From Akkermansia muciniphila (GTDB lineage: Bacteria; Verrucomicrobiota; Verrucomicrobiia; Opitutales; Opitutaceae): 64,000 bases of DNA. Of this stretch, positions 1-64,000 are shown piece after piece. The stretch is from NCBI GenBank assembly GCA_945888375.1, contig CAMCZZ010000001.1, forward strand, positions 186,001-250,000, read 5' to 3'. The notes under the pieces were generated by a model that had not been told where the DNA came from, made no database searches, and saw nothing but the letters and a program-made list of their open reading frames with translations. How positions within the stretch are numbered: position 1 is the first letter of the stretch; each line of letters starts with the position of its first letter. The position numbers were made by a program, and so were the translations under genes.

Positions 1-2
1 AC

Positions 3-608
3 GGGTTCGACCCAAAATGGAGCGGGCGGCGTTCGTTCGACCTCGCCATCGCCCGTATCGACCTGCGCGACCTCGTGGTGCCTGTCACGCTCGAGGCGCG
101 CCGTCGGCTGACGCTTGAGTCGCCGCCACTGGAACTTGATTTTGCGGGGCCTCCGGGTGGCCCGCCCTCCTTTACCCTGACAATTCGCGGGGCTAGCGGC
201 GTCAGCTTTTCCTACAAGACCCTGGGCGACACAGCCAGTGGTTTCAAACTCCAGCTCCAACTCGTCCACCCAGGTGAGCTCGATCGGGTCGTGTCGGAGG
301 ATCTGTCGAAAATTCCTCCGGACCAAAAAAAAGTGGTGATCACGGCCGTGGCCTCCTCGGGCGCCGCCGCCTCGCACGAGCTCCCGGTGCCCTCCCTGGA
401 GCGTCCGGTTTATGAGCTGGCGGCCAGCGTCGGCAGCAGCACTCCGTATTCACTGCAAAACGAGCAGACCGATCTGCTGCTTATGCGCGGACAGGAAGTC
501 GGCCTCCGCAGTCATTCCGTCGATGGTGGTCAATTGGTCCGAACTTTTGTTGTGGAGCTGCCTTTTCGGCATTTTTACTTCAACGGCACAAGCTGGAGCC
601 AGCGCTGA
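3..608 (+). CDS. Hypothetical protein, 5' truncated by window edge, in pilus/secretion cluster
   Basis: The reading frame is open from base 3 with no stop before the first internal GTG at 75, so the true start lies outside the window and at least 201 residues are visible. I do not recognise a family. The visible part is largely beta-prone and hydrophilic, has no membrane segment, and ends in an aromatic-rich tail (FRHFYFNGTSW). It stops 3 nt before a GspL/PilM-like gene in the same direction, so it is probably the last pseudopilin-like or minor component upstream of that inner-membrane platform. A pseudopilin of the GspJ/GspK type is possible, but the N-terminal prepilin segment that would show it is not in view. 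Confidence 0.6.
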   Translation, partial: GFDPKWSGRRSFDLAIARIDLRDLVVPVTLEARRRLTLESPPLELDFAGPPGGPPSFTLTIRGASGVSFSYKTLGDTASGFKLQLQLVHPGELDRVVSEDLSKIPPDQKKVVITAVASSGAAASHELPVPSLERPVYELAASVGSSTPYSLQNEQTDLLLMRGQEVGLRSHSVDGGQLVRTFVVELPFRHFYFNGTSWSQR

Positions 609-611
609 GTC

Positions 612-1931
612 ATGTCCCACTACCTCCTTATCTGGGACCACCCCGTTCTAGGGTTATGGCGAAAAGACCGTGGTGGCGCGCAGCTGGTGGCCGAAGCGCA
701 GGCCGAAACCGTCGAGGAGGTGATTGGCTTTATCGAGCACGCGCCGATCGCAGGCCTCGTCCTCACGCTCCGGGTCGCGGTGGATGCGACCTGGGTGGAG
801 CAGCATCTGGAGCGGTTGCCGCCCGCGCGCGGCAAGCTCCTCGACGACCTCGTGCGGCGGCGGTTGGAGAAACGCGGCGGACCGGAAGCGGCCGACCACC
901 ATTGGGCCTTGCGTCGCATGCCTGCGGACTATGGTCCGCCGACGCTCCGGCTCGTGGTGAGTTTACCGCCCGCCTTGAACACCGCGCTGGCCCGTTTTTG
1001 CGACCGGCATGGCGTCGCCCTGCTTGGCGTGCATAGCCTGGCGCTCGCGATTGGTATGGCGGTCCGGCCGGAGAACAAAGGTTTACGTGCTCTGCGTTTC
1101 GGCCTGGCCACGCACGTCGCCGCTTACGCCTCCGATGGTGCCCACCTCTACTCTATCCGCGCACCGGGGGAGGCTCCCGTTCCCGATGCCCTCGCTCGGG
1201 TGGCGAGGCGCCTGGCGCTTTTTGTGGATCAAGAGATCCACGAAAAAGGCGGTCAATTCTCCACGGCAACCGAGCTTGGCCCAAGTGAGGAAATCTCGGT
1301 TGACGAACTCTGGGCGGCCCTAGCCCGCGGCCCTGATTTGCTCCCCCGTCGTGTGCACCGGGCGCGTATTTTCTTTCGCGCCCGTCTTTTTGCGCTGGCG
1401 CTTGCCTTGCTGGCATTGGTTCCTGCGCTGGATTTTTTGAGTCGAGGTCTCTCCCGCCGCGCCGCTGCGGAGCTGGCCAGAGTCAGCGCTGAGGCCGAGA
1501 CGGTCGAGTCGGTGGTGCGGGCCCGCAAAGCCGAAACGGCACTCGCACTTCTGCGACGTCAGGGTGTGGTTGTCGATTTCGCCTCCGGCCGGGCGGCCGA
1601 TTTGGAAGCGCCCGCCGCGGACTCCCCCTTGCTGGTCGCCACCCATTTTGTTGCTTCCGTCGTTCCCGATACTCTTGAGTTGGATCGTATCAGCCTGCGT
1701 CTGGACCCGGCCGACCGCGCCATTCGCATCGTGCTCGCCGGCCGGCCATTAAAGCTGGAGACCAACGTGGATACCCAGCTGGACCTTTATTTGCGTGAGC
1801 TGGCTTACGCCTCGTTCAAGACCGTTGACGTCAAGCGTGAGATGCTGCGCGGCCGAGCCGGACGCTTTTCGGCGGCTGAATCCGCATCCCGGCAGTTTCA
1901 GATCGATTTAAAGTTAAAGGACCCGAAGTGA
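612..1931 (+). CDS. GspL / PilM-PilN-like inner-membrane assembly protein
   Basis: 439 aa. The N-terminal ~250 residues look like a cytoplasmic actin-like (GspL/PilM type) domain. One membrane segment follows at about residues 256-277, then a coiled coil rich in Ala/Glu/Arg and a periplasmic ferredoxin-like tail, the order expected for GspL or a PilM-PilN equivalent. In type II secretion and type IV pilus systems this protein couples the cytoplasmic ATPase to the periplasmic alignment complex. The next two genes look like GspM/PilO and GspC/PilP, which supports the call. Its end overlaps the next start as GTGA. Sequence similarity to named families is low, so the assignment rests on architecture and gene order. 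Confidence 0.6.
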   Translation: MSHYLLIWDHPVLGLWRKDRGGAQLVAEAQAETVEEVIGFIEHAPIAGLVLTLRVAVDATWVEQHLERLPPARGKLLDDLVRRRLEKRGGPEAADHHWALRRMPADYGPPTLRLVVSLPPALNTALARFCDRHGVALLGVHSLALAIGMAVRPENKGLRALRFGLATHVAAYASDGAHLYSIRAPGEAPVPDALARVARRLALFVDQEIHEKGGQFSTATELGPSEEISVDELWAALARGPDLLPRRVHRARIFFRARLFALALALLALVPALDFLSRGLSRRAAAELARVSAEAETVESVVRARKAETALALLRRQGVVVDFASGRAADLEAPAADSPLLVATHFVASVVPDTLELDRISLRLDPADRAIRIVLAGRPLKLETNVDTQLDLYLRELAYASFKTVDVKREMLRGRAGRFSAAESASRQFQIDLKLKDPK

Positions 1932-2497
1932 GACCGCGCCTGATTAGTTTTCTACGGTTCTTTTCCTCCTGGGGCGTGATCGCCTTGCTGGCGGCGTTCT
2001 ACGGCTGGCTATTCTTTTTTAACGCCCAGCTCGTGCGTGAGGACGTGAGCGCGCGCAAGGCCAGGGAGGAGGCGATCCAGCGTCGCCAGCAGGTCAAAAC
2101 CGCCGAGGCCACGCTGGAAACCTTCGCCACTGCGGAGCTCCGCGAGCGCATCGCCGCCGTCGAGGCGCGTTTGCTCCGAGACGATCCGCAGGCGCGGGCA
2201 GAGGAGGAGAAACGTGTCCAAGCCGGCCTAGAGGCCTGCGGCTGGACGCTTAAAGAAATCAAGTGGTCGGCCAAAACCGAGGGCAGTGTGCGGCGCGCTG
2301 TCATTAAAGCGGGCGCCCCGGCGGTTGTATTGCCGGGCGTCAAGGATGGCCGGCTCGGGGAGTGGCTGCGCGCGGCGGCGGCCCTTTGGAGTGCCGGCCC
2401 CCCGCTCGAGTGGACCGCCTACACCGTCGGCCGCGAAGCGCGCGGGGACCTGTTGCTTGAGGCGGAGTTGCTTTACCCGGTGGCTCCTTCGCCCTGA
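1928..2497 (+). CDS. GspM / PilO-like membrane protein
   Basis: 189 aa, starting at a GTG that overlaps the preceding stop (GTGA). One N-terminal membrane anchor lies at about residues 12-33, followed by a long charged coiled coil (about 38-100) and a small alpha/beta periplasmic domain. This is the standard layout of GspM and PilO, which dimerise with GspL/PilN in the periplasm. No enzymatic motif is present. Translational coupling with its neighbours on both sides suggests fixed stoichiometry. The call depends on context; the sequence alone would be a hypothetical membrane protein. Confidence 0.55.
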   Translation: MRPRLISFLRFFSSWGVIALLAAFYGWLFFFNAQLVREDVSARKAREEAIQRRQQVKTAEATLETFATAELRERIAAVEARLLRDDPQARAEEEKRVQAGLEACGWTLKEIKWSAKTEGSVRRAVIKAGAPAVVLPGVKDGRLGEWLRAAAALWSAGPPLEWTAYTVGREARGDLLLEAELLYPVAPSP

Positions 2498-2499
2498 CC

Positions 2500-3180
2500 A
2501 TGCGCCGCTTTCTCAACGACAAACGTTTTGTAGGGGCGATGTCCTTGCTCGCTCTTCTGCTTTGCCTGTGGCGCTTCCTCCCGCGGGAGCATGCTCTCCC
2601 GCTCGCCACGAAGTCGAAGCCGCCCTCGCTCGCCCCCGTCGCCCCCGCCCTAGTCACGGACGAGATTGCGCCCTATGTCCGTCCGCGATGGCTGCCCAGC
2701 AACGGCGAGCGGAAAACCCTCGGTTTCGATCCCTTCAACCGGGAGGCGCCGCTGCCTTCTCCCGCGTTGCCTGCGCCGTCTCCATCAACGGTCGAGGAAC
2801 CGGCGGGCCCTGTCGACACCGCACGTTTGATTGTGGAAGCACTGGGTCTTGATGAAGCTGGTTTTTTCGTGCGTTACCGTGGTCGTCGTGTCCGCGAGGG
2901 CGACCAGATCGGCGCGGAAACCCTGGGAAAGATCGCGATCTCCGGCCTCGCGATGAGAAACGACGAGTCCTACCGCGCCAAGGTGTCCGGGTTTATTCAA
3001 GCGCTCAGCGTGGATGGCGACATGCTGGTCGAAGGGGAAAGCCGCATTGTGCTCGACGGCCGAGCTTTTCGCCCGGGCGACATTTTGCGCAAAGGCCCTT
3101 GGGTGGCGGTCCTGCAAGTCCAGTCGGCCGAGCTGACTTTTATCGATGAGTTCGGCAACCGCTACGCCAAGCCGCGCTAG
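2500..3180 (+). CDS. GspC / PilP-like periplasmic linker protein
   Basis: 226 aa. A single N-terminal membrane anchor (about residues 9-27) is followed by a Pro/Ala-rich linker and a C-terminal beta domain. In its last 50 residues the pattern VLDGRAFRPGDIL then LTFIDEFGNRY matches the homology region of GspC and the PilP fold, where the protein touches the secretin. It starts 2 nt after the upstream stop and closes the cluster; the following gene is on the opposite strand. No secretin gene is visible here, so its partner must lie elsewhere, possibly upstream of the window. Confidence 0.5.
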   Translation: MRRFLNDKRFVGAMSLLALLLCLWRFLPREHALPLATKSKPPSLAPVAPALVTDEIAPYVRPRWLPSNGERKTLGFDPFNREAPLPSPALPAPSPSTVEEPAGPVDTARLIVEALGLDEAGFFVRYRGRRVREGDQIGAETLGKIAISGLAMRNDESYRAKVSGFIQALSVDGDMLVEGESRIVLDGRAFRPGDILRKGPWVAVLQVQSAELTFIDEFGNRYAKPR

Positions 3181-3197
3181 AACGGGAGCTAGCCGGC

Positions 3198-4127
<930 letters not shown>

Positions 4128-4211
4128 GGGAACAGGTGACACCAAGAATTCGGAAAACGGAAAGCTGAAAACGTAAACCGCGTGTGAAGAACGGGTGGCT
4201 GGCGCGGGAAA

Positions 4212-5357
4212 TCAGGCTAGGCGGGCATCGGCGCCGGCTTCGTAGCGGGTGATCCAGGCGCGGTGCCAGGAGGCGAAGTCGCCGGCTTCGAGGTGCGCGC
4301 GGGCCCGCGCCATGAGGTCGAGGTAGAAGGCCAGGTTGTGGATGGTCAGCAGGGTGCAGCCCAGGATCTCGCCGGCGACGAGGAGGTGGCGGAGGTAGGC
4401 GCGGGAGAAGTTGGTGGCGTAGTTGGCGACCTCGGCGTGGATCGGGCCGGGGTCGGCGCGGAAACGTTCGTTGCGCAGGTTGAGGGGGCCGTCGGGGGTG
4501 AAGACGAGGCCGTTGCGGGCGACGCGGCTGGGCAGCACGCAGTCAAACATGTCCACCCCCAGCGCGATCATCTTAAGCATCTGGGGCGGGGTGCCGAGGC
4601 CCATGGTGTAACGGGGTTTGTGGGCGGGCAGGAAAGGCGTGGTGGCGCCGACCTGTTTCAGCATCTCGGGCTCGGGCTCGCCCACGCTCACGCCGCCGAC
4701 CGCGTAGCCGGGGAAGTCAAGGGCGCCGAGGGCCTCGGCGGCCTCGCGGCGGAGGTCGTCGTAGGTGGAGCCCTGGACGATGGCGAAGACGTGGTGGCCG
4801 GCGGCGAGGAAGCCGGAGTCGGTGGCGATCTGTTTGCACTGCGCGGCCCAGCGCAGGGAGCGGGCGCAGGCGGCGGCGGTAGCCTCGCGTTCGCAGGGCC
4901 AGGGCGGGCACTCGTCGATCACCATGGCGATGTCGCTGCCGAGGTTGGCCTGGATGGCCATGACCTCGCGGGGGCCGAGGAAACATTTTTTGCCGTCGAG
5001 GTGGCTTTGGAACTCGACGCCGTCGGGGTGCATTTTGCGGAGCTTGGCGAGGGAGAAGACCTGGAAGCCTCCGCTGTCGGTCAGGATGGGGCCATCCCAG
5101 CCCATGAATTGGTGGAGACCGCCGAGTTCGCGGACCAGTTCGCTGGTGGGCCGCAGGTTGAGGTGGTAGGTGTTGCCGAGGATGATCTGGGCGCCGAGCT
5201 CGCGGAGCTGGACGGGGGTGACGCCCTTGACGGTGCCTTGGGTGCCGACGGGCATAAAGATGGGCGTCTCGACCACTCCGTGGCGGGTGCGCAGGCGGCC
5301 GCGGCGGGCGGCGGTGTGCGAATCGGTTAGGAGCAGGTCGAAAGGAGAGACGGGCAT
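4212..5357 (-). CDS. tgt: Queuine/preQ1 tRNA-ribosyltransferase (TGT)
   Basis: 381 aa from ATG 5357; a TTG 12 codons upstream is also open. It swaps guanine-34 in GU(N) anticodons for preQ1 during queuosine synthesis. Substrate-binding TDSGGFQVFSL (residues 93-103, Asp94), GGVSVGE (221-227) and the nucleophile in MFDCVLPSR (Asp272) are all present. The zinc site is odd. The usual CxCxxC just before NYSRAYLxHL is replaced here by V310, N312 and T315, with a one-residue deletion, while the fourth ligand His340 (TIHN) is kept. Length and the remaining core are normal, so it is probably folded, but whether it is active without zinc is unknown. Confidence 0.92.
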   Translation of the reverse strand: MPVSPFDLLLTDSHTAARRGRLRTRHGVVETPIFMPVGTQGTVKGVTPVQLRELGAQIILGNTYHLNLRPTSELVRELGGLHQFMGWDGPILTDSGGFQVFSLAKLRKMHPDGVEFQSHLDGKKCFLGPREVMAIQANLGSDIAMVIDECPPWPCEREATAAACARSLRWAAQCKQIATDSGFLAAGHHVFAIVQGSTYDDLRREAAEALGALDFPGYAVGGVSVGEPEPEMLKQVGATTPFLPAHKPRYTMGLGTPPQMLKMIALGVDMFDCVLPSRVARNGLVFTPDGPLNLRNERFRADPGPIHAEVANYATNFSRAYLRHLLVAGEILGCTLLTIHNLAFYLDLMARARAHLEAGDFASWHRAWITRYEAGADARLA

Positions 5358-5415
5358 GAGGCCAACATCCGCCAGGGCGGCGTCGGCGTCCAAGCCGTTT
5401 TTTCAGCCGCGGGCG

Positions 5416-7932
5416 TCAGGCCAGGCCCAGTTCCGGCTGGTCCTCGGCGGGGGCGAGGCGGGCCTGATGGCTGAAGTGGTGGTCGTTAAAGACCGGATAC
5501 AGGGCGTAGAGGCGTTCCAACAGGACGGAAAGCAGTTTTTCCAAAGGGGGCAGGTCGCGTTCACCGCGGAAGTGAGGGGCGGGCTTGAGCTCGCCGAGGA
5601 AAAGCAACAGCTCCTGCGCGGCGCGCTCGGGTGCTCCGGGGCCGGCAGCTGGGTCGCTTTCTTGGCGGATGGCGGCCAGACTTTGCTGCATCGCATGGAC
5701 GAGATGGAAAAGTCCGTGCGGCGCATCTGGCTGCTGGAGGAAGAATTCCGCGACGTAGCGCGGCTGGCTGCGCGCCTGGTAGAGCCTCCGGTAAGCGTCT
5801 TGCGAACCGAGCATGCGCAGCAGGGCGGAGAGTTCGGGGTTGTCGCGGTAGTGGCCGGGGCGGTGGCGTCCGGGACGGGCGTGGGCCCCGAGGACGTGGC
5901 GCAGCGCGCTGCAAGTCATGATGGCGCGTTCCAGGAACACGCCGAGCCGGAGGAAGTGCCAAGCGGCATCGTGCAGCATGGTGTGGTCGGCGGTAGCGTG
6001 GAAGGCGGGCACGTGGTCGAGCACGGCTTGTTCGGCCTCGCTCGCGAGACGCTGGCGCAGTTTGGCGGCGGCGGCGGGGTTGGCGGGAAGGGTGCGGTGG
6101 CGGAGGGTCTCGAGCCGGGCGTGGAGGCGGGTCAGCACGCGCCAGGTTTCGGGTGAGAGATAGTCGCGCAGCTGGCTGGCGTTATAGAGCACGGAACCGC
6201 TGGCGGCAGTGATGGATCCGGGGGTGTCGGGGTCGAGGGTAAGGCGCCAGGCGAGGTCGGCCCCAAAGGTTTCGTGAGGGCGGGCGCGGGCGTCGAGCCG
6301 GGGTCCGGAGTGTCCGGTGGCTTCGAGTAGGCCGCGCCAGACGGGCAGCCAGTGGCGGCGATCGCGGGCGGGGATCTCCTCCAGCGCGACGTCGTCGAGG
6401 ATGGCGAGCATCCGGGCGGTAGCCTCGGCGCGTTCAAGGTAGCGGCCCAGCCAGAAGAGGTTTTCGGCCGCGCGCGAGCCGAGCTGGGCGGGGTGGAGGG
6501 AATCGCCGGGATCGTGGGTTTCGAGATCGGCGAGGCCGCCGGAGTTATGCGACCCGAGTAAAACAAGGGTGTCGGCGGCGGCGCCCACGCGGCCGGACGG
6601 GGGCAGGGCGGAGCCCAGGTGGATGAGACCGCCGGGGAAGACGTCCAGGCGGCGGTCGTCGGTAAGCACGAAGGTGCTCAGGCAGAAGGGCTCGGCGGCG
6701 GCGCGTCCCCCCGGCCGGCGGCCGTCGAGGGCGAGGGCCTCGGGGGTGGCCTGGGCGATGTAGGCGTGGGGGTTGCGAAGGACGCGGCGATCGAGGCCGG
6801 TGGCGGTCAGAAGCGGGCGCCGGTGGGCGGGCCGGGTGACGGTGTAGTTGTCGGGCGACTCGTGGGCGGGGCGGATGATGAAGCGGTCGTGCTGGTCGAG
6901 GATTTGTTCGAGGCGATCGGGGTCGCCGCAGGCGTAGGTCTCGGGTGCGGGCAGCAGGAGTTTTTCGCCGAGGTAAAATTTAGCCAAACGGGGCAGGTAA
7001 GCCTCAATCACCTGACTTTCTGCCAGGCCTGTGCCAATGGTATTGGCCAAGGCCACGCGGCCGGCGCGGATGCATTGGAGCAAGCCGGGGATGCCGGCGG
7101 TCTCGCGGTCGGTGGAGAAAACCACCGGGTCGATATGGGCGTCATTCAGCCGGCGATAGATCACATCAACGCGTTCGAGGCCGGCGACGGTTTTGAAGTA
7201 AACGGTGTTGTCTAGGACGAGCAAGTCGTCGCCGCGGGCGAGGGGCAGGCCCATTTTCCGGGCGAGGAAGCTGTGTTCGGAGTAGAAGGCGTCGTGGGGG
7301 CCGGCGGTGAGGACTACGATGGAGGGCGAGGGGCGGTCGCGAGGCGCGAGTGCGCGCAGGGCGTGGAGCAGTTGAAGGGGGAAATTGATGACGCTGTGGT
7401 AATCGGGCAGGGCGCGGTAAAGGTCGCCGGCTTCCTGGGTCATGAAGCGGCGGTTTTGCACTGCGTAGCTCAGGCCGATCGGGGTGTTGGAACGGGTTTG
7501 CACGCAGCGCCAGCCGGCAGGGGTGCGGACGAGGTCGAAGCGCAGGAGGGTGGCCGGGTTGGCGCGGGCGGGTTCCAGCCCGAGGCAGGGGCGGCGGTAG
7601 AAGGGGTCGGACAGCACGGCTTCGGGCGGGAGGATGCCGGCGCGCAGGCATTGTTGGCGGTGGTAGAGATCGACCAGCAGGGCGTTGACCAGGCGGGCGC
7701 GCTGGCGGAGGCCGGCTTCTAGTGGGGTCCACTCCTCGGCCTTGAGGACGAGCGGGGTGGGCTCAAGGGTCCAGAAGTGCGCCGGTGCCCGGCCGGAGGC
7801 TTCCTCCCGGAGGGAGAGATCGGTCAGGCTAGCATCCCGGATGGCAAGGCGCAGGCGTGGGCGCAGGGTGCGACGCTGGGCAGGGCTCAGGGCGGGCAGG
7901 GCGGTTTGGACGTTGACCGGCGTCGTGGGCAT
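5416..7932 (-). CDS. Fused circularly permuted ATP-grasp / alpha-E domain protein
   Basis: 838 aa from ATG 7932. This start avoids overlap with the divergent rhomboid gene; the frame remains open further upstream. Residues about 60-490 are a circularly permuted type 2 ATP-grasp (DUF404/407 class): TRSNTPIGLSYAVQNR, the DVIYRRLND motif and IIRPAHES. Residues about 515-830 are an alpha-E domain (DUF403), starting at SRAAENLFWLGRYLERAE. The two units are often separate neighbouring genes linked to a transglutaminase and a proteasome-like peptidase, and are thought to build or modify a peptide. Here they are one chain and those partners are absent. The exact reaction is unknown. Confidence 0.85.
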   Translation of the reverse strand: MPTTPVNVQTALPALSPAQRRTLRPRLRLAIRDASLTDLSLREEASGRAPAHFWTLEPTPLVLKAEEWTPLEAGLRQRARLVNALLVDLYHRQQCLRAGILPPEAVLSDPFYRRPCLGLEPARANPATLLRFDLVRTPAGWRCVQTRSNTPIGLSYAVQNRRFMTQEAGDLYRALPDYHSVINFPLQLLHALRALAPRDRPSPSIVVLTAGPHDAFYSEHSFLARKMGLPLARGDDLLVLDNTVYFKTVAGLERVDVIYRRLNDAHIDPVVFSTDRETAGIPGLLQCIRAGRVALANTIGTGLAESQVIEAYLPRLAKFYLGEKLLLPAPETYACGDPDRLEQILDQHDRFIIRPAHESPDNYTVTRPAHRRPLLTATGLDRRVLRNPHAYIAQATPEALALDGRRPGGRAAAEPFCLSTFVLTDDRRLDVFPGGLIHLGSALPPSGRVGAAADTLVLLGSHNSGGLADLETHDPGDSLHPAQLGSRAAENLFWLGRYLERAEATARMLAILDDVALEEIPARDRRHWLPVWRGLLEATGHSGPRLDARARPHETFGADLAWRLTLDPDTPGSITAASGSVLYNASQLRDYLSPETWRVLTRLHARLETLRHRTLPANPAAAAKLRQRLASEAEQAVLDHVPAFHATADHTMLHDAAWHFLRLGVFLERAIMTCSALRHVLGAHARPGRHRPGHYRDNPELSALLRMLGSQDAYRRLYQARSQPRYVAEFFLQQPDAPHGLFHLVHAMQQSLAAIRQESDPAAGPGAPERAAQELLLFLGELKPAPHFRGERDLPPLEKLLSVLLERLYALYPVFNDHHFSHQARLAPAEDQPELGLA

Positions 7933-8032
7933 GCGGGCGGGCAGGTTGTCCGGTTGGTGTGACGGGGGGCAAGCGCGACGGTGCGGGTGTTTGGGGGTTG
8001 GCGGGTGCGGTGCGGGTGTGTGGGATGGGTCT

Positions 8033-8704
8033 ATGTTGCCGCTTTGGGATACTGAACCGCACCGCCGCGCGCCGGTGTTTACCGCGCTTCTCATCACGGC
8101 CTGTCTGGGCGTTTTTGGCTACGAGCTTTGGTTGATGTTGGAGGGCCCAAAGGGGTTTGAGGCCTGGATGACGGCGCATGCGCTGGTGCCGGCGCGGTGG
8201 TTGGCGGGAGTGGCGGATCCGGACCAGTGGGCCACGGTGGCGACGTCAATGTTCCTCCATGGAGGGGTGGCTCATGTGCTGGGCAACTGCTGGTTTTTAT
8301 GGGTGTTTGGCAACAACGTGGAGGACAGGCTGGGGTTTGGGGGATTTGGTTTTTTATACGTGGTCTCGGGGTTGGTCGCGGCGCTGGCGCAGGTAGCGGC
8401 GGACACCGGTTCGCAGGTGCCCATGGTGGGTGCGAGCGGTGCGATTTCGGGGGTGCTCGGGGCATACTTGATCTTTTTTCCGCGTTCCTGGGTATTCGCC
8501 CTGGTGCCTTGGGTCGTGCCTGTGCTGCCGGTGCCGGCGGTGGTTTTTCTCGTGCTCTGGTTTGTGGCCCAGGCCTATGCCGGAGTCGGTTCGTTGCTGG
8601 CGGGAGCGACCGGCGCGGGCGGGGTGGCGTGGTGGGCGCACGCGGGTGGTTTTTTGACTGGGTTGGTTTTTGCCTTGGCCTGGCCGAAACGGCGACGGCG
8701 GTAG
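8033..8704 (+). CDS. Rhomboid family intramembrane serine protease
   Basis: 223 aa from ATG 8033. A much longer frame upstream is a shadow of the opposite-strand ATP-grasp gene. About six membrane helices are visible. The rhomboid hallmarks are present: HGGVAHVLGN (H76, H81, N85), the nucleophile in GASGAISG (Ser135) and the base in AHAGGFLTG (His203). It cleaves transmembrane substrates within the membrane; the substrate is not indicated by the neighbours. It is divergent from the ATP-grasp gene with about 100 bp between the starts, and the next gene (helicase) follows after 60 bp. Confidence 0.9.
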   Translation: MLPLWDTEPHRRAPVFTALLITACLGVFGYELWLMLEGPKGFEAWMTAHALVPARWLAGVADPDQWATVATSMFLHGGVAHVLGNCWFLWVFGNNVEDRLGFGGFGFLYVVSGLVAALAQVAADTGSQVPMVGASGAISGVLGAYLIFFPRSWVFALVPWVVPVLPVPAVVFLVLWFVAQAYAGVGSLLAGATGAGGVAWWAHAGGFLTGLVFALAWPKRRRR

Positions 8705-8764
8705 GCCCCGTCAAGCTGCGGGGTTGCCAAGGCCGGTGAAACGGGAAACGTTCACGCCAAAGTC

Positions 8765-10372
8765 ATGTTGAAGAAAATCCTCTCGAAGCTGCGCTCCGTG
8801 TTTGCGCCTTCGCCCGCTGCCCAGATTCCCGTAAAGACTGCTCCAACAGCGCGTGGCCGTTCGGCCTCCACCGGGGCCGCTCCTGCCCATGAGGCGCGCG
8901 GGCGGGATCCAGCGGGTTCCGGCCGCGGCCGCGGCCGCGGTGCCGGTCGCGATGGACGCCGGGAGCCCCGCTCAGGACGTGAGGGCGGTTTTGCTGCCGG
9001 CCGGGGTCGAGGCGGAGAGCGCCGCGGCGGGTCTGGCGGGCCCGGTGCTGGAACCGAGCGGCTGGAGAAGCCGCGGACCGACCATACTTTTGACCATCCC
9101 CGGCCGGAGTCCATCAAGCCCAAGGTCGCGGTGGAAATTCCTCCGCAGGATACGGCTTTTACGAAGCTCGGGCTGAACGATGCGATCGCCTTCGCGGTTG
9201 CCGAGATGGGTTACAATGATCCGACGCCGATCCAGGCCCACGCGGTGCCGGTGGTGCTGGCGGGGCGCGACGTCATCGGCTCGGCTCAGACTGGCACCGG
9301 CAAGACGGCGGCCTTTGCGTTGCCGATTATTCACCGCCTCGGGGCGCATCAGCGCCCGACGCGTTGCCTCGTGCTGGAGCCGACCCGCGAGCTCGCTTTG
9401 CAGGTGGAGGAGGCGATCCAGAAATACGCTAGGCACACCGATCTCACGGTCACCGTGGTCTATGGTGGGGTGGGCTACGGCAAGCAACGCGAGGATCTGG
9501 CGCGCGGTGTCGATGTGATCGCGGCCACCCCGGGCCGTCTGCTCGATCATCTCGAGCAAGGCACGGCCAATCTCGCCGGCGTTGAGATCCTGGTCCTTGA
9601 TGAAGTGGATCGGATGCTCGACATGGGGTTCCTTCCCGATGTGAAGCGTATCATCGAAAAATGCCCCAAGGCGCGGCAGACGCTGTTTTTCAGCGCAACC
9701 ATGCCACCCGAACTGGCCCAGCTCGCGGGCTGGGCCTTGAGCGATCCGCAGGAGATCAAGATCGGCCGCACCCGCTCGGCGGCGGAGACGGTTGCGCATG
9801 CCTTTTACCCGGTGGTCGCCATCCAGAAGTTTGATCTCCTGCTCGAGCTCATGAAGCGCACCGATTTCAAGAGCGTGATTATTTTTACCCGGACCAAGAT
9901 GGGTGCCGATCGCATCGCCCACCGGCTCCAGCGCGAATCGCACTCGGTGGGTGTCATTCATTCTGACCGCAGCCAGCGCGAGCGAGTCGAGGCGCTCCAA
10001 GGCTTTAAGGACGGCACTTTCGAGGTGTTGGTGGCCACCGATATCGCGGCGCGCGGGCTTGATATCGCCGGGGTGTCCCACGTGGTAAATTACGACGTGC
10101 CCGAGAATGCGGAGGACTATGTGCACCGTATTGGCCGGACCGGTCGGGCCCAGACCACGGGCGATGCCTACACTTTGGTAACGGAGGAGGACGTGCGAGA
10201 TGCGCGGTCCATCGAGCGCTTCATCGGAGCGAGCATAGAGCGCAAGAAACTCGAGGATTTCCCCTACATCTACTCGGCGCTCTTTGACGAAAAGGCCCTG
10301 GCCGAGGCGGAGGCGGCGGCGCCCAAGCCGGCGGGCCGGCTCACTCGTGGCACGCGCGGGGGCCGACGCTAA
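8765..10372 (+). CDS. DEAD-box ATP-dependent RNA helicase, RhlE-like
   Basis: 535 aa. The first ~125 residues are a disordered basic tail rich in RG repeats (about 45-95), probably an RNA-binding extension. The RecA-like core follows: Q motif GYNDPTPIQ (149-157), Walker A AQTGTGKT (174-181), PTREL (206-210), TPGR (255-258), SAT (310-312), then IARG-type and HRIGRTGR motifs. Motif II reads DEVD (279-282) instead of DEAD. It unwinds short RNA duplexes in ribosome assembly or RNA decay. A rho-independent terminator follows at 10404-10430. The last residues (RGTRGGRR) repeat the RG theme. Confidence 0.93.
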   Translation: MLKKILSKLRSVFAPSPAAQIPVKTAPTARGRSASTGAAPAHEARGRDPAGSGRGRGRGAGRDGRREPRSGREGGFAAGRGRGGERRGGSGGPGAGTERLEKPRTDHTFDHPRPESIKPKVAVEIPPQDTAFTKLGLNDAIAFAVAEMGYNDPTPIQAHAVPVVLAGRDVIGSAQTGTGKTAAFALPIIHRLGAHQRPTRCLVLEPTRELALQVEEAIQKYARHTDLTVTVVYGGVGYGKQREDLARGVDVIAATPGRLLDHLEQGTANLAGVEILVLDEVDRMLDMGFLPDVKRIIEKCPKARQTLFFSATMPPELAQLAGWALSDPQEIKIGRTRSAAETVAHAFYPVVAIQKFDLLLELMKRTDFKSVIIFTRTKMGADRIAHRLQRESHSVGVIHSDRSQRERVEALQGFKDGTFEVLVATDIAARGLDIAGVSHVVNYDVPENAEDYVHRIGRTGRAQTTGDAYTLVTEEDVRDARSIERFIGASIERKKLEDFPYIYSALFDEKALAEAEAAAPKPAGRLTRGTRGGRR

Positions 10373-10403
10373 AGCGCGCTCCGACGGTCAACGGAGAAAC
10401 CTC

Positions 10404-10430
10404 AAGACGTCCCGTGCGGGCGTCTTTTTT
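10404..10430 (+). terminator. Rho-independent terminator after the helicase gene
   Basis: AAGACG-T-CCCG-TG-CGGG-CGTCTT forms a strong hairpin that runs into TTTT. It lies 32 nt after the helicase stop and isolates the arsenic operon downstream. Confidence 0.88.
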
Positions 10431-10439
10431 GTTGCGAAG

Positions 10440-10463
10440 CTATATTCCTTGCTTGGAATATAG
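10440..10463 (+). promoter_or_regulatory. Palindromic ArsR operator upstream of the ars operon
   Basis: CTATATTCC (10440-10448) and GGAATATAG (10455-10463) are perfect 9-bp inverted arms around a 6-bp spacer. The site ends 6 nt before the arsR start codon, the usual place for an autoregulated ArsR/SmtB operator. It probably overlaps the -10 region and transcript start. A -35-like TTGCGA lies at 10432-10437. Confidence 0.8.
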
Positions 10464-10469
10464 TTCGTC

Positions 10470-10877
10470 ATGCAGCTCGTCCAAATCTATCAATGCCTCT
10501 GCGACGAGACGCGCCTGCGTTTGTTGAATCTGCTGCTCCGGGGGCCCTTGTGCGTGTGTCACTTTCAAACCGTGCTGAGCGAGCCACAGGTGAAGATCTC
10601 CAAGCATCTCGGATATCTGCGGACGCGCGGATTGGTCACGGCGACGCGGCGCGGCAACTGGATGATCTATGATTTGCCGGCGGCGGCGGCGCGTTCGCCA
10701 GAACTGGCGGCCAACCTCGCCTGCCTGCAGGACTGCGCGGCCGAGCAATCGATCTTCCGCCGCGATCTGGCGCGGCTCACGAAACTGGACCTTGCCTGCG
10801 GGCCAGTCGCGGGAGTTTCCGCGAAGAACGACGACGGATGCGGCTGCGACCAACCGGCCAAGATTTTGAAAAAATGA
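10470..10877 (+). CDS. arsR: ArsR-family metalloid-responsive repressor
   Basis: 135 aa winged-helix protein: DETRLRLLNLLLRGPLCVCHF (residues 12-32) followed by the recognition helix region PQVKISKHLGYLRTRGLV (39-56). C28 and C30 in LCVC match the arsenite-sensing pair of ArsR-type sensors. The C-terminus adds further cysteines (DGCGCD) that could supply a third thiol. It should repress its own operon through the palindrome just upstream and release DNA when As(III) binds. The stop overlaps the next start as ATGA. Confidence 0.9.
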   Translation: MQLVQIYQCLCDETRLRLLNLLLRGPLCVCHFQTVLSEPQVKISKHLGYLRTRGLVTATRRGNWMIYDLPAAAARSPELAANLACLQDCAAEQSIFRRDLARLTKLDLACGPVAGVSAKNDDGCGCDQPAKILKK

Positions 10878-11365
10878 ATACACTCGACGAATCGCCCACC
10901 CTGTTGCTTTCCCGCCTGCGCGCCGATCTCACGGCGGCGCCTGACTTGCCCCTGACCGTGGTCTGGCCGGACGGCGAGGCGATCGAGGCACACTTTCACG
11001 TGACCGAGGTGGGGCGGGTGAGGAAGGACTTCGTCGACTGCGGCGGAACGATCCGCAGCCTTACGACGTGCCTGCTGCAGACTTGGGTCGGAGACGACAT
11101 CGATCATCGCATCACGGGCGCCAAGTTGTTGCGCGCGCTCGACCACGCCGAGCCCATCCTTGGCGGCGAGGATCTTCCGGTGGAGCTCGAATACGAGGCC
11201 TGTAACGTCGTGCAGCTGCGTTTGGTCGCGATCACGCCGGAGGATGGCGCGCTGGTGATGCGGCTCGCCTCCAAACACACGGATTGTCTGGCGAAGGACC
11301 TGTGTTTGCCCGCCGCCCGCCATCCTGCCGCCGAAGCCTCCGCGTGCGGTCCCGGCTGCTGCTGA
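10874..11365 (+). CDS. DUF6428 family protein in ars operon
   Basis: 163 aa from ATG 10874, overlapping arsR by 4 nt; the frame upstream is a shadow. The family is seen between arsR and arsC in several phyla but has no established function. Visible features are a short beta-rich body with His residues (AHFHVTEVG at 39-47), scattered cysteines (C56, C66, C110) and a CGPGCC tail that looks like a soft-metal site. The 4-nt coupling to arsR and the thiol-rich tail suggest a role in binding or passing arsenic, which is inference only. Confidence 0.75.
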   Translation: MNTLDESPTLLLSRLRADLTAAPDLPLTVVWPDGEAIEAHFHVTEVGRVRKDFVDCGGTIRSLTTCLLQTWVGDDIDHRITGAKLLRALDHAEPILGGEDLPVELEYEACNVVQLRLVAITPEDGALVMRLASKHTDCLAKDLCLPAARHPAAEASACGPGCC

Positions 11366-11382
11366 GCCGACCTTTACCCATC

Positions 11383-11850
11383 ATGAATCCCGCCAAGCCC
11401 ATCATTCTTATTCTCTGCACCGGCAACTCCTGCCGGAGCCACCTCGCGGAGGGCGTTTTGCGCGCCGTCGCCGGGGATCTTTTCGAGGTGGCCAGCGCCG
11501 GCTCCAAACCCGCCGGCTTCGTCCATCCGCTGGCCGTCGAAGTGATGAAGGAGATCGAAATCGATCTTTCCGGACACCACTCGAAGCACATGAACGAGTT
11601 TGTCGAACGCAAGGTCGAGACGGTCATCACCGTGTGCGGCAACGCGGACCAGGCGTGCCCGATGTATCCGGGGCAGCTCAACCGGCATCACTGGCCGTTT
11701 TTCGATCCGGCGCACGCGACCGGAACGGACGAGGAGAAGCTGGCGGTGTTTCGCCGGGTGCGGGACGAGATTCGGCAGTGTTTTTCGGCTTATGCGGATG
11801 GCCGGCGGGATGAGCGCAAACGCGCGATGGCGGCGGGGGCTTCGGCATGA
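11383..11850 (+). CDS. arsC: Arsenate reductase, low-molecular-weight phosphatase type
   Basis: 155 aa from ATG 11383. It has the P-loop LCTGNSCRS (C12 nucleophile, C17, R18) and the downstream cysteines C85 and C92 in [10 protein letters not shown], the redox relay of thioredoxin-coupled ArsC. The acid pair is in FDPAHATG. It reduces arsenate to arsenite in the cytoplasm, giving the substrate for the Acr3 pump encoded immediately after. The stop overlaps the acr3 start as ATGA. A protein tyrosine phosphatase is the alternative, but context and the extra cysteines favour arsenate reductase. Confidence 0.92.
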
Positions 11851-12902
11851 GCGCTGGGGTCGCCGGCCGGCTCTCGTTTTTGGATCGCTGGCTGACAGCG
11901 TGGATCTTTGCGGCGATGGCGCTCGGGGTGGGGCTGGGGCACTTTGCGCCCGAGCTGGCGACCACGCTCACGTCGTGGAGTGTGGGCACGACCTCGGTGC
12001 CCATCGCGATCGGCCTCATCGTGATGATGTATCCTCCGCTGGCGAAAGTCCGCTTCGAGGAACTGCCGGACGTGTTTCGCGACCGCCGCGTGCTCGCGCT
12101 CTCGCTGTTCCAGAACTGGCTGGTCGGGCCGCTGCTCATGTTCGTTTTGGCGGCGGTGTTTCTGCGCGACCAGCCGGAGTATTTCGCGGGGTTGGTGCTG
12201 GTGGGCATCGCCCGGTGTATCGCGATGGTGATCGTGTGGAACGATCTCGCGGGTGGCAGCCGTGAATACTGCGCTGGGCTGGTGGCGGCCAACGCGATCT
12301 TCCAGGTCTTCGCCTTCGCGCCGCTGGCGTGGCTGTTTCTCAAAGTCCTGCCTCCGCTGGCGGGGGTAGATCTCGGCGCGCTCGATCTTTCCGGCATCAC
12401 CATCGGAAGCATCGCTTGGAGCGTTTTCATCTATCTCGGGATTCCATTTTTGGCCGGCTGGTTGACGCGCTTGGCGCTCAGGCGCGGCGCGCGGACCGAG
12501 TGGTTCGACACCCGGTTTTTGCCCGCGATCAGCCCGCTGACCTTGGGGGCGCTGCTCTTCACCATCGTGGTGATGTTTAGTCTGCAGGGAGAGCAGGTGT
12601 TGGCGCGGCCGTTTGACGTGCTGCGCGTGGCGCTGCCGCTGGCGGTGTATTTCGCGATCATGTTCACCCTGACCTTCTGGATGAGCGTGAAGGCCGGCGC
12701 GGACTATGCGCGGGCGGCGACGCTCGGCTTCACGGCGGCGGGGAACAACTTCGAGTTGGCCATCGCGGTGGCGGTCGGGGTCTTCGGGCTGAGCTCGGGC
12801 GCGGCTTTCGCGGCCGTGGTCGGGCCGCTGGTCGAGGTGCCGGCCTTGATCGCGTTGGTGGCGGTGGCCCTGCGGTGGAAACGCCGGCTGGGCGCGGTCT
12901 AA
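11847..12902 (+). CDS. acr3: Arsenite efflux transporter Acr3
   Basis: 351 aa with about ten membrane helices, of the bile/arsenite/riboflavin transporter superfamily. The conserved arsenite-binding cysteine lies in [18 protein letters not shown] (C124), and the second family signature [13 protein letters not shown] is near residue 300. It exports arsenite from the cell and is the last gene of arsR-DUF6428-arsC-acr3. Its final 4 nt overlap the 3' end of the convergent addA gene, so there is no space for a classical terminator between them. Confidence 0.94.
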
Positions 12903-15900
12903 GCGGGGTCCGTGATCTCGGTCCAATCGCCTAGGCCGGTCGCGTAAACTAGGCGTCGCACGCGGCAGGTGGGGAACATGGCGGCGAGGCTGCGGCCATA
13001 GGCGCGGAGCTGGGGCGCATACTCGGCGGCGAGGCGGGCGAGAAAAACCTCGGCCGACTCGCCGGCGCGGCGCCGGTTGGTTTTCCAGTCGAGCACCCAG
13101 GCCTCGGCGCCATCGGCGTCGTGCAGGACGAGGTCCATGACGCCGTCCATCCATTGGTCTTCGGCGAGCGGTGCGAGCACGGAAAGCTCGGCGAGGCGGC
13201 GCCAGCGGGGCTGGCGCAACTCGCGCCAAGCGGGGCTGGCGCGCAGGAGGGCCCATTCGGCGCGCGCGCGTTCGCCCGCGCCGAGGGCTTCGGCGGCCGA
13301 CATACGACCCGCGGCGTAGGCGTCGACTGCGGCATCGGACGCCAGCCAGGGGATGAATTCGACGGTTTCGTGCCACCACAGCCCGTAAGCGAGGGGATCC
13401 TCGCCCGAGCGGGGCGAGGCGGGCGAATCCTCGCTACTCTCGTGGCGGGCGGTGCGGATTGCATCCTCGGTATCGTGCTCGGCGAGTTGGTGGGGCAGGC
13501 TGCGGCGCGGTGCGATGGGCAAACCCGCAAAGGCCTCGGCCGTCGGACTCGCCAAGAGAATACTTGGCGCGGCCGGGATCGGCGTGGGGCGGGCGATGGA
13601 TTCAGGGTCTGCGGCAAAGGCCGCCATAGCATGCAAGTCGAAACCCCAGAGGGTGGCGAAGGACTGGGCATGCGGCGCCGGCATGCCCTCGCCCCAGGGC
13701 AGCAGCAGGGTCTGGCGGGGGCGGGTGAGGGCGACGTAGAGCAGGCGGACGAGTTCCCGGCGGCATTCGCGTTCGCGCGATAATTTGGTCTCCGCGGGGA
13801 TGTCGCCTGATTGTAGATAAACAATCGGAGTGCCGTCGGCTTTGCGAAGAACCTGAAGGCCGCTGCCGGAGTCGAAGGAGATCTCGCGCCACAAACCGGG
13901 CACGAGCACGGCGGGCCACTCGAGGCCCTTGGCGGAGTGGCAGGTTTGCACGGTGATGGCATCCTCCTCGCCGCGCGTCTCGGAGCGGGTGGCGTCCCTG
14001 CCGGCGACCAGACGGGCGGCCCAGTCCCGGGGGGACAGGCCCTTGGCGGCGGCGATGCGGGCCTCGGCGCGGAGGCGGGCGAGTTCGCGGAGATTGGCGC
14101 CGCCGGCATCGGCGGCGCGTGCGCGGGCCTCTAGGCCGGCGGCGGTGGCCAGGGTATCGAACCAGACGTCCAGTTGCGCGTCTTCGAGATCGACGGATTC
14201 CACGCTTGGGCGCAGGGTTTCGAGGGCGGCGGCGAGCGGGGCGGCGTGGACCTCCGGGCTCTCCCACTCGAAGCGACCCCGGCGGAGTTTTTCGCGGGCG
14301 AGGAGATCGTCACTCAGGCTGAAGATCTCGCGCAGCACCCCGAACCACTCATAATCATCCTCTGGATCGCAGCAGACGGTGGCGAGAGCGGCGACCCACG
14401 CGTAGGCGGGAAGGTCGCCGACGAGTTGTTGTTTGCTTTGGCGGGCGGCTTTCAGGCCGGCGGCTTCGAGGGCCTCCACGACGGCGTCCATCCAGTTGTT
14501 TCGAGCTACCAGAATGCACAGTTCGCCCCAGCCAGCCAGGCCGAGTCCGGCGGGACCGCACGCCCGCAGCCAAGCGGCGATCTGGCGCATCTCGGCGGCG
14601 AACATCTCGGGCTTTTTGCGGGCGTCCTGATGGCGGATCGAATCGAGCGGGATCCGGGCGACGCGGCCGGAGGTGTTGCGTGGACCGGCGACGAGGGGTT
14701 GGTAGGGGACTTGGAGAAAGGGTGCTTCGGCGCCGTCGGCAGGCGGGAGGCCGAGGTTGTGGTCGCGGTCGGGGGAGAACGCGGCGGGCAGGGTGGCGTT
14801 GAGCAACTCGACGGAGGCGTGCGGTGCGCGGAAGGTGACCTCGAAGGCCAGCCGGTCGCCTGCTTCGCCGCCGTCGAAGGCGGCGAGGTAGCGTTGGAAC
14901 GTCCGCACCGATGCGCGGGAGCTGTAGATCGACTGCTGGCCGTCGCCCACCATGCAGAAACGGCCGGGCTGGGGGGGGGCGCCGACGCCGGGCCAGTCGC
15001 CGACGGCGGCGTGTGCGGGGCGGGTGAGCTCGACCAAAATGGCGAACTGGGTTTCGTCGGTATCCTGCGCCTCATCCAGCAGCACGCGCCAGCCCTCCGC
15101 GCGCACGATGGCGAGGGTGGCGGGGTGGCGGAGGAGGTCGCGCGCGGCCGAGATTTGGTCGGCAAAAGTCTGCACGCCCGCGGCCCGGCGCCAGGCGGCG
15201 AAGCGTCCGGCTATCTCGCCCGCGACTGCGCCGGCGGCGCGCGCGGCCCAGAGCGAGAGGGGACGCATCCAGGCGTGACATGCCGCGACCACGGGCTTGG
15301 CGGTGCCGTCGGGTTTGAAAAGACCGAGATAGGCATGGCCGGCGGGGCTGGCGGAGGCGCGGGCAAACCAGTCTTGGGCGCGCGCTTTGGTTTTTTTCAG
15401 GTTCGCGGTTCCGTTGCCTTTTTCAGGCAGGTTCAACAACTCGCGCAAACCGGCCTCGGCCGGGGCGGGCGGCAGATCGCGCGGGGCGTCGGCGTGAAGT
15501 CGGCTGGCGTCGGCGGGATCGAGTTCGCGGGCCTTTTCAAGCACGTCCTCGAGGTGGACGAGCCGGAAGAGCCAGCGGGTGGCTTCTGGCGTAAGGGTGG
15601 TGAGTTCCAGCGGGTCGGTGGCGAGGAAATCTTCCCAGGCGGCGTCGGCTGCGCGTGCATCCAGCACTTCGGGGGCGAGGTCGAGCCCGGCTTCCTGGCC
15701 GTGTTCGCGGGCGAGCCTCAGGCAAAACGAGTGGAGGGTGCCGAAAAAGGTGCGTTCGAGGTGTTCGAGCGGGGCAAGGTCGGCGCCGGGGCCGCGTTCC
15801 TCGAGGCGGCGGAGCAGGCGTTCGCGAGCCCGGGCGCCGATCTCCTCGGCGGCCTTGAGGGTGTAGGTGACGACGGCCGTGCGGCGAAGTTCGGGGGCGG

Positions 15901-16054
15901 CGACGGGGTCGAGCGCCATGGCGGCCAGCCTTTCCGAGATCGCGGTGGTCTTGCCCGAGCCGGCGTTGGCGGACACGGCGAAATTGCGCTGCCATTCGAG
16001 ACGGAAGCGTTCGCGTGCGGCGTGGTCGGAGGGGAGGGGGGCGGGGTCAGACAT
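12899..16054 (-). CDS. addA: AddA-like helicase-nuclease (UvrD/RecB family)
   Basis: 1051 aa from ATG 16054, which overlaps the end of the upstream addB gene by 8 nt. Superfamily I helicase motifs are present: Walker [10 protein letters not shown] (28-36), [12 protein letters not shown] (motif II), [12 protein letters not shown] (III), [14 protein letters not shown] (V) and [12 protein letters not shown] (VI). The C-terminus has a PD-(D/E)XK nuclease domain: GLWWHE, then MDGVMDLVL and VLDWKTN. With AddB it processes double-strand breaks for RecA loading. Together they replace RecBCD. Confidence 0.9.
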
Positions 16055-18983
16055 CGGACGAGTCCTCCGTTTCGGGGTTATCCGGCGGCGCGCCAAAGGT
16101 CAGGGCGTATTTGGCAAGCAGGTCGCGGGCGGGGATCGGGGTGCAGGCGAGGGGCCAAGGCCAGGGTTCGCGGCCGCCGTGCGGATTGCGGTCCGGTGTA
16201 AGCGCGCCGTAGCGCCCGGCGAGCATTGCGTCCATGAGCGGGGGCAGGCCGGCCAGAGCGGCGGGCAACTCCTCCGTGGAGAGAGGGGAGGCCTCGTCCG
16301 CGGTGATTTTCCAGACGGTGGCGCTGGCGACGCCGAGGGAGCGGACGGCGTCGAGGTAGATGGCCAGTTGGAGGGATTCGGCCCGCGCGGCCATCCGCCC
16401 GGAATCGAGCGACTTTTCAGCGCTGCCGGATTTGTAATCGCTCAGGTGGACGCGTGCGCCGGGCCATTCCGGACGATCGGCCCGGGCGACATCCATGCGG
16501 CCGCGCACGGGGATGGTCCAGCCGGGCAGGGTTAGTCGTGCGGCTTCAGGCAGCCAGCACTCCACCACCACGTAGTCGCCCTCGCCGGTGGCGTAGAACC
16601 GGTGGAGCAGGGCGCGGCAGAGGGTTTCCAGGCGGCCGTGTTCCGCCTGCCAATACCAGCTGTCGGGATGGCGCGAGCGTTCCACGGCGAGGGCGTTTTC
16701 CAGTGTCTGCCGCGCCTCGTCCTCCGATTTCAGCGCGCCCCATTCGCCTTCGCGGCAGCCGGCGGGCAGGAGGGCGTTTGCGAGGAGGCGGTGGGCGATC
16801 TGGCCGCGGCGCAGCGGCAGAGCGCGGGCGAGCGGTTCGCGGCGCGCAGGTTCCAGGCGCAGGAGGCCCCGGAACCAGAGCATGGCGGGATCGAGCAGAC
16901 TTTTTTCCAGCGTGCTGGGCGACAGGCGGAGCGGAAGGGGGAATGGCTCCGGCGCGGGATTGAAGCAGAGGGAGAATGAATCGAAGGGACGTGCCGGATC
17001 CCGGCGCCCGGCGCGCACTTCAACCCAGGCGGCGATGTCGGCCGCTTCGGGCGGGGGGGGCGGCGGTCGGGTGGCGCCGGTGGTGAGCGCCTCCTGGGGA
17101 CGGCGCTCGCCCCGGGCCCAGAGCAGGCGTTCCAGCGGGCTGTTCGGGGCCAGGGGGCGGTCGGGCTTGGCCTCGTCCACGGCGGCGGCGGACAAGGCGC
17201 GAGCGAGGACGGGTTCAGCGAGGAGGGTTTCGTAGCTGGTGCGTTCGAGGACGGAGGCGTCCTCGCTGGTGAGCAAGAGGGCGAGGCCGCGGCCGGAGCG
17301 GTTCAGGGTGAGACGCTCGGCGTCTCCCAGCCACGGGTTTGGATGGTGGCGCCGGGGCCATTCGCCGGCGTTGGCTTGGGTGAGCAGGAGGCGTGACCAC
17401 GGCGCGCTGTCGGCGCGGCGTCGGGTGGTGAGGAAGATGCGAGCGAAGCCGCCTTGTTGCGGTTCGGGTTCGTCGGGTTCGGCGACGTCGGGCAGGAAGG
17501 CGAGCAGTAGATCGGCCACGATTTCGCGGGGCCACTCGTGCGGCTCGCGGGTGGCGAAGGCATCCAGGCCGGTGAAACCCTCGGGCAGGGGCAGTCTCCA
17601 GCGATCGGCCACGGCGCGGAGACGGGCGGTGGCGTCGGCGACCGTCAATTTTTCCGGCCAGCCGGGGAGCAGGGTCTCGGCGAGGCGGCGGAGGTCGGCC
17701 GCGCCGGGGTCGGCGGCGGCGGGTTTGGTCCCGGTGGAGGGGGCGGGTGCGAGGCTCTGGGCGGCGGCGAGGGCGTGGTCGCAGGTGGCTTGAAAACAAT
17801 TCTCCACGTGGGCGCGAAAATCCGCGTAGCGGGCGCTGAGGCCGGTCTTATTGCTGGCACGCAGGCGCATCCAGAGGGGCAGGGTTTCGTCGAGGCGGGC
17901 GCCGCGGGCCCAGAAATCGACCACGCCCCGGAGCAGTTGGGTTTCGGGCGGAGGAGCGGCGGTGCGCCCCACCAGGTCATGGTGGGCGACGCCGAGGGTG
18001 CGCAGGCCCTGGCTGACGGCGCGGTGGAGCGGGCCGGGGCCGGGGAAAATCACGCCGAGGTCGCCCGGGTGATGATCAATCGATGCGGGCGACGTTTGCT
18101 CCGCGCGTTGCCAAGCGGCGAGCTGATTAATAATCTGTGCGGCCTCGGTGCCGCGATTGGCGGCGAGCAAGATTTCCGGGGGCGGGGCGGGGCGGGGCGA
18201 GGCTTCGAGGAGTATGGATTCGACGTGGAGAAAACGTTCCCAGCGGGCGACCCATGCCTCGTCGGGCCGGGTGGGCGCGGCGGAGCTTTCGGCATCGGGG
18301 GCGCCGCGGAGGGCCGGGGCGGGGGCGATCACGGTGGCGCGGGCGCAGCGGCGGACGAGGGCGGCGACGTTGAAAAACTCGCCGGCGTTTTCCGGGCCCA
18401 AGCCGAGCACGAGGATATCTTCGGCGAGCGGGGCGGTGCCTTCCGGGAGGGGGGCGAGGGCGGCGGCGATGGCTTGGGCGGGACCTATCGTGTAGCCTAG
18501 GCGTTCGGCCCAGGCTTGCAGATCGGCACCGAGGGCGGCGAGTTCGCGGCGGGGGAAATCGTGCGGGGCATAGCCGGCGGCGAGCAGGTCATCCAGCGCG
18601 GTGAGGGCGGTCTCGGGGTCGCTGCGCAGGCTTTGCCAAAGGCCGCGCCCCGGCTCGTCGGGCGGCAGGTTGACCAAGCGCTTTGCGATCAGTCCGCGCA
18701 GTCCGAGAAACAGGAATTCCCGTCCCAGCATGGGGCGGGCGGAGGGGACGAGGGGCAGCCATTTACGGCGGGCGAGGCCGGGGGGAAGGAATTCGACGCC
18801 GAGCAGGGGCAGGCCGATGCGCACGCACCGTTGTTTCCAGACCAGGGCTTGGCCGCGGGTGGGGACGACGATCAGACGGCGGGCGAGGTGGCCGCGACCG
18901 GCTTCGAGCCATGGCCGCACCACTTGGTGCCAAGACTCCTCCGCGCCCGGGCTAAGGAAAAGTTGCGCGCTCGGAGCAGTCAT
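16047..18983 (-). CDS. addB: AddB-like nuclease subunit (PD-(D/E)XK)
   Basis: 978 aa. The N-terminal half is a degenerate helicase-like fold without a Walker A motif. The C-terminal nuclease has RGQIAHRLL, then RGRMDVA and VHLSDYKSGS followed by QLAIYLDAV, which match the PD-(D/E)XK core. The iron-sulphur cluster of classical AddB seems absent: where the first cluster cysteine normally precedes the P-F/Y-x-F motif, this protein has DPAMLWF, and no C-terminal CxxCxxxxxC is seen. Partner of AddA, encoded next with an 8-nt overlap. Confidence 0.82.
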   Translation of the reverse strand: MTAPSAQLFLSPGAEESWHQVVRPWLEAGRGHLARRLIVVPTRGQALVWKQRCVRIGLPLLGVEFLPPGLARRKWLPLVPSARPMLGREFLFLGLRGLIAKRLVNLPPDEPGRGLWQSLRSDPETALTALDDLLAAGYAPHDFPRRELAALGADLQAWAERLGYTIGPAQAIAAALAPLPEGTAPLAEDILVLGLGPENAGEFFNVAALVRRCARATVIAPAPALRGAPDAESSAAPTRPDEAWVARWERFLHVESILLEASPRPAPPPEILLAANRGTEAAQIINQLAAWQRAEQTSPASIDHHPGDLGVIFPGPGPLHRAVSQGLRTLGVAHHDLVGRTAAPPPETQLLRGVVDFWARGARLDETLPLWMRLRASNKTGLSARYADFRAHVENCFQATCDHALAAAQSLAPAPSTGTKPAAADPGAADLRRLAETLLPGWPEKLTVADATARLRAVADRWRLPLPEGFTGLDAFATREPHEWPREIVADLLLAFLPDVAEPDEPEPQQGGFARIFLTTRRRADSAPWSRLLLTQANAGEWPRRHHPNPWLGDAERLTLNRSGRGLALLLTSEDASVLERTSYETLLAEPVLARALSAAAVDEAKPDRPLAPNSPLERLLWARGERRPQEALTTGATRPPPPPPEAADIAAWVEVRAGRRDPARPFDSFSLCFNPAPEPFPLPLRLSPSTLEKSLLDPAMLWFRGLLRLEPARREPLARALPLRRGQIAHRLLANALLPAGCREGEWGALKSEDEARQTLENALAVERSRHPDSWYWQAEHGRLETLCRALLHRFYATGEGDYVVVECWLPEAARLTLPGWTIPVRGRMDVARADRPEWPGARVHLSDYKSGSAEKSLDSGRMAARAESLQLAIYLDAVRSLGVASATVWKITADEASPLSTEELPAALAGLPPLMDAMLAGRYGALTPDRNPHGGREPWPWPLACTPIPARDLLAKYALTFGAPPDNPETEDSSDV

Positions 18984-19040
18984 CGAAGTCCACCTTCAAG
19001 CGGGTGCGGCACCAGGGCAAGCCGGGTTGGCGTGGACATG

Positions 19041-19077
19041 AAAAAACCCCGCGCCGTCGGGGACGGGCGCGGGGTTG
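19041..19077 (-). terminator. Rho-independent terminator after rpsT
   Basis: On the minus strand an 11-bp GC-rich stem (AACCCCGCGCC / GGCGCGGGGTT on the plus strand) with a short loop is followed by six T. It lies about 35 nt after the rpsT stop. Confidence 0.88.
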
Positions 19078-19109
19078 AAGTGGGTTGGTGCCGGAGGGGC
19101 GCCGATGCC

Positions 19110-19370
19110 TTATTTGGCGAAGACGAACTTCGCGGTGTGCGCCTTGGCGCGGGAGGCGGCGTTTTTGTGGACCACGCCCGATTTGGTGGCCTTGTCCATG
19201 GCGGAGGTGTAGGCTTGGGCGGCGGCCTTGGCGGCCTCCTTGTCCTCGGAGGCAGTGGCGGCGAGGAGCTTCTTGTGGAGAGTCTTCAGGCGGGTCTTGG
19301 TCGCCTTGTTACGGGCGGTCAAGCGGGTGGTCTTGCGGGCGGCCTTGATGGCGGATTTGGTGTTGGCCAT
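19110..19370 (-). CDS. rpsT: 30S ribosomal protein S20
   Basis: 86 aa, the usual length. It begins MANTKSAIKAARKTTRL and is Lys/Ala-rich throughout, with the family stretch ALVAAA-like helices (AAKAAAQAYTSAMDKATKSGVVHKN). It binds 16S rRNA in the body of the small subunit. It is a single gene with its own terminator downstream, and addB follows in the same direction beyond that terminator. Confidence 0.96.
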   Translation of the reverse strand: MANTKSAIKAARKTTRLTARNKATKTRLKTLHKKLLAATASEDKEAAKAAAQAYTSAMDKATKSGVVHKNAASRAKAHTAKFVFAK

Positions 19371-19614
19371 GGTGTTCGGTGGTCAGGGATTTGCTTTTGG
19401 AAAACGGTCAGCGACTCAAACTGGAGGGCGGGAGTCAAGGGCTCATTTCCCAGCGGCCCCGGTATCTTGGGTGTTAGTTGGCACAAGGCGAGGGCATCTC
19501 ACTTCATTTGAGAGATAGTGGAAGATATTGAAACATTCTGGAAGGATCGAAAAATAACTGACACTGTCGTCTTCCGCTCGCGCCTAGTCTGGTGCGGAGC
19601 CAAGTCATTTGCCC

Positions 19615-21114
19615 ATGAAAGCCTCCACCCATGTTGAAAATCCTGATGTCGTGCTGATCGGCAGCGGCGTCATGTCCGCCAATCTGGGCGCTTTGCTCAA
19701 GCGGCTTGATCCGGCCTTGCGCATCCAAGTTTATGAGGTGACGGAGGGGCTGGCGCAGGAGGCTTCCGATGGTTGGAACAATGCCGGCACGGGCCACGCC
19801 GGTATTTGTGAACTTAGCTATACGCCGACGCAGGCGGCGGACGGGACGGTGGATGTGTCCAACGCGATCAAGATTTTCGAGCAATTCGAGCGCTCGCGCC
19901 AGTTCTGGGCTTATGCGGTGGCGTCGGGCATGATCGACCGGCCGAAGGATTTTATCAACCCGGTTGCCCACCTCAGTTTCGTGCACGGGGCGAAGTGGGT
20001 TAACTACCTCCAGGCGCGGCATCGGGGTATGGTGGCGCATCCGTTTTTTGCCGATATGGTTTTATCGACCGATCGGGCGGAGATCGGCGCGTGGTCGCCT
20101 TTGTTGACGGAGGGACGGGCCGGGGTGCCGGTCGCGGCGACCAAGATGGATACCGGCACGGATGTGAATTTTGGCGCCTTGTCGCGCAAACTGCTCGGGT
20201 GGCTCGGGGCGCAGGAGGGTTGTGGCATCGCGGTCAATCACCGGGTGGTGGATCTGGACAAGACCGCGGCGGGTTGGGATTTGGCTATTCGCGATGTATC
20301 CACCGGTCAAATCCGTCGCAACCGGGCAAAATTTGTCTTTGTCGGCGCGGGGGGCGGCAGCCTGCATCTTCTACAAAAGGCGGGTATCCCCGAGAGCAAG
20401 GGACTGGGTGGTTTCCCCATCGGCGGCCAGTGGCTGGTGTGCGACAAGCCCGAGATCGTCGAGCGCCATCAGGCCAAGGTCTACGGCCAGCCGCTTGATG
20501 CTGCGCCCACCATGGCGGTGCCCCATCTGGATACGCGCATCCTCGACGGGAAAAAAACCCTGCTTTTCGGACCCTTTGCGGCCTGGACAACCAAGTTTCT
20601 CCATCGCAAGGGCAGCCTGTGGGATTTGCCCGGCTCGGTGAAGCCGCACAATTTGCTCACGCTCCTGAAAATCGGTGCGACCAACCTCGAGTTGGTGAAA
20701 TACTTGGTGCAGCAGGGCACGCAAAGCATGGAGGACCGGCTGGAGGTTCTGCGGGTTTTTTATCCGGCGGCGAAAAAAGAGGATTGGAAGCTGATCGATG
20801 GCGGCATCCGGGTGCAGGCGATTAAAAAGACCGATGGTGAGGCGGGTATCGTGCACTACGGCACGGAGGTTATCACCAATCAGGACCGCTCGATCTCTGC
20901 CCTGCTCGGGGCTTCGCCCGGCGCGTCCACCTCAGTGCACATCGTGCTGGAGGTGATCAAACTTTGTTTCCCTGCGCTCATCGCCTCGGCGGAAGGCCAG
21001 GCCCGGCTCAAGGCCATGATCCCGACTTGGGATGTGGACATTAAAAAGCCGGAAAACACCGACTTTTATCGCCAGCACGCCCGTCGCGCTTCGGAAGTGT
21101 TGCAACTTGTCTAA
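19615..21114 (+). CDS. mqo: Malate:quinone oxidoreductase
   Basis: 499 aa from ATG 19615; a TTG two codons upstream is also in frame. The FAD-binding VVLIGSGVMSANLGALL (12-28) is followed by the family block ASDGWNNAGTGHAGICELSYTP, and later FVFVGAGGGSLHLLQ and IGGQWLVC, all typical of Mqo. It is a peripheral membrane enzyme that oxidises malate to oxaloacetate and passes electrons to quinone. That makes it a direct feeder of the alternative complex III / cbb3 chain encoded at 49-61 kb. The next gene begins 16 nt after the stop. Confidence 0.95.
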   Translation: MKASTHVENPDVVLIGSGVMSANLGALLKRLDPALRIQVYEVTEGLAQEASDGWNNAGTGHAGICELSYTPTQAADGTVDVSNAIKIFEQFERSRQFWAYAVASGMIDRPKDFINPVAHLSFVHGAKWVNYLQARHRGMVAHPFFADMVLSTDRAEIGAWSPLLTEGRAGVPVAATKMDTGTDVNFGALSRKLLGWLGAQEGCGIAVNHRVVDLDKTAAGWDLAIRDVSTGQIRRNRAKFVFVGAGGGSLHLLQKAGIPESKGLGGFPIGGQWLVCDKPEIVERHQAKVYGQPLDAAPTMAVPHLDTRILDGKKTLLFGPFAAWTTKFLHRKGSLWDLPGSVKPHNLLTLLKIGATNLELVKYLVQQGTQSMEDRLEVLRVFYPAAKKEDWKLIDGGIRVQAIKKTDGEAGIVHYGTEVITNQDRSISALLGASPGASTSVHIVLEVIKLCFPALIASAEGQARLKAMIPTWDVDIKKPENTDFYRQHARRASEVLQLV

Positions 21115-21130
21115 CCCCGTCCGCCGCCTC

Positions 21131-22588
21131 ATGTCCGCTCCCGCTCGTCCCCTTTACCTCGCCGCCGTCGATCTTGGTGCGACCAGCGGTCGCGTCATTC
21201 TCGGCGTTTGGAAAAAGAGCCGCCTCGAATTGCGCGAGGTGCACCGCTTCCCGAATGCGTTCCGCAGTCTTGGCGTGCATGATTATTGGGATGTGCCGGG
21301 GCTCTGGGCGCAGATCCAGACGGGTCTGCGCGCGGCGGCGGCGGCTTTGCCGAAAGGTGCGACGCTCGCCTCGGTGGGAGTGGATTGCTGGGGGGTGGAC
21401 CATGTTTTGCTCGATCGTGCCGGCCGGCTGGTGTTTCCCGCTCATGCCTACCGGGATGCCCGGACGCAGCCGGGGCTGAAGAAGCTGGCGCGCAATCATG
21501 CCGACCTCGCCCGTATTTACGCGGCGACGGGCATTCCGAACGTCTTCTACAACACCTCGCTTCAACTCGCCGAGACGGTGGCATCCCAGCCGTGGCTGGT
21601 GGAGGCGGTCGATCGCTGTCTCTTTTTGCCCGACTACTTCAACCATCTTCTCGGCGGCCGGGCGGCTAATGAACTGACCATTGCCAGCACTTCCCAGCTG
21701 CTCTCCGTCAAGGGCCGAGCGTGGTCGGAGGAGGCGCTCGCGTATTTCGGCGTGCCTGCGAAGTGGTTTGGCCGTCCGGTGACCCCGGGGGCTGATCTGG
21801 GTGGCATTAAAAATTCCGAAACCCTGGGCGGGGCCGCGCTTGCCGGGACGCGGGTGATCGCCGTGCCCGGCCATGACACGGCCTGCGCCTACGATGCCAT
21901 GCCGGCCGCGCCCGGTGGCGGGGACCTGTTCCTGAGCTCCGGCACTTGGTCGTTGGTCGGCTTTGAGAGTCCTAAGCCGCTCCTGGGCGCGGAGGCGCTG
22001 GCTGCCCGGGTGGCCAACGAACGCACGGGCGATGGCGCTTACCGCCCGCTGACCAACGTCATCGGCCTCTGGCTGCTCGAGGGCGTCATGAAGGACTTTG
22101 CCTCCCGGCCGGAGACACCCGAGGCATGGGCGGCCTTGATCGCGGCGGCTGAGGCGTTGCCTGCGCCTGGCGGGTTGCTGGACGTTGCTGACCCGGTTTT
22201 CACCAGCCCGGCCTCGATGAAGGCGGCCCTTGATGAACATCTGGCGCGGCATGGTCTGGCGAGGCCGAGCGACCTCGCGGGCTATACGCGGCTGATCTGT
22301 GAATCGCTGGGTCGTGGCCACGCCGAGGCGATGCGTCGTTTTGAGGGCATGTCCGGCAGGAAATTCCAACGTATTCTTATCGTCGGGGGTGGCTCGCGGA
22401 ATCGTTTGCTTTGCCAGGCCACGGCCGATGCAGCCGGGGTGTCGGTGGTATCCTTCGCGCTGGAAGGCACGGCGGTGGGCAATCTCGCCCGGCAGCTCAT
22501 CGCCTTGGGGGCGGTGGCGGATCTGGCGGCTTTTCGTGAGCTGCTGGGCCGGCGCCTCGAGCAGACCGTTTATCGTCCCCGCGCTTGA
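21131..22588 (+). CDS. Rhamnulokinase-like FGGY carbohydrate kinase
   Basis: 485 aa from ATG 21131. N-terminal AAVDLGATSGRVILG is the FGGY phosphate loop as found in RhaB. VGVDCWGVDHVLLD, FLSSGTWSLVGFE and ILIVGGGSRNRLLCQ are further rhamnulokinase-type signatures. It should phosphorylate L-rhamnulose, or a similar ketose, for catabolism via an aldolase. No rhaA, rhaD or transporter is adjacent, so either it acts with unlinked genes or its substrate is different. It follows mqo by 16 nt, which suggests co-transcription without obvious metabolic linkage. Confidence 0.85.
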   Translation: MSAPARPLYLAAVDLGATSGRVILGVWKKSRLELREVHRFPNAFRSLGVHDYWDVPGLWAQIQTGLRAAAAALPKGATLASVGVDCWGVDHVLLDRAGRLVFPAHAYRDARTQPGLKKLARNHADLARIYAATGIPNVFYNTSLQLAETVASQPWLVEAVDRCLFLPDYFNHLLGGRAANELTIASTSQLLSVKGRAWSEEALAYFGVPAKWFGRPVTPGADLGGIKNSETLGGAALAGTRVIAVPGHDTACAYDAMPAAPGGGDLFLSSGTWSLVGFESPKPLLGAEALAARVANERTGDGAYRPLTNVIGLWLLEGVMKDFASRPETPEAWAALIAAAEALPAPGGLLDVADPVFTSPASMKAALDEHLARHGLARPSDLAGYTRLICESLGRGHAEAMRRFEGMSGRKFQRILIVGGGSRNRLLCQATADAAGVSVVSFALEGTAVGNLARQLIALGAVADLAAFRELLGRRLEQTVYRPRA

Positions 22589-22679
22589 TACGTGTCGTCC
22601 GCTGGGTGTTTGCCCATAGCGGAAGAAACTGCTTACCTCTCGCTTTCCGGGGCTCGTGGTGAGTCTTTAGTTGGCTTTG

Positions 22680-23300
22680 ATGTCGCCACTCGCCTTTCTC
22701 TTACTCGCCGCGCCTTTGCTCTTTTTTCCCCTGTGGGTCTGGCGCGCGAAGGGCTCCAAGCTCGGTGGCTTTGATCAGCGGGCTTGGCCCGGCGGGCGCA
22801 ACTTGGTCATCACGCTCGCCGATCTCGTCCGCGCTGGCTTGGGTTCGTGGGCCCTTTTGCGCGGGGTGGAGGTCTTGCCGCAAATACCCGGGGCACCGGC
22901 GGACTGGATGGCGCACGCCTGGGTGGCGCTCGTTTTGGGGGTGGCTCTGGCGGTGCAGGCGGGGAGCTGGCGGGACGAGGATCATTTACACGCGCCAATG
23001 GCGTTTTTGACCGGCTCGTGCGGGGTTTTGGTTCACCCTTTGGTGTTGGCGCTGATGCTGCCGTTGGCGATCGGCTCGGCGCTGGCCGTGCGTGCCTGGT
23101 CGGCGTGCATCCTCGCGGCGGGGATCGGCATGGCGGCCATAGGACTGGCGGTCGAGCAACAGGACTGGCGCCGCACCCTTTTCTTGGGGGTGGCGGTGAA
23201 TGTGCCGGTCTTACTCGCGGTCATGGCCCGCCGTCACCTGGGTTCGACGCGCAAAGTAAAGATCCAGGAAGCTGGCGATAGGGCCGATGCAGCGCGGTGA
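22680..23300 (+). CDS. Uncharacterised membrane protein, paralogue 1 of 3
   Basis: 206 aa from ATG 22680. I recognise no named family. An N-terminal helix (about 3-20) is followed by a polar stretch, then LADLVRAGLGSWALLRG. A second hydrophobic segment starts near 75, then RDEDHLHAPMAFLTGSCG and two further hydrophobic helices. The last ~20 residues are basic and hydrophilic. The same order of landmarks (a D-x-V/L-R-G/A helix, a charged turn, then P-x-x-F-x-x-G) is seen in the next two genes, which makes this the most divergent of three tandem paralogues. Nothing indicates an enzymatic role. Confidence 0.7.
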   Translation: MSPLAFLLLAAPLLFFPLWVWRAKGSKLGGFDQRAWPGGRNLVITLADLVRAGLGSWALLRGVEVLPQIPGAPADWMAHAWVALVLGVALAVQAGSWRDEDHLHAPMAFLTGSCGVLVHPLVLALMLPLAIGSALAVRAWSACILAAGIGMAAIGLAVEQQDWRRTLFLGVAVNVPVLLAVMARRHLGSTRKVKIQEAGDRADAAR

Positions 23301-23314
23301 TGAGTGTTATTACA

Positions 23315-23329
23315 CGAGCCTTGGGCTCG
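23315..23329 (+). repeat. Small hairpin between membrane paralogues 1 and 2
   Basis: CGAGCC-TTG-GGCTCG forms a 6-bp stem with a 3-nt loop, 15 nt after a stop codon. There is no T-run, so it may stabilise the transcript end or attenuate rather than terminate. Confidence 0.4.
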
Positions 23330-23367
23330 ACAGGTCTGCGGGGTGATCTTCACAATACTTCTCTCGC

Positions 23368-23985
23368 ATGATTCCCACTTGGTATATGCTGATTCTCGGG
23401 CTTGCGCTAGGTCTGGTCCCTCCGGGTTGGCTGCTTCAAGTGGACTGTCGATACCTGTCATTTGAGGATTTATGGAGCCGGGTTTTGCGTCGGGGGGACA
23501 CTTTAAAGACCCGGCGTATCCGGTGGTGGCGCTTGCCTTGGTTGTGGATTGATCCTGTCCGAGGCTATACGGTCACTTGGTTTCTGCTGGACGGGCTGCG
23601 TCCGGTGCGGAAGGCCAGCCCGGGCATGATTTACGGGGAGATTGGCCTGACGGCGTTGCTCTTGCTCGCGGTTTTAACCGTGCAGACGGGACACCGCCGG
23701 AATGAGCAGCAGTCGCTCGCGCCGGTGTTGTTTTTAGGCGGTATGCTCGCGGCATTTTTGCCTTGGACGGTATGGGCTCCGGCTTTCGTGCTGGGGGTGG
23801 CTACGGCGATAGCCATGAATGGGTTTGTCGCGGGCTTTATTTTTGCGGCCCTGGCGGTCCTCGGGGCCGGATATATCTACATGAGCAGCTTGTTCACCCT
23901 CGGCACGGCGTTGCTCCTGCTCGCTGCGCCCATTCTGTTGAACTGGGTGCGTGCCACCCGATTCGTCGTGCCGGTGCGTTACTGA
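23368..23985 (+). CDS. Uncharacterised membrane protein, paralogue 2 of 3
   Basis: 205 aa, ATG start. N-terminal membrane helix (about 5-22), then a cytoplasmic-looking basic stretch RIRWWRLPWLWIDPVRG and a W-x-L-L-x-G segment. The rest is mostly hydrophobic with about four helices, including QQSLAPVLFLGGML. The WW-x(4)-LW-x-DP-x-RG block and the APVLF block are shared with the gene at 24078, whose order and size are the same, so the two are clear tandem duplicates. I know no function. Context (rhamnulokinase before, a WecG-type glycosyltransferase after) hints at envelope work but does not prove it. Confidence 0.75.
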   Translation: MIPTWYMLILGLALGLVPPGWLLQVDCRYLSFEDLWSRVLRRGDTLKTRRIRWWRLPWLWIDPVRGYTVTWFLLDGLRPVRKASPGMIYGEIGLTALLLLAVLTVQTGHRRNEQQSLAPVLFLGGMLAAFLPWTVWAPAFVLGVATAIAMNGFVAGFIFAALAVLGAGYIYMSSLFTLGTALLLLAAPILLNWVRATRFVVPVRY

Positions 23986-24077
23986 CGGCCCTTGGTCAGG
24001 GAAGGAGATTGTATGCTCCGCCGGGGCCAGCTTACCCTTCTATTTTAATACTCTCTTAATCCTCCCTGACTTCGCTC

Positions 24078-24716
24078 ATGTCACCTTGGTTATATTTGGC
24101 AATCGCCCTGGTCGCCGCCGGCATCCCCTCCCGGTGGCTGTGGGATGGCCGTATGCTGTTTGTGAATGGCACGCAGTTGCGGACGCGCCTGGTCATGGTC
24201 AATCCGGCCGACAACCGCCGCCGCCGTCGTTGGTGGAAATCAAGGTCGTTGTGGCTCGATCCTTTGCGGGGCGGTGCGGCGGGTTGGTGTCTGATGACTG
24301 GCGAGTGGAAGTGGCTGGATAGTTTGGAGGCCTCCACGGCCAAGATTTTTTATTATGCCTTCCTGCTCATCCCGCTTTTGATGGTGTTATGGCAGACTTT
24401 TGGACGGGAGAAGCAGAACGAGTGCATCGTGCCGGTCTTGTTTACGGTGGGGGTGCTGGCCGGTTTTTATCATCCGGTAGGCGGCGGTTTTGGCTGGGTG
24501 CTCGGGCTGAGCGCGCTGGGGGTGGGGGCGCTGGTGTTGATGGCACTGCAGTCAATTCAGGTCATGTTGTTTGGCATGGCGGCGGTCCTCCTGGTCATCG
24601 GGTATTTTTTGCTCGGGCTGAGTCTTGAGTGGTTGTTGATGCCTGCGATCTGTCTGGTCCCTCACGGGCGGGCGATGATCCGGTCGGAAAAACTCGTCCT
24701 TGCTTTTCGAGGCTAG
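24078..24716 (+). CDS. Uncharacterised membrane protein, paralogue 3 of 3
   Basis: 212 aa, ATG start. N-terminal helix (3-20), basic RRRRRWWKSRSLWLDPLRGG (about 48-67), then WCLMTG and three or four hydrophobic segments including NECIVPVLFTVGVLAG. It is the closest relative of the 23368 protein. It is separated from it by a 92-bp AT-rich gap (TTCTATTTTAATACTCTC) that may contain a promoter, so it may have its own transcript. The glycosyltransferase gene starts 21 nt after its stop. Confidence 0.75.
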   Translation: MSPWLYLAIALVAAGIPSRWLWDGRMLFVNGTQLRTRLVMVNPADNRRRRRWWKSRSLWLDPLRGGAAGWCLMTGEWKWLDSLEASTAKIFYYAFLLIPLLMVLWQTFGREKQNECIVPVLFTVGVLAGFYHPVGGGFGWVLGLSALGVGALVLMALQSIQVMLFGMAAVLLVIGYFLLGLSLEWLLMPAICLVPHGRAMIRSEKLVLAFRG

Positions 24717-24737
24717 GCTTGGGGCGATGAGGTTCTG

Positions 24738-25517
24738 ATGCGTGCGCCATCCTCTGCTCCGGATGATTGTTTCCGGAGGACCATCCTCGGAGTTTCTTTT
24801 TTTGTGGGCTCCATCGAGGCCGCAACGGACCGAGCCTTGGCTGGGGGACTGGTGGTCGCGCCGTCCGGTCCGGGGTTGGCCGTTGATCTGGTGCACTCGC
24901 CTGCCTACCGCGAGGCCCTGACCACGGCTGATCTGGCGATTACGGATTCGGGCTGGATGGTGTTACTTTGGCGCCTTTTTACTGGGGAGAGCCTGCCTCG
25001 CCATTCTGGGTTGAAGCTCATCCGCGCCGTGCTGGCGCGCGAAGAGCTGAAACAGCCCGGTGCGGTGTTTTGGGTCATGCCCTCGGAGGAAGAGGATCAG
25101 CGCAACCGTGTTTGGCTGCGGGCGCAGGGCTTTGCGGTCACCGAGGCGGATGTCTATATCGCCCCGCACTATGCAACGGGGCCGATCCACGATGAGAAAC
25201 TCTTGCGGCAGATCGAGGCGCGCGCGCCCCGGGTGGTTATGCTCGCCATCGGAGGCGGGGTGCAGGAGCGGCTTGGGCTGGGCCTGCGGGCGCGGCTCGC
25301 CTCGCGGCCGGGCATACTCTGCCTGGGGGCGGCGATTGCCTTCCTCACCGGGGGGCAGGTGGCCATCCCGGTATGGGCGGACCGGTTTTTCCTCGGCTGG
25401 TTATTCCGTCTGGCCTCGAACCCGCGCAAGTTTTGGCGCCGTTACTGGGATGCCCTGCGGCTGGCGCCGTTGCTTTGGCGCTGGCGGGAGCGGGTGCCGG
25501 CGGTCAACCGGACTTGA
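24738..25517 (+). CDS. WecG/TagA/CpsF-family glycosyltransferase (GT26)
   Basis: 259 aa. Family landmarks are ADLAITDSGWMVLLWR (the conserved acidic DG region, about 62-77), VVMLAIGGGVQERLG with the G-x-Q-E nucleotide-sugar motif, and the C-terminal block LGAAIAFLTGG followed by WLFRLASNPRKFWRRY. These proteins add N-acetylmannosaminuronate, ManNAc or a related sugar to a lipid-linked intermediate during wall teichoic acid, ECA or exopolysaccharide synthesis. No other polysaccharide synthesis gene is adjacent except the distant UDP-xylose synthase-like gene. The acceptor is unknown. Confidence 0.85.
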   Translation: MRAPSSAPDDCFRRTILGVSFFVGSIEAATDRALAGGLVVAPSGPGLAVDLVHSPAYREALTTADLAITDSGWMVLLWRLFTGESLPRHSGLKLIRAVLAREELKQPGAVFWVMPSEEEDQRNRVWLRAQGFAVTEADVYIAPHYATGPIHDEKLLRQIEARAPRVVMLAIGGGVQERLGLGLRARLASRPGILCLGAAIAFLTGGQVAIPVWADRFFLGWLFRLASNPRKFWRRYWDALRLAPLLWRWRERVPAVNRT

Positions 25518-25591
25518 GGCTGGCGTGATGGCGATACGGCGGGGGGATTTTCGTCGCGGTTCACGTTAAACGGCGGCAAGTTGGGCCAATC

Positions 25592-26041
25592 ATGTCCACG
25601 ATCTACGAGACCCTGCGCGCCGACATCATCGTCGCGATGAAAGCCAAGGACACTCCGCGCGCCACCATCCTGCGCACCGCTGATGCCGCCATCCAGCGTG
25701 CCTCCATGGACTTGGCCAAGCCGATCGACGAGGCCCTGGCGCTCGCGACCTTGCGCAAGGCGGTGAAGAATCTCCAGGACGCCATCGTGGAATTCGAAAA
25801 AGGCGGCCGGACTGATCTCGTGGACGCGAATCGCGCCGAGATCGCGGTCTTGGAAAAATATCTCCCGGCCGGGCTGGATGCCGTGAAGCTCGAAGCGCTG
25901 GTGGTCGAGGCCATCGCCGCGACGGGTGCGACCACGAAAAAGGAGATGGGCAAGGTCATCGCGGCTTTGAAGCAGCGCCCGGAGGCCGGCTTGATCGACT
26001 TTGGCGCGGTCAGCAAACTGGTTCAGGCCAAGCTGGTCTGA
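25592..26041 (+). CDS. GatB/YqeY domain-containing protein
   Basis: 149 aa, full length for the YqeY family: MSTIYETLRADIIVAMKAKDT, then EIAVLEKYLPAGLD and the C-terminal GKVIAALKQRP. YqeY resembles the tail domain of GatB and is thought to bind tRNA or aminoacyl-tRNA. No catalytic residues are known. It is a single gene with a likely terminator at 26061-26092, convergent with argA. Confidence 0.93.
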   Translation: MSTIYETLRADIIVAMKAKDTPRATILRTADAAIQRASMDLAKPIDEALALATLRKAVKNLQDAIVEFEKGGRTDLVDANRAEIAVLEKYLPAGLDAVKLEALVVEAIAATGATTKKEMGKVIAALKQRPEAGLIDFGAVSKLVQAKLV

Positions 26042-26060
26042 GCCGGGCTGAGTCAAGCGT

Positions 26061-26092
26061 CGGGGCTCTTTGGCGAGCGCCCCGGAGTTTTT
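26061..26092 (+). terminator. Rho-independent terminator after the YqeY gene
   Basis: CGGGGC (26061-26066) pairs with GCCCCG (26079-26084), and the stem is followed within 3 nt by a T-run (TTTTT). It lies 20 nt downstream of the stop. Confidence 0.75.
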
Positions 26093-26113
26093 ACTTCGGA
26101 TCGGGCGGAGGGG

Positions 26114-26147
26114 CGCGGATAACCGAACTCATCCGCGTTTATCCGCG
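26114..26147. repeat. ATCCGCG-type inverted repeat between convergent genes
   Basis: CGCGGATAA (26114-26122) is a perfect inverted copy of TTATCCGCG (26139-26147). An extra ATCCGCG copy lies between them at 26131-26137. The motif is palindromic and sits in the yqeY/argA convergent gap. Confidence 0.65.
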
Positions 26148-26153
26148 GTTAGG

Positions 26154-26184
26154 TTTTAAAAACACGCCCTGGTTTGTTGGGGCG
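26154..26184 (-). terminator. Probable terminator after argA
   Basis: On the minus strand CGCCCC ... GGGCG (26165-26184) is followed by TGTTTTTAAAA. It lies 10 nt after the argA stop. Confidence 0.6.
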
Positions 26185-26193
26185 GAGGCGGTA

Positions 26194-27534
26194 TTACAGA
26201 TCCTTGACTAGGACCTTGGGGTTCCGGCCGCTTTCGGCGTAGGTCTTGAGGCGGGCCTCGGGCAGGATCTCGGGGCCGGTCTCCTCGAAGTTCATCACCG
26301 ACGTAAAAAAGCTGAAGCTTTGCGTGGAAAGCGCGAGCAGGCGCGTCGCGCCCTTCTCCTTGGCGCGCAGGCAGGCGTATTCGATCAACTTACGGCCGAT
26401 GCCCCGGTTTTGGTAGAAGGGCAGGACGTAGAGCGAACCGACCTCGGCGAGTTGCGGCTTGTCGGGGTAGAAGGCGAGGGTGACGCACGCGATGATGTTT
26501 TCATCGATCTCGAAGACGTAGAACTGCTCGATGAATTTCTCGATCGTGGCCTGGGTGCGGTGCAGCAACTCCTCGCGGCGCACGGCGGCGCGGGTGAGGT
26601 TGTAGATCATGCGCACGTCGGCCCGGCGCGCCTGGCGGATTTGTTGATAGTCGTTGGCGTAGATCAGGGTGCCGACGCCCTCGTTGGAGAAGATTTCGTT
26701 GATCAGGCCATCAAAAATACGGCCGTCCACCAAGTGGACGCGGGAGACGCCGGTCTCAAGGGCGCGGACTGCGTTTTGGGCCTTGCTGAGTGACGCGGGC
26801 GACACGAGGGCCGGGGTTTCCTTCAGCACGGCGCGCAGGCGCTCGACCGGCATTTCACGTTTTACCGCGCCGTCGATTTCGAGGCCGGCTAGGGGGCCGA
26901 GGTAGATGACTTTGGACGCCCCGAGGGCCTCGCCGAGTTCGGCCGCGAGCAGATCGGAGTTGATCCGGTAGGAGTGTCCTTCGGGGCCGTAGCCGATGGG
27001 TTGAACGATGGGAACGATATCGGCGTCGATCAGGTGCTTGAGAAAATCCTTGTCGATGCGGTCCACCCGGCCGGTGTGCTGCAGGTCGATGCCTTTAAGG
27101 ATGCCGACGGGCAGGGAGCGCACGGCGTTGGTGATCGCGCACTTAAGATTGTTTTGAGTCAGGCCCTCGAGGATGAGGTGGGAGACGCGGGCGGAGGCGC
27201 GGAGAGCGAGGTCGAGGGTGGCGGCATCCGTGACGCCGGTGCCGTCTTCGTTGGTGATGGGAATCTTGCGCTGGACGGAGAGCTCGGTGAGTTGGTGGCC
27301 GATGCCGTGGACGAGCACGACCTTGATGCCTAGAGAGCGGAGCACGGCGATATCGACTGCGAGGTTGCCGAAGTTTTCATCCGCGACGATGGCGCCATCG
27401 AGGGCGAGGACGAAGCTCTGGCCCTGGAAGCGGGGCACGTAGCGCAGGATGCCGCGCAAATCGGTGGGCTTGATGATCGGCGTGCCCGGAAGGGCGGAGG
27501 ACGGGGCGGCGGAGCCGGGGGCGGTGGCGCTCAT
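26194..27534 (-). CDS. argA: N-acetylglutamate synthase (amino acid kinase + GNAT)
   Basis: 446 aa from ATG 27534; a TTG eight codons upstream is also in frame. Residues about 20-290 are an amino acid kinase fold (VLVHGIGHQLTELSVQ; DFLKHLIDADIVPIVQPIG). Residues about 300-446 are a GNAT acetyltransferase with the acetyl-CoA loop QNRGIGRKLIEYA. This is the architecture of ArgA, the first step of arginine synthesis (acetyl-CoA plus glutamate), usually feedback-inhibited by arginine through the kinase domain. No other arg gene is adjacent. It follows the 27572 gene in the same direction with 37 nt between. Confidence 0.92.
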   Translation of the reverse strand: MSATAPGSAAPSSALPGTPIIKPTDLRGILRYVPRFQGQSFVLALDGAIVADENFGNLAVDIAVLRSLGIKVVLVHGIGHQLTELSVQRKIPITNEDGTGVTDAATLDLALRASARVSHLILEGLTQNNLKCAITNAVRSLPVGILKGIDLQHTGRVDRIDKDFLKHLIDADIVPIVQPIGYGPEGHSYRINSDLLAAELGEALGASKVIYLGPLAGLEIDGAVKREMPVERLRAVLKETPALVSPASLSKAQNAVRALETGVSRVHLVDGRIFDGLINEIFSNEGVGTLIYANDYQQIRQARRADVRMIYNLTRAAVRREELLHRTQATIEKFIEQFYVFEIDENIIACVTLAFYPDKPQLAEVGSLYVLPFYQNRGIGRKLIEYACLRAKEKGATRLLALSTQSFSFFTSVMNFEETGPEILPEARLKTYAESGRNPKVLVKDL

Positions 27535-27571
27535 GGAGACGAGAGGCTTGTCGGGCAAGGGGCGGCGCGCG

Positions 27572-28213
27572 TCAACGCACGACCACGTCCCAATGCAGGG
27601 ATTCGCGGGCTCCGACGAGCGTCAGGGAGTGGCGGCCGGGGGGGAGCAGGCCGGGCGGCAGGGTTAGCAGAACGGTGCTTTCGGCGGAACGGGCCTGCAG
27701 GCCCTCGGGAATGGGTTCGAAGCGGGGCACGATCACGAGTTGGCTTTCCCTCAGGTAAAGGTCGGCGCCGGCGAGTTGCTCGCGGTCGCTGACGAGGCGG
27801 GCGGTGAATTGCAGCTTGGCTGGCAGCAAGGTGTTGCTCTCGGCCGGTGCGATGAGGTCGCGGTAGGCGGCGGGCAGACGGGGGGGCTCGAGGAGGGTAT
27901 CTGCGAGAGCGGGTGGCAGGCCGCCCGGGGTGGGGGTAGGATTGGCGGCCGGGCCGCGGGTGATCTCGCCCGGGGTGAGGGCGGGAAAAGGGCGCTCGGC
28001 GGGCACGTCTACGCGGCGGTAGCCGGCGTCGAGCAGGCGGTTGACGTTGGCCTGGGCCTTCATGTCCGCGTAAGGCTCGAAGGCCTTGCCGGGTTTGCGA
28101 AACTTTAGGTTCACGTAGGTGTAGGGCACGATGAACAGCAGGATCGCGGCGACGATCCAGCGCATGGGCCAAGGTTTGCGGGCGGCGGGGGCGGGCATGG
28201 CGGTTCGTAGCAT
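27572..28213 (-). CDS. Hypothetical membrane-anchored protein
   Basis: 213 aa from ATG 28213; another start at 28198 (MPAPAARK) is possible. One N-terminal membrane anchor lies at about residues 18-36 (MRWIVAAILLFIVPYTYVNL), then a Pro-rich linker (about 75-105) and a C-terminal beta domain ending RHSLTLVGARESLHWDVVVR, which resembles an Ig-like fold. No family recognised. It probably sits outside the membrane. It is separated from the GH16 gene upstream by a terminator and is 37 nt ahead of argA, with which it may be transcribed. Confidence 0.7.
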   Translation of the reverse strand: MLRTAMPAPAARKPWPMRWIVAAILLFIVPYTYVNLKFRKPGKAFEPYADMKAQANVNRLLDAGYRRVDVPAERPFPALTPGEITRGPAANPTPTPGGLPPALADTLLEPPRLPAAYRDLIAPAESNTLLPAKLQFTARLVSDREQLAGADLYLRESQLVIVPRFEPIPEGLQARSAESTVLLTLPPGLLPPGRHSLTLVGARESLHWDVVVR

Positions 28214-28265
28214 CCATGCCGAGGCGGCGGAGGGAAGACAACTGTGGTGCGGAGGTGCCCAGTCA

Positions 28266-28298
28266 GAAAAAGGCCCTCCGGTTTGGACCGGAGGGCCG
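28266..28298 (-). terminator. Rho-independent terminator after the GH16 gene
   Basis: GGCCCTCCGGT-TTGG-ACCGGAGGGCC is an 11-bp perfect stem. On the minus strand it is followed by CTTTTTCT. It lies about 30 nt after the GH16 stop. Confidence 0.92.
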
Positions 28299-28325
28299 GG
28301 GAGGGGGCGCCTGCGTGCAGGGTTT

Positions 28326-31300
28326 TTAGCGCGTCACGCGCAGCCGGAGAAAGATGCGGGGGGCAGAGGCGGAGGTGACGGCGAGGATTTTGCGGACAAA
28401 GCCTGAAGTGGCTCCGGTGCCGTTGGTCAGGGTGTAGTTGGTGGCGGTGGACCAAGTGGCGAGGTCGGTGCTGACTTGCGGGGTGAGGGTCAGCGCGTCG
28501 TCGTCGCGCAGATCGAAGGTGTAGGTCAGGGTGTTGCCTGCGCTGGTCAGGGTCGGGGTGGCGCTGCCCAGCCGGGGGGACGAGGCGCCGAAGGAATACA
28601 TCGTGCCCTCGGCCACACCGTCCCCGTTCCCGTCGGCGTCGAAGGCCACGCTGGTGGCGAGCCCGGCTGACTGGAGGTAGGTTTGGTAGGCGTTCAAGGC
28701 GGGGGCCTGATAGACGCGGACATAATCGACTTCGTAGAGCGCGGAGGTGAGCGCGGAGTCGATCTGGCCGCCGTTATAGGCGCCGCCGATGGCGAGGTTC
28801 AGAAGGAGAAAGAAGTCCTTTTCAAAGGGGCTGCCGGTGTCGGCGGTAGTCCAGGTGGCCGAGGTGAGGCCGTCCACGCTGAAGGTCACGCGGCCGGGCT
28901 CCCACAGCACGGCAAAGGTGTGGAACTCGGTGGCGAGGTTTGAAACCGGCACGCGGGCCTCGATGGGGTTGCCGCCGAAGCGACTGGGTGAATGGGTGGC
29001 GTGGCCGATGGAGTTGGCATCCGAACCGGTGCCGCGCCACTCCAGCACGTCGATCTCGCCGCAGGCGGGCCAGCCGACGGTGGAGATGTTTTCGCCCATC
29101 ATCCAGGCGGCGGGCCAGGGGCCGACGCCGGTGGGCAGCTTGGCGCGGAACTCGATCTTGCCGTATTTGAAGCTGCGCTTGGCCTGGGTCTTGATGCGGG
29201 CGGAGGTCCAGTCGGCGCCAGTCTTGCGGGCCTCGATCTTCAGGGTGCCGCCGGATACGCGGAGGTTGTCCTCGCTATCGGTGTAGCTCTGGGCCTCGCC
29301 GTTGCCCCAACCGTCGTTGTTCGGGCCGCGACCGAGCTCGGCGGTCCAGTGGGCGGTGTTCAGGCTGTTGCCGTCAAATTCGTCGGACCAGGCTAGGGCG
29401 TAGGTCGTGGTGCCGACGGTGATGGAGGGGGCAACGTAGTCTAGACCGACGGAAACGTCATCGAGATAGACTGAGCCGCCGTCGGTGGAGGCGTTTTGGA
29501 TGAACTCGGAGACGAGGTCCACGCGGGTGGTGCCGGCGGGCACGGTGCCGTTGGCGACCAGCGCGACCCATTGGTCAGGGGTATCGGTATCGGCAGTGAG
29601 GGTGGTGACGGCGCGGCTGATCTCGACGTTGGAGGCGTCGAGGAACTTGAAGCCGAAGTGAAAGGTGCTGCCGCCGGAGAGGGGATCGATGCCGTGGACC
29701 TTGGCGACGGCCTTGGCGTGGATCTGGGTGCCGGTGGCGAGCGAGGTGGTGTCGCCGGGGATGAAGGATTGGTAGATGGTGCCGGTCTGGCTGGGGCCCT
29801 GCCAGACCCCGCCGACGTAGTAATTCTGGCCGTAGACCTTCAGTGCCTTGGTGCCGGCGTAGGCGGCGAAGGTGGCGGTGGGATCGAGGGCCTGGAGGGT
29901 GGCGTTGTAGAGCCCGGTGCCGTTGGTGATGACGTTTTTATTCACGCCGTCGGCGGGGAACTGGAGCCAGTTCGCGGGGGCTGAGGCGATCCCGGGATCG
30001 GTCGTGTTGGACTCAAAACCTCCGTTGGTGACGGAGAACGCTTTGGTGGCGAGGTTGAGTGCGATGGAGTCGATCGTGACGAGGTTGCCGGCATCGAGAT
30101 CGAAATCGAAATCGGTCATCTGGATGACGAGACGGAACTGCGGCGCGTCGGCATCGAAGGTGGTGCTCGAACCGGTGGTGGCGAGGGTGCCGCCCACGCT
30201 GGTGAACGAACCGCCTTCAGGCAGGGAAACGGCCACGCGGTCGGGGGTGCCGTCGCCCAAGAAGTAGGCGGGGGCGCCGGGAGCGGCGCCGGTGGTGGTC
30301 TCGTCTACTGCGGCGCCCAGCTCGATCTTGCCGGTCACGCCGCCGGACGCATTGAGCGATTCGAGGCGGACCTGGACCTTGTTACTGGTGAGGCCGCTGT
30401 AGACGCCCTGAGCCTTCAAGGTGACCAAGAGCGAGCTGGAGGACAGGTCGATCGAACCGGGGGAGGCGAAGGGTTTGCTGGCGATGTAGGTCCAGGGGTA
30501 GTCGTCGGTGGAGGAATCGACGTTCAGCACGAGGGCACCGCCGGTGGAGGTCAGCGAGCTGGTGAGGCCAAGGTTGGCGCTGGAGGCAAAGGTGAACCAG
30601 CCCAGTTCGGCGGCGGTGGAGGCGGTGTCGAAGGTATCGGACAGGGTGACCGCGGTGGCGCTGAGGTTCACCCCGTAGCTCTGGTCGGCGACTTCCTTGT
30701 CGTTACTGGTGATGGTGAGGGCGCCAGTCAGGGTGCCGAGGGCGACGGGGCTGGCGGTGACGGAGATTGATTGGCTGGCTCCGGGGGTGAGGGTGAAGGG
30801 GGTGGTTGTCGCGGACAGGTTGAAGCCCGTGCCGGACAAGCTCACTCCGCTGATAGTGAGGTCTTGGCCGCCGTTGTTTTCCACTTTCACGATGTAGGGC
30901 GTGGTCTTGCCGATCACCGGGCTAAACAAGGTGGCGGTGTCGCCGTCGGCGCGGGAGGCGCCGGCGACTTTGACTTTGATCTGAGGGCCAACGCTGGCGG
31001 CGGTGGATTGAGTCAGGACAATATCGTCGATGATGGCGCTGGAGAACGCGGTGCCGATGGTCCGGCCGATGGGCTGGATCTTCAGGGACATGGTGCCGTT
31101 CATCGCCGCGATGTTCGCGGCCGAGGCTCGGAAGGTGGCTTGGTAGGTGGCCCACTGGCCAAGGCGCGGGGCGATCTCGTCGGCTAGGTTGACTTCGAGG
31201 AAGGTATTGACGCCACCGCCATCCATGAAGGCGACCAAGGTGCGATCGGCCTTGTAATTGGTCTCGAACTTGGCGCGGAAGGTGGCGGTGAAAAAGTCGC

Positions 31301-32324
31301 CGTTGGCGGAATTCACCGCGATTCCGTTCTGCATGTAGCCCGCGTAGGGGGTGCCGCTCCAGCCCGGGATAAGAGAGAAGATGGAGCCATCCTCGCTCCA
31401 GCCGTCGGTCGAGGCATAGGCGCCTTCGAAGAAGGTCCAGTTGGCGTCGCCGGTGTTAAAGTTCCCGTTGCGCAGGAGCTGGGCGGGCGTGGTGGCGGCG
31501 ACGTAGCCGGTGGTGGCGGGGTCGGTGACGACGAGTTTCACGTCATCGACCTCCACGCGGATGCCACTGGTGAAGCCGAAGCCGGGATTCTTGCGGCCGC
31601 CGTTGGACGTGCCGGTGGGGGTATTATAGGCGACGTAGCCAGCGGCGCCGAATTGGTTGAAGCCGCTGACCTCGACCAGTGCGGTGTATTGGGCGGCGGA
31701 GGCGGGGAAGGCGTAGGCGGAGCCCTTGGCGGCGGTGAGACCGGCGGTATCCAGCGTTCCGCCCACGGTCGTCCAGTCGTTGCCGGCCAGGAAAATCGGC
31801 TCGAAGCGGATGCGCTTGTAGCCGCCGATGGGGGCAGCTGGATTATCGCCGCTGCCGCGGAGTTCGAGGATGACGACCGCGCCATTGGCGGGCATGCCGC
31901 GGGCCCGGATGCGGGCGGTGTAGGAGATTTTGGAGAGATCGCTCTGGCCCAGGCCGCCGGCAGTGTAGGGGCTGTTAACAGTCGCTAGGGTGACGTTGGC
32001 CGCCCAGCCTCCCCAGTAGGTGGCCGCCGTGACGGCGGAAGCGTTGGGAGTCAGGGCCAGGTAGCCGCTGGTGGGTGCGGTGGCGAAGAGTGCGTTGGCG
32101 AAGCCTGCACTCGCGGGGAGGGTAGGTTGGAGGGTGTAGATGCCATTGCCGGGGGAGCCGGTCAGTGCGGTGGATCCCCAGGCGGCGAAGCCCGAACCGG
32201 TGGTGTTGAAGTTCAGATCCAGCAGGGTGCTGGTGGCGGCGGAGGCTGGGGAGGCGGCCAGTGTCGCGAATGCCGCGAGAGTGGCGCCGAGTCGGAAGGA
32301 AGGACGGAGAAGGGCAGGGTGCAT
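28326..32324 (-). CDS. Large secreted GH16 beta-glucanase (laminarinase-like), multi-modular
   Basis: 1332 aa. Signal peptide 1-29 (AAFATLAASPASA). Next come several carbohydrate-binding-like beta-sandwiches (about 30-265, 280-450, 565-760, 770-970) and a choice-of-anchor-D / ASH-type Ig domain (about 455-560: GKTTPYIVKVENNGGQDLTISGV). The GH16 catalytic domain (about 975-1205) has SDEFDGN, the NGEAQSYT binding loop and the active site GEIDVLEWRG (nucleophile and acid/base Glu around Asp). A ~125-residue C-terminal beta domain follows. It should cleave beta-1,3 or mixed-linkage glucans outside the cell. It is co-directional with the pseudopilin gene 36 nt upstream. Confidence 0.9.
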   Translation of the reverse strand: MHPALLRPSFRLGATLAAFATLAASPASAATSTLLDLNFNTTGSGFAAWGSTALTGSPGNGIYTLQPTLPASAGFANALFATAPTSGYLALTPNASAVTAATYWGGWAANVTLATVNSPYTAGGLGQSDLSKISYTARIRARGMPANGAVVILELRGSGDNPAAPIGGYKRIRFEPIFLAGNDWTTVGGTLDTAGLTAAKGSAYAFPASAAQYTALVEVSGFNQFGAAGYVAYNTPTGTSNGGRKNPGFGFTSGIRVEVDDVKLVVTDPATTGYVAATTPAQLLRNGNFNTGDANWTFFEGAYASTDGWSEDGSIFSLIPGWSGTPYAGYMQNGIAVNSANGDFFTATFRAKFETNYKADRTLVAFMDGGGVNTFLEVNLADEIAPRLGQWATYQATFRASAANIAAMNGTMSLKIQPIGRTIGTAFSSAIIDDIVLTQSTAASVGPQIKVKVAGASRADGDTATLFSPVIGKTTPYIVKVENNGGQDLTISGVSLSGTGFNLSATTTPFTLTPGASQSISVTASPVALGTLTGALTITSNDKEVADQSYGVNLSATAVTLSDTFDTASTAAELGWFTFASSANLGLTSSLTSTGGALVLNVDSSTDDYPWTYIASKPFASPGSIDLSSSSLLVTLKAQGVYSGLTSNKVQVRLESLNASGGVTGKIELGAAVDETTTGAAPGAPAYFLGDGTPDRVAVSLPEGGSFTSVGGTLATTGSSTTFDADAPQFRLVIQMTDFDFDLDAGNLVTIDSIALNLATKAFSVTNGGFESNTTDPGIASAPANWLQFPADGVNKNVITNGTGLYNATLQALDPTATFAAYAGTKALKVYGQNYYVGGVWQGPSQTGTIYQSFIPGDTTSLATGTQIHAKAVAKVHGIDPLSGGSTFHFGFKFLDASNVEISRAVTTLTADTDTPDQWVALVANGTVPAGTTRVDLVSEFIQNASTDGGSVYLDDVSVGLDYVAPSITVGTTTYALAWSDEFDGNSLNTAHWTAELGRGPNNDGWGNGEAQSYTDSEDNLRVSGGTLKIEARKTGADWTSARIKTQAKRSFKYGKIEFRAKLPTGVGPWPAAWMMGENISTVGWPACGEIDVLEWRGTGSDANSIGHATHSPSRFGGNPIEARVPVSNLATEFHTFAVLWEPGRVTFSVDGLTSATWTTADTGSPFEKDFFLLLNLAIGGAYNGGQIDSALTSALYEVDYVRVYQAPALNAYQTYLQSAGLATSVAFDADGNGDGVAEGTMYSFGASSPRLGSATPTLTSAGNTLTYTFDLRDDDALTLTPQVSTDLATWSTATNYTLTNGTGATSGFVRKILAVTSASAPRIFLRLRVTR

Positions 32325-32360
32325 GGGGGTAGGGTGGGGGGCTGGCTGGCGAAAGAGGTT

Positions 32361-33101
32361 TTACTCGGAGGTGTAGACGACGTTGCGGTTCTGGATCTGG
32401 CCTTTGGCGAAGGCCGCGGCATGGCCGTCGCACATGGCCACGTTCACCTTCCCCTTGTGCCGGTAACGCATCCATTTATTGTTACCGGTATCGTCGTCGG
32501 TCGCGGTGTTGATAAACTCCGCCGGGTCTACGGTGCCGCCACGGCCGCCGCTCTGGGAGGCGATTATCGAAGGATTCTCGATGGAGTTGGGCGTCCAGCC
32601 CTTGTTATTGGGGTCCTGACACATGTCGGCGCAGAGGATGATTTTAGACGGGCGCAAAACCTTGGAGAGAGACAGGGCCTTGCCGTTGCGAGGCATCAGA
32701 CCGGCGTGCATGCCGTAGCTAAGCACGATGTCACCGGCGGGATTGGAGGGGCTGAAAGGGTTGGCGGAGTCCTCGACCGGTATAAGAGATCCGGGGCAGG
32801 TGAAAATAGATGCACGCTGGCCGGCCGGGATGGTCATGTAGGATGACAGGGTGCGGGCCCAGGCGGGGTCGTTGCCGGTGCCGGCGTCGGGCAACACGTT
32901 TTTGTTGTCGTTGGCGTAGACGATAGCCGCGAGGCCGACCTGGCGCAAATTCGACAGGCACGCACTGGCCTTGGCGGAGTCTCTCACGCTGCCGACAGTC
33001 GGGATGATGATGGCGGCAAGGATGCCGATGATGGCGATCACGGTGAGCAACTCGATGAGCGTGAATGCCGAATGACGACGGGCAGGGGCAGGGAGTTTCA
33101 T
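32361..33101 (-). CDS. Prepilin-like protein with H-X9-DG domain
   Basis: 246 aa. N-terminal class III prepilin signal: RRHSAFTLIELLTVIAIIGILAAI, with cleavage expected before F13 and a conserved Glu at +5. The C-terminus carries the processing-associated H-X9-DG motif (H, KGKVNVAMC, then DG) in YRHKGKVNVAMCDGHAAAF. Proteins of this class are numerous in Planctomycetes and Verrucomicrobia and are presumed pseudopilins of a secretion-like system. It is 36 nt upstream of the GH16 gene, so it may help deliver that enzyme. The inner-membrane parts at 1-3180 could belong to the same machine, but this is inference. Confidence 0.85.
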   Translation of the reverse strand: MKLPAPARRHSAFTLIELLTVIAIIGILAAIIIPTVGSVRDSAKASACLSNLRQVGLAAIVYANDNKNVLPDAGTGNDPAWARTLSSYMTIPAGQRASIFTCPGSLIPVEDSANPFSPSNPAGDIVLSYGMHAGLMPRNGKALSLSKVLRPSKIILCADMCQDPNNKGWTPNSIENPSIIASQSGGRGGTVDPAEFINTATDDDTGNNKWMRYRHKGKVNVAMCDGHAAAFAKGQIQNRNVVYTSE

Positions 33102-33154
33102 GGGACGGAGGGGGGAGCCGGAAATTTTCAGGGCAACGTAACGTTAAAGAAAAC

Positions 33155-33183
33155 TTGACTGGTGCAATTCTATGCAACAATTA
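33155..33183 (+). promoter_or_regulatory. Possible promoter of the PEP-CTERM gene
   Basis: The 150-bp divergent gap is AT-rich against its surroundings. TTGACT (33155-33160) is followed 17 nt later by a weak CAATTA. Two GACGTTTT copies lie between here and the start codon (33195-33202 and 33216-33223) and might be regulator sites. No test is possible from sequence alone. Confidence 0.3.
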
Positions 33184-33251
33184 GAACGTGAAAGCGACGT
33201 TTTAAAAGCACAAACGACGTTTTTTTCTTAAACCTCCAAATACCTACACCC

Positions 33252-33938
33252 ATGCTAAAGAAACTATCCCTCGTCGGTCTGCTCTCCGTGGCCGGCCTTT
33301 TCTCCAACTCCGCCCTGGCCGAAGGCTGGGTCGGCTACATGAATGTATTCGACAACAACGCTGGCTCCAAAGGTGGCTACGTGTTTGGCAATGGTTGGGG
33401 TCTTGCTGATCTCAAGACAACCGTCGCTGTGTCCAACACCGCCACTTACCAAGGTGACCAACTGGTTCTAGAGCCTAATTTTAATGCCTACAACGCAGCG
33501 GATCCCTTCTGGGCCGCCGGCGCAGCCGGTAACAAATTCATGGAGGCAAACACCTTCGTGGAGACTGCTTCCATCTCCACCGCGTCTGCCGCTTTCTCCG
33601 GCACGATCGACAGCTACTCCTTGGTCGGCGGCTATAGCGCCATCGCTTTCATCAAGGTTTTGAATCCCTTAAACGGCTATTCGCAGGATGTTTTCGAATC
33701 CGCCAATCTGGTCACCGGCTCGACCTTTAATCTGACTGCCGACCTCTCCGCTCACCAAGGCAAAATCCTGCAACTGGGTTTCATGGTCTCCGGCCTGAAC
33801 GCCAATCCTGCTGCGGGCAGCTATGGTAGCGCCACGGTTACCGTCGACGCCGCCGCCATCCCCGAGCCCTCCAGCTTCGCCCTCATCGGCGCCGGTATCG
33901 CTCTATTCGCCGCCAGCTCCCGCCGCCGGCGCGCCTAA
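33252..33938 (+). CDS. PEP-CTERM sorting-domain protein
   Basis: 228 aa. Signal peptide 1-23 (LVGLLSVAGLFSNSALA). The mature part is a beta-rich, Asn/Ser/Gly-rich domain of unknown fold. The C-terminus is a full PEP-CTERM tail: IPEPSSFALIGAGIALFAASSRRRRA, i.e. Pro-Glu-Pro, a hydrophobic helix and an Arg cluster. An exosortase would cut this tail and release or anchor the protein at the surface. The exosortase is not in this window. Divergent from the pseudopilin/GH16 pair, and ends in its own terminator. Confidence 0.88.
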   Translation: MLKKLSLVGLLSVAGLFSNSALAEGWVGYMNVFDNNAGSKGGYVFGNGWGLADLKTTVAVSNTATYQGDQLVLEPNFNAYNAADPFWAAGAAGNKFMEANTFVETASISTASAAFSGTIDSYSLVGGYSAIAFIKVLNPLNGYSQDVFESANLVTGSTFNLTADLSAHQGKILQLGFMVSGLNANPAAGSYGSATVTVDAAAIPEPSSFALIGAGIALFAASSRRRRA

Positions 33939-33971
33939 ATTATTGGCCGATCGGTTGCACAAATTTACAGG

Positions 33972-33998
33972 CCCGGGGCCCAGGCCTCGGGTTTTTTT
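33972..33998 (+). terminator. Rho-independent terminator after the PEP-CTERM gene
   Basis: CCCGGGGCC-CA-GGCCTCGGG forms a 9-bp stem with one G:T pair, followed by TTTTTTT. Confidence 0.9.
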
Positions 33999-34085
33999 AT
34001 GCCCGCGTGGCGGTGCTTCCTGTTTTGGTGAAGCAAATACGGTTGCCGCTCCCGTGCGGGCGGGTTTGTTGGACCGACTCATCGC

Positions 34086-35876
34086 ATGAAACGCTGGTCC
34101 CAATTTTTTGTCCCCACGCTCAAGGAAAGTCCGTCCGACGCCGAAATCGCCTCGCACAAGCTCCTCATCCGGGCCGGTCTCGTGCGTAAGTTGGGCGGCG
34201 GGCTCTACACGTTTATGCCCTTGGGCCTGCGCGTGATGCAAAAGCTCTCCGCCCTCTGCCGCGAGGAGCTGGAGCGCGAGCGGCCGGAACATGCCCGGGC
34301 CGGGGCGATCGAGCTGTGGATGCCCCACCTGCATCCGGCCGAGAACTGGGAGCAAGGGCCGCGCTGGGCCGCCGCCCGCGAGATCATGTTCCGCGCCGAC
34401 CACGCCGGGGCCGGCAAGGGCCGGGCGCGCGAGCCGGAGTTTGTGCTCGGGCCGACCCACGAGGAGGTCATCACGCCGCTGGTGAAGCAGGAGATCACCA
34501 GCTACCGCGATCTGCCGAAAAACTTCTACCAGATCGGGACCAAGTTCCGGAACGAGATCCGCCCGCGCTACGGGCTGATGCGCGCGAAGGAGTTTGTCAT
34601 GATGGACGCCTACTCCTTCGACGCGGATGACGACGGCGCGATCAAGAGTTACCTCGCAATGAAGACCGCCTACGAGGCGTTTTTCCGGCGCGTGGGGGTC
34701 AAGGCCATCGCGGTCGAGGCCGACACCGGCGTGATGGGCGGCAGTTTTTCCCACGAGTTCATGGTGCCGGCCGAGGTGGGCGACGACGACGTGATCTACT
34801 CCGACGCCGGCTACGCCGCCAACCGCGAGAAGGCGACCAGCGCGCTCGTGCCGTCGGATCTGGCCGACGCCGCCCCGGTCGGCGAGTTGGAGAAATTCGC
34901 CACGCCCGGCGTCGCCACTATCGCCCAGCTCGCGGCCGCGCCGTATTCGGTTCCCGGTGACGCCCAGTTCAAGACCCTCGTCTACATGGGCGACGGCAAG
35001 CCCTTCCTCGTCATCCTTCGGGGGAACGACGAGCTGGAGGAGGCGAAGCTTGGCGCGCTCGGCTTCACCCTTTTCCGCCCCGCCACAGCGGACGAGATCG
35101 CGCCGGTGCTCGGCGCCCGCCCGGGCTCGCTCGGCGCGGTGCGCGGCACGATCAAGGACCCCGCCGCGCTCGCGGGCGTTTTTGCCGACCATGCCGTCCG
35201 CCTGATCGGCAACGGCGTGACCGGCGCGAACGAGGACGGTTTCCACCTGAAGAACGTCAACGTGACCCGCGACCTCGCGGTCACGAAGTTCGGCGATTTC
35301 CGCCGGGTGCGCCCCGGCGAACCCTGCCCGCGCTCCGGCCAGCCGCTGCAATCGCGGCGGGGCATCGAGGTCGGCCATATATTCAAACTCGGCACCAAAT
35401 ACGCCGACAAATTCGGCGCGGCCTACACCGACGACCACAAGCAGTCGCACCCGATGGTGATGGGCTGCTACGGCATCGGCATCAGCCGCACCCTCCAGGC
35501 GGTGATCGAGCAGAGCCACGATGCCGACGGCATCATCTGGCCCTGGGGTATCGCGCCCTTCCAGGTGTTGATCTGCCTGCTCGACCCGAAGCTGCCCGAG
35601 GCGCTGGCGCTGGCCGAAAAGCTCGCCGCCGCCGCCGAGGCGGCCGGAGCCGATGTGTTGCTGGACGACCGCGAGGAGCGCCCGGGGGTGAAGTTCAAGG
35701 ATGCCGACCTGATCGGTGTGCCGCTGCGTGTGGTGGTCGGCGGCAAGGGCTTGCAGGCTGGCGTCATCGAGGTGAAGCCCCGCACCGCCAAGGAGGCGGT
35801 GAAAGTCCCCGTGGCCGAAGCCGAGGCGCAACTCGCCGCGCTGGTGCGCACCGCTGCGGCCGCCGTCGCTCCCTGA
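34086..35876 (+). CDS. proS: Prolyl-tRNA synthetase
   Basis: 596 aa, bacterial type. Class II motifs are present: motif 1 region GLYTFMPLGLRVMQKL, motif 2 FRNEIRPRYGLMRAKEFVMMDAYSF, and motif 3 MGCYGIGISRTLQAVIEQ. Between motifs 2 and 3 lies the editing (INS/YbaK-like) domain, with GDGKPFLVILRGNDELEEAKL. The C-terminal anticodon-binding domain holds VLLDDREERPGVKFKDADLIG. It charges tRNA-Pro and clears mischarged Ala. The stop overlaps the clpS start as TGATG. Its own leader is short, just after the PEP-CTERM terminator. Confidence 0.96.
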   Translation: MKRWSQFFVPTLKESPSDAEIASHKLLIRAGLVRKLGGGLYTFMPLGLRVMQKLSALCREELERERPEHARAGAIELWMPHLHPAENWEQGPRWAAAREIMFRADHAGAGKGRAREPEFVLGPTHEEVITPLVKQEITSYRDLPKNFYQIGTKFRNEIRPRYGLMRAKEFVMMDAYSFDADDDGAIKSYLAMKTAYEAFFRRVGVKAIAVEADTGVMGGSFSHEFMVPAEVGDDDVIYSDAGYAANREKATSALVPSDLADAAPVGELEKFATPGVATIAQLAAAPYSVPGDAQFKTLVYMGDGKPFLVILRGNDELEEAKLGALGFTLFRPATADEIAPVLGARPGSLGAVRGTIKDPAALAGVFADHAVRLIGNGVTGANEDGFHLKNVNVTRDLAVTKFGDFRRVRPGEPCPRSGQPLQSRRGIEVGHIFKLGTKYADKFGAAYTDDHKQSHPMVMGCYGIGISRTLQAVIEQSHDADGIIWPWGIAPFQVLICLLDPKLPEALALAEKLAAAAEAAGADVLLDDREERPGVKFKDADLIGVPLRVVVGGKGLQAGVIEVKPRTAKEAVKVPVAEAEAQLAALVRTAAAAVAP

Positions 35877-36232
35877 TGTCACCCCCCGTGCTCACCACCG
35901 CCCGCCGGGCTGAGCCGCTTTTGGCGGGCGCGGGCGCGCGTCCGGGCCTCGCGCCGGACGAGGTCGCTTTGCCGGAGTCCGCCTTTGCCGTGCAGGGGCC
36001 GTGGCGCGTGGTGGTGCTGAATGATCCGGTTAACTCCATGGGCTATGTGGTGCTGGTGTTTCGCAAGGTCTTCGGTTTTGCCGAGCCGCGCGCGCGCCGG
36101 CACATGCTGGAGGTGCACGAGCAGGGACGCTCGGTGGTGTGGTCCGGCTTACGCGAGCAGGCCGAGCTCTACGCCTTCGCGCTGCAGCAATGGCATCTTA
36201 CGGCCGTTCTTGAAACCGATGAAGCGCATTGA
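35876..36232 (+). CDS. clpS: ClpS adaptor of ClpAP protease
   Basis: 118 aa, somewhat longer than usual because of a ~40-residue disordered N-terminus. The core VVVLNDPVNSMGYVVLVFRKVFG has the N-end-rule pocket Asn-Asp-(x)-Val-Asn-Ser-Met. RRHMLEVHEQGRSVVWSG with Glu-Val-His is the ClpA-binding side. It resembles the actinobacterial NDPVNLMSYV type more than the enterobacterial NDDxTPMEF type. It should present N-degron substrates to ClpAP or ClpCP. It overlaps proS by 1 nt and the next gene by 14 nt. Confidence 0.9.
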   Translation: MSPPVLTTARRAEPLLAGAGARPGLAPDEVALPESAFAVQGPWRVVVLNDPVNSMGYVVLVFRKVFGFAEPRARRHMLEVHEQGRSVVWSGLREQAELYAFALQQWHLTAVLETDEAH

Positions 36233-36749
36233 GGTAAAACTCAGCCTGCCGGTCGTGGCCCCGTTGCTCGACCTGATGAAGGCCTCGAGCGACGTGCTGG
36301 AGGCGCAGATTGCCGCGCCCATCACGCTCGACGATATTGATGCGGATTTCCGCGAGGACTGGCGTGCCGAGCTGCTCGGCGGCCAGCAGGAGGAGCTGCA
36401 CGCGTTGATGGGGCTCTTCAATAGCGATTTCTTTATCAACGGCGTCGTCGCTTTCGATGAGGATAACGCCGAGATCATCGTGCGCGCCTGCTCCGCCCTG
36501 CGCCTCCGCCTGCGCCGGCACGATCTGGATATTCTCGAAGACGAGCAGCTTGAGAGCGGCGGGGTGGATATCGAAAGGCTGCCGGCCGCTTTGCAAAAGC
36601 CCTTCATGTGCTATGTCTTTCTCGGCACCATCCAGGAGCTCATCATCCAGCATCTTGATACTGCGATCCTGCGCGGGCCGGCAGGCGAGTCTGGGCCGGC
36701 GGAGGACGACGATGAAGGCGCCGGTGATTTTGATTTGGACAAGGATTGA
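36219..36749 (+). CDS. ClpS-linked protein, DUF2017-like
   Basis: 176 aa from ATG 36219, overlapping clpS by 14 nt. It is mostly helical and acidic, with no membrane segment. The layout (FREDWRAELLGGQQEELHALM, then VAFDEDNAEIIVRACSALRLRLRRHDLDI) resembles the DUF2017 family that follows clpS in actinobacteria, where the pairing is conserved. I cannot confirm homology without a profile search. The last 25 residues are nearly all Asp/Glu/Gly. A function in regulating or assisting ClpS is possible but not shown. Confidence 0.65.
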   Translation: MKRIEVKLSLPVVAPLLDLMKASSDVLEAQIAAPITLDDIDADFREDWRAELLGGQQEELHALMGLFNSDFFINGVVAFDEDNAEIIVRACSALRLRLRRHDLDILEDEQLESGGVDIERLPAALQKPFMCYVFLGTIQELIIQHLDTAILRGPAGESGPAEDDDEGAGDFDLDKD

Positions 36750-36761
36750 GCTGCCCGGCGC

Positions 36762-37235
36762 ATGAAGGTGACGTGCGAGCATTGCGGGTTGCCCTTCGCA
36801 GCGGTGCGGGCGAAGCCGGGGAGGGCGCTCTACTGTTGCTCGGGCTGCGCGCTGGCGGCGCGGGTGCCGGTGGATGCGAACGGGCAATTTCCGGTCAACG
36901 GGGCGCTGGTGACGGCGCTCGGGCTGGGCTTCGGGTTGTTTAACCAACTCCTCTTCTGGTTGCTGGCGGTTCTGGTGGCCCGCCAGCCCGGTGGGGTGGA
37001 GAACGCAGGGCGGCTCGCTTGGGTATCGTTTGGCATCGGTGCGCTGGTCTGGGCCGCTGTGGCAGCCTGTCAGGCCCGGGTCGGTGCGCGGCGCGGGGCG
37101 GACTGGGTGTTGGCGGGAGTGGTCTGCGCGGGGCTGGCGGGGTCTTGGCTGGTCGCGGCCCCCGGCCTCGCGTTTGCGGCAAATGCCGTCCTTGCCATCT
37201 GGGCGCTACGCGGATTGCGGCGGCGCAAGGGCTAG
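36762..37235 (+). CDS. Membrane protein with N-terminal metal-binding zinc ribbon
   Basis: 157 aa. The N-terminus CEHCGLPF plus YCCSGCALAARV (C5, C8, C25, C26, C29) matches the small metal-binding ribbon found at the front of heavy-metal P-type ATPases such as CcoI/FixI. Here it is joined not to an ATPase but to about three or four hydrophobic helices. A copper or zinc role is therefore suggested but unproven. It lies 12 nt after the DUF2017-like gene. Its stop is 4 nt from the convergent tsaC stop. Confidence 0.65.
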   Translation: MKVTCEHCGLPFAAVRAKPGRALYCCSGCALAARVPVDANGQFPVNGALVTALGLGFGLFNQLLFWLLAVLVARQPGGVENAGRLAWVSFGIGALVWAAVAACQARVGARRGADWVLAGVVCAGLAGSWLVAAPGLAFAANAVLAIWALRGLRRRKG

Positions 37236-37239
37236 TCCT

Positions 37240-38256
37240 TTAGCGTTTCGCGGCGGCCCGCAGCAGGCGGTCGCGGATGGCGGGGACGAGGCCCCCGGTG
37301 CCGGCCGGCAGTTCGGCGTGGAGGCGGCGCCAATCGCCGGCGTCGAGTTCGCGTAGGCGGGCGAAGAGATGGCGGGCAATCTCGTCCTCGGCGCCGGTTT
37401 CGCTGAGCCAGCGGATCCGTTTGCGCTCGGTGGAGCGGAGCGGGCGTGAGGGTTTCACTAGGAGGAGCGCGGCCTCGTCGGCCGGCAGGGCGGCCAGCGA
37501 GGCCGCGTCGAGGCGCGGATGCAGTTCGAGCGGGGTGCGCGGGCTGTAGTGTTGGGCCAGCATGCCGGGTGCGGGCGCGGCGGCGGAGGAGGAGAGGCGG
37601 GCGGGTTTGGGCCGGAGCACGGGCCGGCCGAGCACACGTTCGAGGTCCTCGACGGCGATGCCGCCGGGGCGGAGGAGGCGTGGGCGGGCGGGGTCGGTGA
37701 GGTCGAGGATGGTGGATTCGACTCCGACGGTGCATTCGCCGCCGTCGAGCACGGCGCGCAGGGCGGTGCCGGCGAGGCTGTCTCGCACGTGGATGGCGCG
37801 GGTGGGGCTGATGTAGCCGAAGGGATTGGCGCTGGGGGCGGCGAGGGGGCGGCCGGCGAGGCGGATCAGCTCGCGGAACACCGGATGGCCGGGCACACGC
37901 ACGGCGACGGTGGGGCGGCCGGCGGTGATGAGGTCCGGGACGCAGGCCAGTTTGGGCAGCACCAGCGTCAGTGGCCCCGGCCAGAAGGCCCGCGCCAGCG
38001 GGGCGATGGCGGCGTTGGGCACGGCGACGGTCGGCAGATCGCGCGCGGCGGCAAGGTGGACGATGAGCGGGTCGGTGGTCGGGCGGCCTTTGGCGGTGAA
38101 AATGGCGGCGCAGGCGGTCGGGTTCAGCGCGTCGGCCGCGAGGCCGTAGACGGTTTCGGCGGGGACGCCGACGAGGGCACCGCGTCGGAGGGCGGCGGCG
38201 AGGCGGGCGAGGTTGGCCGGGGTCGGCTGGAAGATGCGAGGCCGAGGTGCGGGCAT
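37240..38256 (-). CDS. tsaC: L-threonylcarbamoyladenylate synthase (Sua5/TsaC)
   Basis: 338 aa. The N-terminal YrdC domain has the PAETVYGLAADALN entry loop, KGRPTTDPL (the KxR region) and APSANPFGYISPT. The C-terminal ~120 residues form the extra Sua5 domain, linked by PGMLAQHYSPRTPLELH. It makes the threonylcarbamoyl-AMP used for t6A37 in tRNAs decoding ANN codons. The ATG at 38256 is placed directly against the T-run of the rpsR terminator, leaving no room for a ribosome-binding site; see findings. No better downstream start is seen. Confidence 0.92.
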   Translation of the reverse strand: MPAPRPRIFQPTPANLARLAAALRRGALVGVPAETVYGLAADALNPTACAAIFTAKGRPTTDPLIVHLAAARDLPTVAVPNAAIAPLARAFWPGPLTLVLPKLACVPDLITAGRPTVAVRVPGHPVFRELIRLAGRPLAAPSANPFGYISPTRAIHVRDSLAGTALRAVLDGGECTVGVESTILDLTDPARPRLLRPGGIAVEDLERVLGRPVLRPKPARLSSSAAAPAPGMLAQHYSPRTPLELHPRLDAASLAALPADEAALLLVKPSRPLRSTERKRIRWLSETGAEDEIARHLFARLRELDAGDWRRLHAELPAGTGGLVPAIRDRLLRAAAKR

Positions 38257-38288
38257 AAAAAACCGGGGCGGCTTTTGGCCGTCCCGGC
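38256..38288 (-). terminator. Terminator of rpsR abutting the tsaC start
   Basis: On the minus strand CCGGGACGGC-CAAAA-GCCGCCCCGG (one mismatch) runs into TTTTTT, and the T-run touches the ATG of tsaC. Confidence 0.8.
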
Positions 38289-38322
38289 AGTCGGGGAAGG
38301 AAGCGGATGCCGGGCGGGCGGC

Positions 38323-38520
38323 TTACTTGGCGAGCAGCATGGCGCGGCTGCGCTTGATGGTCGCGGTGACGCGGCGTTGTTGTTTGGCCGAGAGGTGGGT
38401 GTATTTGCGCGGCAGAATCTTGCCGGTGTCGGTGACGTAGCGGACCATCAGCTCGGGCTGGGTGAAGGGGAAGGCCTCGGGGGTGAGGGACTGGGTGGCG
38501 GTGGTTTCGGTGGCGCTCAT
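38323..38520 (-). CDS. rpsR: 30S ribosomal protein S18
   Basis: 65 aa, slightly short but complete. The family core reads VRYVTDTGKILPRKYTHLSAKQQRRVTATIKRSRAMLLAK, which includes the invariant KILPR. It binds with S6 in the platform of the small subunit. No rpsF or rplI is adjacent, unlike the usual S6-S18-L9 operon. It is cut off from tsaC downstream by a terminator. Confidence 0.94.
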   Translation of the reverse strand: MSATETTATQSLTPEAFPFTQPELMVRYVTDTGKILPRKYTHLSAKQQRRVTATIKRSRAMLLAK

Positions 38521-38786
38521 TTTGGAAAAAGACGCGCATCAAGCCGGAAGGTGGGGGAGCTTGTCAACCCGCGATTCAACGGTCGGGTTTTCGGCTCGGG
38601 GTTTTCGGCGGGGATAATCGTATGCAAGCCTTTGACCGGGGAAGCTCTTGCTGCGGAAAGTGAAGAAAGAACGGGATATACGTCGCGTTTTGGGAAAGCG
38701 GTTTCTAAGCTGGGGATGCCGTCCAGAACGACGGGCCTTGTTCCCTTCCTATCCATGACCACCTTCCCGCCCCTGGCGCTTCAACG

Positions 38787-39005
38787 ATGAGAGACGATTA
38801 TCTGCAAAGCGCCCGCAAGGTGGTCGAGGACCCAAACATCTTGGTCAATCTCGTCTCGCGTCGGGTCAAGCAACTGCGTCGCGGTGCTCGGCCCTTGGTG
38901 GTCTCGTTGGAGAAGCTCGCGCTGGAGGACATTGCTTTAAGGGAAATCTTTGAAGGCAAAATCAGCTACACGCTGCCCAGCCCGGAGGAATTGGCCAAGC
39001 GATGA
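38787..39005 (+). CDS. rpoZ: RNA polymerase omega subunit
   Basis: 72 aa. RDDYLQSARKVVEDPNILVNLVSRRVKQL is the omega core that clamps the beta' C-terminus, followed by EDIALREIFEGKISY. Omega aids beta' folding and core stability. It is preceded by a 266-bp divergent gap shared with rpsR; a weak -10-like GATAAT at 38613-38618 is the only hint of a promoter there. rpmI follows 48 nt downstream. Confidence 0.9.
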   Translation: MRDDYLQSARKVVEDPNILVNLVSRRVKQLRRGARPLVVSLEKLALEDIALREIFEGKISYTLPSPEELAKR

Positions 39006-39053
39006 GGGATCGGGCGGCGTTCCCGTTGCCTTTGTCCCGGAAAATTACTTTTT

Positions 39054-39248
39054 ATGCAAAAAACCAAAAAATCGGTGGCCAAGCGTTTTAAACTGACCGG
39101 CACCGGCAAGCTCATGCGACGGACCCCGGGCTTCCGTCATTTGCTCGCCGCCAAAAGCACTTCGGCCAAGCGACGTGCTTCCAAAGACAAGCAAGTCGAG
39201 CCCGGCCAGAAGGCCCAATTGCTGCGTTGTCTGCCCTTTGGCTTGTGA
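39054..39248 (+). CDS. rpmI: 50S ribosomal protein L35
   Basis: 64 aa of very basic sequence: KKSVAKRFKLTGTGKLMRR, with HLLAAKSTSAKRR, the L35 signature. It is not followed by rplT or preceded by infC, so the usual infC-rpmI-rplT operon is broken up here. It follows rpoZ by 48 nt. Confidence 0.92.
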   Translation: MQKTKKSVAKRFKLTGTGKLMRRTPGFRHLLAAKSTSAKRRASKDKQVEPGQKAQLLRCLPFGL

Positions 39249-39782
39249 AAAGTGTGCCGGTGCGGCGCGATCACTGCGCCTGACCGGTGTCCGGGCAGAC
39301 TTGGTATTTTACCGCTGGAACCTCCCCGCAGGCTATCGGTTGGCTTGATTCGGGGCTGGGTTCTGAGCTGTGGCCACCTAGTCGCACGGATCATTGAGGC
39401 GACTTGGCGGCCCCCATCGGTGGGGTGCTTGGCTTAAAATACCCACCGGTCATTGAAGTCTGCTCGCCACCTCGTTCCGCTGCTCGGTCGTCCACCTGAA
39501 TGCTCCCGGCGGGTTGTTTACAAGAAGGCAAACGAGGTGGTGCCGGCGCCCCATGGCTCCTGATTTGCTCATGTTGACCCTGCTTTTTTACAAAATCCGA
39601 ATACCGCGCTTTTCGCAGTTGGTCTGGCGCAATCTGTTGGCCGGCGAATCGACGGCGCAATAACTTGCGCTATATCCCGCCGGTAGAAGCACGGTATCCG
39701 GGAGAATACTTTTTTTCACCCAGGGGGGACCTAGTTACCTTTACCGATGGCTTCTGGCGAAAAAGAGGAGTAAGTTAGTTCC
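39249..39782. other. Intergenic region with dispersed repeat and hairpins
   Basis: 534 bases without a credible gene. It holds one copy of a dispersed repeat (39395-39514). It also holds a 10-bp perfect inverted repeat CCACCTCGTT (39467-39476) / AACGAGGTGG (39531-39540), and a compact hairpin GCGCAA-TAAC-TTGCGC (39655-39670). Before the regulator gene there is an A-rich stretch with AGAGGAG (39765-39771), possibly the ribosome-binding site. The repeat copy and the inverted repeat may be parts of one element. Confidence 0.7.
39395..39514 (+). repeat. Dispersed repeat, copy A
   Basis: Shares with copy B (47808-48010) the blocks TGAGGCGA, TCGGTGGGG, CTTGGCT, AAATACCC, CGCTGCTC, CGTCCA and CTGAATG, in the same order and orientation. 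The middle part is about 80 bp shorter than in copy B. No coding potential. Confidence 0.7.
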
Positions 39783-40460
39783 ATGCATCCTAATGTGCCC
39801 TTACGCAATGTGCTGCTTTTGGAGGATCAAATCGCGATCCGCCAGATGATGGCCACGCTCATCGCCTATATGCCGGGTTTTCGGGTTGTAGCCCAGGCCA
39901 GTGATGTGCAGGAGGCGCTGCGGCTGACCGAACTACATCGGCCCGATATCGTTGTGTTGGACTGGATGTTAGCCGAGGAAACCGGGCTGAGTTACCTGAC
40001 GGCTATCGAGGCTTGGCCGGTGCGGCCCACGGTTCTGGTTTTTTCCGCCAACACCACCCGGCACGTCGTTCAGGAGGCGTTTTCCCATGGTGCGGGCGGC
40101 TTTATAGAAAAGACCTCGGGGTTTTCCGATTTCACCGCTGCACTGCAAGCGGTGGGCGCTGGGCGGGCTTACCTGGGTCCGACTATCTCGGGAGTTATTT
40201 CCGGAATCGTCCGTAGTCCGGGTCCTGACATCTCCGGTATCACCCCTAGGGAGCTGGAAATCCTGCGGATGGTGGCCGAGGGGATGTCGTCCAAGTCCAT
40301 TGGCCAGCGTCTTGGCATCAGTGTGCGCACCGTGCACAGCCACCGGGCCTCGCTTATTCGCAAGACGGGTCTGCACTCGGTGGCGGAATTGACCCGGTTT
40401 GCCTGTGATCGTGGCGTGGTGACTTCCGCGGCGCCCATCCCGACCCATTCCCGCGCATGA
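39783..40460 (+). CDS. NarL/FixJ-type response regulator
   Basis: 225 aa. Receiver domain 8-125 with LLLEDQ (acidic pair), the phosphoacceptor Asp60 in VVLDWML and the conserved Lys in FIEKTSG. LuxR-type helix-turn-helix at about 160-215: ITPRELEILRMVAEGMSS then SVRTVHSHRASLIRKTG. It is a transcription factor controlled by phosphorylation, most likely from one of the two histidine kinases encoded just downstream. A 10-bp palindrome lies 8 nt after its stop. Confidence 0.9.
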   Translation: MHPNVPLRNVLLLEDQIAIRQMMATLIAYMPGFRVVAQASDVQEALRLTELHRPDIVVLDWMLAEETGLSYLTAIEAWPVRPTVLVFSANTTRHVVQEAFSHGAGGFIEKTSGFSDFTAALQAVGAGRAYLGPTISGVISGIVRSPGPDISGITPRELEILRMVAEGMSSKSIGQRLGISVRTVHSHRASLIRKTGLHSVAELTRFACDRGVVTSAAPIPTHSRA

Positions 40461-40811
40461 GTCTGCTCCGTCACGTCCTGATGGGTGATGATGACGTGAC
40501 GGTGCGTTTGCGCGACTGGCTGGCTTTCATCGACAGCCGCGAGTCCCTTGGCGTTGAGGACAACTCTTTATTTCCCAAGCGATTGCGGTTGTTTTCTCCC
40601 GTCCCTTCCTTGCCGTCCGCATTTGTTGTCCGGCTTGGCCGGCCCGAGTGGCCGGTGGAACAACCTTCTGCAGTCCGATCTCCGGCCTGGGTCTGGGTCT
40701 TGCTCCCGAGCTTCTTTTGCTGCGCTCCCTCGGGGCAGGACGCACCTTTTCTCTCTACTTGAAGTTCGCCAGTTTGGTATCCGATTTCACCCTGCCTCCG
40801 TCTCCAACCTC
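40461..40811. other. Intergenic region containing a long palindrome
   Basis: 351 bases. A short frame (40457-40762) overlaps the regulator stop as ATGA, but its 101-residue product has a composition of random GC-rich sequence and no known domain, so I do not call it. The first part contains the palindrome at 40468-40502; the rest is T/C-rich without clear signals until the kinase start at 40812. Confidence 0.6.
40468..40502. promoter_or_regulatory. 10-bp palindrome downstream of the response regulator gene
   Basis: CCGTCACGTC (40468-40477) and GACGTGACGG (40493-40502) are perfect inverted arms with a 15-bp spacer. It may be an RNA hairpin at the 3' end of the regulator message or a binding site controlling the kinase genes. 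No T-run follows. Confidence 0.55.
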
Positions 40812-42344
40812 ATGAAGCCCCTTTCCACCGCGCAACTCCCGCGCATTCTTCTTGTCGATGATCAGGAGATGAATCTGGCCACCCTCGAGGCCATTTTATC
40901 TTCCGGTGAATATGAATTGCACACTGCGGGGGACGGTTACGCCGCGCTGGATGCTGCGGCTCGCCACCGGCCTGATTTGATCCTGCTTGATATCATGATG
41001 CCCGAGCTGGATGGCTATGCGGTTTGCCGTCAGATCCGCGCCACCCCCGCCCTTGCCAGCATTCCCGTCGTCATGGTGACCGCCCTGAACGATCAGGCCT
41101 CCCGCCTCAAGGGCATCCAGGCCGGCGCGGATGATTTCATTTCCAAGCCCATCCCTATGGAGGAATTGCGGGCGCGCGTCCGGACCATCACGCGCTTGAA
41201 CCGCTTTCGCTCCATCGCCGAGCAACGCGCCCGCTTCGAACACCTCTTTGAATTGTCGCCTGCCGCCATTGTGTTGGTGGATGCCGACGGCCATCTCTGC
41301 GCGGTTAACGCCCGGGCCGACGACCTGTTGTCCGCCTCCGGCCTGCCTCCGCGCATCGGCTCCCCGCTGCCGGCCAGTTTGCCCGTGCCGGCGGCCTCGG
41401 AATTGGCGGCCCTGGCCACCGCGGCCTTTGCCGGTCCTGACGACCCCGGTCCCATCACCGTTGGATTAAAGGCCCCGGGCGGCGATCGCGTTCTCCACGT
41501 CCGTGCCGCCCGCCTCGATGAAACCGACGGCCCGCTCGTCATGCTCGTGCTGGATGATATCACCGTCGAGGTCCGTGCCCGTGAGGCCCTGGAGTCGATG
41601 AATCGCGATCTGGACGCCCTGGTCCGCTCGCGCACCCACCAGCTCGAGGAGGCCAATCAGCTCCTCATGTCCTACGCGGCCTTTGTTTCCCACGACTTGC
41701 GTTCCCCGCTTTGCGTGGTGAAGGGCTATTTATCCTTGCTTGTGACAGGCCCTGCTCAGCTCGACCCGGAGGTGAAGAATTGCATCACCCAGGCGCACGC
41801 GGCGACCCTTATGATGGAGGAGATGATCACCAACATCCTCCGCCTCGCTTCCGATGAGCATTCAGCCAGTGGTCCCGAACATCCGATCAACCCTCGGCCC
41901 GTCATCGAGCGTCTTTGCTGGAAACTGGCAGCCGTCCAACCCAAGCCTCGCCCCACCATCAACATTCTCCCCCTGCCGCCCGTTCTGGCTTCCGAGCCTT
42001 TGCTGGAGCGGGTGTTTTTCAACATAGTGGCCAATGCTCTGAAATATTCCGCGAGCCGGTCGGAGCCCGTGATTGAGATCGGGGCGCTGGAATCGCCCGA
42101 GGGACCGGTTCTGTATGTGCGGGACAACGGCGTCGGTTTTGACGCCCGCGACGCCGAACGACTCTTCCGCGAATTCTCGCGCCTGCCCAGCGCGGCCTCC
42201 AGTGATGGTCTGGGTTTGGGTCTTTCGTTGGTTTCCCGCCTTCTCCGTGCCCATCATGGCCGTATCTGGGCCGAAGGCCGGCCGGGCGAAGGCGCCACTT
42301 TCTACGTGCGCTTCGGCCCCGCTGCCGTCCCCGCCAAGCCCTAA
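40812..42344 (+). CDS. Histidine kinase with N-terminal receiver (REC-PAS-HisKA-HATPase)
   Basis: 510 aa from ATG 40812; further upstream frame is not coding. Receiver 10-125 (LLVDDQE, phosphoacceptor Asp60 in LLDIMMPELDG, FISKP). A PAS-like sensor follows (about 150-270). The HisKA domain has the phospho-His in FVSHDLRSPLCVV (H294), and the HATPase has NIVANALKYS, VRDNGVGFD and DGLGLGLSLV. There is no membrane segment, so it is cytoplasmic. Having its own receiver in front lets it respond to another kinase, such as the hybrid kinase two genes downstream. The stop is 15 nt from the lipoprotein gene. Confidence 0.9.
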   Translation: MKPLSTAQLPRILLVDDQEMNLATLEAILSSGEYELHTAGDGYAALDAAARHRPDLILLDIMMPELDGYAVCRQIRATPALASIPVVMVTALNDQASRLKGIQAGADDFISKPIPMEELRARVRTITRLNRFRSIAEQRARFEHLFELSPAAIVLVDADGHLCAVNARADDLLSASGLPPRIGSPLPASLPVPAASELAALATAAFAGPDDPGPITVGLKAPGGDRVLHVRAARLDETDGPLVMLVLDDITVEVRAREALESMNRDLDALVRSRTHQLEEANQLLMSYAAFVSHDLRSPLCVVKGYLSLLVTGPAQLDPEVKNCITQAHAATLMMEEMITNILRLASDEHSASGPEHPINPRPVIERLCWKLAAVQPKPRPTINILPLPPVLASEPLLERVFFNIVANALKYSASRSEPVIEIGALESPEGPVLYVRDNGVGFDARDAERLFREFSRLPSAASSDGLGLGLSLVSRLLRAHHGRIWAEGRPGEGATFYVRFGPAAVPAKP

Positions 42345-42359
42345 ATCCTCGGGCACCGT

Positions 42360-43352
42360 ATGAAATGTCTTTTTTGCCTGCTTGGTGCCGCCCTCATGCT
42401 GGCCTTCTCGGCGTGTTCTCGCCCTCCGGAGGCTGCCGCCTCGGTGGCACCCGCGCTGGCCGCGCAACTTGATTCTGACCTCCGGGAACTGCGCGAGGAG
42501 GTTGAGCGCCTCGCCAGCACCATCGCCTCCCTCTATGCCCGCCGGAGCGAGATCATTCAGGGTGTGGATAAATCCAAATACACCTTCTCCCTCGATGGCG
42601 CCTTTTATAAACCGAAGGATGATGGCGGCGCCGCGCTCTGGATCTCCGCCGTCCAGCCGGTTACGCCTGAGATGCAGGAGGTGGCCTATCTCACGGAGCC
42701 ACTCGACGCCGAATTGATTCGGATCTGCCGTGAACTGCCTGCCGTGAGCCAAGCTTACTACAACGACCGGTTCAGCTTGAACCGCATCTATCCTTGGATC
42801 GACACCCTCGTGCAATATCCGCCGCGTATGAATATTGCCGAGTTCAATTTCTATTACCTGGCCGATGCCGCCCACAATCCCGCCCGCAAGGGGGTTTGGG
42901 TGCCCGAACCCTACCTCGACCCAGCCGGCCGCGGTTGGATGGTAAGCACCATCGCCCCGGTTTACGTGGATGAAAAACTCGAGGGCGTCCCTGGTCTGGA
43001 TGTGACCATCGCCACGCTGGTTGAGCACTATTTCCGCAGCCTGGAACAGGCCGTGGCCGTAGTATCCCGGGAGGGGGTGCTGGTCGCCGCCACGGAAAGT
43101 GCGATCCAGTATCTTGAAATGCCTCCGCTTAGAGACCACAAATACTTGGAAACGGTGAAGCTCGATACTTTCAAGCCCGAGGACTACAACATCCTCAAGA
43201 GCACGCTTCGCCCCGTGCGCACCATGGCCACCCAACTCCTTCGGGAACACCTATCCCCTGTCACGGTGGTGCTCAAGGGTGAGCCTCACACCGCCTGCGC
43301 TGTCTCCGTCCCCGAGCTGGGTTGGACCGTCATCGAGCTTTACCCGAATTGA
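42360..43352 (+). CDS. Lipoprotein with Cache-like sensor domain
   Basis: 330 aa. Lipoprotein signal with lipobox AFSAC (Cys19). A coiled-coil segment (about 38-62) precedes a double-Cache-like ligand-binding fold: YYLADAAHNPARKGVWVPEPYLDP, then RGWMVSTIAPVYVDEKLEGVPGLDVTI, features normally seen in extracellular parts of chemoreceptors and kinases. Here the sensor is a free lipoprotein and not part of a kinase. Its end overlaps the following hybrid kinase gene, so it is probably the detached sensing partner of that kinase. Confidence 0.8.
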   Translation: MKCLFCLLGAALMLAFSACSRPPEAAASVAPALAAQLDSDLRELREEVERLASTIASLYARRSEIIQGVDKSKYTFSLDGAFYKPKDDGGAALWISAVQPVTPEMQEVAYLTEPLDAELIRICRELPAVSQAYYNDRFSLNRIYPWIDTLVQYPPRMNIAEFNFYYLADAAHNPARKGVWVPEPYLDPAGRGWMVSTIAPVYVDEKLEGVPGLDVTIATLVEHYFRSLEQAVAVVSREGVLVAATESAIQYLEMPPLRDHKYLETVKLDTFKPEDYNILKSTLRPVRTMATQLLREHLSPVTVVLKGEPHTACAVSVPELGWTVIELYPN

Positions 43353-45910
43353 ACCCGGTTAATCCCAATCCTCGTCCGGCGGCTTCGCCGCTCATTCGCT
43401 CCGCCGCCATGCTTGCGCTTGTCGCCGTGGTGGTCGTAGTGCTCGGCGCCGTAGCTCTTAACCTACAGCTCCGGAGGGATATCCGAAATCGTGCGGTGGA
43501 TGTGGGCCGGCAGCTCGCTTTTGGAGTAGCACGCTCGGGCTCCGAGGATTTTTGGCGCTTGCGCGAGGAGTTTACCTTCTCCCTTGGCCAGTTGCCCTAT
43601 GCGCAGTTACTGCTGCCTGGTGATGTTCCATCCGACACCCTTGTGCCGGTCCGCCGTTTTCTTTCCCTCAATAAATCTATTCTGCGCGAACTCATCGTCA
43701 TCGGTCCTGATGACCGCGGGCGGTCCATTCGCCTGAGTGGGGACAACTATTTCCACTCGTCCTCGCTGCTGCCTTTCGCGCCTCCCAATCCCACCGCCGA
43801 TACCATCGTGCTTAGCGGCCTTGTCCAGACTGGCGGCGGCGAGGCGCAAGCCCGGGTTTTTGCGGTTATCGATCCGGGTCAGTTCTGGTTCCAGCGGTTG
43901 ATCACTTTCAGCCTCAGCCACCCTGATGTCTGGCTTCACCTGCTGGATTCCGAAGGGCGCACTCTGCTGGTTCGTCACGGTGGCAGACAGGTCCCTTCGC
44001 CGCCTCGTTTTTCCCAGGAAAATATTGGCCTGCTCCAAATCGATGCCCTCGAAGGCTACGAGGGGCGTCTCGTCCATCGCGTCGAACTCGGGGCCTCCGC
44101 GACCTCTTTCATCTCCGCCTACATGCCCCTCAAGCTGGAGAACTGGCAGGGTCAGTTAATCGTCTCCGCTGATGAAAAAGAGGTGACCGGCCCCGCCTTC
44201 AAGGCGCTCGGCTTACTCGCCGCCATGGCCGGTGTGCTGGTTGCGATTCTCTTCGCGATTTTCTTTCTTTTCACGCGCCAGAGCCACCGCAACCAAGTCC
44301 TGATCGAAGATGAACGTCGCCGCATCGCCGCGATCCTGAACACCGTGCAAAGTGGTATCCTGCTCGTGCACGAGCCCAGCGGCCGGATTGTCGAGACCAA
44401 CGCCGCCGCCCTGCGCTTGATCGGTGTGCCTGCCGAAGAACTCGTCCACCGCCGCGTTGACGACTTTTTTCTCCCGGCGGAAGACGGCTCCTCCCCGCGC
44501 TTGCCTTCCGGTCCAGAAACGGAATCCCGCTTCCGCGATCATCAAGGGCGTATCCATACCGTGCTCGCCAACACGGACATTCTCAACTTCCGCGGCACCC
44601 GCTACCTGCTCTGCTCTTTTGTCGATGTCACCCCTTTGAAGGTGACCACCGTGAACCTGCTTCGTTCGCAAGCCTCCCTGAGCGAAACCAACAACCGCTT
44701 GCAGGAGGCCATCCGTGACGCCGAGCGCTCCACTCGCGCCGCCGAGAACGCCAATCGCGCCAAGAGTGCCTTCCTCGCGATGATGAGCCACGAGTTGCGC
44801 ACCCCGCTGAACTCCATCCTAGGGCTTTCTGAATCCCTCGCCGAACGCATCCACGGCCCCCTCACCGAAAAACAGTCCCGCTACCTCGATCTTGTCGTTT
44901 CTAGCGGCCGCCACCTGCTTGACCTGATCAACGACATCCTCGATCTCGCCAAAATCGAGTCCGGCCGGGATGACATCGCGCTCGCCCCCTGCCACCTGCT
45001 CGAGATCTGCGAAAACAGCCTCCAGATAATCCAGCCCATGGCTTCGCGCCGCCGCCAGACCATCGAGTCCACCCTGCCGCCACCGACCCTCCAGGTCCGC
45101 GCCGAACCCCGCCGTCTGCAACAGATTTTGGTCAATCTACTTGGCAATGCGGTCAAATTCACCCCGGAAGGCGGCCTGCTCGGTTTGCGTGTCTCCACGC
45201 TGCGGGAGGAGGTGCACCTCGCGGTCTGGGATCGCGGCATCGGCATCGAGGCCGATCAGATTTCCAATCTTTTCCAGCCTTTCGTCCAACTCGATGCCCG
45301 CCTCGCGCGCGACTACGGCGGCACCGGCCTGGGCCTCGCTCTGGTAAAACAACTCGCCTCCCTTCACGGCGGACGCATCGAAGTCGTCAGCCATCCGGGT
45401 GAAGGCTCCACCTTCACCCTTATCCTACCTCTCCTGCCCGATTCCGCCGTGCCCGTCGCCCCTGTGTCGACCACGCCAGCCGCGCTCCCTGATTTTTCTG
45501 CCCCGCCCTTCTCCGGTCCCCGGCCCCTCGTGCTCATCGCCGAGGATATCCCCGCCAACATCATCCCCATACGCGATTACCTCGAGGCGAAGGGCTGCCG
45601 CGTGGAGACGGCTGCGAACGGCCGCGAAGCGGTGGAAAAGACCGTCGCGCTCCGCCCGGCCGTCGTGTTGATGGATATCCAGATGCCGGTGATGGACGGC
45701 CTCGCCGCCATCCGCCTGATTCGCGCCCACGCCGACCCTGCCGTCGTGCGCACCGCCATCATCGCCCTGACCGCCCTCGCCATGCCGTCTGACCGTGACG
45801 CCTGTCTAAAGGCCGGCGTGCAGGACTACGTGACCAAGCCCGCCAGCCCGCGCTTTGTTTACGAGAAGACCTTGCCATTTCTCACCCGCGCCCTCGCCAA
45901 GCCCGCTTGA
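43349..45910 (+). CDS. Membrane hybrid histidine kinase
   Basis: 853 aa if the TTG at 43349 (TTGA overlap with the lipoprotein stop) is used. A TTG at 43322 and an ATG at 43409 are alternatives. Membrane helix at about residues 22-44, periplasmic sensor to about 290, second helix (LLAAMAGVLVAILFAIFFLF), PAS (ILNTVQSGILLVHEP), HisKA with H481 in MMSHELRTPLNSIL, HATPase (LVNLLGNAVKF, DRGIGIE, GTGLGLALV) and a C-terminal receiver with Asp776 in LMDIQMPVMDG. It should pass signals sensed outside, perhaps via the lipoprotein, to the cytoplasmic kinase or the NarL-type regulator. Confidence 0.9.
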   Translation: MNPVNPNPRPAASPLIRSAAMLALVAVVVVVLGAVALNLQLRRDIRNRAVDVGRQLAFGVARSGSEDFWRLREEFTFSLGQLPYAQLLLPGDVPSDTLVPVRRFLSLNKSILRELIVIGPDDRGRSIRLSGDNYFHSSSLLPFAPPNPTADTIVLSGLVQTGGGEAQARVFAVIDPGQFWFQRLITFSLSHPDVWLHLLDSEGRTLLVRHGGRQVPSPPRFSQENIGLLQIDALEGYEGRLVHRVELGASATSFISAYMPLKLENWQGQLIVSADEKEVTGPAFKALGLLAAMAGVLVAILFAIFFLFTRQSHRNQVLIEDERRRIAAILNTVQSGILLVHEPSGRIVETNAAALRLIGVPAEELVHRRVDDFFLPAEDGSSPRLPSGPETESRFRDHQGRIHTVLANTDILNFRGTRYLLCSFVDVTPLKVTTVNLLRSQASLSETNNRLQEAIRDAERSTRAAENANRAKSAFLAMMSHELRTPLNSILGLSESLAERIHGPLTEKQSRYLDLVVSSGRHLLDLINDILDLAKIESGRDDIALAPCHLLEICENSLQIIQPMASRRRQTIESTLPPPTLQVRAEPRRLQQILVNLLGNAVKFTPEGGLLGLRVSTLREEVHLAVWDRGIGIEADQISNLFQPFVQLDARLARDYGGTGLGLALVKQLASLHGGRIEVVSHPGEGSTFTLILPLLPDSAVPVAPVSTTPAALPDFSAPPFSGPRPLVLIAEDIPANIIPIRDYLEAKGCRVETAANGREAVEKTVALRPAVVLMDIQMPVMDGLAAIRLIRAHADPAVVRTAIIALTALAMPSDRDACLKAGVQDYVTKPASPRFVYEKTLPFLTRALAKPA

Positions 45911-45971
45911 GCAGGGCCCGGTTTCTGCCTTCACCTTCACCCGCCGCGCGCCCATGGTGCCCGCTTTTACT

Positions 45972-46520
45972 ATGTCATCCCCCTTCCTTACCGACGCCCA
46001 GGCCCGCATGAAAAAGACCGTGGACCATACCCTCCACGAGTTTTCCAACATCCACACCGGCAAGGCCAGCCCTTCCATGGTCGAAGGCATCATGGTCGAG
46101 GCCTACGGCGCCATGTCCCGCATCAAGGATTGCGCCGCCATCAGCACCCCCGATCCCCGCATGATTTTGATCACGCCCTGGGACCGCAGCCTCACCCAGG
46201 CCATCGCCAAAGGTATCCAGATTGCCAATCTCGGGTTCAATCCCGCCGTCGATGGCCAGGTTGTCCGCGTGCCCCTCGCCGACATGTCCCGCGAGCGTCG
46301 GCAGGAATTTGTGAAGGTGGCCCAGCGTCTTGCCGAGGAGGGCCGTGTCCACGTGCGCAATGTCCGGCGCGATGTGATGGAGGGCGTGAAAAAAGCCAAA
46401 CTCCCCGAGGACGAGGCCAAGCGCGTCGAGAAGGATATCCAGAATACCACCGACAAGGCGATCGAGGAGATCAACAAGCACCTCGCCACGAAGGAAAAGG
46501 ACCTGCTCACCGTCGGCTAG
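45972..46520 (+). CDS. frr: Ribosome recycling factor
   Basis: 182 aa from ATG 45972. Family motifs are FSNIHTGKASPSMVEGIMVEAYG, PWDRSLTQAIAKGIQIANLGFNP and VRNVRRDVMEGVKKAK. It splits post-termination ribosomes with EF-G. The frame is open upstream to 45855, but the normal family start matches 45972. pyrH, its usual neighbour, is not here; it instead stands between the signalling cluster and proB. Confidence 0.96.
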   Translation: MSSPFLTDAQARMKKTVDHTLHEFSNIHTGKASPSMVEGIMVEAYGAMSRIKDCAAISTPDPRMILITPWDRSLTQAIAKGIQIANLGFNPAVDGQVVRVPLADMSRERRQEFVKVAQRLAEEGRVHVRNVRRDVMEGVKKAKLPEDEAKRVEKDIQNTTDKAIEEINKHLATKEKDLLTVG

Positions 46521-46631
46521 GCGCGCGCCCTGCGCTGTCGAAGCCCCGAGTTTAAGTTGAAGCCGGCCCCCGGGTTTTCCTGCGGCCACCCGTCCATTCT
46601 TAAACTCAACCTTTCCCGCTTTTTTATCTCC

Positions 46632-47735
46632 ATGCCCGCCCCCGCCCTTCCCCGCCGCGTCGTCGTAAAGCTCGGCACCGGCGTGCTCACCCGTGGCATC
46701 GGGGAATTGAATACCGAACGCGTCGCCGCCCTAGCCGCTGATCTCGCCGCGCTGCGCGCCTCCGGTTCGGAGGTCATCGTAGTTTCCTCCGGTGCCGTAG
46801 GCCTGGGCATGGGGCGCCTGGGCCTAAAGAAAAAACCCGCTGACGTTTCCCGGAAACAGGCCTGCGCCGCCATCGGCCAGAGCCTGCTCATGCAAACTTG
46901 GCAGCGCGCCTTCGACCCCCAGGGCCTCGCCGTCGCCCAGGTCCTGCTCACTCACGAGGACCTCCGCTCCCGCGCCCGCCACCTTGGCGTGAAGGCCTGT
47001 CTAGAGGAACTCATCGACTACGGCGTCGTCCCAATCATCAACGAAAATGACACCGTGAGCGCCGCCGAGATCAAGTTCGGCGACAACGATACCCTCTCGG
47101 CCCTCGTCGCCGGCCTGGTTGATGCCGACCAACTGGTTATTCTCTCCACTGCCCCCGGTTTGATCGACTTGAAGGGCACCGGCCAAATCCTGCCCGTGGT
47201 CGAGAAGATCACCCCCGAGATCGAGGCCATGGCGGGTGGCACCACCGACGTCACCGCCACCGGCGGGATGATTTCAAAGATTACCGCCGCCAAGATCGCT
47301 CTCCGCGCGGGCTGCGGCGTCTTCATCGCCAGTGGCGCCGAGCCCTGTGTCCTCGCCCGCCTGTTCCGCGGGGATAACCCCGGCACCTATTTCGTCCCCG
47401 CCGGCGTCCCCCTCGAGTCCCGCAAACGCTGGATCGCCCACTACCAGCGCCCCACCGGTCATATCCTGATCAACGCCTGCGCCGTCCCCGTGCTGCGTGA
47501 TCAAGGCCGCAGCCTGCTGGCCGTCGGCGTCACTGGCGCACGCGGCCGCTTCAACGCCGGCGATATCGTGAACATCGTCGGCCCGGATGAAGCCTTGGTG
47601 GCGCGCGGCGAGAGTGCGTTTTCCGACGCCGAGGTCGCCCGGATCGCCGGACTGGCGAGCGGGCAAGTCCGTCCGCTGTTCCCGGACCGTAAACGGCTTG
47701 AAGTCGTCCATCGCGACAACCTGGTGGTGCTCTGA
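46632..47735 (+). CDS. proB: Glutamate 5-kinase
   Basis: 367 aa from ATG 46632. The amino acid kinase domain has VVVKLGTGVLTRG, VSSGAVGLGM, NENDTVSAAEIKFGDNDTLSALVA and GTGGMxSK-like DVTATGGMISKITAAK. The C-terminal PUA domain (about 275-355) includes GRSLLAVGVTGARG and FNAGDIV. It makes glutamyl-5-phosphate, the first step of proline synthesis, and is normally inhibited by proline. proA is not adjacent. No clear terminator is seen in the following 70 nt. Confidence 0.95.
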   Translation: MPAPALPRRVVVKLGTGVLTRGIGELNTERVAALAADLAALRASGSEVIVVSSGAVGLGMGRLGLKKKPADVSRKQACAAIGQSLLMQTWQRAFDPQGLAVAQVLLTHEDLRSRARHLGVKACLEELIDYGVVPIINENDTVSAAEIKFGDNDTLSALVAGLVDADQLVILSTAPGLIDLKGTGQILPVVEKITPEIEAMAGGTTDVTATGGMISKITAAKIALRAGCGVFIASGAEPCVLARLFRGDNPGTYFVPAGVPLESRKRWIAHYQRPTGHILINACAVPVLRDQGRSLLAVGVTGARGRFNAGDIVNIVGPDEALVARGESAFSDAEVARIAGLASGQVRPLFPDRKRLEVVHRDNLVVL

Positions 47736-48187
47736 ATCACCTCAGCCCTAGGGGCGGACTTGGGCCTTTCCATCTTAGCCAGGAGCATACAGTGGCGCGG
47801 GTCGCAATGAGGCGAATTTACGGCGCCTTTCGGTGGGGCCCTTGGCTCGAAATACCCTCAGGGTAATGTTCGCCCTGCGGGCTCATCCTCCGCCTACGGC
47901 TCCGGGCTGCGCCCTCTCTGCTTCGCTCCGTCCTTCGCCTGGTCCGCACCGAAATGCGCTCGCCCCCGCGCCCCGCTGCTCTGCCGTCCAGCTGAATGAT
48001 CCCGGCTGGGCCCATGCAAGCGGCCCGCGCATGCAGACGCGGAAAAACCCGTTGCGCCGCGCGTGGCTTTGCGCGTCGATGCGTTTCCTCTATCACTTTA
48101 CCTCTTCGGCGGACGCCCGGCGTTTGTTTCCCGGCTCGTTTCCCGTTTTCAAAATCCACCGTCCTCCCCCCTTTTCCTCCTTTCATC
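47736..48187. other. Intergenic region with dispersed repeat copy B
   Basis: 452 bases between proB and trpA with no credible gene. It contains repeat copy B (47808-48010). The part just before trpA is a pyrimidine-rich leader (CCTCCCCCCTTTTCCTCC) with no recognisable trp attenuator, tandem Trp codons or riboswitch. Any promoter of trpA should be here, but I cannot point to it. Confidence 0.6.
47808..48010 (+). repeat. Dispersed repeat, copy B
   Basis: Second, longer copy of the repeat at 39395-39514. Shared blocks in order: TGAGGCGA, TCGGTGGGG, CTTGGCT, AAATACCC, CGCTGCTC, CGTCCA, CTGAATG and TCCCGGC. An extra ~80 bp in the middle is GC-rich with many short CCG/CGG palindromes. Confidence 0.7.
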
Positions 48188-48994
48188 ATGGACCGCATCG
48201 CTTCCGCTTTTGCCCGCGCCCGCGCCGAGAACCGCGCCGCTTTCGTCGCCTATCTCTGCGCTGGTGATCCGGATTTTGACACCTCCCTAAGCGCTTGCCG
48301 CGCCCTTCTTCGCAACGGCGTGGACGTGCTGGAGATCGGCGTCCCCTTCTCCGATCCACTCGCGGATGGCTTGACCAACCAGCTCGCGGCTCAGCGTGCG
48401 CTCGAGGGCGGCATGACGATGGCCCGGGTGAATGAGCTCGTCCGTGCCCTGCGGACGGAGTTCCCCGATGTGCCGCTGGTCTTCTACACGTATTACAATT
48501 TGGTTTTCTCTAACGGCACCGATGCTTACGTGCGCGCGGCCAAGGCCGCTGGCCTGGATGGCCTGCTGGTCCTCGACTTGCCTCCCGAGGAGTCTGCCGA
48601 CGTGGCGGCGGCCTGTGCGCGGGAGGGCTTAAAGAGCGTGTTCATCGTGGCGCCGACCACGCCGGCAGCGCGTTTGCCCCGGATCGCGGCGGCGGCGACG
48701 GGGTTTATTTATTACGTCTCGCGAGAGGGTGTTACCGGTGTGCGCGACGCGGTCGCGACCGGTATCCCCGAGGCGGTGGCGGCGATCAAGGCCCACACGG
48801 AGTTACCGGTCGTGGTGGGCTTCGGCATCGGCACGCGCGCGCATGTGACCGAGGTCGCCCGACATGCGGATGGAGTGGTGGTGGGCAGCGCTTTGGTGAA
48901 CGTCATTCGCGACCACCTTGCCGAGCGGTCGGCGATTGCCGGGGCGATGGGTGCCAAGGCGGCAGATCTCACGGCGGGGACCCGGCGCGGTTAA
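48188..48994 (+). CDS. trpA: Tryptophan synthase alpha chain
   Basis: 268 aa from ATG 48188. Catalytic E49 and D60 lie in LEIGVPFSDPLADG at the canonical numbers. YTYYNLVFSNG, LVLDLPPEES, FIYYVSREGVTG and VVVGFGIGT are the other barrel loops of the family. It cleaves indole-3-glycerol phosphate and feeds indole to TrpB. No trpB is beside it, so trp genes are scattered in this genome. The respiratory operon begins 190 nt downstream. Confidence 0.95.
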   Translation: MDRIASAFARARAENRAAFVAYLCAGDPDFDTSLSACRALLRNGVDVLEIGVPFSDPLADGLTNQLAAQRALEGGMTMARVNELVRALRTEFPDVPLVFYTYYNLVFSNGTDAYVRAAKAAGLDGLLVLDLPPEESADVAAACAREGLKSVFIVAPTTPAARLPRIAAAATGFIYYVSREGVTGVRDAVATGIPEAVAAIKAHTELPVVVGFGIGTRAHVTEVARHADGVVVGSALVNVIRDHLAERSAIAGAMGAKAADLTAGTRRG

Positions 48995-49185
48995 ATCCTT
49001 TCAATCCTGGGTTTCAACACACCGGCGGGCCGGCTGGTTGCCGCGAAAGAATAAGTGTCCTGCCTTCGCCCGCCTCGTCTCCCTTCTACGTTTTCCCCTC
49101 TGCGCGAGTTCCTTGGAGTTTTTGTTTTACTTTGGAATCACCGACCGCTCAGGTGCGCGGCGTCTTTAACCAAATTCCGACACAC

Positions 49186-49380
49186 GTGAGCACTCAACAT
49201 ACGCGAAAAACGTTTTTCGCCAAGGCCCTCGCCGGTCTGGCAGGCCTAGGCCTTCTCGGCGGTGCGCGGCTCGCGGCCAAGACCGCCGCCGGCACCGAAT
49301 CCTCCGCTGGCAGTGTCAAGTTACCCTTCCGTATCGAGACCGATACCCGTGCCGTCGCCCGCGAGCCGGGTTCCCTCTAA
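49186..49380 (+). CDS. Small Tat-like leader protein ahead of alternative complex III
   Basis: 64 aa starting at GTG 49186. The N-terminus THTRKTFFAKALAGLAGLGLLGG (residues about 5-25, from QHTRKTFF) resembles a Tat or membrane-anchor signal with only one Arg. A short hydrophilic tail (about 28-64) without motifs follows. It stops 36 nt before actA in the same direction and begins the 12-kb respiratory operon. I do not recognise a family. It may be a small subunit of complex III or an assembly factor. The frame continues upstream to 49132, so the start is uncertain. Confidence 0.55.
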   Translation: MSTQHTRKTFFAKALAGLAGLGLLGGARLAAKTAAGTESSAGSVKLPFRIETDTRAVAREPGSL

Positions 49381-49416
49381 TCTCCCGCGCGTTCGCAGCC
49401 GCCAATTCTCCGGATC

Positions 49417-50073
49417 ATGTCCAACCTGTTTCCCAAGTCGGCCAACAAACTCCCGCTGCAGATCCTGATTTTCATCGGGCTCACCACCGGGATCGTCCTC
49501 GCTGGCGTCACCTACTACGCGACGCCTAAATACAGCCGTGTCGGCTACGCTCCGACCCAGCCGGTGCCCTTCAGCCACGCCCTTCACGCCGGCCAGCTCG
49601 GCCTGGATTGCCGCTACTGCCACAGCAACGTCGAGAAGTCCGGCCACTCCAACGTGCCGACCGCCCAGACGTGCATGAACTGTCATAATCAGATCAAGAC
49701 TGACAGCCCCTTGCTCGCCCCCGTCCGGGAGAGCTACGCCTCGGGCAACCCGGTCCCTTGGTCTAAAATTCATCAAGCACCTGACTACGTTTACTTTAAT
49801 CACTCCGTTCACGTGGCCCGCGGCGTGTCCTGCGTGAGCTGCCATGGCCAGATCAACGAGATGGAGGTCGTGCACCACGCCAAACCCCTCTCCATGGGCT
49901 GGTGTCTGGAGTGCCATCGCGAACCCGAGAAATTTGTCCGCGACCCGAAACTTGTGACCAATCTAGATTGGAAGCATCCCGGCGGCGACGCCGGCCAGCT
50001 CGAACAGGGCAAGAAATTCGTCCACGACTGGAACATCCAACCTCCCCAGAGCTGCTCCGGCTGCCACCGCTGA
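49417..50073 (+). CDS. actA: ActA: pentaheme cytochrome c of alternative complex III
   Basis: 218 aa. One N-terminal membrane anchor (about 12-33), then five CXXCH heme sites: CRYCH, CMNCH, CVSCH, CLECH and CSGCH. His-rich spacing (FSHALHAGQLGLDC; YFNHSVHVARGVSC) gives the axial ligands of cytochrome c7-like folds. ActA takes electrons from quinol via ActB and passes them to ActE or the terminal oxidase. It faces the periplasm. First recognised core gene of the complex III operon. Confidence 0.92.
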   Translation: MSNLFPKSANKLPLQILIFIGLTTGIVLAGVTYYATPKYSRVGYAPTQPVPFSHALHAGQLGLDCRYCHSNVEKSGHSNVPTAQTCMNCHNQIKTDSPLLAPVRESYASGNPVPWSKIHQAPDYVYFNHSVHVARGVSCVSCHGQINEMEVVHHAKPLSMGWCLECHREPEKFVRDPKLVTNLDWKHPGGDAGQLEQGKKFVHDWNIQPPQSCSGCHR

Positions 50074-50088
50074 TCGCCATCCCAGACG

Positions 50089-53000
50089 ATGAAACGCAAA
50101 TTCGACCATTCCGCGCCCGCCAACTCCGAGTCCCTCGCGACCGGTCCGCGTTACTGGCGCAGTCTCGATGACCTCGCCGCCAACCCTGCGGTGCAGGCCC
50201 AGCTGGAGCGCGAGTTCCCTGAGGATGCGGATAACTTGAATGGCGTCGACCGCCGCAAGTTCTTCAAGTTGATGGCCGCCTCTTTTGCCCTCGGCGGCGT
50301 AGGCCTGGCCTCCGGTTGCCGCCGGCCCGAGGCCCATATCCTCGCCTACGGAAAGTCGGTCGAAAATATCATTCCGGGCCTGCCGCTCTATTACGCCAGC
50401 GCCTTCCCGATTCGCCGCAACGCCATCCCCGTGCTCGCCGAGACCCATCAGGGCCGCCCGACCAAGCTGGAAGGCAATCCCGGTTTCGCCCCCTACGGCG
50501 GCGCGACCAACGCCCTCGTCCAGGCCTCGGTCCTCGATCTTTACGATGTAGATCGCGCCACCACCCATACTCTCAAGGGTTCCGCCGCTACCGCCGCGCA
50601 AATCAATGATGTGCTCGCTGCGCTTGGCGCCGAAGCCAAAACCAACCAGGGCGAGGGCTTGGTATTCTTGTCCGAGACCTCTGGCTCGCCCACCCGCGCC
50701 CGTCTTGTGGCAAAACTAAAGGCCACCTTGCCCAAGGCGGTCTGGGCCGAGTATGAGCCCGTGGTCGACGAAGCTCCCGCCGCTGCCGCCGAAGCCGCCT
50801 TCGGTCGTGCGGATATCAAGCCGCTCTATCGTTTCGCCAAGGCCAAGCGCATTCTCTCCCTCGACGCCGACTTCTTCGCCGCCGAGGCTGGCGCACTCGC
50901 CTACGCCCGCGATTTCGCCAAGGGCCGCAAAGCACTCACCAAGGACGCTGAGCTCAACCGTCTCTACGCGATCGAAAGCACCTTCACCCTTACCGGTTCG
51001 ATGGCGGACCACCGCCTGCGCCTCGCCAGCAGTCACCTCCTCGCCTTTGCCGCCGCCCTCGCTGGTCGAGTCACTGGTTTGGATGTTTTCTCCAGCCTCG
51101 CCCAGGGGCTTGATTTCAAGGATAAGGACAAATGGCTTGCCGCTGCGGCCGCCGACTTGCTGGCCCACAAGGGCGAGAGCGTCGTCATCGCTGGCGCCCA
51201 CCTGCCGGCTGAGGTGCACGCTATCGTCTATGCGATCAATGTCGCGCTGGGCGCCATCGGACATACCGTTGATTTCGTCGCGGTCCCTGCGGCTCCCGCT
51301 TCCGGCATTACCGAGGTGGCCAAGGTTCTTGCCAGCGGTGCCGTCAAGACCCTCGTGCTTCTCGGCGGTAATCCGGCTTACAACGCTCCCGCCGATCTCG
51401 GATTTGCTTCCGCCATAGCCAAAGCCGGCCAAGTGATTCGCCTTGGTTATCACGTTGACGAGACCGCGGCCGCCGCGCCCGCCGGAGTGTTTCTCGCCGC
51501 CGCCCACTACCTCGAGTCGTGGGGCGACGCCCGCACTGCCGACGGCACCATCGTCCCGATCCAGCCCATGATCCTGCCCTTGTTCGGCGGGGTCACCGAG
51601 ATCGAGGTGTTGGCCCGCATCCTTGGTGAGGCCAAGGCCGACGGCTACTCCCTCGTTTACGAGACCATTTCCACCCTGCCCGGCGTCGCCGGCGACAAGG
51701 GTTTCCGCCAGTTCCTGCACGACGGACTGCTCGCCGATTCATCCTACCCGAAGGTCACGGTCAATTTCTCAGCCCGTGGCGTGAGCAAGCTGCTTTCCGC
51801 CGCTGCCGCTCCGGCCGTGGTGAGCGAGGAGAGCCTTGAAGTTCGCTTCGTCTTTGACGCCAAGGTCGATGACGGTCGTTTCGCCAACAACGGTTGGCTC
51901 CAGGAGTGCCCTGAACCGATCACCAAGATTGCTTGGGATAATTCCATCCTCGTTTCGCCGCGCCTCGCCAAGAAGCTCGGCATCGAGCCCGGTGGTTCGA
52001 TGATCCAGGTCGCTCGCAAGGAAAACGCGAACTACACCCAAGGCAAAGAGAAGGCCTTCATCGGTGAGCTCGTGGTCGGCGGACGGACCGTGCGCGGCCC
52101 CATCCATATCCAGCCCGGTCTCTCCAACTGGACCGTGGCGGTGACTCTCGGCTATGGCCGTAAAGTAACTGGTCGTGTCGGTCAGAATGTAGGTTTCGAC
52201 GGCTATGCTTTGCGCGGCACCGACGGTCTGAATGTTGCCACCGGTGCCAAGTTAAGCGTTATCCCCGGCGAATTTTATCTTTTGGCCAACACGCAGGAAC
52301 ACTGGTCCATGGAAGGCCGTGACATTGTTCGCGAGGCCAACCTGGAAGAGTTCCGCGCCAATCCCGGTTTCGCTGCCGAGATGGGCATGGAGTCCCATGT
52401 GCCCCCTACCTACGGGGATCTTACTCCTTCGGAATTTGCCAAGCTTTCTCGCGAAGAGCGCGCCAAGATTACCGCCGAGCGCGCCAGCACCACCCCGCGC
52501 GGTGGCTCCCTGATGGAGTCACCGGATTTTTCCGGTCCCAAGGCCTTCCTCGACGGCGTGCACCAGTGGGGCATGTCCATCGACCTCAATACTTGCATTG
52601 GTTGCAGCGCATGCGTGATCGCTTGCCAGGCCGAGAATAACATCCCCATCGTCGGCAAGGATCAAGTCCTCCGCGGTCGCGAGATGCACTGGATCCGTCT
52701 GGATCGCTATTACTCCGACGGCAAGATCGAGGCCGGCGCCTTCGGCGGCGAAGGCAACGCCGAGCTGCCCGAAGATCCCCAAGTTTCGCTCCAGCCCGTG
52801 GCCTGCATGCACTGCGAACTCGCGCCCTGCGAGACGGTGTGCCCGGTCAACGCCACCGTGCACGATCAGGAAGGCCTCAACACGATGGCCTATAACCGCT
52901 GCATCGGCACGCGGTATTGCGCGAACAATTGTCCGTATAAGGTCCGCCGCTTCAACTTCTTCGATTATAATCAGCGCCAGCTCGACAGCCTCTACATGGG

Positions 53001-53556
53001 GCCCCTGGGCAAGCAGGGTATGCCTGAGCTGGTGAAGATGGTGAAGAATCCCGACGTGACCGTGCGCATGCGCGGCGTGATGGAGAAGTGCACCTATTGC
53101 GTGCAGCGTATCCAGCAGGCCAAGATCAAGCAGAAGGTCGCCGCCGGCGCCTCCGCTAACGTCGAGATTCCCGATGGTTCCTTCAAGGTGGCCTGTCAGC
53201 AGGTCTGCCCGGTCGAGGCCATCGAGTTCGGCAACGTCAAGGACGTGAACAGCCGCGTTTCCCAGGCCAAGGCCCGCGAGCAGGACTACCAGCTCCTCGG
53301 CTACCTGAATATCCGTCCCCGCACCACCTTCCTCGGCAAGCTGCGCAACCCGAATCCCGAGATGCCCGACTACGCCACCCAGCCCCTGAGCCGTCAGGAG
53401 TATGAGAAGAAGAACCATCCCGCCGGGATGGAACATGGCGGCCACGGAGCCAGCCACTTGGAACAGGGTGAAGGTCACGCCCCCTCCCATGAGGGCCATG
53501 GCGAAGCCAAGCCCCACGCCACGCTCGGAAAATTCTCCTTCGGAGGTAACAGCTAA
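50089..53556 (+). CDS. actB: ActB: molybdopterin-like / iron-sulphur subunit of alternative complex III
   Basis: 1155 aa. An extended Tat signal lies inside the chain, [17 protein letters not shown] at about 54-70 followed by a lipobox-like ASGC (C77), after a ~50-residue N-terminal extension typical of this family. A molybdopterin-oxidoreductase-like domain (about 80-800) has no obvious cofactor Cys/Sec. The ferredoxin domain has four clusters' worth of cysteines: [37 protein letters not shown] and CTYC...CQQVCP. It oxidises quinol together with ActC. ActB1 and ActB2 are fused here. Confidence 0.93.
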
Positions 53557-54992
53557 TGGCCCACGCCCACACCGATCATCCCGCCCCGGCCATTTTGGCT
53601 GAGGTCAAGCCAGTTGCATTTCCGCGTGCGACCTTGGTTGAAAATAACCGCAGCTTTAGCTGGGTTACCGAAAAAATCTGCGGCATCATCGAGGGACCCA
53701 CTCCTCGGTGGTGGTGGATCATGTTCGCGGTCTCCGCGTTCCTCGCCAGCTTCACTGTCGCCGGCATCATTTACTTGGTGTCCACGGGTGTTGGCGTCTG
53801 GGGCCACGCCAATCCCGTCAACTGGGCTTGGGATATCGTCAACTTCGTGTTCTGGATCGGCATCGGCCACGCCGGCACGCTGATCTCGGCGATTTTGTGC
53901 CTCTTGCGCCAGAAGTGGCGCACCTCGATCAATCGCGCCGCCGAGGCCATGACGATCTTTGCGGTGGTCTGCGCCGGTATCTTCCCGGTCTTCCACGTCG
54001 GTCGCGTGTGGTTCGCGGTCTTGCCCGGCTACCTTTTCCCTTTCCCTAACGCCAACGCCATCTGGCCCAACTTCCGCTCTCCGCTCGAGTGGGACGTCTT
54101 CGCGGTTTCCACTTACGGCACGGTTTCGGTGCTTTTCTGGTATATCGGACTCATCCCCGACCTCGCCATTTTGCGCGACCGTTTTTACCGCAGCGGCGAC
54201 AAGATCCGCTCCGCCCTTTATGGCTTTTTCGCCATGGGTTGGCGCGGTAGCAACCGCCACTGGAGCAATTACGAAATGGCTTATTTGGTCCTCGCCGGTA
54301 TTTCGACCCCGCTGGTTTTGTCGGTGCATACGATCGTGTCTTTCGACTTTGCGGTTTCGTTGCTCCCTGGTTGGCACACCACCATCTTCCCGCCCTACTT
54401 CGTTGCCGGCGCCATTTTCTCCGGTTTCGGTATGGTGTTGACGCTCATGCTGCCACTGCGGGCCGTCTTCCGTTTGGAGGACTTGATCACCCAGTATCAC
54501 ATCGATTGCATGTGTAAGATCATTTTGGCCACCGGCACCATTGTTGGCTACGCCTATGGTATGGAGTTCTTTATCGCATGGTATGGCTCAAATCCTTATG
54601 AAGGGTTTGCCTTCATCAATCGCGCTTTCGGTCACTATGCTTGGGCCTACTGGATCATGATCACATGCAACGTGGTTACCCCCCAGTTCTTCTGGTTCAA
54701 GAGCATCCGCCGCAACATCGGGCTGGTCTGGATCCTTTCGATCTTCGTCAACGTCGGCATGTGGTTCGAGCGCTTCGTGATCATCGTCACCTCTCTTGCC
54801 CGTGACTTCCTGCCCAGCTCTTGGGGGTATTACAGCCCTTCGGCGGTTGAGATTTTCACCTTCTTCGGAACCTTCGGCGTCTTTGGCGTCCTCTTCCTCC
54901 TCTTTATCCGCTTCCTGCCCATCATGCCGATGGCGGAGATCAAGGCCGTCATGCCCCAGGCCGACGCGCATGGCGGTCACGACAAGCACTAA
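53556..54992 (+). CDS. actC: ActC: NrfD-like quinol-binding membrane subunit
   Basis: 478 aa with about ten membrane helices, of the NrfD/PsrC family. It starts at the ATG that shares its A with the actB stop (TAATG). Early helices carry the [21 protein letters not shown] and [20 protein letters not shown]-type stretches of ActC. Conserved helix ends ([28 protein letters not shown]) frame the quinol site. Electrons go to the ActB iron-sulphur clusters. The last 20 residues are His/Asp-rich. Confidence 0.92.
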
Positions 54993-55013
54993 GCAATTTC
55001 TACGACCACGAAC

Positions 55014-55547
55014 ATGGCTGCCACCTTCTACGGCCTGATGGCCCGCTTCGACACCGCGCCGGAAATTTACCACGCGGCTCAACAAGTGCGCGACGCCGGC
55101 TACAAAAACTGGGACTGCATCACGCCCTTCCCCGTGCACGGACTCGACGGGGCCATGGGCCTTGGCCGTTCCAACGTGCCCAAGTTCTCCCTCGTAGGCG
55201 GCCTGACCGGCTTCACCACCGGCATGTCGATGATCTGGTTTACCGGCGCCTTCGATTACCCGTTGATCGTGGGCGGTAAGCCCTACTTCAGCCCGCTCTT
55301 CGCCTTCCCGATCAGCTACGAGCTGACGATTCTCTTCACCGCGTTCGCCACCATCGCCGGCATGTTCATCCTCAATTGGTTGCCCCAGCATTACCACCCG
55401 GTGCTCAAGTCGAAGGAAATCCTGCGTGGTTTGGATGACGCCTTCTACGTCGTGATCGAGGCGCGCGACCCCAAGTTCGACCTTAATCGCGCCAAGGCAC
55501 TGCTCAGTCACGCTGGGGCCAAGGAAATCTCCGAATTAGAGGCCTAA
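55014..55547 (+). CDS. actD: ActD: DUF3341 membrane subunit of alternative complex III
   Basis: 177 aa. N-terminal cytoplasmic alpha/beta domain (YGLMARFDTAPEIYHAAQQVRDAGY; WDCITPFPVHGLD), followed by two membrane helices (about 62-84 and 100-124) and a short C-terminal tail with FYVVIEARDPKFD. This is the standard ActD layout. It has no cofactor-binding motif and is structural in known complexes. It lies 21 nt after actC and 4 nt before actE. Confidence 0.9.
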   Translation: MAATFYGLMARFDTAPEIYHAAQQVRDAGYKNWDCITPFPVHGLDGAMGLGRSNVPKFSLVGGLTGFTTGMSMIWFTGAFDYPLIVGGKPYFSPLFAFPISYELTILFTAFATIAGMFILNWLPQHYHPVLKSKEILRGLDDAFYVVIEARDPKFDLNRAKALLSHAGAKEISELEA

Positions 55548-55551
55548 GACC

Positions 55552-56199
55552 ATGCGCTACGCCTACCTTACTCTTCTTTTCGTGGTGGTTTCCGCCGTTT
55601 CCGTTCTCGGTTTTCGCGGCTCCTTGAGCCAGCGCACTCCCCTAGAGATTTTCCCGGACATGGATCGTCAGCCTAAATACAAGCCGCAGGCTGAATCCGC
55701 CTTTTTCGCGGACCGTCGCACTGATCGGCCCACTCCGGTTGGTGTAGTGCCCTTCGGCCGCACCGCCCTCGCCCCTGAGGCCAAGTTTTTGGCCGAGGAC
55801 GATCATCTTTACCGCGGTTTAGCCGCCAACGGAACGCCGGCCCGGGGTTATCCTGCTGGCATCACAGTCGACGCCCAGTTTCTGGAACGCGGTCAGTTAA
55901 AATATACCATTTATTGCGCCCCGTGCCACGGTGCGGTCGGTGACGGCAATGGCATCACCAAACAATACGGCATGGGCGCCACCCCGACCTACCACGACGA
56001 CCGTTTGCGTGGCACGCCCGAGGGCGACCTTTACCACACCATCACGGCCGGCAAGGGCAACATGTTGTCCTACGCCGACAAACTGGAGCCGGCGGATCGC
56101 TGGGCGGTCGTCGCCTACGTCCGCGCCCTGCAACGCGCCCAGACCGGCACGCCGGCCGATGTCGTCCCCGCCCATAAATCCGAGCTTGGCCTGAAATGA
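55552..56199 (+). CDS. actE: ActE: monoheme cytochrome c of alternative complex III
   Basis: 215 aa. N-terminal signal/anchor (3-20), a Pro-rich stretch with EIFPDMDRQPKYKPQ, and a class I cytochrome c domain with a single CAPCH and a distal Met in GNMLSYADKL. It receives electrons from ActA and may pass them directly to the cbb3 oxidase subunits encoded downstream. The stop overlaps the actF start as ATGA. Confidence 0.9.
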   Translation: MRYAYLTLLFVVVSAVSVLGFRGSLSQRTPLEIFPDMDRQPKYKPQAESAFFADRRTDRPTPVGVVPFGRTALAPEAKFLAEDDHLYRGLAANGTPARGYPAGITVDAQFLERGQLKYTIYCAPCHGAVGDGNGITKQYGMGATPTYHDDRLRGTPEGDLYHTITAGKGNMLSYADKLEPADRWAVVAYVRALQRAQTGTPADVVPAHKSELGLK

Positions 56200-57488
56200 G
56201 CACCCACGTCGCCACCATCTCTTCCCCCGCCGGCAGTTCTGCCGCTGGTTCCATCCATTCCGTGGGCGCCGCCGCCAACAAAGCCTTGGTGCTGGGCTTC
56301 GTCGGCCTCGCCGCCACCGGCCTTGGCGTGGTCGTCTCCGGCAAGGCCGCCGCCTTTTCCTACCTGACCGGCCTGGTTTTCTGGGTCGCGGTCGCCCTCG
56401 GCGCGCTCTTCCTGATCATGATCCACCACGTCTTCGACGCGGGTTGGTCGACCGTGCTGCGACGCCAGTATGAAAACTGGATCACCTGTCTGCCGTGGCT
56501 TGGCCTGCTCTTCGCCCCGTTACTCATTTCTGCCGTCGTTGCCCCCGGCCTTATCTGGAAGTGGACTGATCCTTCTTACGATTTGAGCCAAATCGGTGGT
56601 CATGGCACGGTTTCCCAAGACGTTCTGTGGGTGAAAAAGTCCGGCCTGCTCAGCACTATGACGCTGATCATCGCCAGCTTCGTCGGTTTTGGCGGTTGGA
56701 CCTTAATATCCAGTCGCTTGCGCGCCCACTCCGTTGCCCAAGACACCGATGGGGATATCGCCCACACTCATGCCAACCGTTTCTGGACGGCGGTCGGCCT
56801 GCCTTTTACCGCCCTCTCCATGACCCTCTGTGTCATCCTTTGGGTCAAGGCGCTGGATTACCACTGGTATTCCACCATGTTCGGAGTTTGGTTTTTTGCC
56901 GGAGCCATCCGCGCGGCGCTTTCCTTGGGGATCATTTTAATGATCTGGCTATGGAGTCGCGGTGATTTCAAGGGCATCCTGAACAACAACCACATGCACT
57001 CCATCGGCATGCTGATGTTCGCATTCACCGTGTTCTGGGCCTACATCACCTTTTCCCAGTATTTCCTGATCTATATGGCTAATATCCCAGAAGAGACCTT
57101 CTGGTATAGTCTGCGCGAGATCAACAAGGACGGCCACTTCAACTCCTGGGGATACGTTGGTATGTTCCTTCTTTTCGGCCACTTCTTCGCACCGTTCCTA
57201 ACCCTGATTCACTACCCGGTGAAGCTTTCCAAGACTTGGTTGCCCCGCGTTGGTGCGTTCATCGCTGCGGTGGTGCTCGTGGATATGATTTACAACGTCA
57301 TGCCTTCTTTGAAAAACTCGTCCGGCGACGCTTACCCATTCCTTAGTCTCAACCTCCTCTGGATTGCTACCTCCGTGGTCGGTGTCGGCGGAGTTTGCGT
57401 CTGGGCCTACTTGAACAGTTTCGCCAAAACCAAACTCATCCCGATCCGCGATCCCCGCATCGTTGAATCCCTGACCTATCATGAGTGA
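56196..57488 (+). CDS. actF: ActF: membrane subunit of alternative complex III
   Basis: 430 aa with about ten membrane helices, the second NrfD-like integral protein of the complex. Characteristic parts are MIHHVFDAGWSTVLRRQYENW, a periplasmic loop with KKSGLLSTMT, and FAFTVFWAYITFSQYFLIYMANIPEETFWY. It pairs with ActC and may contribute to proton translocation. It overlaps actE by 4 nt and the next small gene by 8 nt. Confidence 0.92.
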   Translation: MSTHVATISSPAGSSAAGSIHSVGAAANKALVLGFVGLAATGLGVVVSGKAAAFSYLTGLVFWVAVALGALFLIMIHHVFDAGWSTVLRRQYENWITCLPWLGLLFAPLLISAVVAPGLIWKWTDPSYDLSQIGGHGTVSQDVLWVKKSGLLSTMTLIIASFVGFGGWTLISSRLRAHSVAQDTDGDIAHTHANRFWTAVGLPFTALSMTLCVILWVKALDYHWYSTMFGVWFFAGAIRAALSLGIILMIWLWSRGDFKGILNNNHMHSIGMLMFAFTVFWAYITFSQYFLIYMANIPEETFWYSLREINKDGHFNSWGYVGMFLLFGHFFAPFLTLIHYPVKLSKTWLPRVGAFIAAVVLVDMIYNVMPSLKNSSGDAYPFLSLNLLWIATSVVGVGGVCVWAYLNSFAKTKLIPIRDPRIVESLTYHE

Positions 57489-57780
57489 CGCATCCTCTGC
57501 TTCCGATTCCAAGGGTTCCTTCACCGCGACGCTTCTTGCGGCCGTGGGAGGCTTCTCGATTTTCTTGATCATCTTGGTGGTAGCCTACCTGCCCAACAAG
57601 GCCACTCCTGCCGGGGACGGCGTAAAGACCCCCGCCGAGCGCAAAGCCGCCCTCGCCGAGTTGCGCGGCAAGGAGCAGACTGCCGCCACCACCTACGCGT
57701 GGGTGGACAAGGATAAGGGCGTTGTCCGCCTCCCCCTCGAGCGTGCCGTCGAACTCACCATTCAGGAGGCTAAGAAGTAA
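57481..57780 (+). CDS. Small membrane protein of the complex III / oxidase operon
   Basis: 99 aa, beginning inside the end of actF (8-nt overlap). One membrane helix at about 14-37 (ATLLAAVGGFSIFLIILVVAYL), then a short linker and YAWVDKDKGVVRLPLERAVELTIQEAKK. The tail motif (GWVD-x-x-x-GVVR-[IL]-P-[IL]-E-RA) recurs in small proteins of verrucomicrobial and planctomycete oxidase operons as I recall, but I do not know its function. It could be an accessory subunit of either complex. Confidence 0.7.
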   Translation: MSDASSASDSKGSFTATLLAAVGGFSIFLIILVVAYLPNKATPAGDGVKTPAERKAALAELRGKEQTAATTYAWVDKDKGVVRLPLERAVELTIQEAKK

Positions 57781-57832
57781 GGCCACGGTTTGATTCCGGC
57801 TCCCTGCTCTTTGCTCCCCGCCCCCCGCTCAG

Positions 57833-58045
57833 ATGCCTGAATGGTTTCTCTACTTCGTCGCCCTGCCCATGGCCCTGCTCATCGTCGCGAGCGCGGTTTA
57901 CGGCCTCTACTGGGCGAGCAAGAAAGGGCAGCTTCAGGACTTGGAGGAGGGGGCTAAAATCATCTTTGACGAAGAAGAGCCTATCGGACGCGCGACCGAT
58001 CAGTCCTTAAATCAGCCCAAGACCGCCAAGCCGCTCAAAATCTAG
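57833..58045 (+). CDS. ccoS: CcoS-like cbb3 oxidase maturation protein
   Basis: 70 aa. N-terminal membrane helix (about 5-27, LYFVALPMALLIVASAVYGLYWA), then SKKGQLQDLEEGAKIIFDEEE, matching the CcoS pattern in which GQ-x-x-DLE and the acidic run follow the helix. CcoS is needed for heme/copper insertion into CcoN. It stands 66 nt ahead of ccoN; ccoG, ccoH and ccoI are not in the window. Confidence 0.8.
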   Translation: MPEWFLYFVALPMALLIVASAVYGLYWASKKGQLQDLEEGAKIIFDEEEPIGRATDQSLNQPKTAKPLKI

Positions 58046-58111
58046 CGCCACCGGCCGGCGCTTCTGTCCCCCGCCGCGCTAAGCTCCATTTTTCCGCCCA
58101 ACGATATTACA

Positions 58112-59614
58112 ATGGCCTCCAGTCTTACCGCATCCCTAAACCCGGCGAGTTCGCCCGACTTGGCGAAACGCGCGGAGCTTAGCGCGATCGACGCCTCCAC
58201 ACGGGCGCCGGCACTGTATTTTTTTGGGTCGTCCGTGCTCTGGCTGTTGGTGGGAACGCTTTTTGCCCTCATTGCCTCCTACAAACTGCACACCCCCGAG
58301 TTCCTGGGTAATATCGAGTGGCTGACTTTCGGCCGGGCACGAACCCTGCACCTCAACGCCGTGATCTACGGCTGGTCGGTCAACGCCTCTTTCGCGGTCG
58401 CGCTTTGGCTTATGGCCCGACTCGCGCGCGCCGAGTTGCGTCACGTCGGGTTGTTGTTCATCGCCGCCGCATTCTGGAACCTTGGCGTGACGGTCGGCAT
58501 GGTCGGGATCGCGATCGGTGATTCGACCTCGATCGAGTGGTTGGAATTCCCCACCTACGCCACCCCCATTCTTTTCGTGGCTTACGCGCTCGTTGGTGCT
58601 TGGGCGATGATCACGTTTCGTTTTGGCCGGGCCAAGCACATCTACGTGTCGCAATGGTATCTTCTGGCGGCGCTCTTTTGGTTTCCCTGGCTCTACTCCG
58701 TCGCGCAGATCATGCTCTTATTCGAGCCCACCCGGGGGACGGTCCAGGGCTTGGTGAACTGGTGGTTTGCGCACAACGTGCTGGGCCTGTGGTTCACCCC
58801 CATCGGGCTGGCAGCGATTTATTACTTTCTGCCCAAGGTGTTAGGAAAGCCTATCCACAGTTATTATTTGTCAGTCCTGGGTTTCTGGTCGCTGGCAATT
58901 TTCTACAACTGGGCCGGGGTCCACCATCTGATCGGTGGTCCGGTTCCGGTGTGGGTGCAAACGGCGGGAATCGCCGCCTCTTTTATGATGGTGGTTCCAG
59001 TTATTGTAACAGGGCTTAATCAACATCTAACTCTTGTCGGGGCCGCGTCTGCGTTAAAATATTCCCCCACTCTGCGCTTCATCGTTTTTGGTGGCGTGAA
59101 CTACACTCTTACTTCTTTCGCCGGCTCCCTGATGGCGATGCGCTCTTGGGCTGAGATTACCCACTTCACTCACTACACCGTGGCCCACGCCCACCATGGC
59201 ATGTATGCTTTCTTCACCATGGTGATGTTCGGCAGCATTTATTACATTTTGCCGCGCATTCTCTTAAAGGAGTGGCCTTCAGCCAAGTTAATCAGTCTTC
59301 ACTTCTGGGCTACTGCTGGAGGTATTACTCTTTATGTATTGGTGATGTCCATCGCCGGCATCCAGCAGGGTCTTGCGATGAATACGCTACCCGAAGGCGC
59401 CGGTGGCGCCCCCGGTTCGCCCGTCCCCTTTCTTACGGTTGTTGCGCAGACGATCCAATGGCTTGAGCTACGAACAGTAGCCGGCGTAGTCATCGCCATT
59501 GGCCATATCGCCTTTGCTATCAATTTCACTTGGATGTTGGTGAAGCCCCGCCAAGCCGGCAGTTCCGAGCCCACCTTATTCCGCCATGCTCCCGATTTGG
59601 AGGCCGCCCGATGA
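58112..59614 (+). CDS. ccoN: cbb3-type cytochrome c oxidase subunit I
   Basis: 500 aa with about twelve helices. Heme and copper ligands are visible in RTLHLNAVIYG (low-spin heme His), WWFAHNVLGLWFTP and AGVHHLIGGP (CuB His trio), and THYTVAHAHHGMYAF (heme b3 and b ligands). It has the C-family pattern, without the Tyr-His crosslink of A-type oxidases. It reduces O2 and pumps protons at high oxygen affinity. It overlaps ccoO by 4 nt (ATGA). Confidence 0.94.
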   Translation: MASSLTASLNPASSPDLAKRAELSAIDASTRAPALYFFGSSVLWLLVGTLFALIASYKLHTPEFLGNIEWLTFGRARTLHLNAVIYGWSVNASFAVALWLMARLARAELRHVGLLFIAAAFWNLGVTVGMVGIAIGDSTSIEWLEFPTYATPILFVAYALVGAWAMITFRFGRAKHIYVSQWYLLAALFWFPWLYSVAQIMLLFEPTRGTVQGLVNWWFAHNVLGLWFTPIGLAAIYYFLPKVLGKPIHSYYLSVLGFWSLAIFYNWAGVHHLIGGPVPVWVQTAGIAASFMMVVPVIVTGLNQHLTLVGAASALKYSPTLRFIVFGGVNYTLTSFAGSLMAMRSWAEITHFTHYTVAHAHHGMYAFFTMVMFGSIYYILPRILLKEWPSAKLISLHFWATAGGITLYVLVMSIAGIQQGLAMNTLPEGAGGAPGSPVPFLTVVAQTIQWLELRTVAGVVIAIGHIAFAINFTWMLVKPRQAGSSEPTLFRHAPDLEAAR

Positions 59615-60309
59615 ATCGCGCACCGCTTATTTTTCTAGGCATTTTCTTCGCCCTCGCCTTCAGTTGGACGGGGATCATTCTGACTAACCATCTAAGCTAC
59701 GCCAAGTTGCAGCCAGTCTTTGACGAGACTGAAGGCAAGGCCTTCCCGCAAAAACTGCCGGGCAACGCTGAGCGCGGCAAAGAGGTTTATCGCGATCTCG
59801 GTTGCGTGTATTGCCACACCCAGCAGGTCCGCCAGCCCGGCTACGGCACCGACATCGAACGCGGTTGGGGCGAGCGTGGCAGTGTGGCCCGCGACTACAT
59901 CCACGAAAAACGCGTCTATCTCGGCACCATGCGCACCGGGCCCGATCTGCGTAACGTTGGCGCGCGCTTCGTCGGTGACGCCGGCCGCGATTGGCACCTT
60001 CAACATCTCTACGATCCGCAGATCACCTCCAAGGGATCGATCATGCCTCCCTTCCGTTTCCTTTTCGAGACCCGCGTCATCGTCGGCGAGCCCTCGCCCC
60101 GCGCCGTCCAGACCAAGTTGCCCGCGCAATACCAGCCGCCCGCTGGCCATGAGATCGTGCTGACCCAGCGTGGCGAGGACCTGATTTCCTATCTGTTGGC
60201 GCTCAAGGACCCAGCGCTCTATCCGGAGGAAGCCGCCCGCGTTTACGTGCCCAAGGCCGAGCCGGCCGAAAAGAAAACCGAGCCCGCCCAAGCGGAGGCC
60301 GCCAAATGA
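59611..60309 (+). CDS. ccoO: cbb3 oxidase monoheme subunit II
   Basis: 232 aa from ATG 59611. One membrane helix (4-24), then the heme site CVYCHTQQVRQPGYGTDIERGWG, the CcoO signature, and an axial Met in GSIMPPFRFLF. The last 30 residues are Ala/Pro/Lys/Glu-rich. It gives electrons to CcoN. Overlaps both neighbours by 4 nt. Confidence 0.93.
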   Translation: MNRAPLIFLGIFFALAFSWTGIILTNHLSYAKLQPVFDETEGKAFPQKLPGNAERGKEVYRDLGCVYCHTQQVRQPGYGTDIERGWGERGSVARDYIHEKRVYLGTMRTGPDLRNVGARFVGDAGRDWHLQHLYDPQITSKGSIMPPFRFLFETRVIVGEPSPRAVQTKLPAQYQPPAGHEIVLTQRGEDLISYLLALKDPALYPEEAARVYVPKAEPAEKKTEPAQAEAAK

Positions 60310-61016
60310 GCAGCGATAAATCCAAACTTCCTCCCCACGTTCCAGCGGAGCAGCACCAGCGCGCGGAGCAAGCCGGGGCCAACGACGAGAGCATCCAGAA
60401 GGTCCACGCCATTCTCCTGCGCGAGAAACCCGAGCCGTCCGAGGGTTTTACGCCGATGCCGCTCTTCCTCCTGGGCTTCATCTCGGCGATGATTTTTGTC
60501 TGCTCGGTTTACGTCGTGCACTACCGCGGGGACTTCGACCCCCTGGTTTACGACGAGCGTTTCGACGCCGCCGCCGCCAAGGCGGCCGCTTCCGGCCCGA
60601 AGGAGCTCACTCCCGAGCAAATTCTGGCCTCCGGCAAACGCCTTTACCAGACCTGCGCCGCCTGCCACCAGGCCACGGGTCTCGGTGTCGCCGGAGTTTA
60701 TCCTCCGCTCGCGGCCTCGGAGTGGGTGACGGGAAGCGAAGAACGTCTCATCCGCGTCCTTCTGCACGGACTTAACGGACCGATTCAGGTCAAGGGCAAC
60801 ACCTACAACGGTGCCATGCCCGCCTTCGGCAAGATCCCGGGCGGCGGCTACAACTGGAGCGACGAGAAGATCGCTCACGTGCTCAGCTACATCCGCCACG
60901 ATTGGGGCAACAACGCCGAGTTCATCACCAAGGATAAAGTCACCGAGGTCCTGAAGGCCGAGGCCGCCCGCGCCAAGTCTTGGACGCAGGACGAACTTGC
61001 GCCCTTCGCGCAGTAG
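60306..61016 (+). CDS. ccoP: CcoP-like subunit with one cytochrome c domain
   Basis: 236 aa. A hydrophilic N-terminus leads to one membrane helix (about 53-72, FLLGFISAMIFVCSVYVVHY) and a single class I cytochrome c domain with CAACH and an axial Met in GAMPAFG. Typical CcoP has two heme domains and about 290-310 aa, so one heme domain is missing here. It could still dock with the ActE cytochrome. It is the last gene of the respiratory operon and ends 25 nt before the convergent mobA. Confidence 0.85.
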   Translation: MSSDKSKLPPHVPAEQHQRAEQAGANDESIQKVHAILLREKPEPSEGFTPMPLFLLGFISAMIFVCSVYVVHYRGDFDPLVYDERFDAAAAKAAASGPKELTPEQILASGKRLYQTCAACHQATGLGVAGVYPPLAASEWVTGSEERLIRVLLHGLNGPIQVKGNTYNGAMPAFGKIPGGGYNWSDEKIAHVLSYIRHDWGNNAEFITKDKVTEVLKAEAARAKSWTQDELAPFAQ

Positions 61017-61040
61017 CGCCGTCGTCGGGTTTCAACCGGC

Positions 61041-61646
61041 TCACGGCTTCGCGAGGTCGGCGGGGGTGTTCCAGTTCGCCAGCGCCTCGTGTTCGGCGGG
61101 CGTCAGGGGCAGGGGATGCAGCAAGCCGGCCGCCAGCAGCTCGGCGACCACGTCCCGCAGAGCGAAGCGGCCGGCGACGAGAGCGTGGTTAAAAAAAGGC
61201 AGCGCGGCTCGCGGGTAGAGCGCGCAGAGTGGTTCGGTGCCATGGGGACCGAGCAGCACAAAACCTAGCGCGTTCGGCGTGCGCCCCAACCAGTCGCGCA
61301 GGAGCGTGGGGGTGACGCCCGGCAAATCCACCGCGAGGACGAGGAGGCGCGGTTGGCGGGCGGCGGCGAGGCCGGCGGCGATTCCGGCCATCGGGCCGCG
61401 CGCTCCGTCGTCGTGTAGACGCGGGAACTCGGCCGGCACCTGCGGATAATCGGCCCCTTCGCGAATAGACAAAAATATTTCGGTCGCTCCGGCCGCGCGG
61501 AGTTTGGCGAGTTGGTGCAGAACCAGCGGCTGCCCCGAGCCGGGGTGGGGGAGCAGGGCCTTGTCGCGGCCCATACGGACGGAGCGGCCGCCGGCGAGCA
61601 GGACGGCGCTGAAACCGCTTTGGTTTTCAGGCTGATGCGGGGCCAT
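61041..61646 (-). CDS. mobA: Molybdenum cofactor guanylyltransferase-like (MobA)
   Basis: 201 aa. Rossmann-type nucleotidyltransferase: AVLLAGGRSVRMGRDKALLP (GTP-binding loop with RMG-x-DK), then ARGPMAGIAAGLAAA and VLAVDLPGVTP (metal-binding Asp). It should attach GMP or CMP to the molybdenum cofactor; the nucleotide cannot be decided. It overlaps the upstream MOSC gene by 20 nt and ends the moco cluster. Confidence 0.88.
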   Translation of the reverse strand: MAPHQPENQSGFSAVLLAGGRSVRMGRDKALLPHPGSGQPLVLHQLAKLRAAGATEIFLSIREGADYPQVPAEFPRLHDDGARGPMAGIAAGLAAARQPRLLVLAVDLPGVTPTLLRDWLGRTPNALGFVLLGPHGTEPLCALYPRAALPFFNHALVAGRFALRDVVAELLAAGLLHPLPLTPAEHEALANWNTPADLAKP

Positions 61647-62100
61647 CGACGCGGAGGATGCCGTCGCTGAGGATGCGGGCGCGCAGGCCGCCGCGGCCGT
61701 GCAGGGCGGCGCGCGCGCCGGGGGCGAAACCCACGTCCATCCACTCGCAAGGCGAGCACTCGGCGGTGCCTTGGAAGCGGATGTTTTGAATGGTGAACTC
61801 CAAACCGATCAACGTGTTCAGATCTATTCCTCGGGTTATAATATTACGCCGGAATGCGGCGGGCTCGCGTTCATGGGCGTCGAGCGCGTCGCGGAGTTCG
61901 TCGTAGATTTCGCCGGCGAAGAAGGTGACCTGACCTTTGTAATCGGGCTTGTAGTCGAAAAACCGGTCGCCGCGCAGGCCGCGGCCGGCGACGCACTCGG
62001 CTTCCTTGACGGCGATCATGGCGTGTTCGGCAGGAGCCTGACCATAGCGGCCGAAGTAGGCGTGGCCCGGAGACAAGTAGATGTGTTCGATACGAATCAT
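61627..62100 (-). CDS. MOSC domain protein in moco cluster
   Basis: 157 aa, one stand-alone MOSC domain: IEHIYLSPGHAYFG, GRGLRGDRFFDYKPDYKGQ and the conserved Cys in TAECSPCEWMD, the presumed sulphur/molybdenum ligand. MOSC proteins handle sulphurated molybdenum cofactor or carry it to enzymes. It sits between mogA and mobA, 15 nt from mogA, so a role in cofactor finishing or delivery is likely. Confidence 0.85.
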   Translation of the reverse strand: MIRIEHIYLSPGHAYFGRYGQAPAEHAMIAVKEAECVAGRGLRGDRFFDYKPDYKGQVTFFAGEIYDELRDALDAHEREPAAFRRNIITRGIDLNTLIGLEFTIQNIRFQGTAECSPCEWMDVGFAPGARAALHGRGGLRARILSDGILRVDGPASA

Positions 62101-62115
62101 GGCGCGGCGGCAGCT

Positions 62116-62589
62116 TTACTCTCCGTGGAGATGGCGAATGCACTCGCGGATGGCAGGCAAGAGGGGCGGTAGACATTCGCCGATGGCGCGGGGGTTGCCG
62201 GGGAGGTTAATCAAGAGTGTTTGTCCGCGGGTGCCGGCGGTGGCGCGGGACAGGATGGCGGTGGGCACGAGCGGAAAGCTGCTGGCGCGCATGATCTCGC
62301 CGAAGCCGGGCAACTCGCGCTCGAGCACGGCGCGAGTGGCTTCGGGGGTGAGGTCGCGGGGCGCGGGACCGGTGCCGCCGGTGGTGACCACAAGGTCGCA
62401 GCGCTCGACGTCGCACAGCTCGATCAACAAAGCAGACAACGCGGCGCGGTCGTCCGGCAGGAGCCGTGCGAGGAAGGTGTGGCCGGGGCCGAGGTGCTCC
62501 GCGAGGACACGCTCGATCTCGGGGCCGCTGCGGTCGGGGTAGACCCCGGCGCTGGCGCGGTCGCTGAGGGTGACGCGGGCGATCTTCAT
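62116..62589 (-). CDS. mogA: Molybdopterin adenylyltransferase (MogA/MoaB family)
   Basis: 157 aa. MKIARVTLSDRASAG is the MogA start, then VVTTGGTGPAPRDLTPEAT (active-site loop TGGTG and RD-x-TPE) and LINLPGNPRAIGECL near the C-terminus. It adenylates molybdopterin before metal insertion by MoeA. It is separated from moaC by a 132-bp gap carrying a long inverted repeat. Confidence 0.9.
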   Translation of the reverse strand: MKIARVTLSDRASAGVYPDRSGPEIERVLAEHLGPGHTFLARLLPDDRAALSALLIELCDVERCDLVVTTGGTGPAPRDLTPEATRAVLERELPGFGEIMRASSFPLVPTAILSRATAGTRGQTLLINLPGNPRAIGECLPPLLPAIRECIRHLHGE

Positions 62590-62618
62590 GGGTGAAAGCC
62601 GGATATAACCACGGAGGG

Positions 62619-62707
62619 TGGCCCACGAAACACACGAAAGGACACGAAAACCCAGCCAACCAATCCAAGGTTTTCCTTTCGTGTCATTTCGTGTGTTTCG
62701 TGGGCCA
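62619..62707. repeat. Long inverted repeat with CACGAAA units
   Basis: A 31-bp arm at 62619-62649 and its inverted partner at 62677-62707 match at 30 of 31 positions around a 27-bp spacer. Each arm contains tandem ACACGAAA-type units (CCACGAAACACACGAAA, then ACACGAAA). The RNA would fold into a very stable hairpin. Confidence 0.92.
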
Positions 62708-62721
62708 TCGGTTTGAATGGT

Positions 62722-63180
62722 TCAGGTCTTGGTTTTGGCGGTCACGTGCACCGCGCCGAGGACCATGGTTTTGTCCACCGCCTTCATCATGTCGTAAAGG
62801 GTGAGGCCGGCGACGGTCACGGCGACGAGCGCCTCCATCTCGACGCCGGTGCGGGCGGTGGTGCGGGCGGTGGCGGTGATGACCACGCGGTCGGCGTGGA
62901 CGTCAAAATCGACCGACACGGAATCGAGGGGCAGACCGTGGCAGAGCGGGATGAGTTCGTCGGTGCGTTTGGCGGCGAGGATGCCGGCGAGGCGGGCGGC
63001 GGCGAGGACGTCGCCCTTCGGCAGGGCCTGGGCGCGGAGCAAGTCGATGGTGGCGGGCTGGCAGACGAGTTCGCCGGTGGCGGTGGCAGCGCGGGCCTGA
63101 AGGGGCTTGTGGCCGACGTCGACCATGCGGGCGGCGCCGGTGGCGTCGAGGTGGCTGAAGGAGGGATCGGGGGCGGACAT
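62722..63180 (-). CDS. moaC: Cyclic pyranopterin monophosphate synthase (MoaC)
   Basis: 152 aa from ATG 63180; the frame further upstream is a shadow. Family motifs are HLDATGAARMVDVGHK, IPLCHGLPLDSVSVDF (LCHxL), GVEMEALVAVTVAGLTLYDMMKAVDK (catalytic Asp and Lys). It forms cyclic pyranopterin monophosphate from the MoaA product. The normal C-terminal KxGGKSG tail is missing: the chain ends ...AVHVTAKTKT. It lies 25 nt downstream of moeA. Confidence 0.92.
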   Translation of the reverse strand: MSAPDPSFSHLDATGAARMVDVGHKPLQARAATATGELVCQPATIDLLRAQALPKGDVLAAARLAGILAAKRTDELIPLCHGLPLDSVSVDFDVHADRVVITATARTTARTGVEMEALVAVTVAGLTLYDMMKAVDKTMVLGAVHVTAKTKT

Positions 63181-63205
63181 TTTGTCGGCGGGGCGGGCGG
63201 GTGGG

Positions 63206-64000
63206 TTAAACGAGCAGGCCGTCGACGCTGAACTCCGGCGCGACGGCGGTCGGAACGCGCAGCAGGGCGTGGGTGCGGACGAGAGCGGTGAGGTCGCTGG
63301 AATCGACCCAAGGCAGGGGCGCGTAGCCCTCGGCCACGCGGGTGGCGGGCCACCAGGTCTCGCGCGGGTGCGGGCGCAGCGTCGCGCCGGGCGCGAGCGG
63401 GAGGCACAGCAGGGGGGCGGGCGCGGCGCCGGCGAGGCGGGCGAGCACGCGCGCGACGAAGAGGTGGAAACAAACAAAATGGGACAGCGGATTGCCGGGC
63501 AGGCCGAAGGCGATTTGCGCGCCGCGCACCCCGACGAGCAGGGGTTTGCCGGGACGGGAGGCGACTTGTTCGACCACGAGGGTGAAACCGTGCGCGACGA
63601 GCAGGCGGGCGGTGTGGTCGTGCGCGCCGCCGGAGGAGCCGCCGGACACGAGCAGGAGGTCGGGCGCGGCGTCGAGCAGGCCGGCGAAGGCGGCGGCGGT
63701 GGCCTCGTAACCTTCGCCGGCGCGGGCGTGGGCGACGAGTTCGGCGGAGGTCTGCGCCAGCAGGGCGGAAACGAGGGTGGAGTTGCTGTCGCGGATGCGA
63801 CCGGGTTGGCTGGGGGCTTCGGGGGCGATGAGTTCGCCGCCGGTCACAAGGTGGGCGACGCGCGCGCGGCGGGCGACCATCGGCGTGACGAGGCCGACGG
63901 AGGCGAGCAAGGCGAGCGCGCCGGCTTGGAGCGTGGCGCCGGGGGCGTGCAGGAGGTCACCCGCGCGGGCCTGGGAGGCACGGCGACGGATGAAAGCGGC
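63206..64000 (-). CDS. moeA: Molybdopterin molybdenumtransferase (MoeA), truncated by window end
   Basis: At least 264 residues are visible and the frame is still open at base 64000, so the N-terminus is missing. Entry at the edge reads RRRASQARAGDLLHAPGATL, then the family stretch IAPEAPSQPGRIRDSNSTLV (with R-D-SN for the substrate), LLLVSGGSSGGAHDHTARLL (GG-x-S catalytic loop) and IAFGLPGNPLSHFVCFHLF. MoeA inserts molybdate into adenylated molybdopterin. First visible gene of the moco cluster. The last ~70 residues form the small beta-barrel domain IV. Confidence 0.9.
   Translation of the reverse strand, partial: AAFIRRRASQARAGDLLHAPGATLQAGALALLASVGLVTPMVARRARVAHLVTGGELIAPEAPSQPGRIRDSNSTLVSALLAQTSAELVAHARAGEGYEATAAAFAGLLDAAPDLLLVSGGSSGGAHDHTARLLVAHGFTLVVEQVASRPGKPLLVGVRGAQIAFGLPGNPLSHFVCFHLFVARVLARLAGAAPAPLLCLPLAPGATLRPHPRETWWPATRVAEGYAPLPWVDSSDLTALVRTHALLRVPTAVAPEFSVDGLLV

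Follow-up and report, generated by a model that had tools for sequence, protein, structure and literature searches.

The window analysed here, a continuous stretch of 64,000 nucleotides, carries a gene for a tRNA guanosine(34) transglycosylase (TGT), referred to below as TGT-A (Table 1), whose product scored 489.7 bits against Pfam PF01702 and 448.9 bits against the NCBIfam equivalog TIGR00430 (Q_tRNA_tgt), above the curated cut-off of 306.75. The reading frame covers positions 4212-5393 (-) and is open up to a TTG at 5391-5393; many relatives align from about residue 10-18 of this longer frame, and the ATG at 5355-5357, from which the residues are numbered, is the probable start. Directly upstream lies a gene for a circularly permuted ATP-grasp protein fused to an Alpha-E domain (5416-8097 on the minus strand; Pfam), and a gene of the NAD-dependent epimerase family occupies positions 3198-4145 of the window.

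Table 1. Position of the TGT-A gene and of its diagnostic residues in the window
Feature	Position	Strand	Remarks
TGT-A, tRNA guanosine(34) transglycosylase gene	4212..5357	minus	381 aa; PF01702, TIGR00430
Degenerate zinc knuckle V310-A-N312-Y-A-T315-N-F317	4407..4430	minus	zinc TGTs: CxCxxCxx[F/W/Y]; here one residue shorter
Codon of V310	4428-4430	minus	
Codon of N312	4422-4424	minus	
Codon of T315	4413-4415	minus	
His340, fourth zinc ligand, retained	4338..4340	minus	present in 58/58 order orthologues
Catalytic Asp94	5076..5078	minus	Asp102 in Z. mobilis
Nucleophile Asp272	4542..4544	minus	Asp280 in Z. mobilis
Arg278-Arg281 segment, intact	4515..4526	minus	Arg286/Arg289 of Z. mobilis; Gln/Lys/Gly in the second TGT type
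Start of dimer-interface helix: Phe317, Tyr321, His324, intact	4386..4409	minus	Trp326, Tyr330, His333 of Z. mobilis

Alignment with zinc-bearing TGTs placed V310, N312 and T315 on the three zinc cysteines and His340 on the ligand histidine, which we take to be Cys318, Cys320, Cys323 and His349 in the numbering of the Z. mobilis enzyme, while the single missing residue fell ahead of the NFSRAYL helix. The initial annotation had described exactly this replacement of the three cysteines together with the loss of one residue, and both its reading and its statement that His340, Asp94, Asp272 and the NFSRAYL helix are intact agreed with the codon coordinates and the alignment. With V, N, T and His at the four positions, the protein lacks the CxCxxC motif plus His of a zinc-bearing TGT. 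The equivalents of the preQ1 pocket and catalytic residues (D102, D280, D156, C158, Q203, G230 and V233) are all there, and Phe317, Tyr321 and His324 presumably have the same interface role as their Z. mobilis equivalents, mutants of which appear in titles of PDB entries. The marks of the second TGT type described below are missing: both arginines are kept and Pfam shows no additional domain.

Distribution of the zinc-site loss

Among the 58 readable TGT-A orthologues of the order Opitutales (55 from genomes and 3 named loci titled Opitutaceae, Opitutales or Verrucomicrobia, with the fragments L026 and L033 excluded) the first cysteine was found in none, the second in one (L032), the third in 28 and the histidine in all. 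On the question raised earlier, whether the loss is clade-wide, the zinc site is thus eroded in most of the order. A sequencing artefact, formerly named as a possible refutation, was excluded, since all 12 orthologues of the window's genus readable at this place, the window's own included, lack the three cysteines; the two further copies from this genus, L026 and L033, end before the zinc site. The five divergent TGTs fetched from the order had either the full zinc site (L127-L129), one cysteine (L130) or none (L131). L127-L130, from genomes G033, G036, G030 and G027, showed about 40% identity and a few additional residues past the nucleophile loop. Two more order genomes with weak TGT matches, G146 and G213, stood outside the fetched set.

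The full CCCH set was present in 48/56 of the other TGTs fetched at class level, and the remaining eight belonged to the Akkermansiaceae (family f20; five) and to family f41 (three, with the third Cys and the His kept). None of 29 sequences from the Akkermansiaceae or their clade had the full site, a set in which one gene stands twice (L089/L144) and one entry, L146, is titled Verrucomicrobiaceae; as the gaps in the knuckle of this family vary with the alignment, the reading relied on the residues of the segment itself and on the His/Gln in the alignment. In genus g46, taken to be Akkermansia, the three cysteines were absent and the zinc His was replaced by Gln in 20/20 fetched TGTs (L070 and L241-L259, from 20 of 21 genomes; G175, with two weak partial matches, was excluded), and genome G119, which we take to be Akkermansia muciniphila ATCC BAA-835, gave a single TGT match without the cysteines.

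At least one zinc ligand was missing in 28/80 named loci retrieved with the TGT-A protein. The complete zinc set is therefore no defining feature of TGTs in general, and the earlier statement that nearly all TGTs bear the zinc motif was overstated, although these loci, picked for their resemblance to TGT-A, do not make a random census. The full site was missing in 16/17 loci classed by their titles as Bacteroidota (L162, L170, L173, L175, L181, L186-L188, L192, L193, L200, L208, L211, L212, L214 and L215), L204 retaining it, and one Rickettsiales-titled MAG was also among the 28. The TGTs of the Bacteroidota and Akkermansiaceae resemble TGT-A in missing the full zinc site, but they fall into separate clades of the tree and have other knuckle residues (G-T-D, I-N-S, H-P-H). 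The top matches in two PDB sequence searches had the cysteines, among the alignments inspected.

A quick tree was computed from 151 rows with the zinc columns removed, after thinning of near-copies (genus, second-type and Akkermansia rows), part of the zinc-bearing rows from the class and many of the named outgroup rows, including zinc-less ones from the Bacteroidota; the program warned of long branches. The label "not CCCH" (85 rows) required six changes on this tree, an approximate figure of which at least three were forced by starred branches, whereas shuffled labels required 49.5 changes on average and 0/500 shufflings came as low as six. The order formed a clade of 49 rows (SH-aLRT 100), the Akkermansiaceae, f41 and two more a clade of 21 rows (SH-aLRT 97) and the Bacteroidota one of 12 rows (SH-aLRT 100). 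The tree alone does not separate gain from loss, but the zinc-less clades were read as losses because the site is present in human QTRT1, in Z. mobilis TGT and in another aligned PDB TGT, the latter presumably the E. coli enzyme. As judged from the sequences, the zinc site seems to have been lost over most of the order and, apparently separately, in several other bacteria.

Within the order, the rows with the third cysteine had a turn of full length in 28/28 cases, while the turn was one residue shorter in 27/28 rows clearly without this cysteine (the exception being L025), two more rows being ambiguous. This association suggests that two of the ligands were lost early and that the third disappeared along with a remodelling of the turn. 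According to such a scheme, the first two cysteines would have been lost at an early stage of the order, with Asn now mostly at the second position; in some Opitutaceae the third would have followed together with the one-residue shortening, leaving the histidine alone. The zinc site of the order therefore looks more like an adapted than a decaying one.

Selection, predicted fold and queuosine genes

TGT-A was found to be under strong purifying selection, with a median dN/dS of 0.072 in the window's genus (66 pairs; range 0.034-0.161). Throughout the order, the equivalents of D102, D156, C158, Q203, G230, V233, E235 and D280 were present in 56/56 TGT-A rows, and both R286 and R289 equivalents were Arg in 55/55 readable order rows and 141/141 other rows (196/196). 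In the Z. mobilis TGT-RNA structure (1Q2R) these two arginines reportedly contact U33 and U35 of the anticodon loop.

The AF2 model of TGT-A (42 sequences) had a mean pLDDT of 91.4, rising to about 95 in the segment 301-330, knuckle included, and its top PDB match by Foldseek was Z. mobilis TGT (1efz; TM 0.93/0.96, rmsd 1.6, 46% identity). The model confidently predicts a (beta/alpha)8 TGT fold in which the zinc-less knuckle is ordered; since a TGT alignment served as its input, such a fold is no surprise, and high confidence in a loop is no proof of metal-free stability. A close kinship with phage TGT-like proteins was rejected on low identity and TM: at E 0.001, viral proteins gave 22 fold matches, with 10-16% identity and a TM of at most 0.58 by query length.

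It is very improbable that TGT-A uses alternative ligands to bind a metal or is stabilised by a partner, for example in a heterodimer with the second TGT of the genome, TGT-B, as in QTRT1/QTRT2. Such compensation would suit the invariance of His340, the presence of His307 (12/12) and Cys334 (11/12) near the knuckle in the window's genus, the two ligands still held by relatives with the third Cys and the His, and the H-P-H in the knuckle of most Akkermansiaceae sequences. However, no set of replacement Cys/His conserved over the order was found in the columns beyond His324, His340 and His355, and the idea of one was rejected because the best additional column, residue 343, reached only 0.71 and is Ala in the window's genus. 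Moreover, TGT-B is absent from most order genomes searched, the fourth ligand is Gln in all 20 TGTs fetched from the genus Akkermansia, and the H-P-H is not invariant.

In 32 order genomes (94-100% complete) that were taken on to the searches for queuosine pathway genes, TGT-A was the only TGT match, and QueA was found in 32/32 of them (split in G122) and QueG above its cut-off in 28/32 (not in G021, G059, G168 and G197). One of these genomes, G017, is taken to be Opitutus terrae PB90-1 and had QueC, QueF, QueA and QueG, all four of which are also encoded in the genome of the window. Two further order genomes with one TGT without the full site, G025 and G031, also have QueA, with QueG in G031 and not in G025. 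Within a subset of 30 genomes, QueC was matched in 29 (weakly in G016) and QueF in 29; in G178 neither was matched while QueA and QueG were present, and this organism is perhaps a preQ1 salvager. The knuckle of the TGT from G178 (L059) is strongly altered and reads LPQDSGAWPTR. TGT and the queuosine genes thus co-occur in the order, but imperfectly: some members have a divergent TGT in place of TGT-A, three of these (L127-L129) with the complete zinc site; both QueA and QueG are missing from G146 and G213, whose TGT is divergent; and in G132, 100% complete by its listing, no TGT was matched at E 0.001, though QueA and QueG were found. In the Akkermansiaceae, QueA and QueG were each found in 14/15 genomes listed, and members of this family are described, from gene presence by BLASTp, as typically able to synthesise queuosine in the part of PMC11130926 consulted.

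The structural zinc is regarded as a part of the TGT scaffold and as necessary for activity. The introduction of PMC9508795 states that TGT needs zinc for activity, and the loss of zinc could therefore mean an inactive TGT-A, that is, a dying gene whose function has been taken over by TGT-B. Nevertheless, purifying selection, the intact active site, the position of TGT-A as the sole copy in many order genomes and the likewise missing zinc site in lineages of the Akkermansiaceae and Bacteroidota make this extremely unlikely. Folding without zinc, one of the two options offered by the initial annotation, was well supported, if indirectly, by the sole TGT match in 32 QueA-bearing order genomes, the purifying selection and the normal fold predicted.

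A second, fused TGT

A search of the genome for another TGT, suggested earlier as a check, gave two genes with the Pfam TGT model. The other one, TGT-B (L001, L216; G000 C19:256-2304, 683 aa), retains both CGCHTC and the His and ends in a Methyltransf_30 domain (Pfam, 41.9 bits; cut-off 22). Contamination was rejected as the origin of the second TGT, second copies being present across the genus and in other families. The initial annotation had regarded a canonical second TGT beside an inactive TGT-A as a refutation of its reading; the zinc-bearing second copy does exist in the genome, but there was no sign of inactivity in TGT-A.

A profile of 10 B-type methyltransferase domains gave five PDB matches at E up to 1, namely MnmC2 (3vyw, E 6e-13) and four yfcK/MnmC chains. 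The NCBIfam MnmC2 model was matched by all 10 domains, the copy from the window's genome scoring 69.3 bits, below the cut-off of 136, for which reason the domain is termed here MnmC2-like, not MnmC2. The AF2 model of TGT-B had a mean pLDDT of 85.4 and a pTM of 0.55, according to which its domains would be mostly ordered and their mutual arrangement unsure. Full-length B-type matches were found in at least 20/189 class genomes, all of which gave at least two TGT matches; the relatives are L217-L235, and the methyltransferase motif is missing in L233-L235, from three f41 genomes. At neither the R286 nor the R289 position was there an Arg in the B-type rows (0/27; 27 rows, 26 genes), the residues being Gln (26) or Lys (1) at 286 and Gln (23), Lys (3) or Gly (1) at 289. 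The dN/dS of TGT-B was 0.225 in the TGT part and 0.334 in the methyltransferase part (45 pairs each, the latter finite in 41), its rows covering more genera than the 66 genus pairs behind the 0.072 of TGT-A.

These data also bear on the other option of the initial annotation, a specialised paralogue with altered substrate or partner. The presence of two TGTs in the genome, with zinc kept by TGT-B only, would agree with a TGT-A that acts on another RNA or base and a TGT-B that makes queuosine, as would genome G009 of the window's genus (77% complete), in which only a B-type TGT was matched. Yet TGT-A alone was matched in the 32 QueA-bearing genomes and keeps the C158, V233 and R286/R289 equivalents, the arginines being absent from 27/27 B rows; TGT-B changes faster (dN/dS 0.23 and 0.33 against 0.07, with B rows spanning more genera) and was accompanied by another TGT match in 20/20 class genomes with the B-type. 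A specialised TGT-A is thus very unlikely. From the sequences, TGT-B is the better candidate for specialisation, with its zinc site kept, its R286/R289 equivalents gone and its MnmC2-like fusion.

MnmC2 methylates the aminomethyl group at the wobble U34 (nm5U34). Because preQ1 also carries an aminomethyl group, the roles may, by analogy, be split: the zinc-free copy would make queuosine and TGT-B, in which the arginines that read the U33-G34-U35 loop are missing, would insert preQ1 into other tRNAs and N-methylate its aminomethyl group. Both this scheme and the undescribed wobble nucleoside that it would yield are a long shot, put forward tentatively. Among titles and beginnings of abstracts in the open-access literature, no paper evidently on methylated preQ1 or on a TGT-MnmC fusion was found.

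Interpretation and comparison with known enzymes

Taken together, TGT-A is very probably the zinc-independent housekeeping queuosine TGT of the Opitutales, with a zinc site that was probably eroded before the gene was inherited; neither decay nor specialisation is apparent in it. Like other enzymes of its kind, TGT-A would replace G34 by preQ1 in GUN-anticodon tRNAs, with Asp272 attacking the ribose and Asp94 acting as the acid/base. The conserved aromatic/His helix would pair two subunits into a working homodimer, in which the C-terminal subdomain would hold together without zinc. We infer that no zinc is bound, that the protein is an active dimer and that queuosine finally arises from its product.

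If the sole-copy TGTs of Opitutus terrae and, by the same trait, of Akkermansia and many Bacteroidota work without zinc, the metal would be a brace that can be dispensed with and has been lost repeatedly, and any link drawn between queuosine and zinc supply could not take a zinc-bearing TGT for granted. Zinc-free enzymes from nature would reveal ways of rebuilding the knuckle on the dimer side, while the zinc-bearing fusion paralogue TGT-B may mark an unknown tRNA modification. The zinc site of TGT is described as conserved in passages of PMC4425180 and PMC6165067. Neither an assay nor a structure of a zinc-less TGT, nor a paper evidently about one, was found among titles and beginnings of abstracts in the open-access literature.

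With the eukaryotic QTRT1/QTRT2 heterodimer the genome of the window shares two TGT paralogues; however, in passages of PMC6165067 and PMC4425180 both eukaryotic subunits bear zinc, and in one of them another residue stands in place of the active-site Asp, whereas here the catalytic Asp is present in both copies and the zinc site is lost in TGT-A. A parallel in metal loss is the putative zinc-binding domain of some bacterial glutamyl-tRNA synthetases: in the part of PMC4381286 consulted, the structural zinc of this tRNA-acting enzyme is lost in some lineages with its function kept, and E. coli GluRS with a zinc-free domain was as functional as the wild type, which shows that losing the metal can do no harm. 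GluRS is, however, an unrelated enzyme, and what is experimental there is deduced for TGT-A. Apart from its metal site, in which it is a variant of wider spread than initially supposed, TGT-A is an ordinary TGT. It shares with the queuosine TGTs of Z. mobilis and E. coli the fold, the Asp pair, the preQ1 pocket, the R286/R289 equivalents and the dimer helix, but while those enzymes have all four zinc ligands, TGT-A misses three of them and has a turn one residue shorter.
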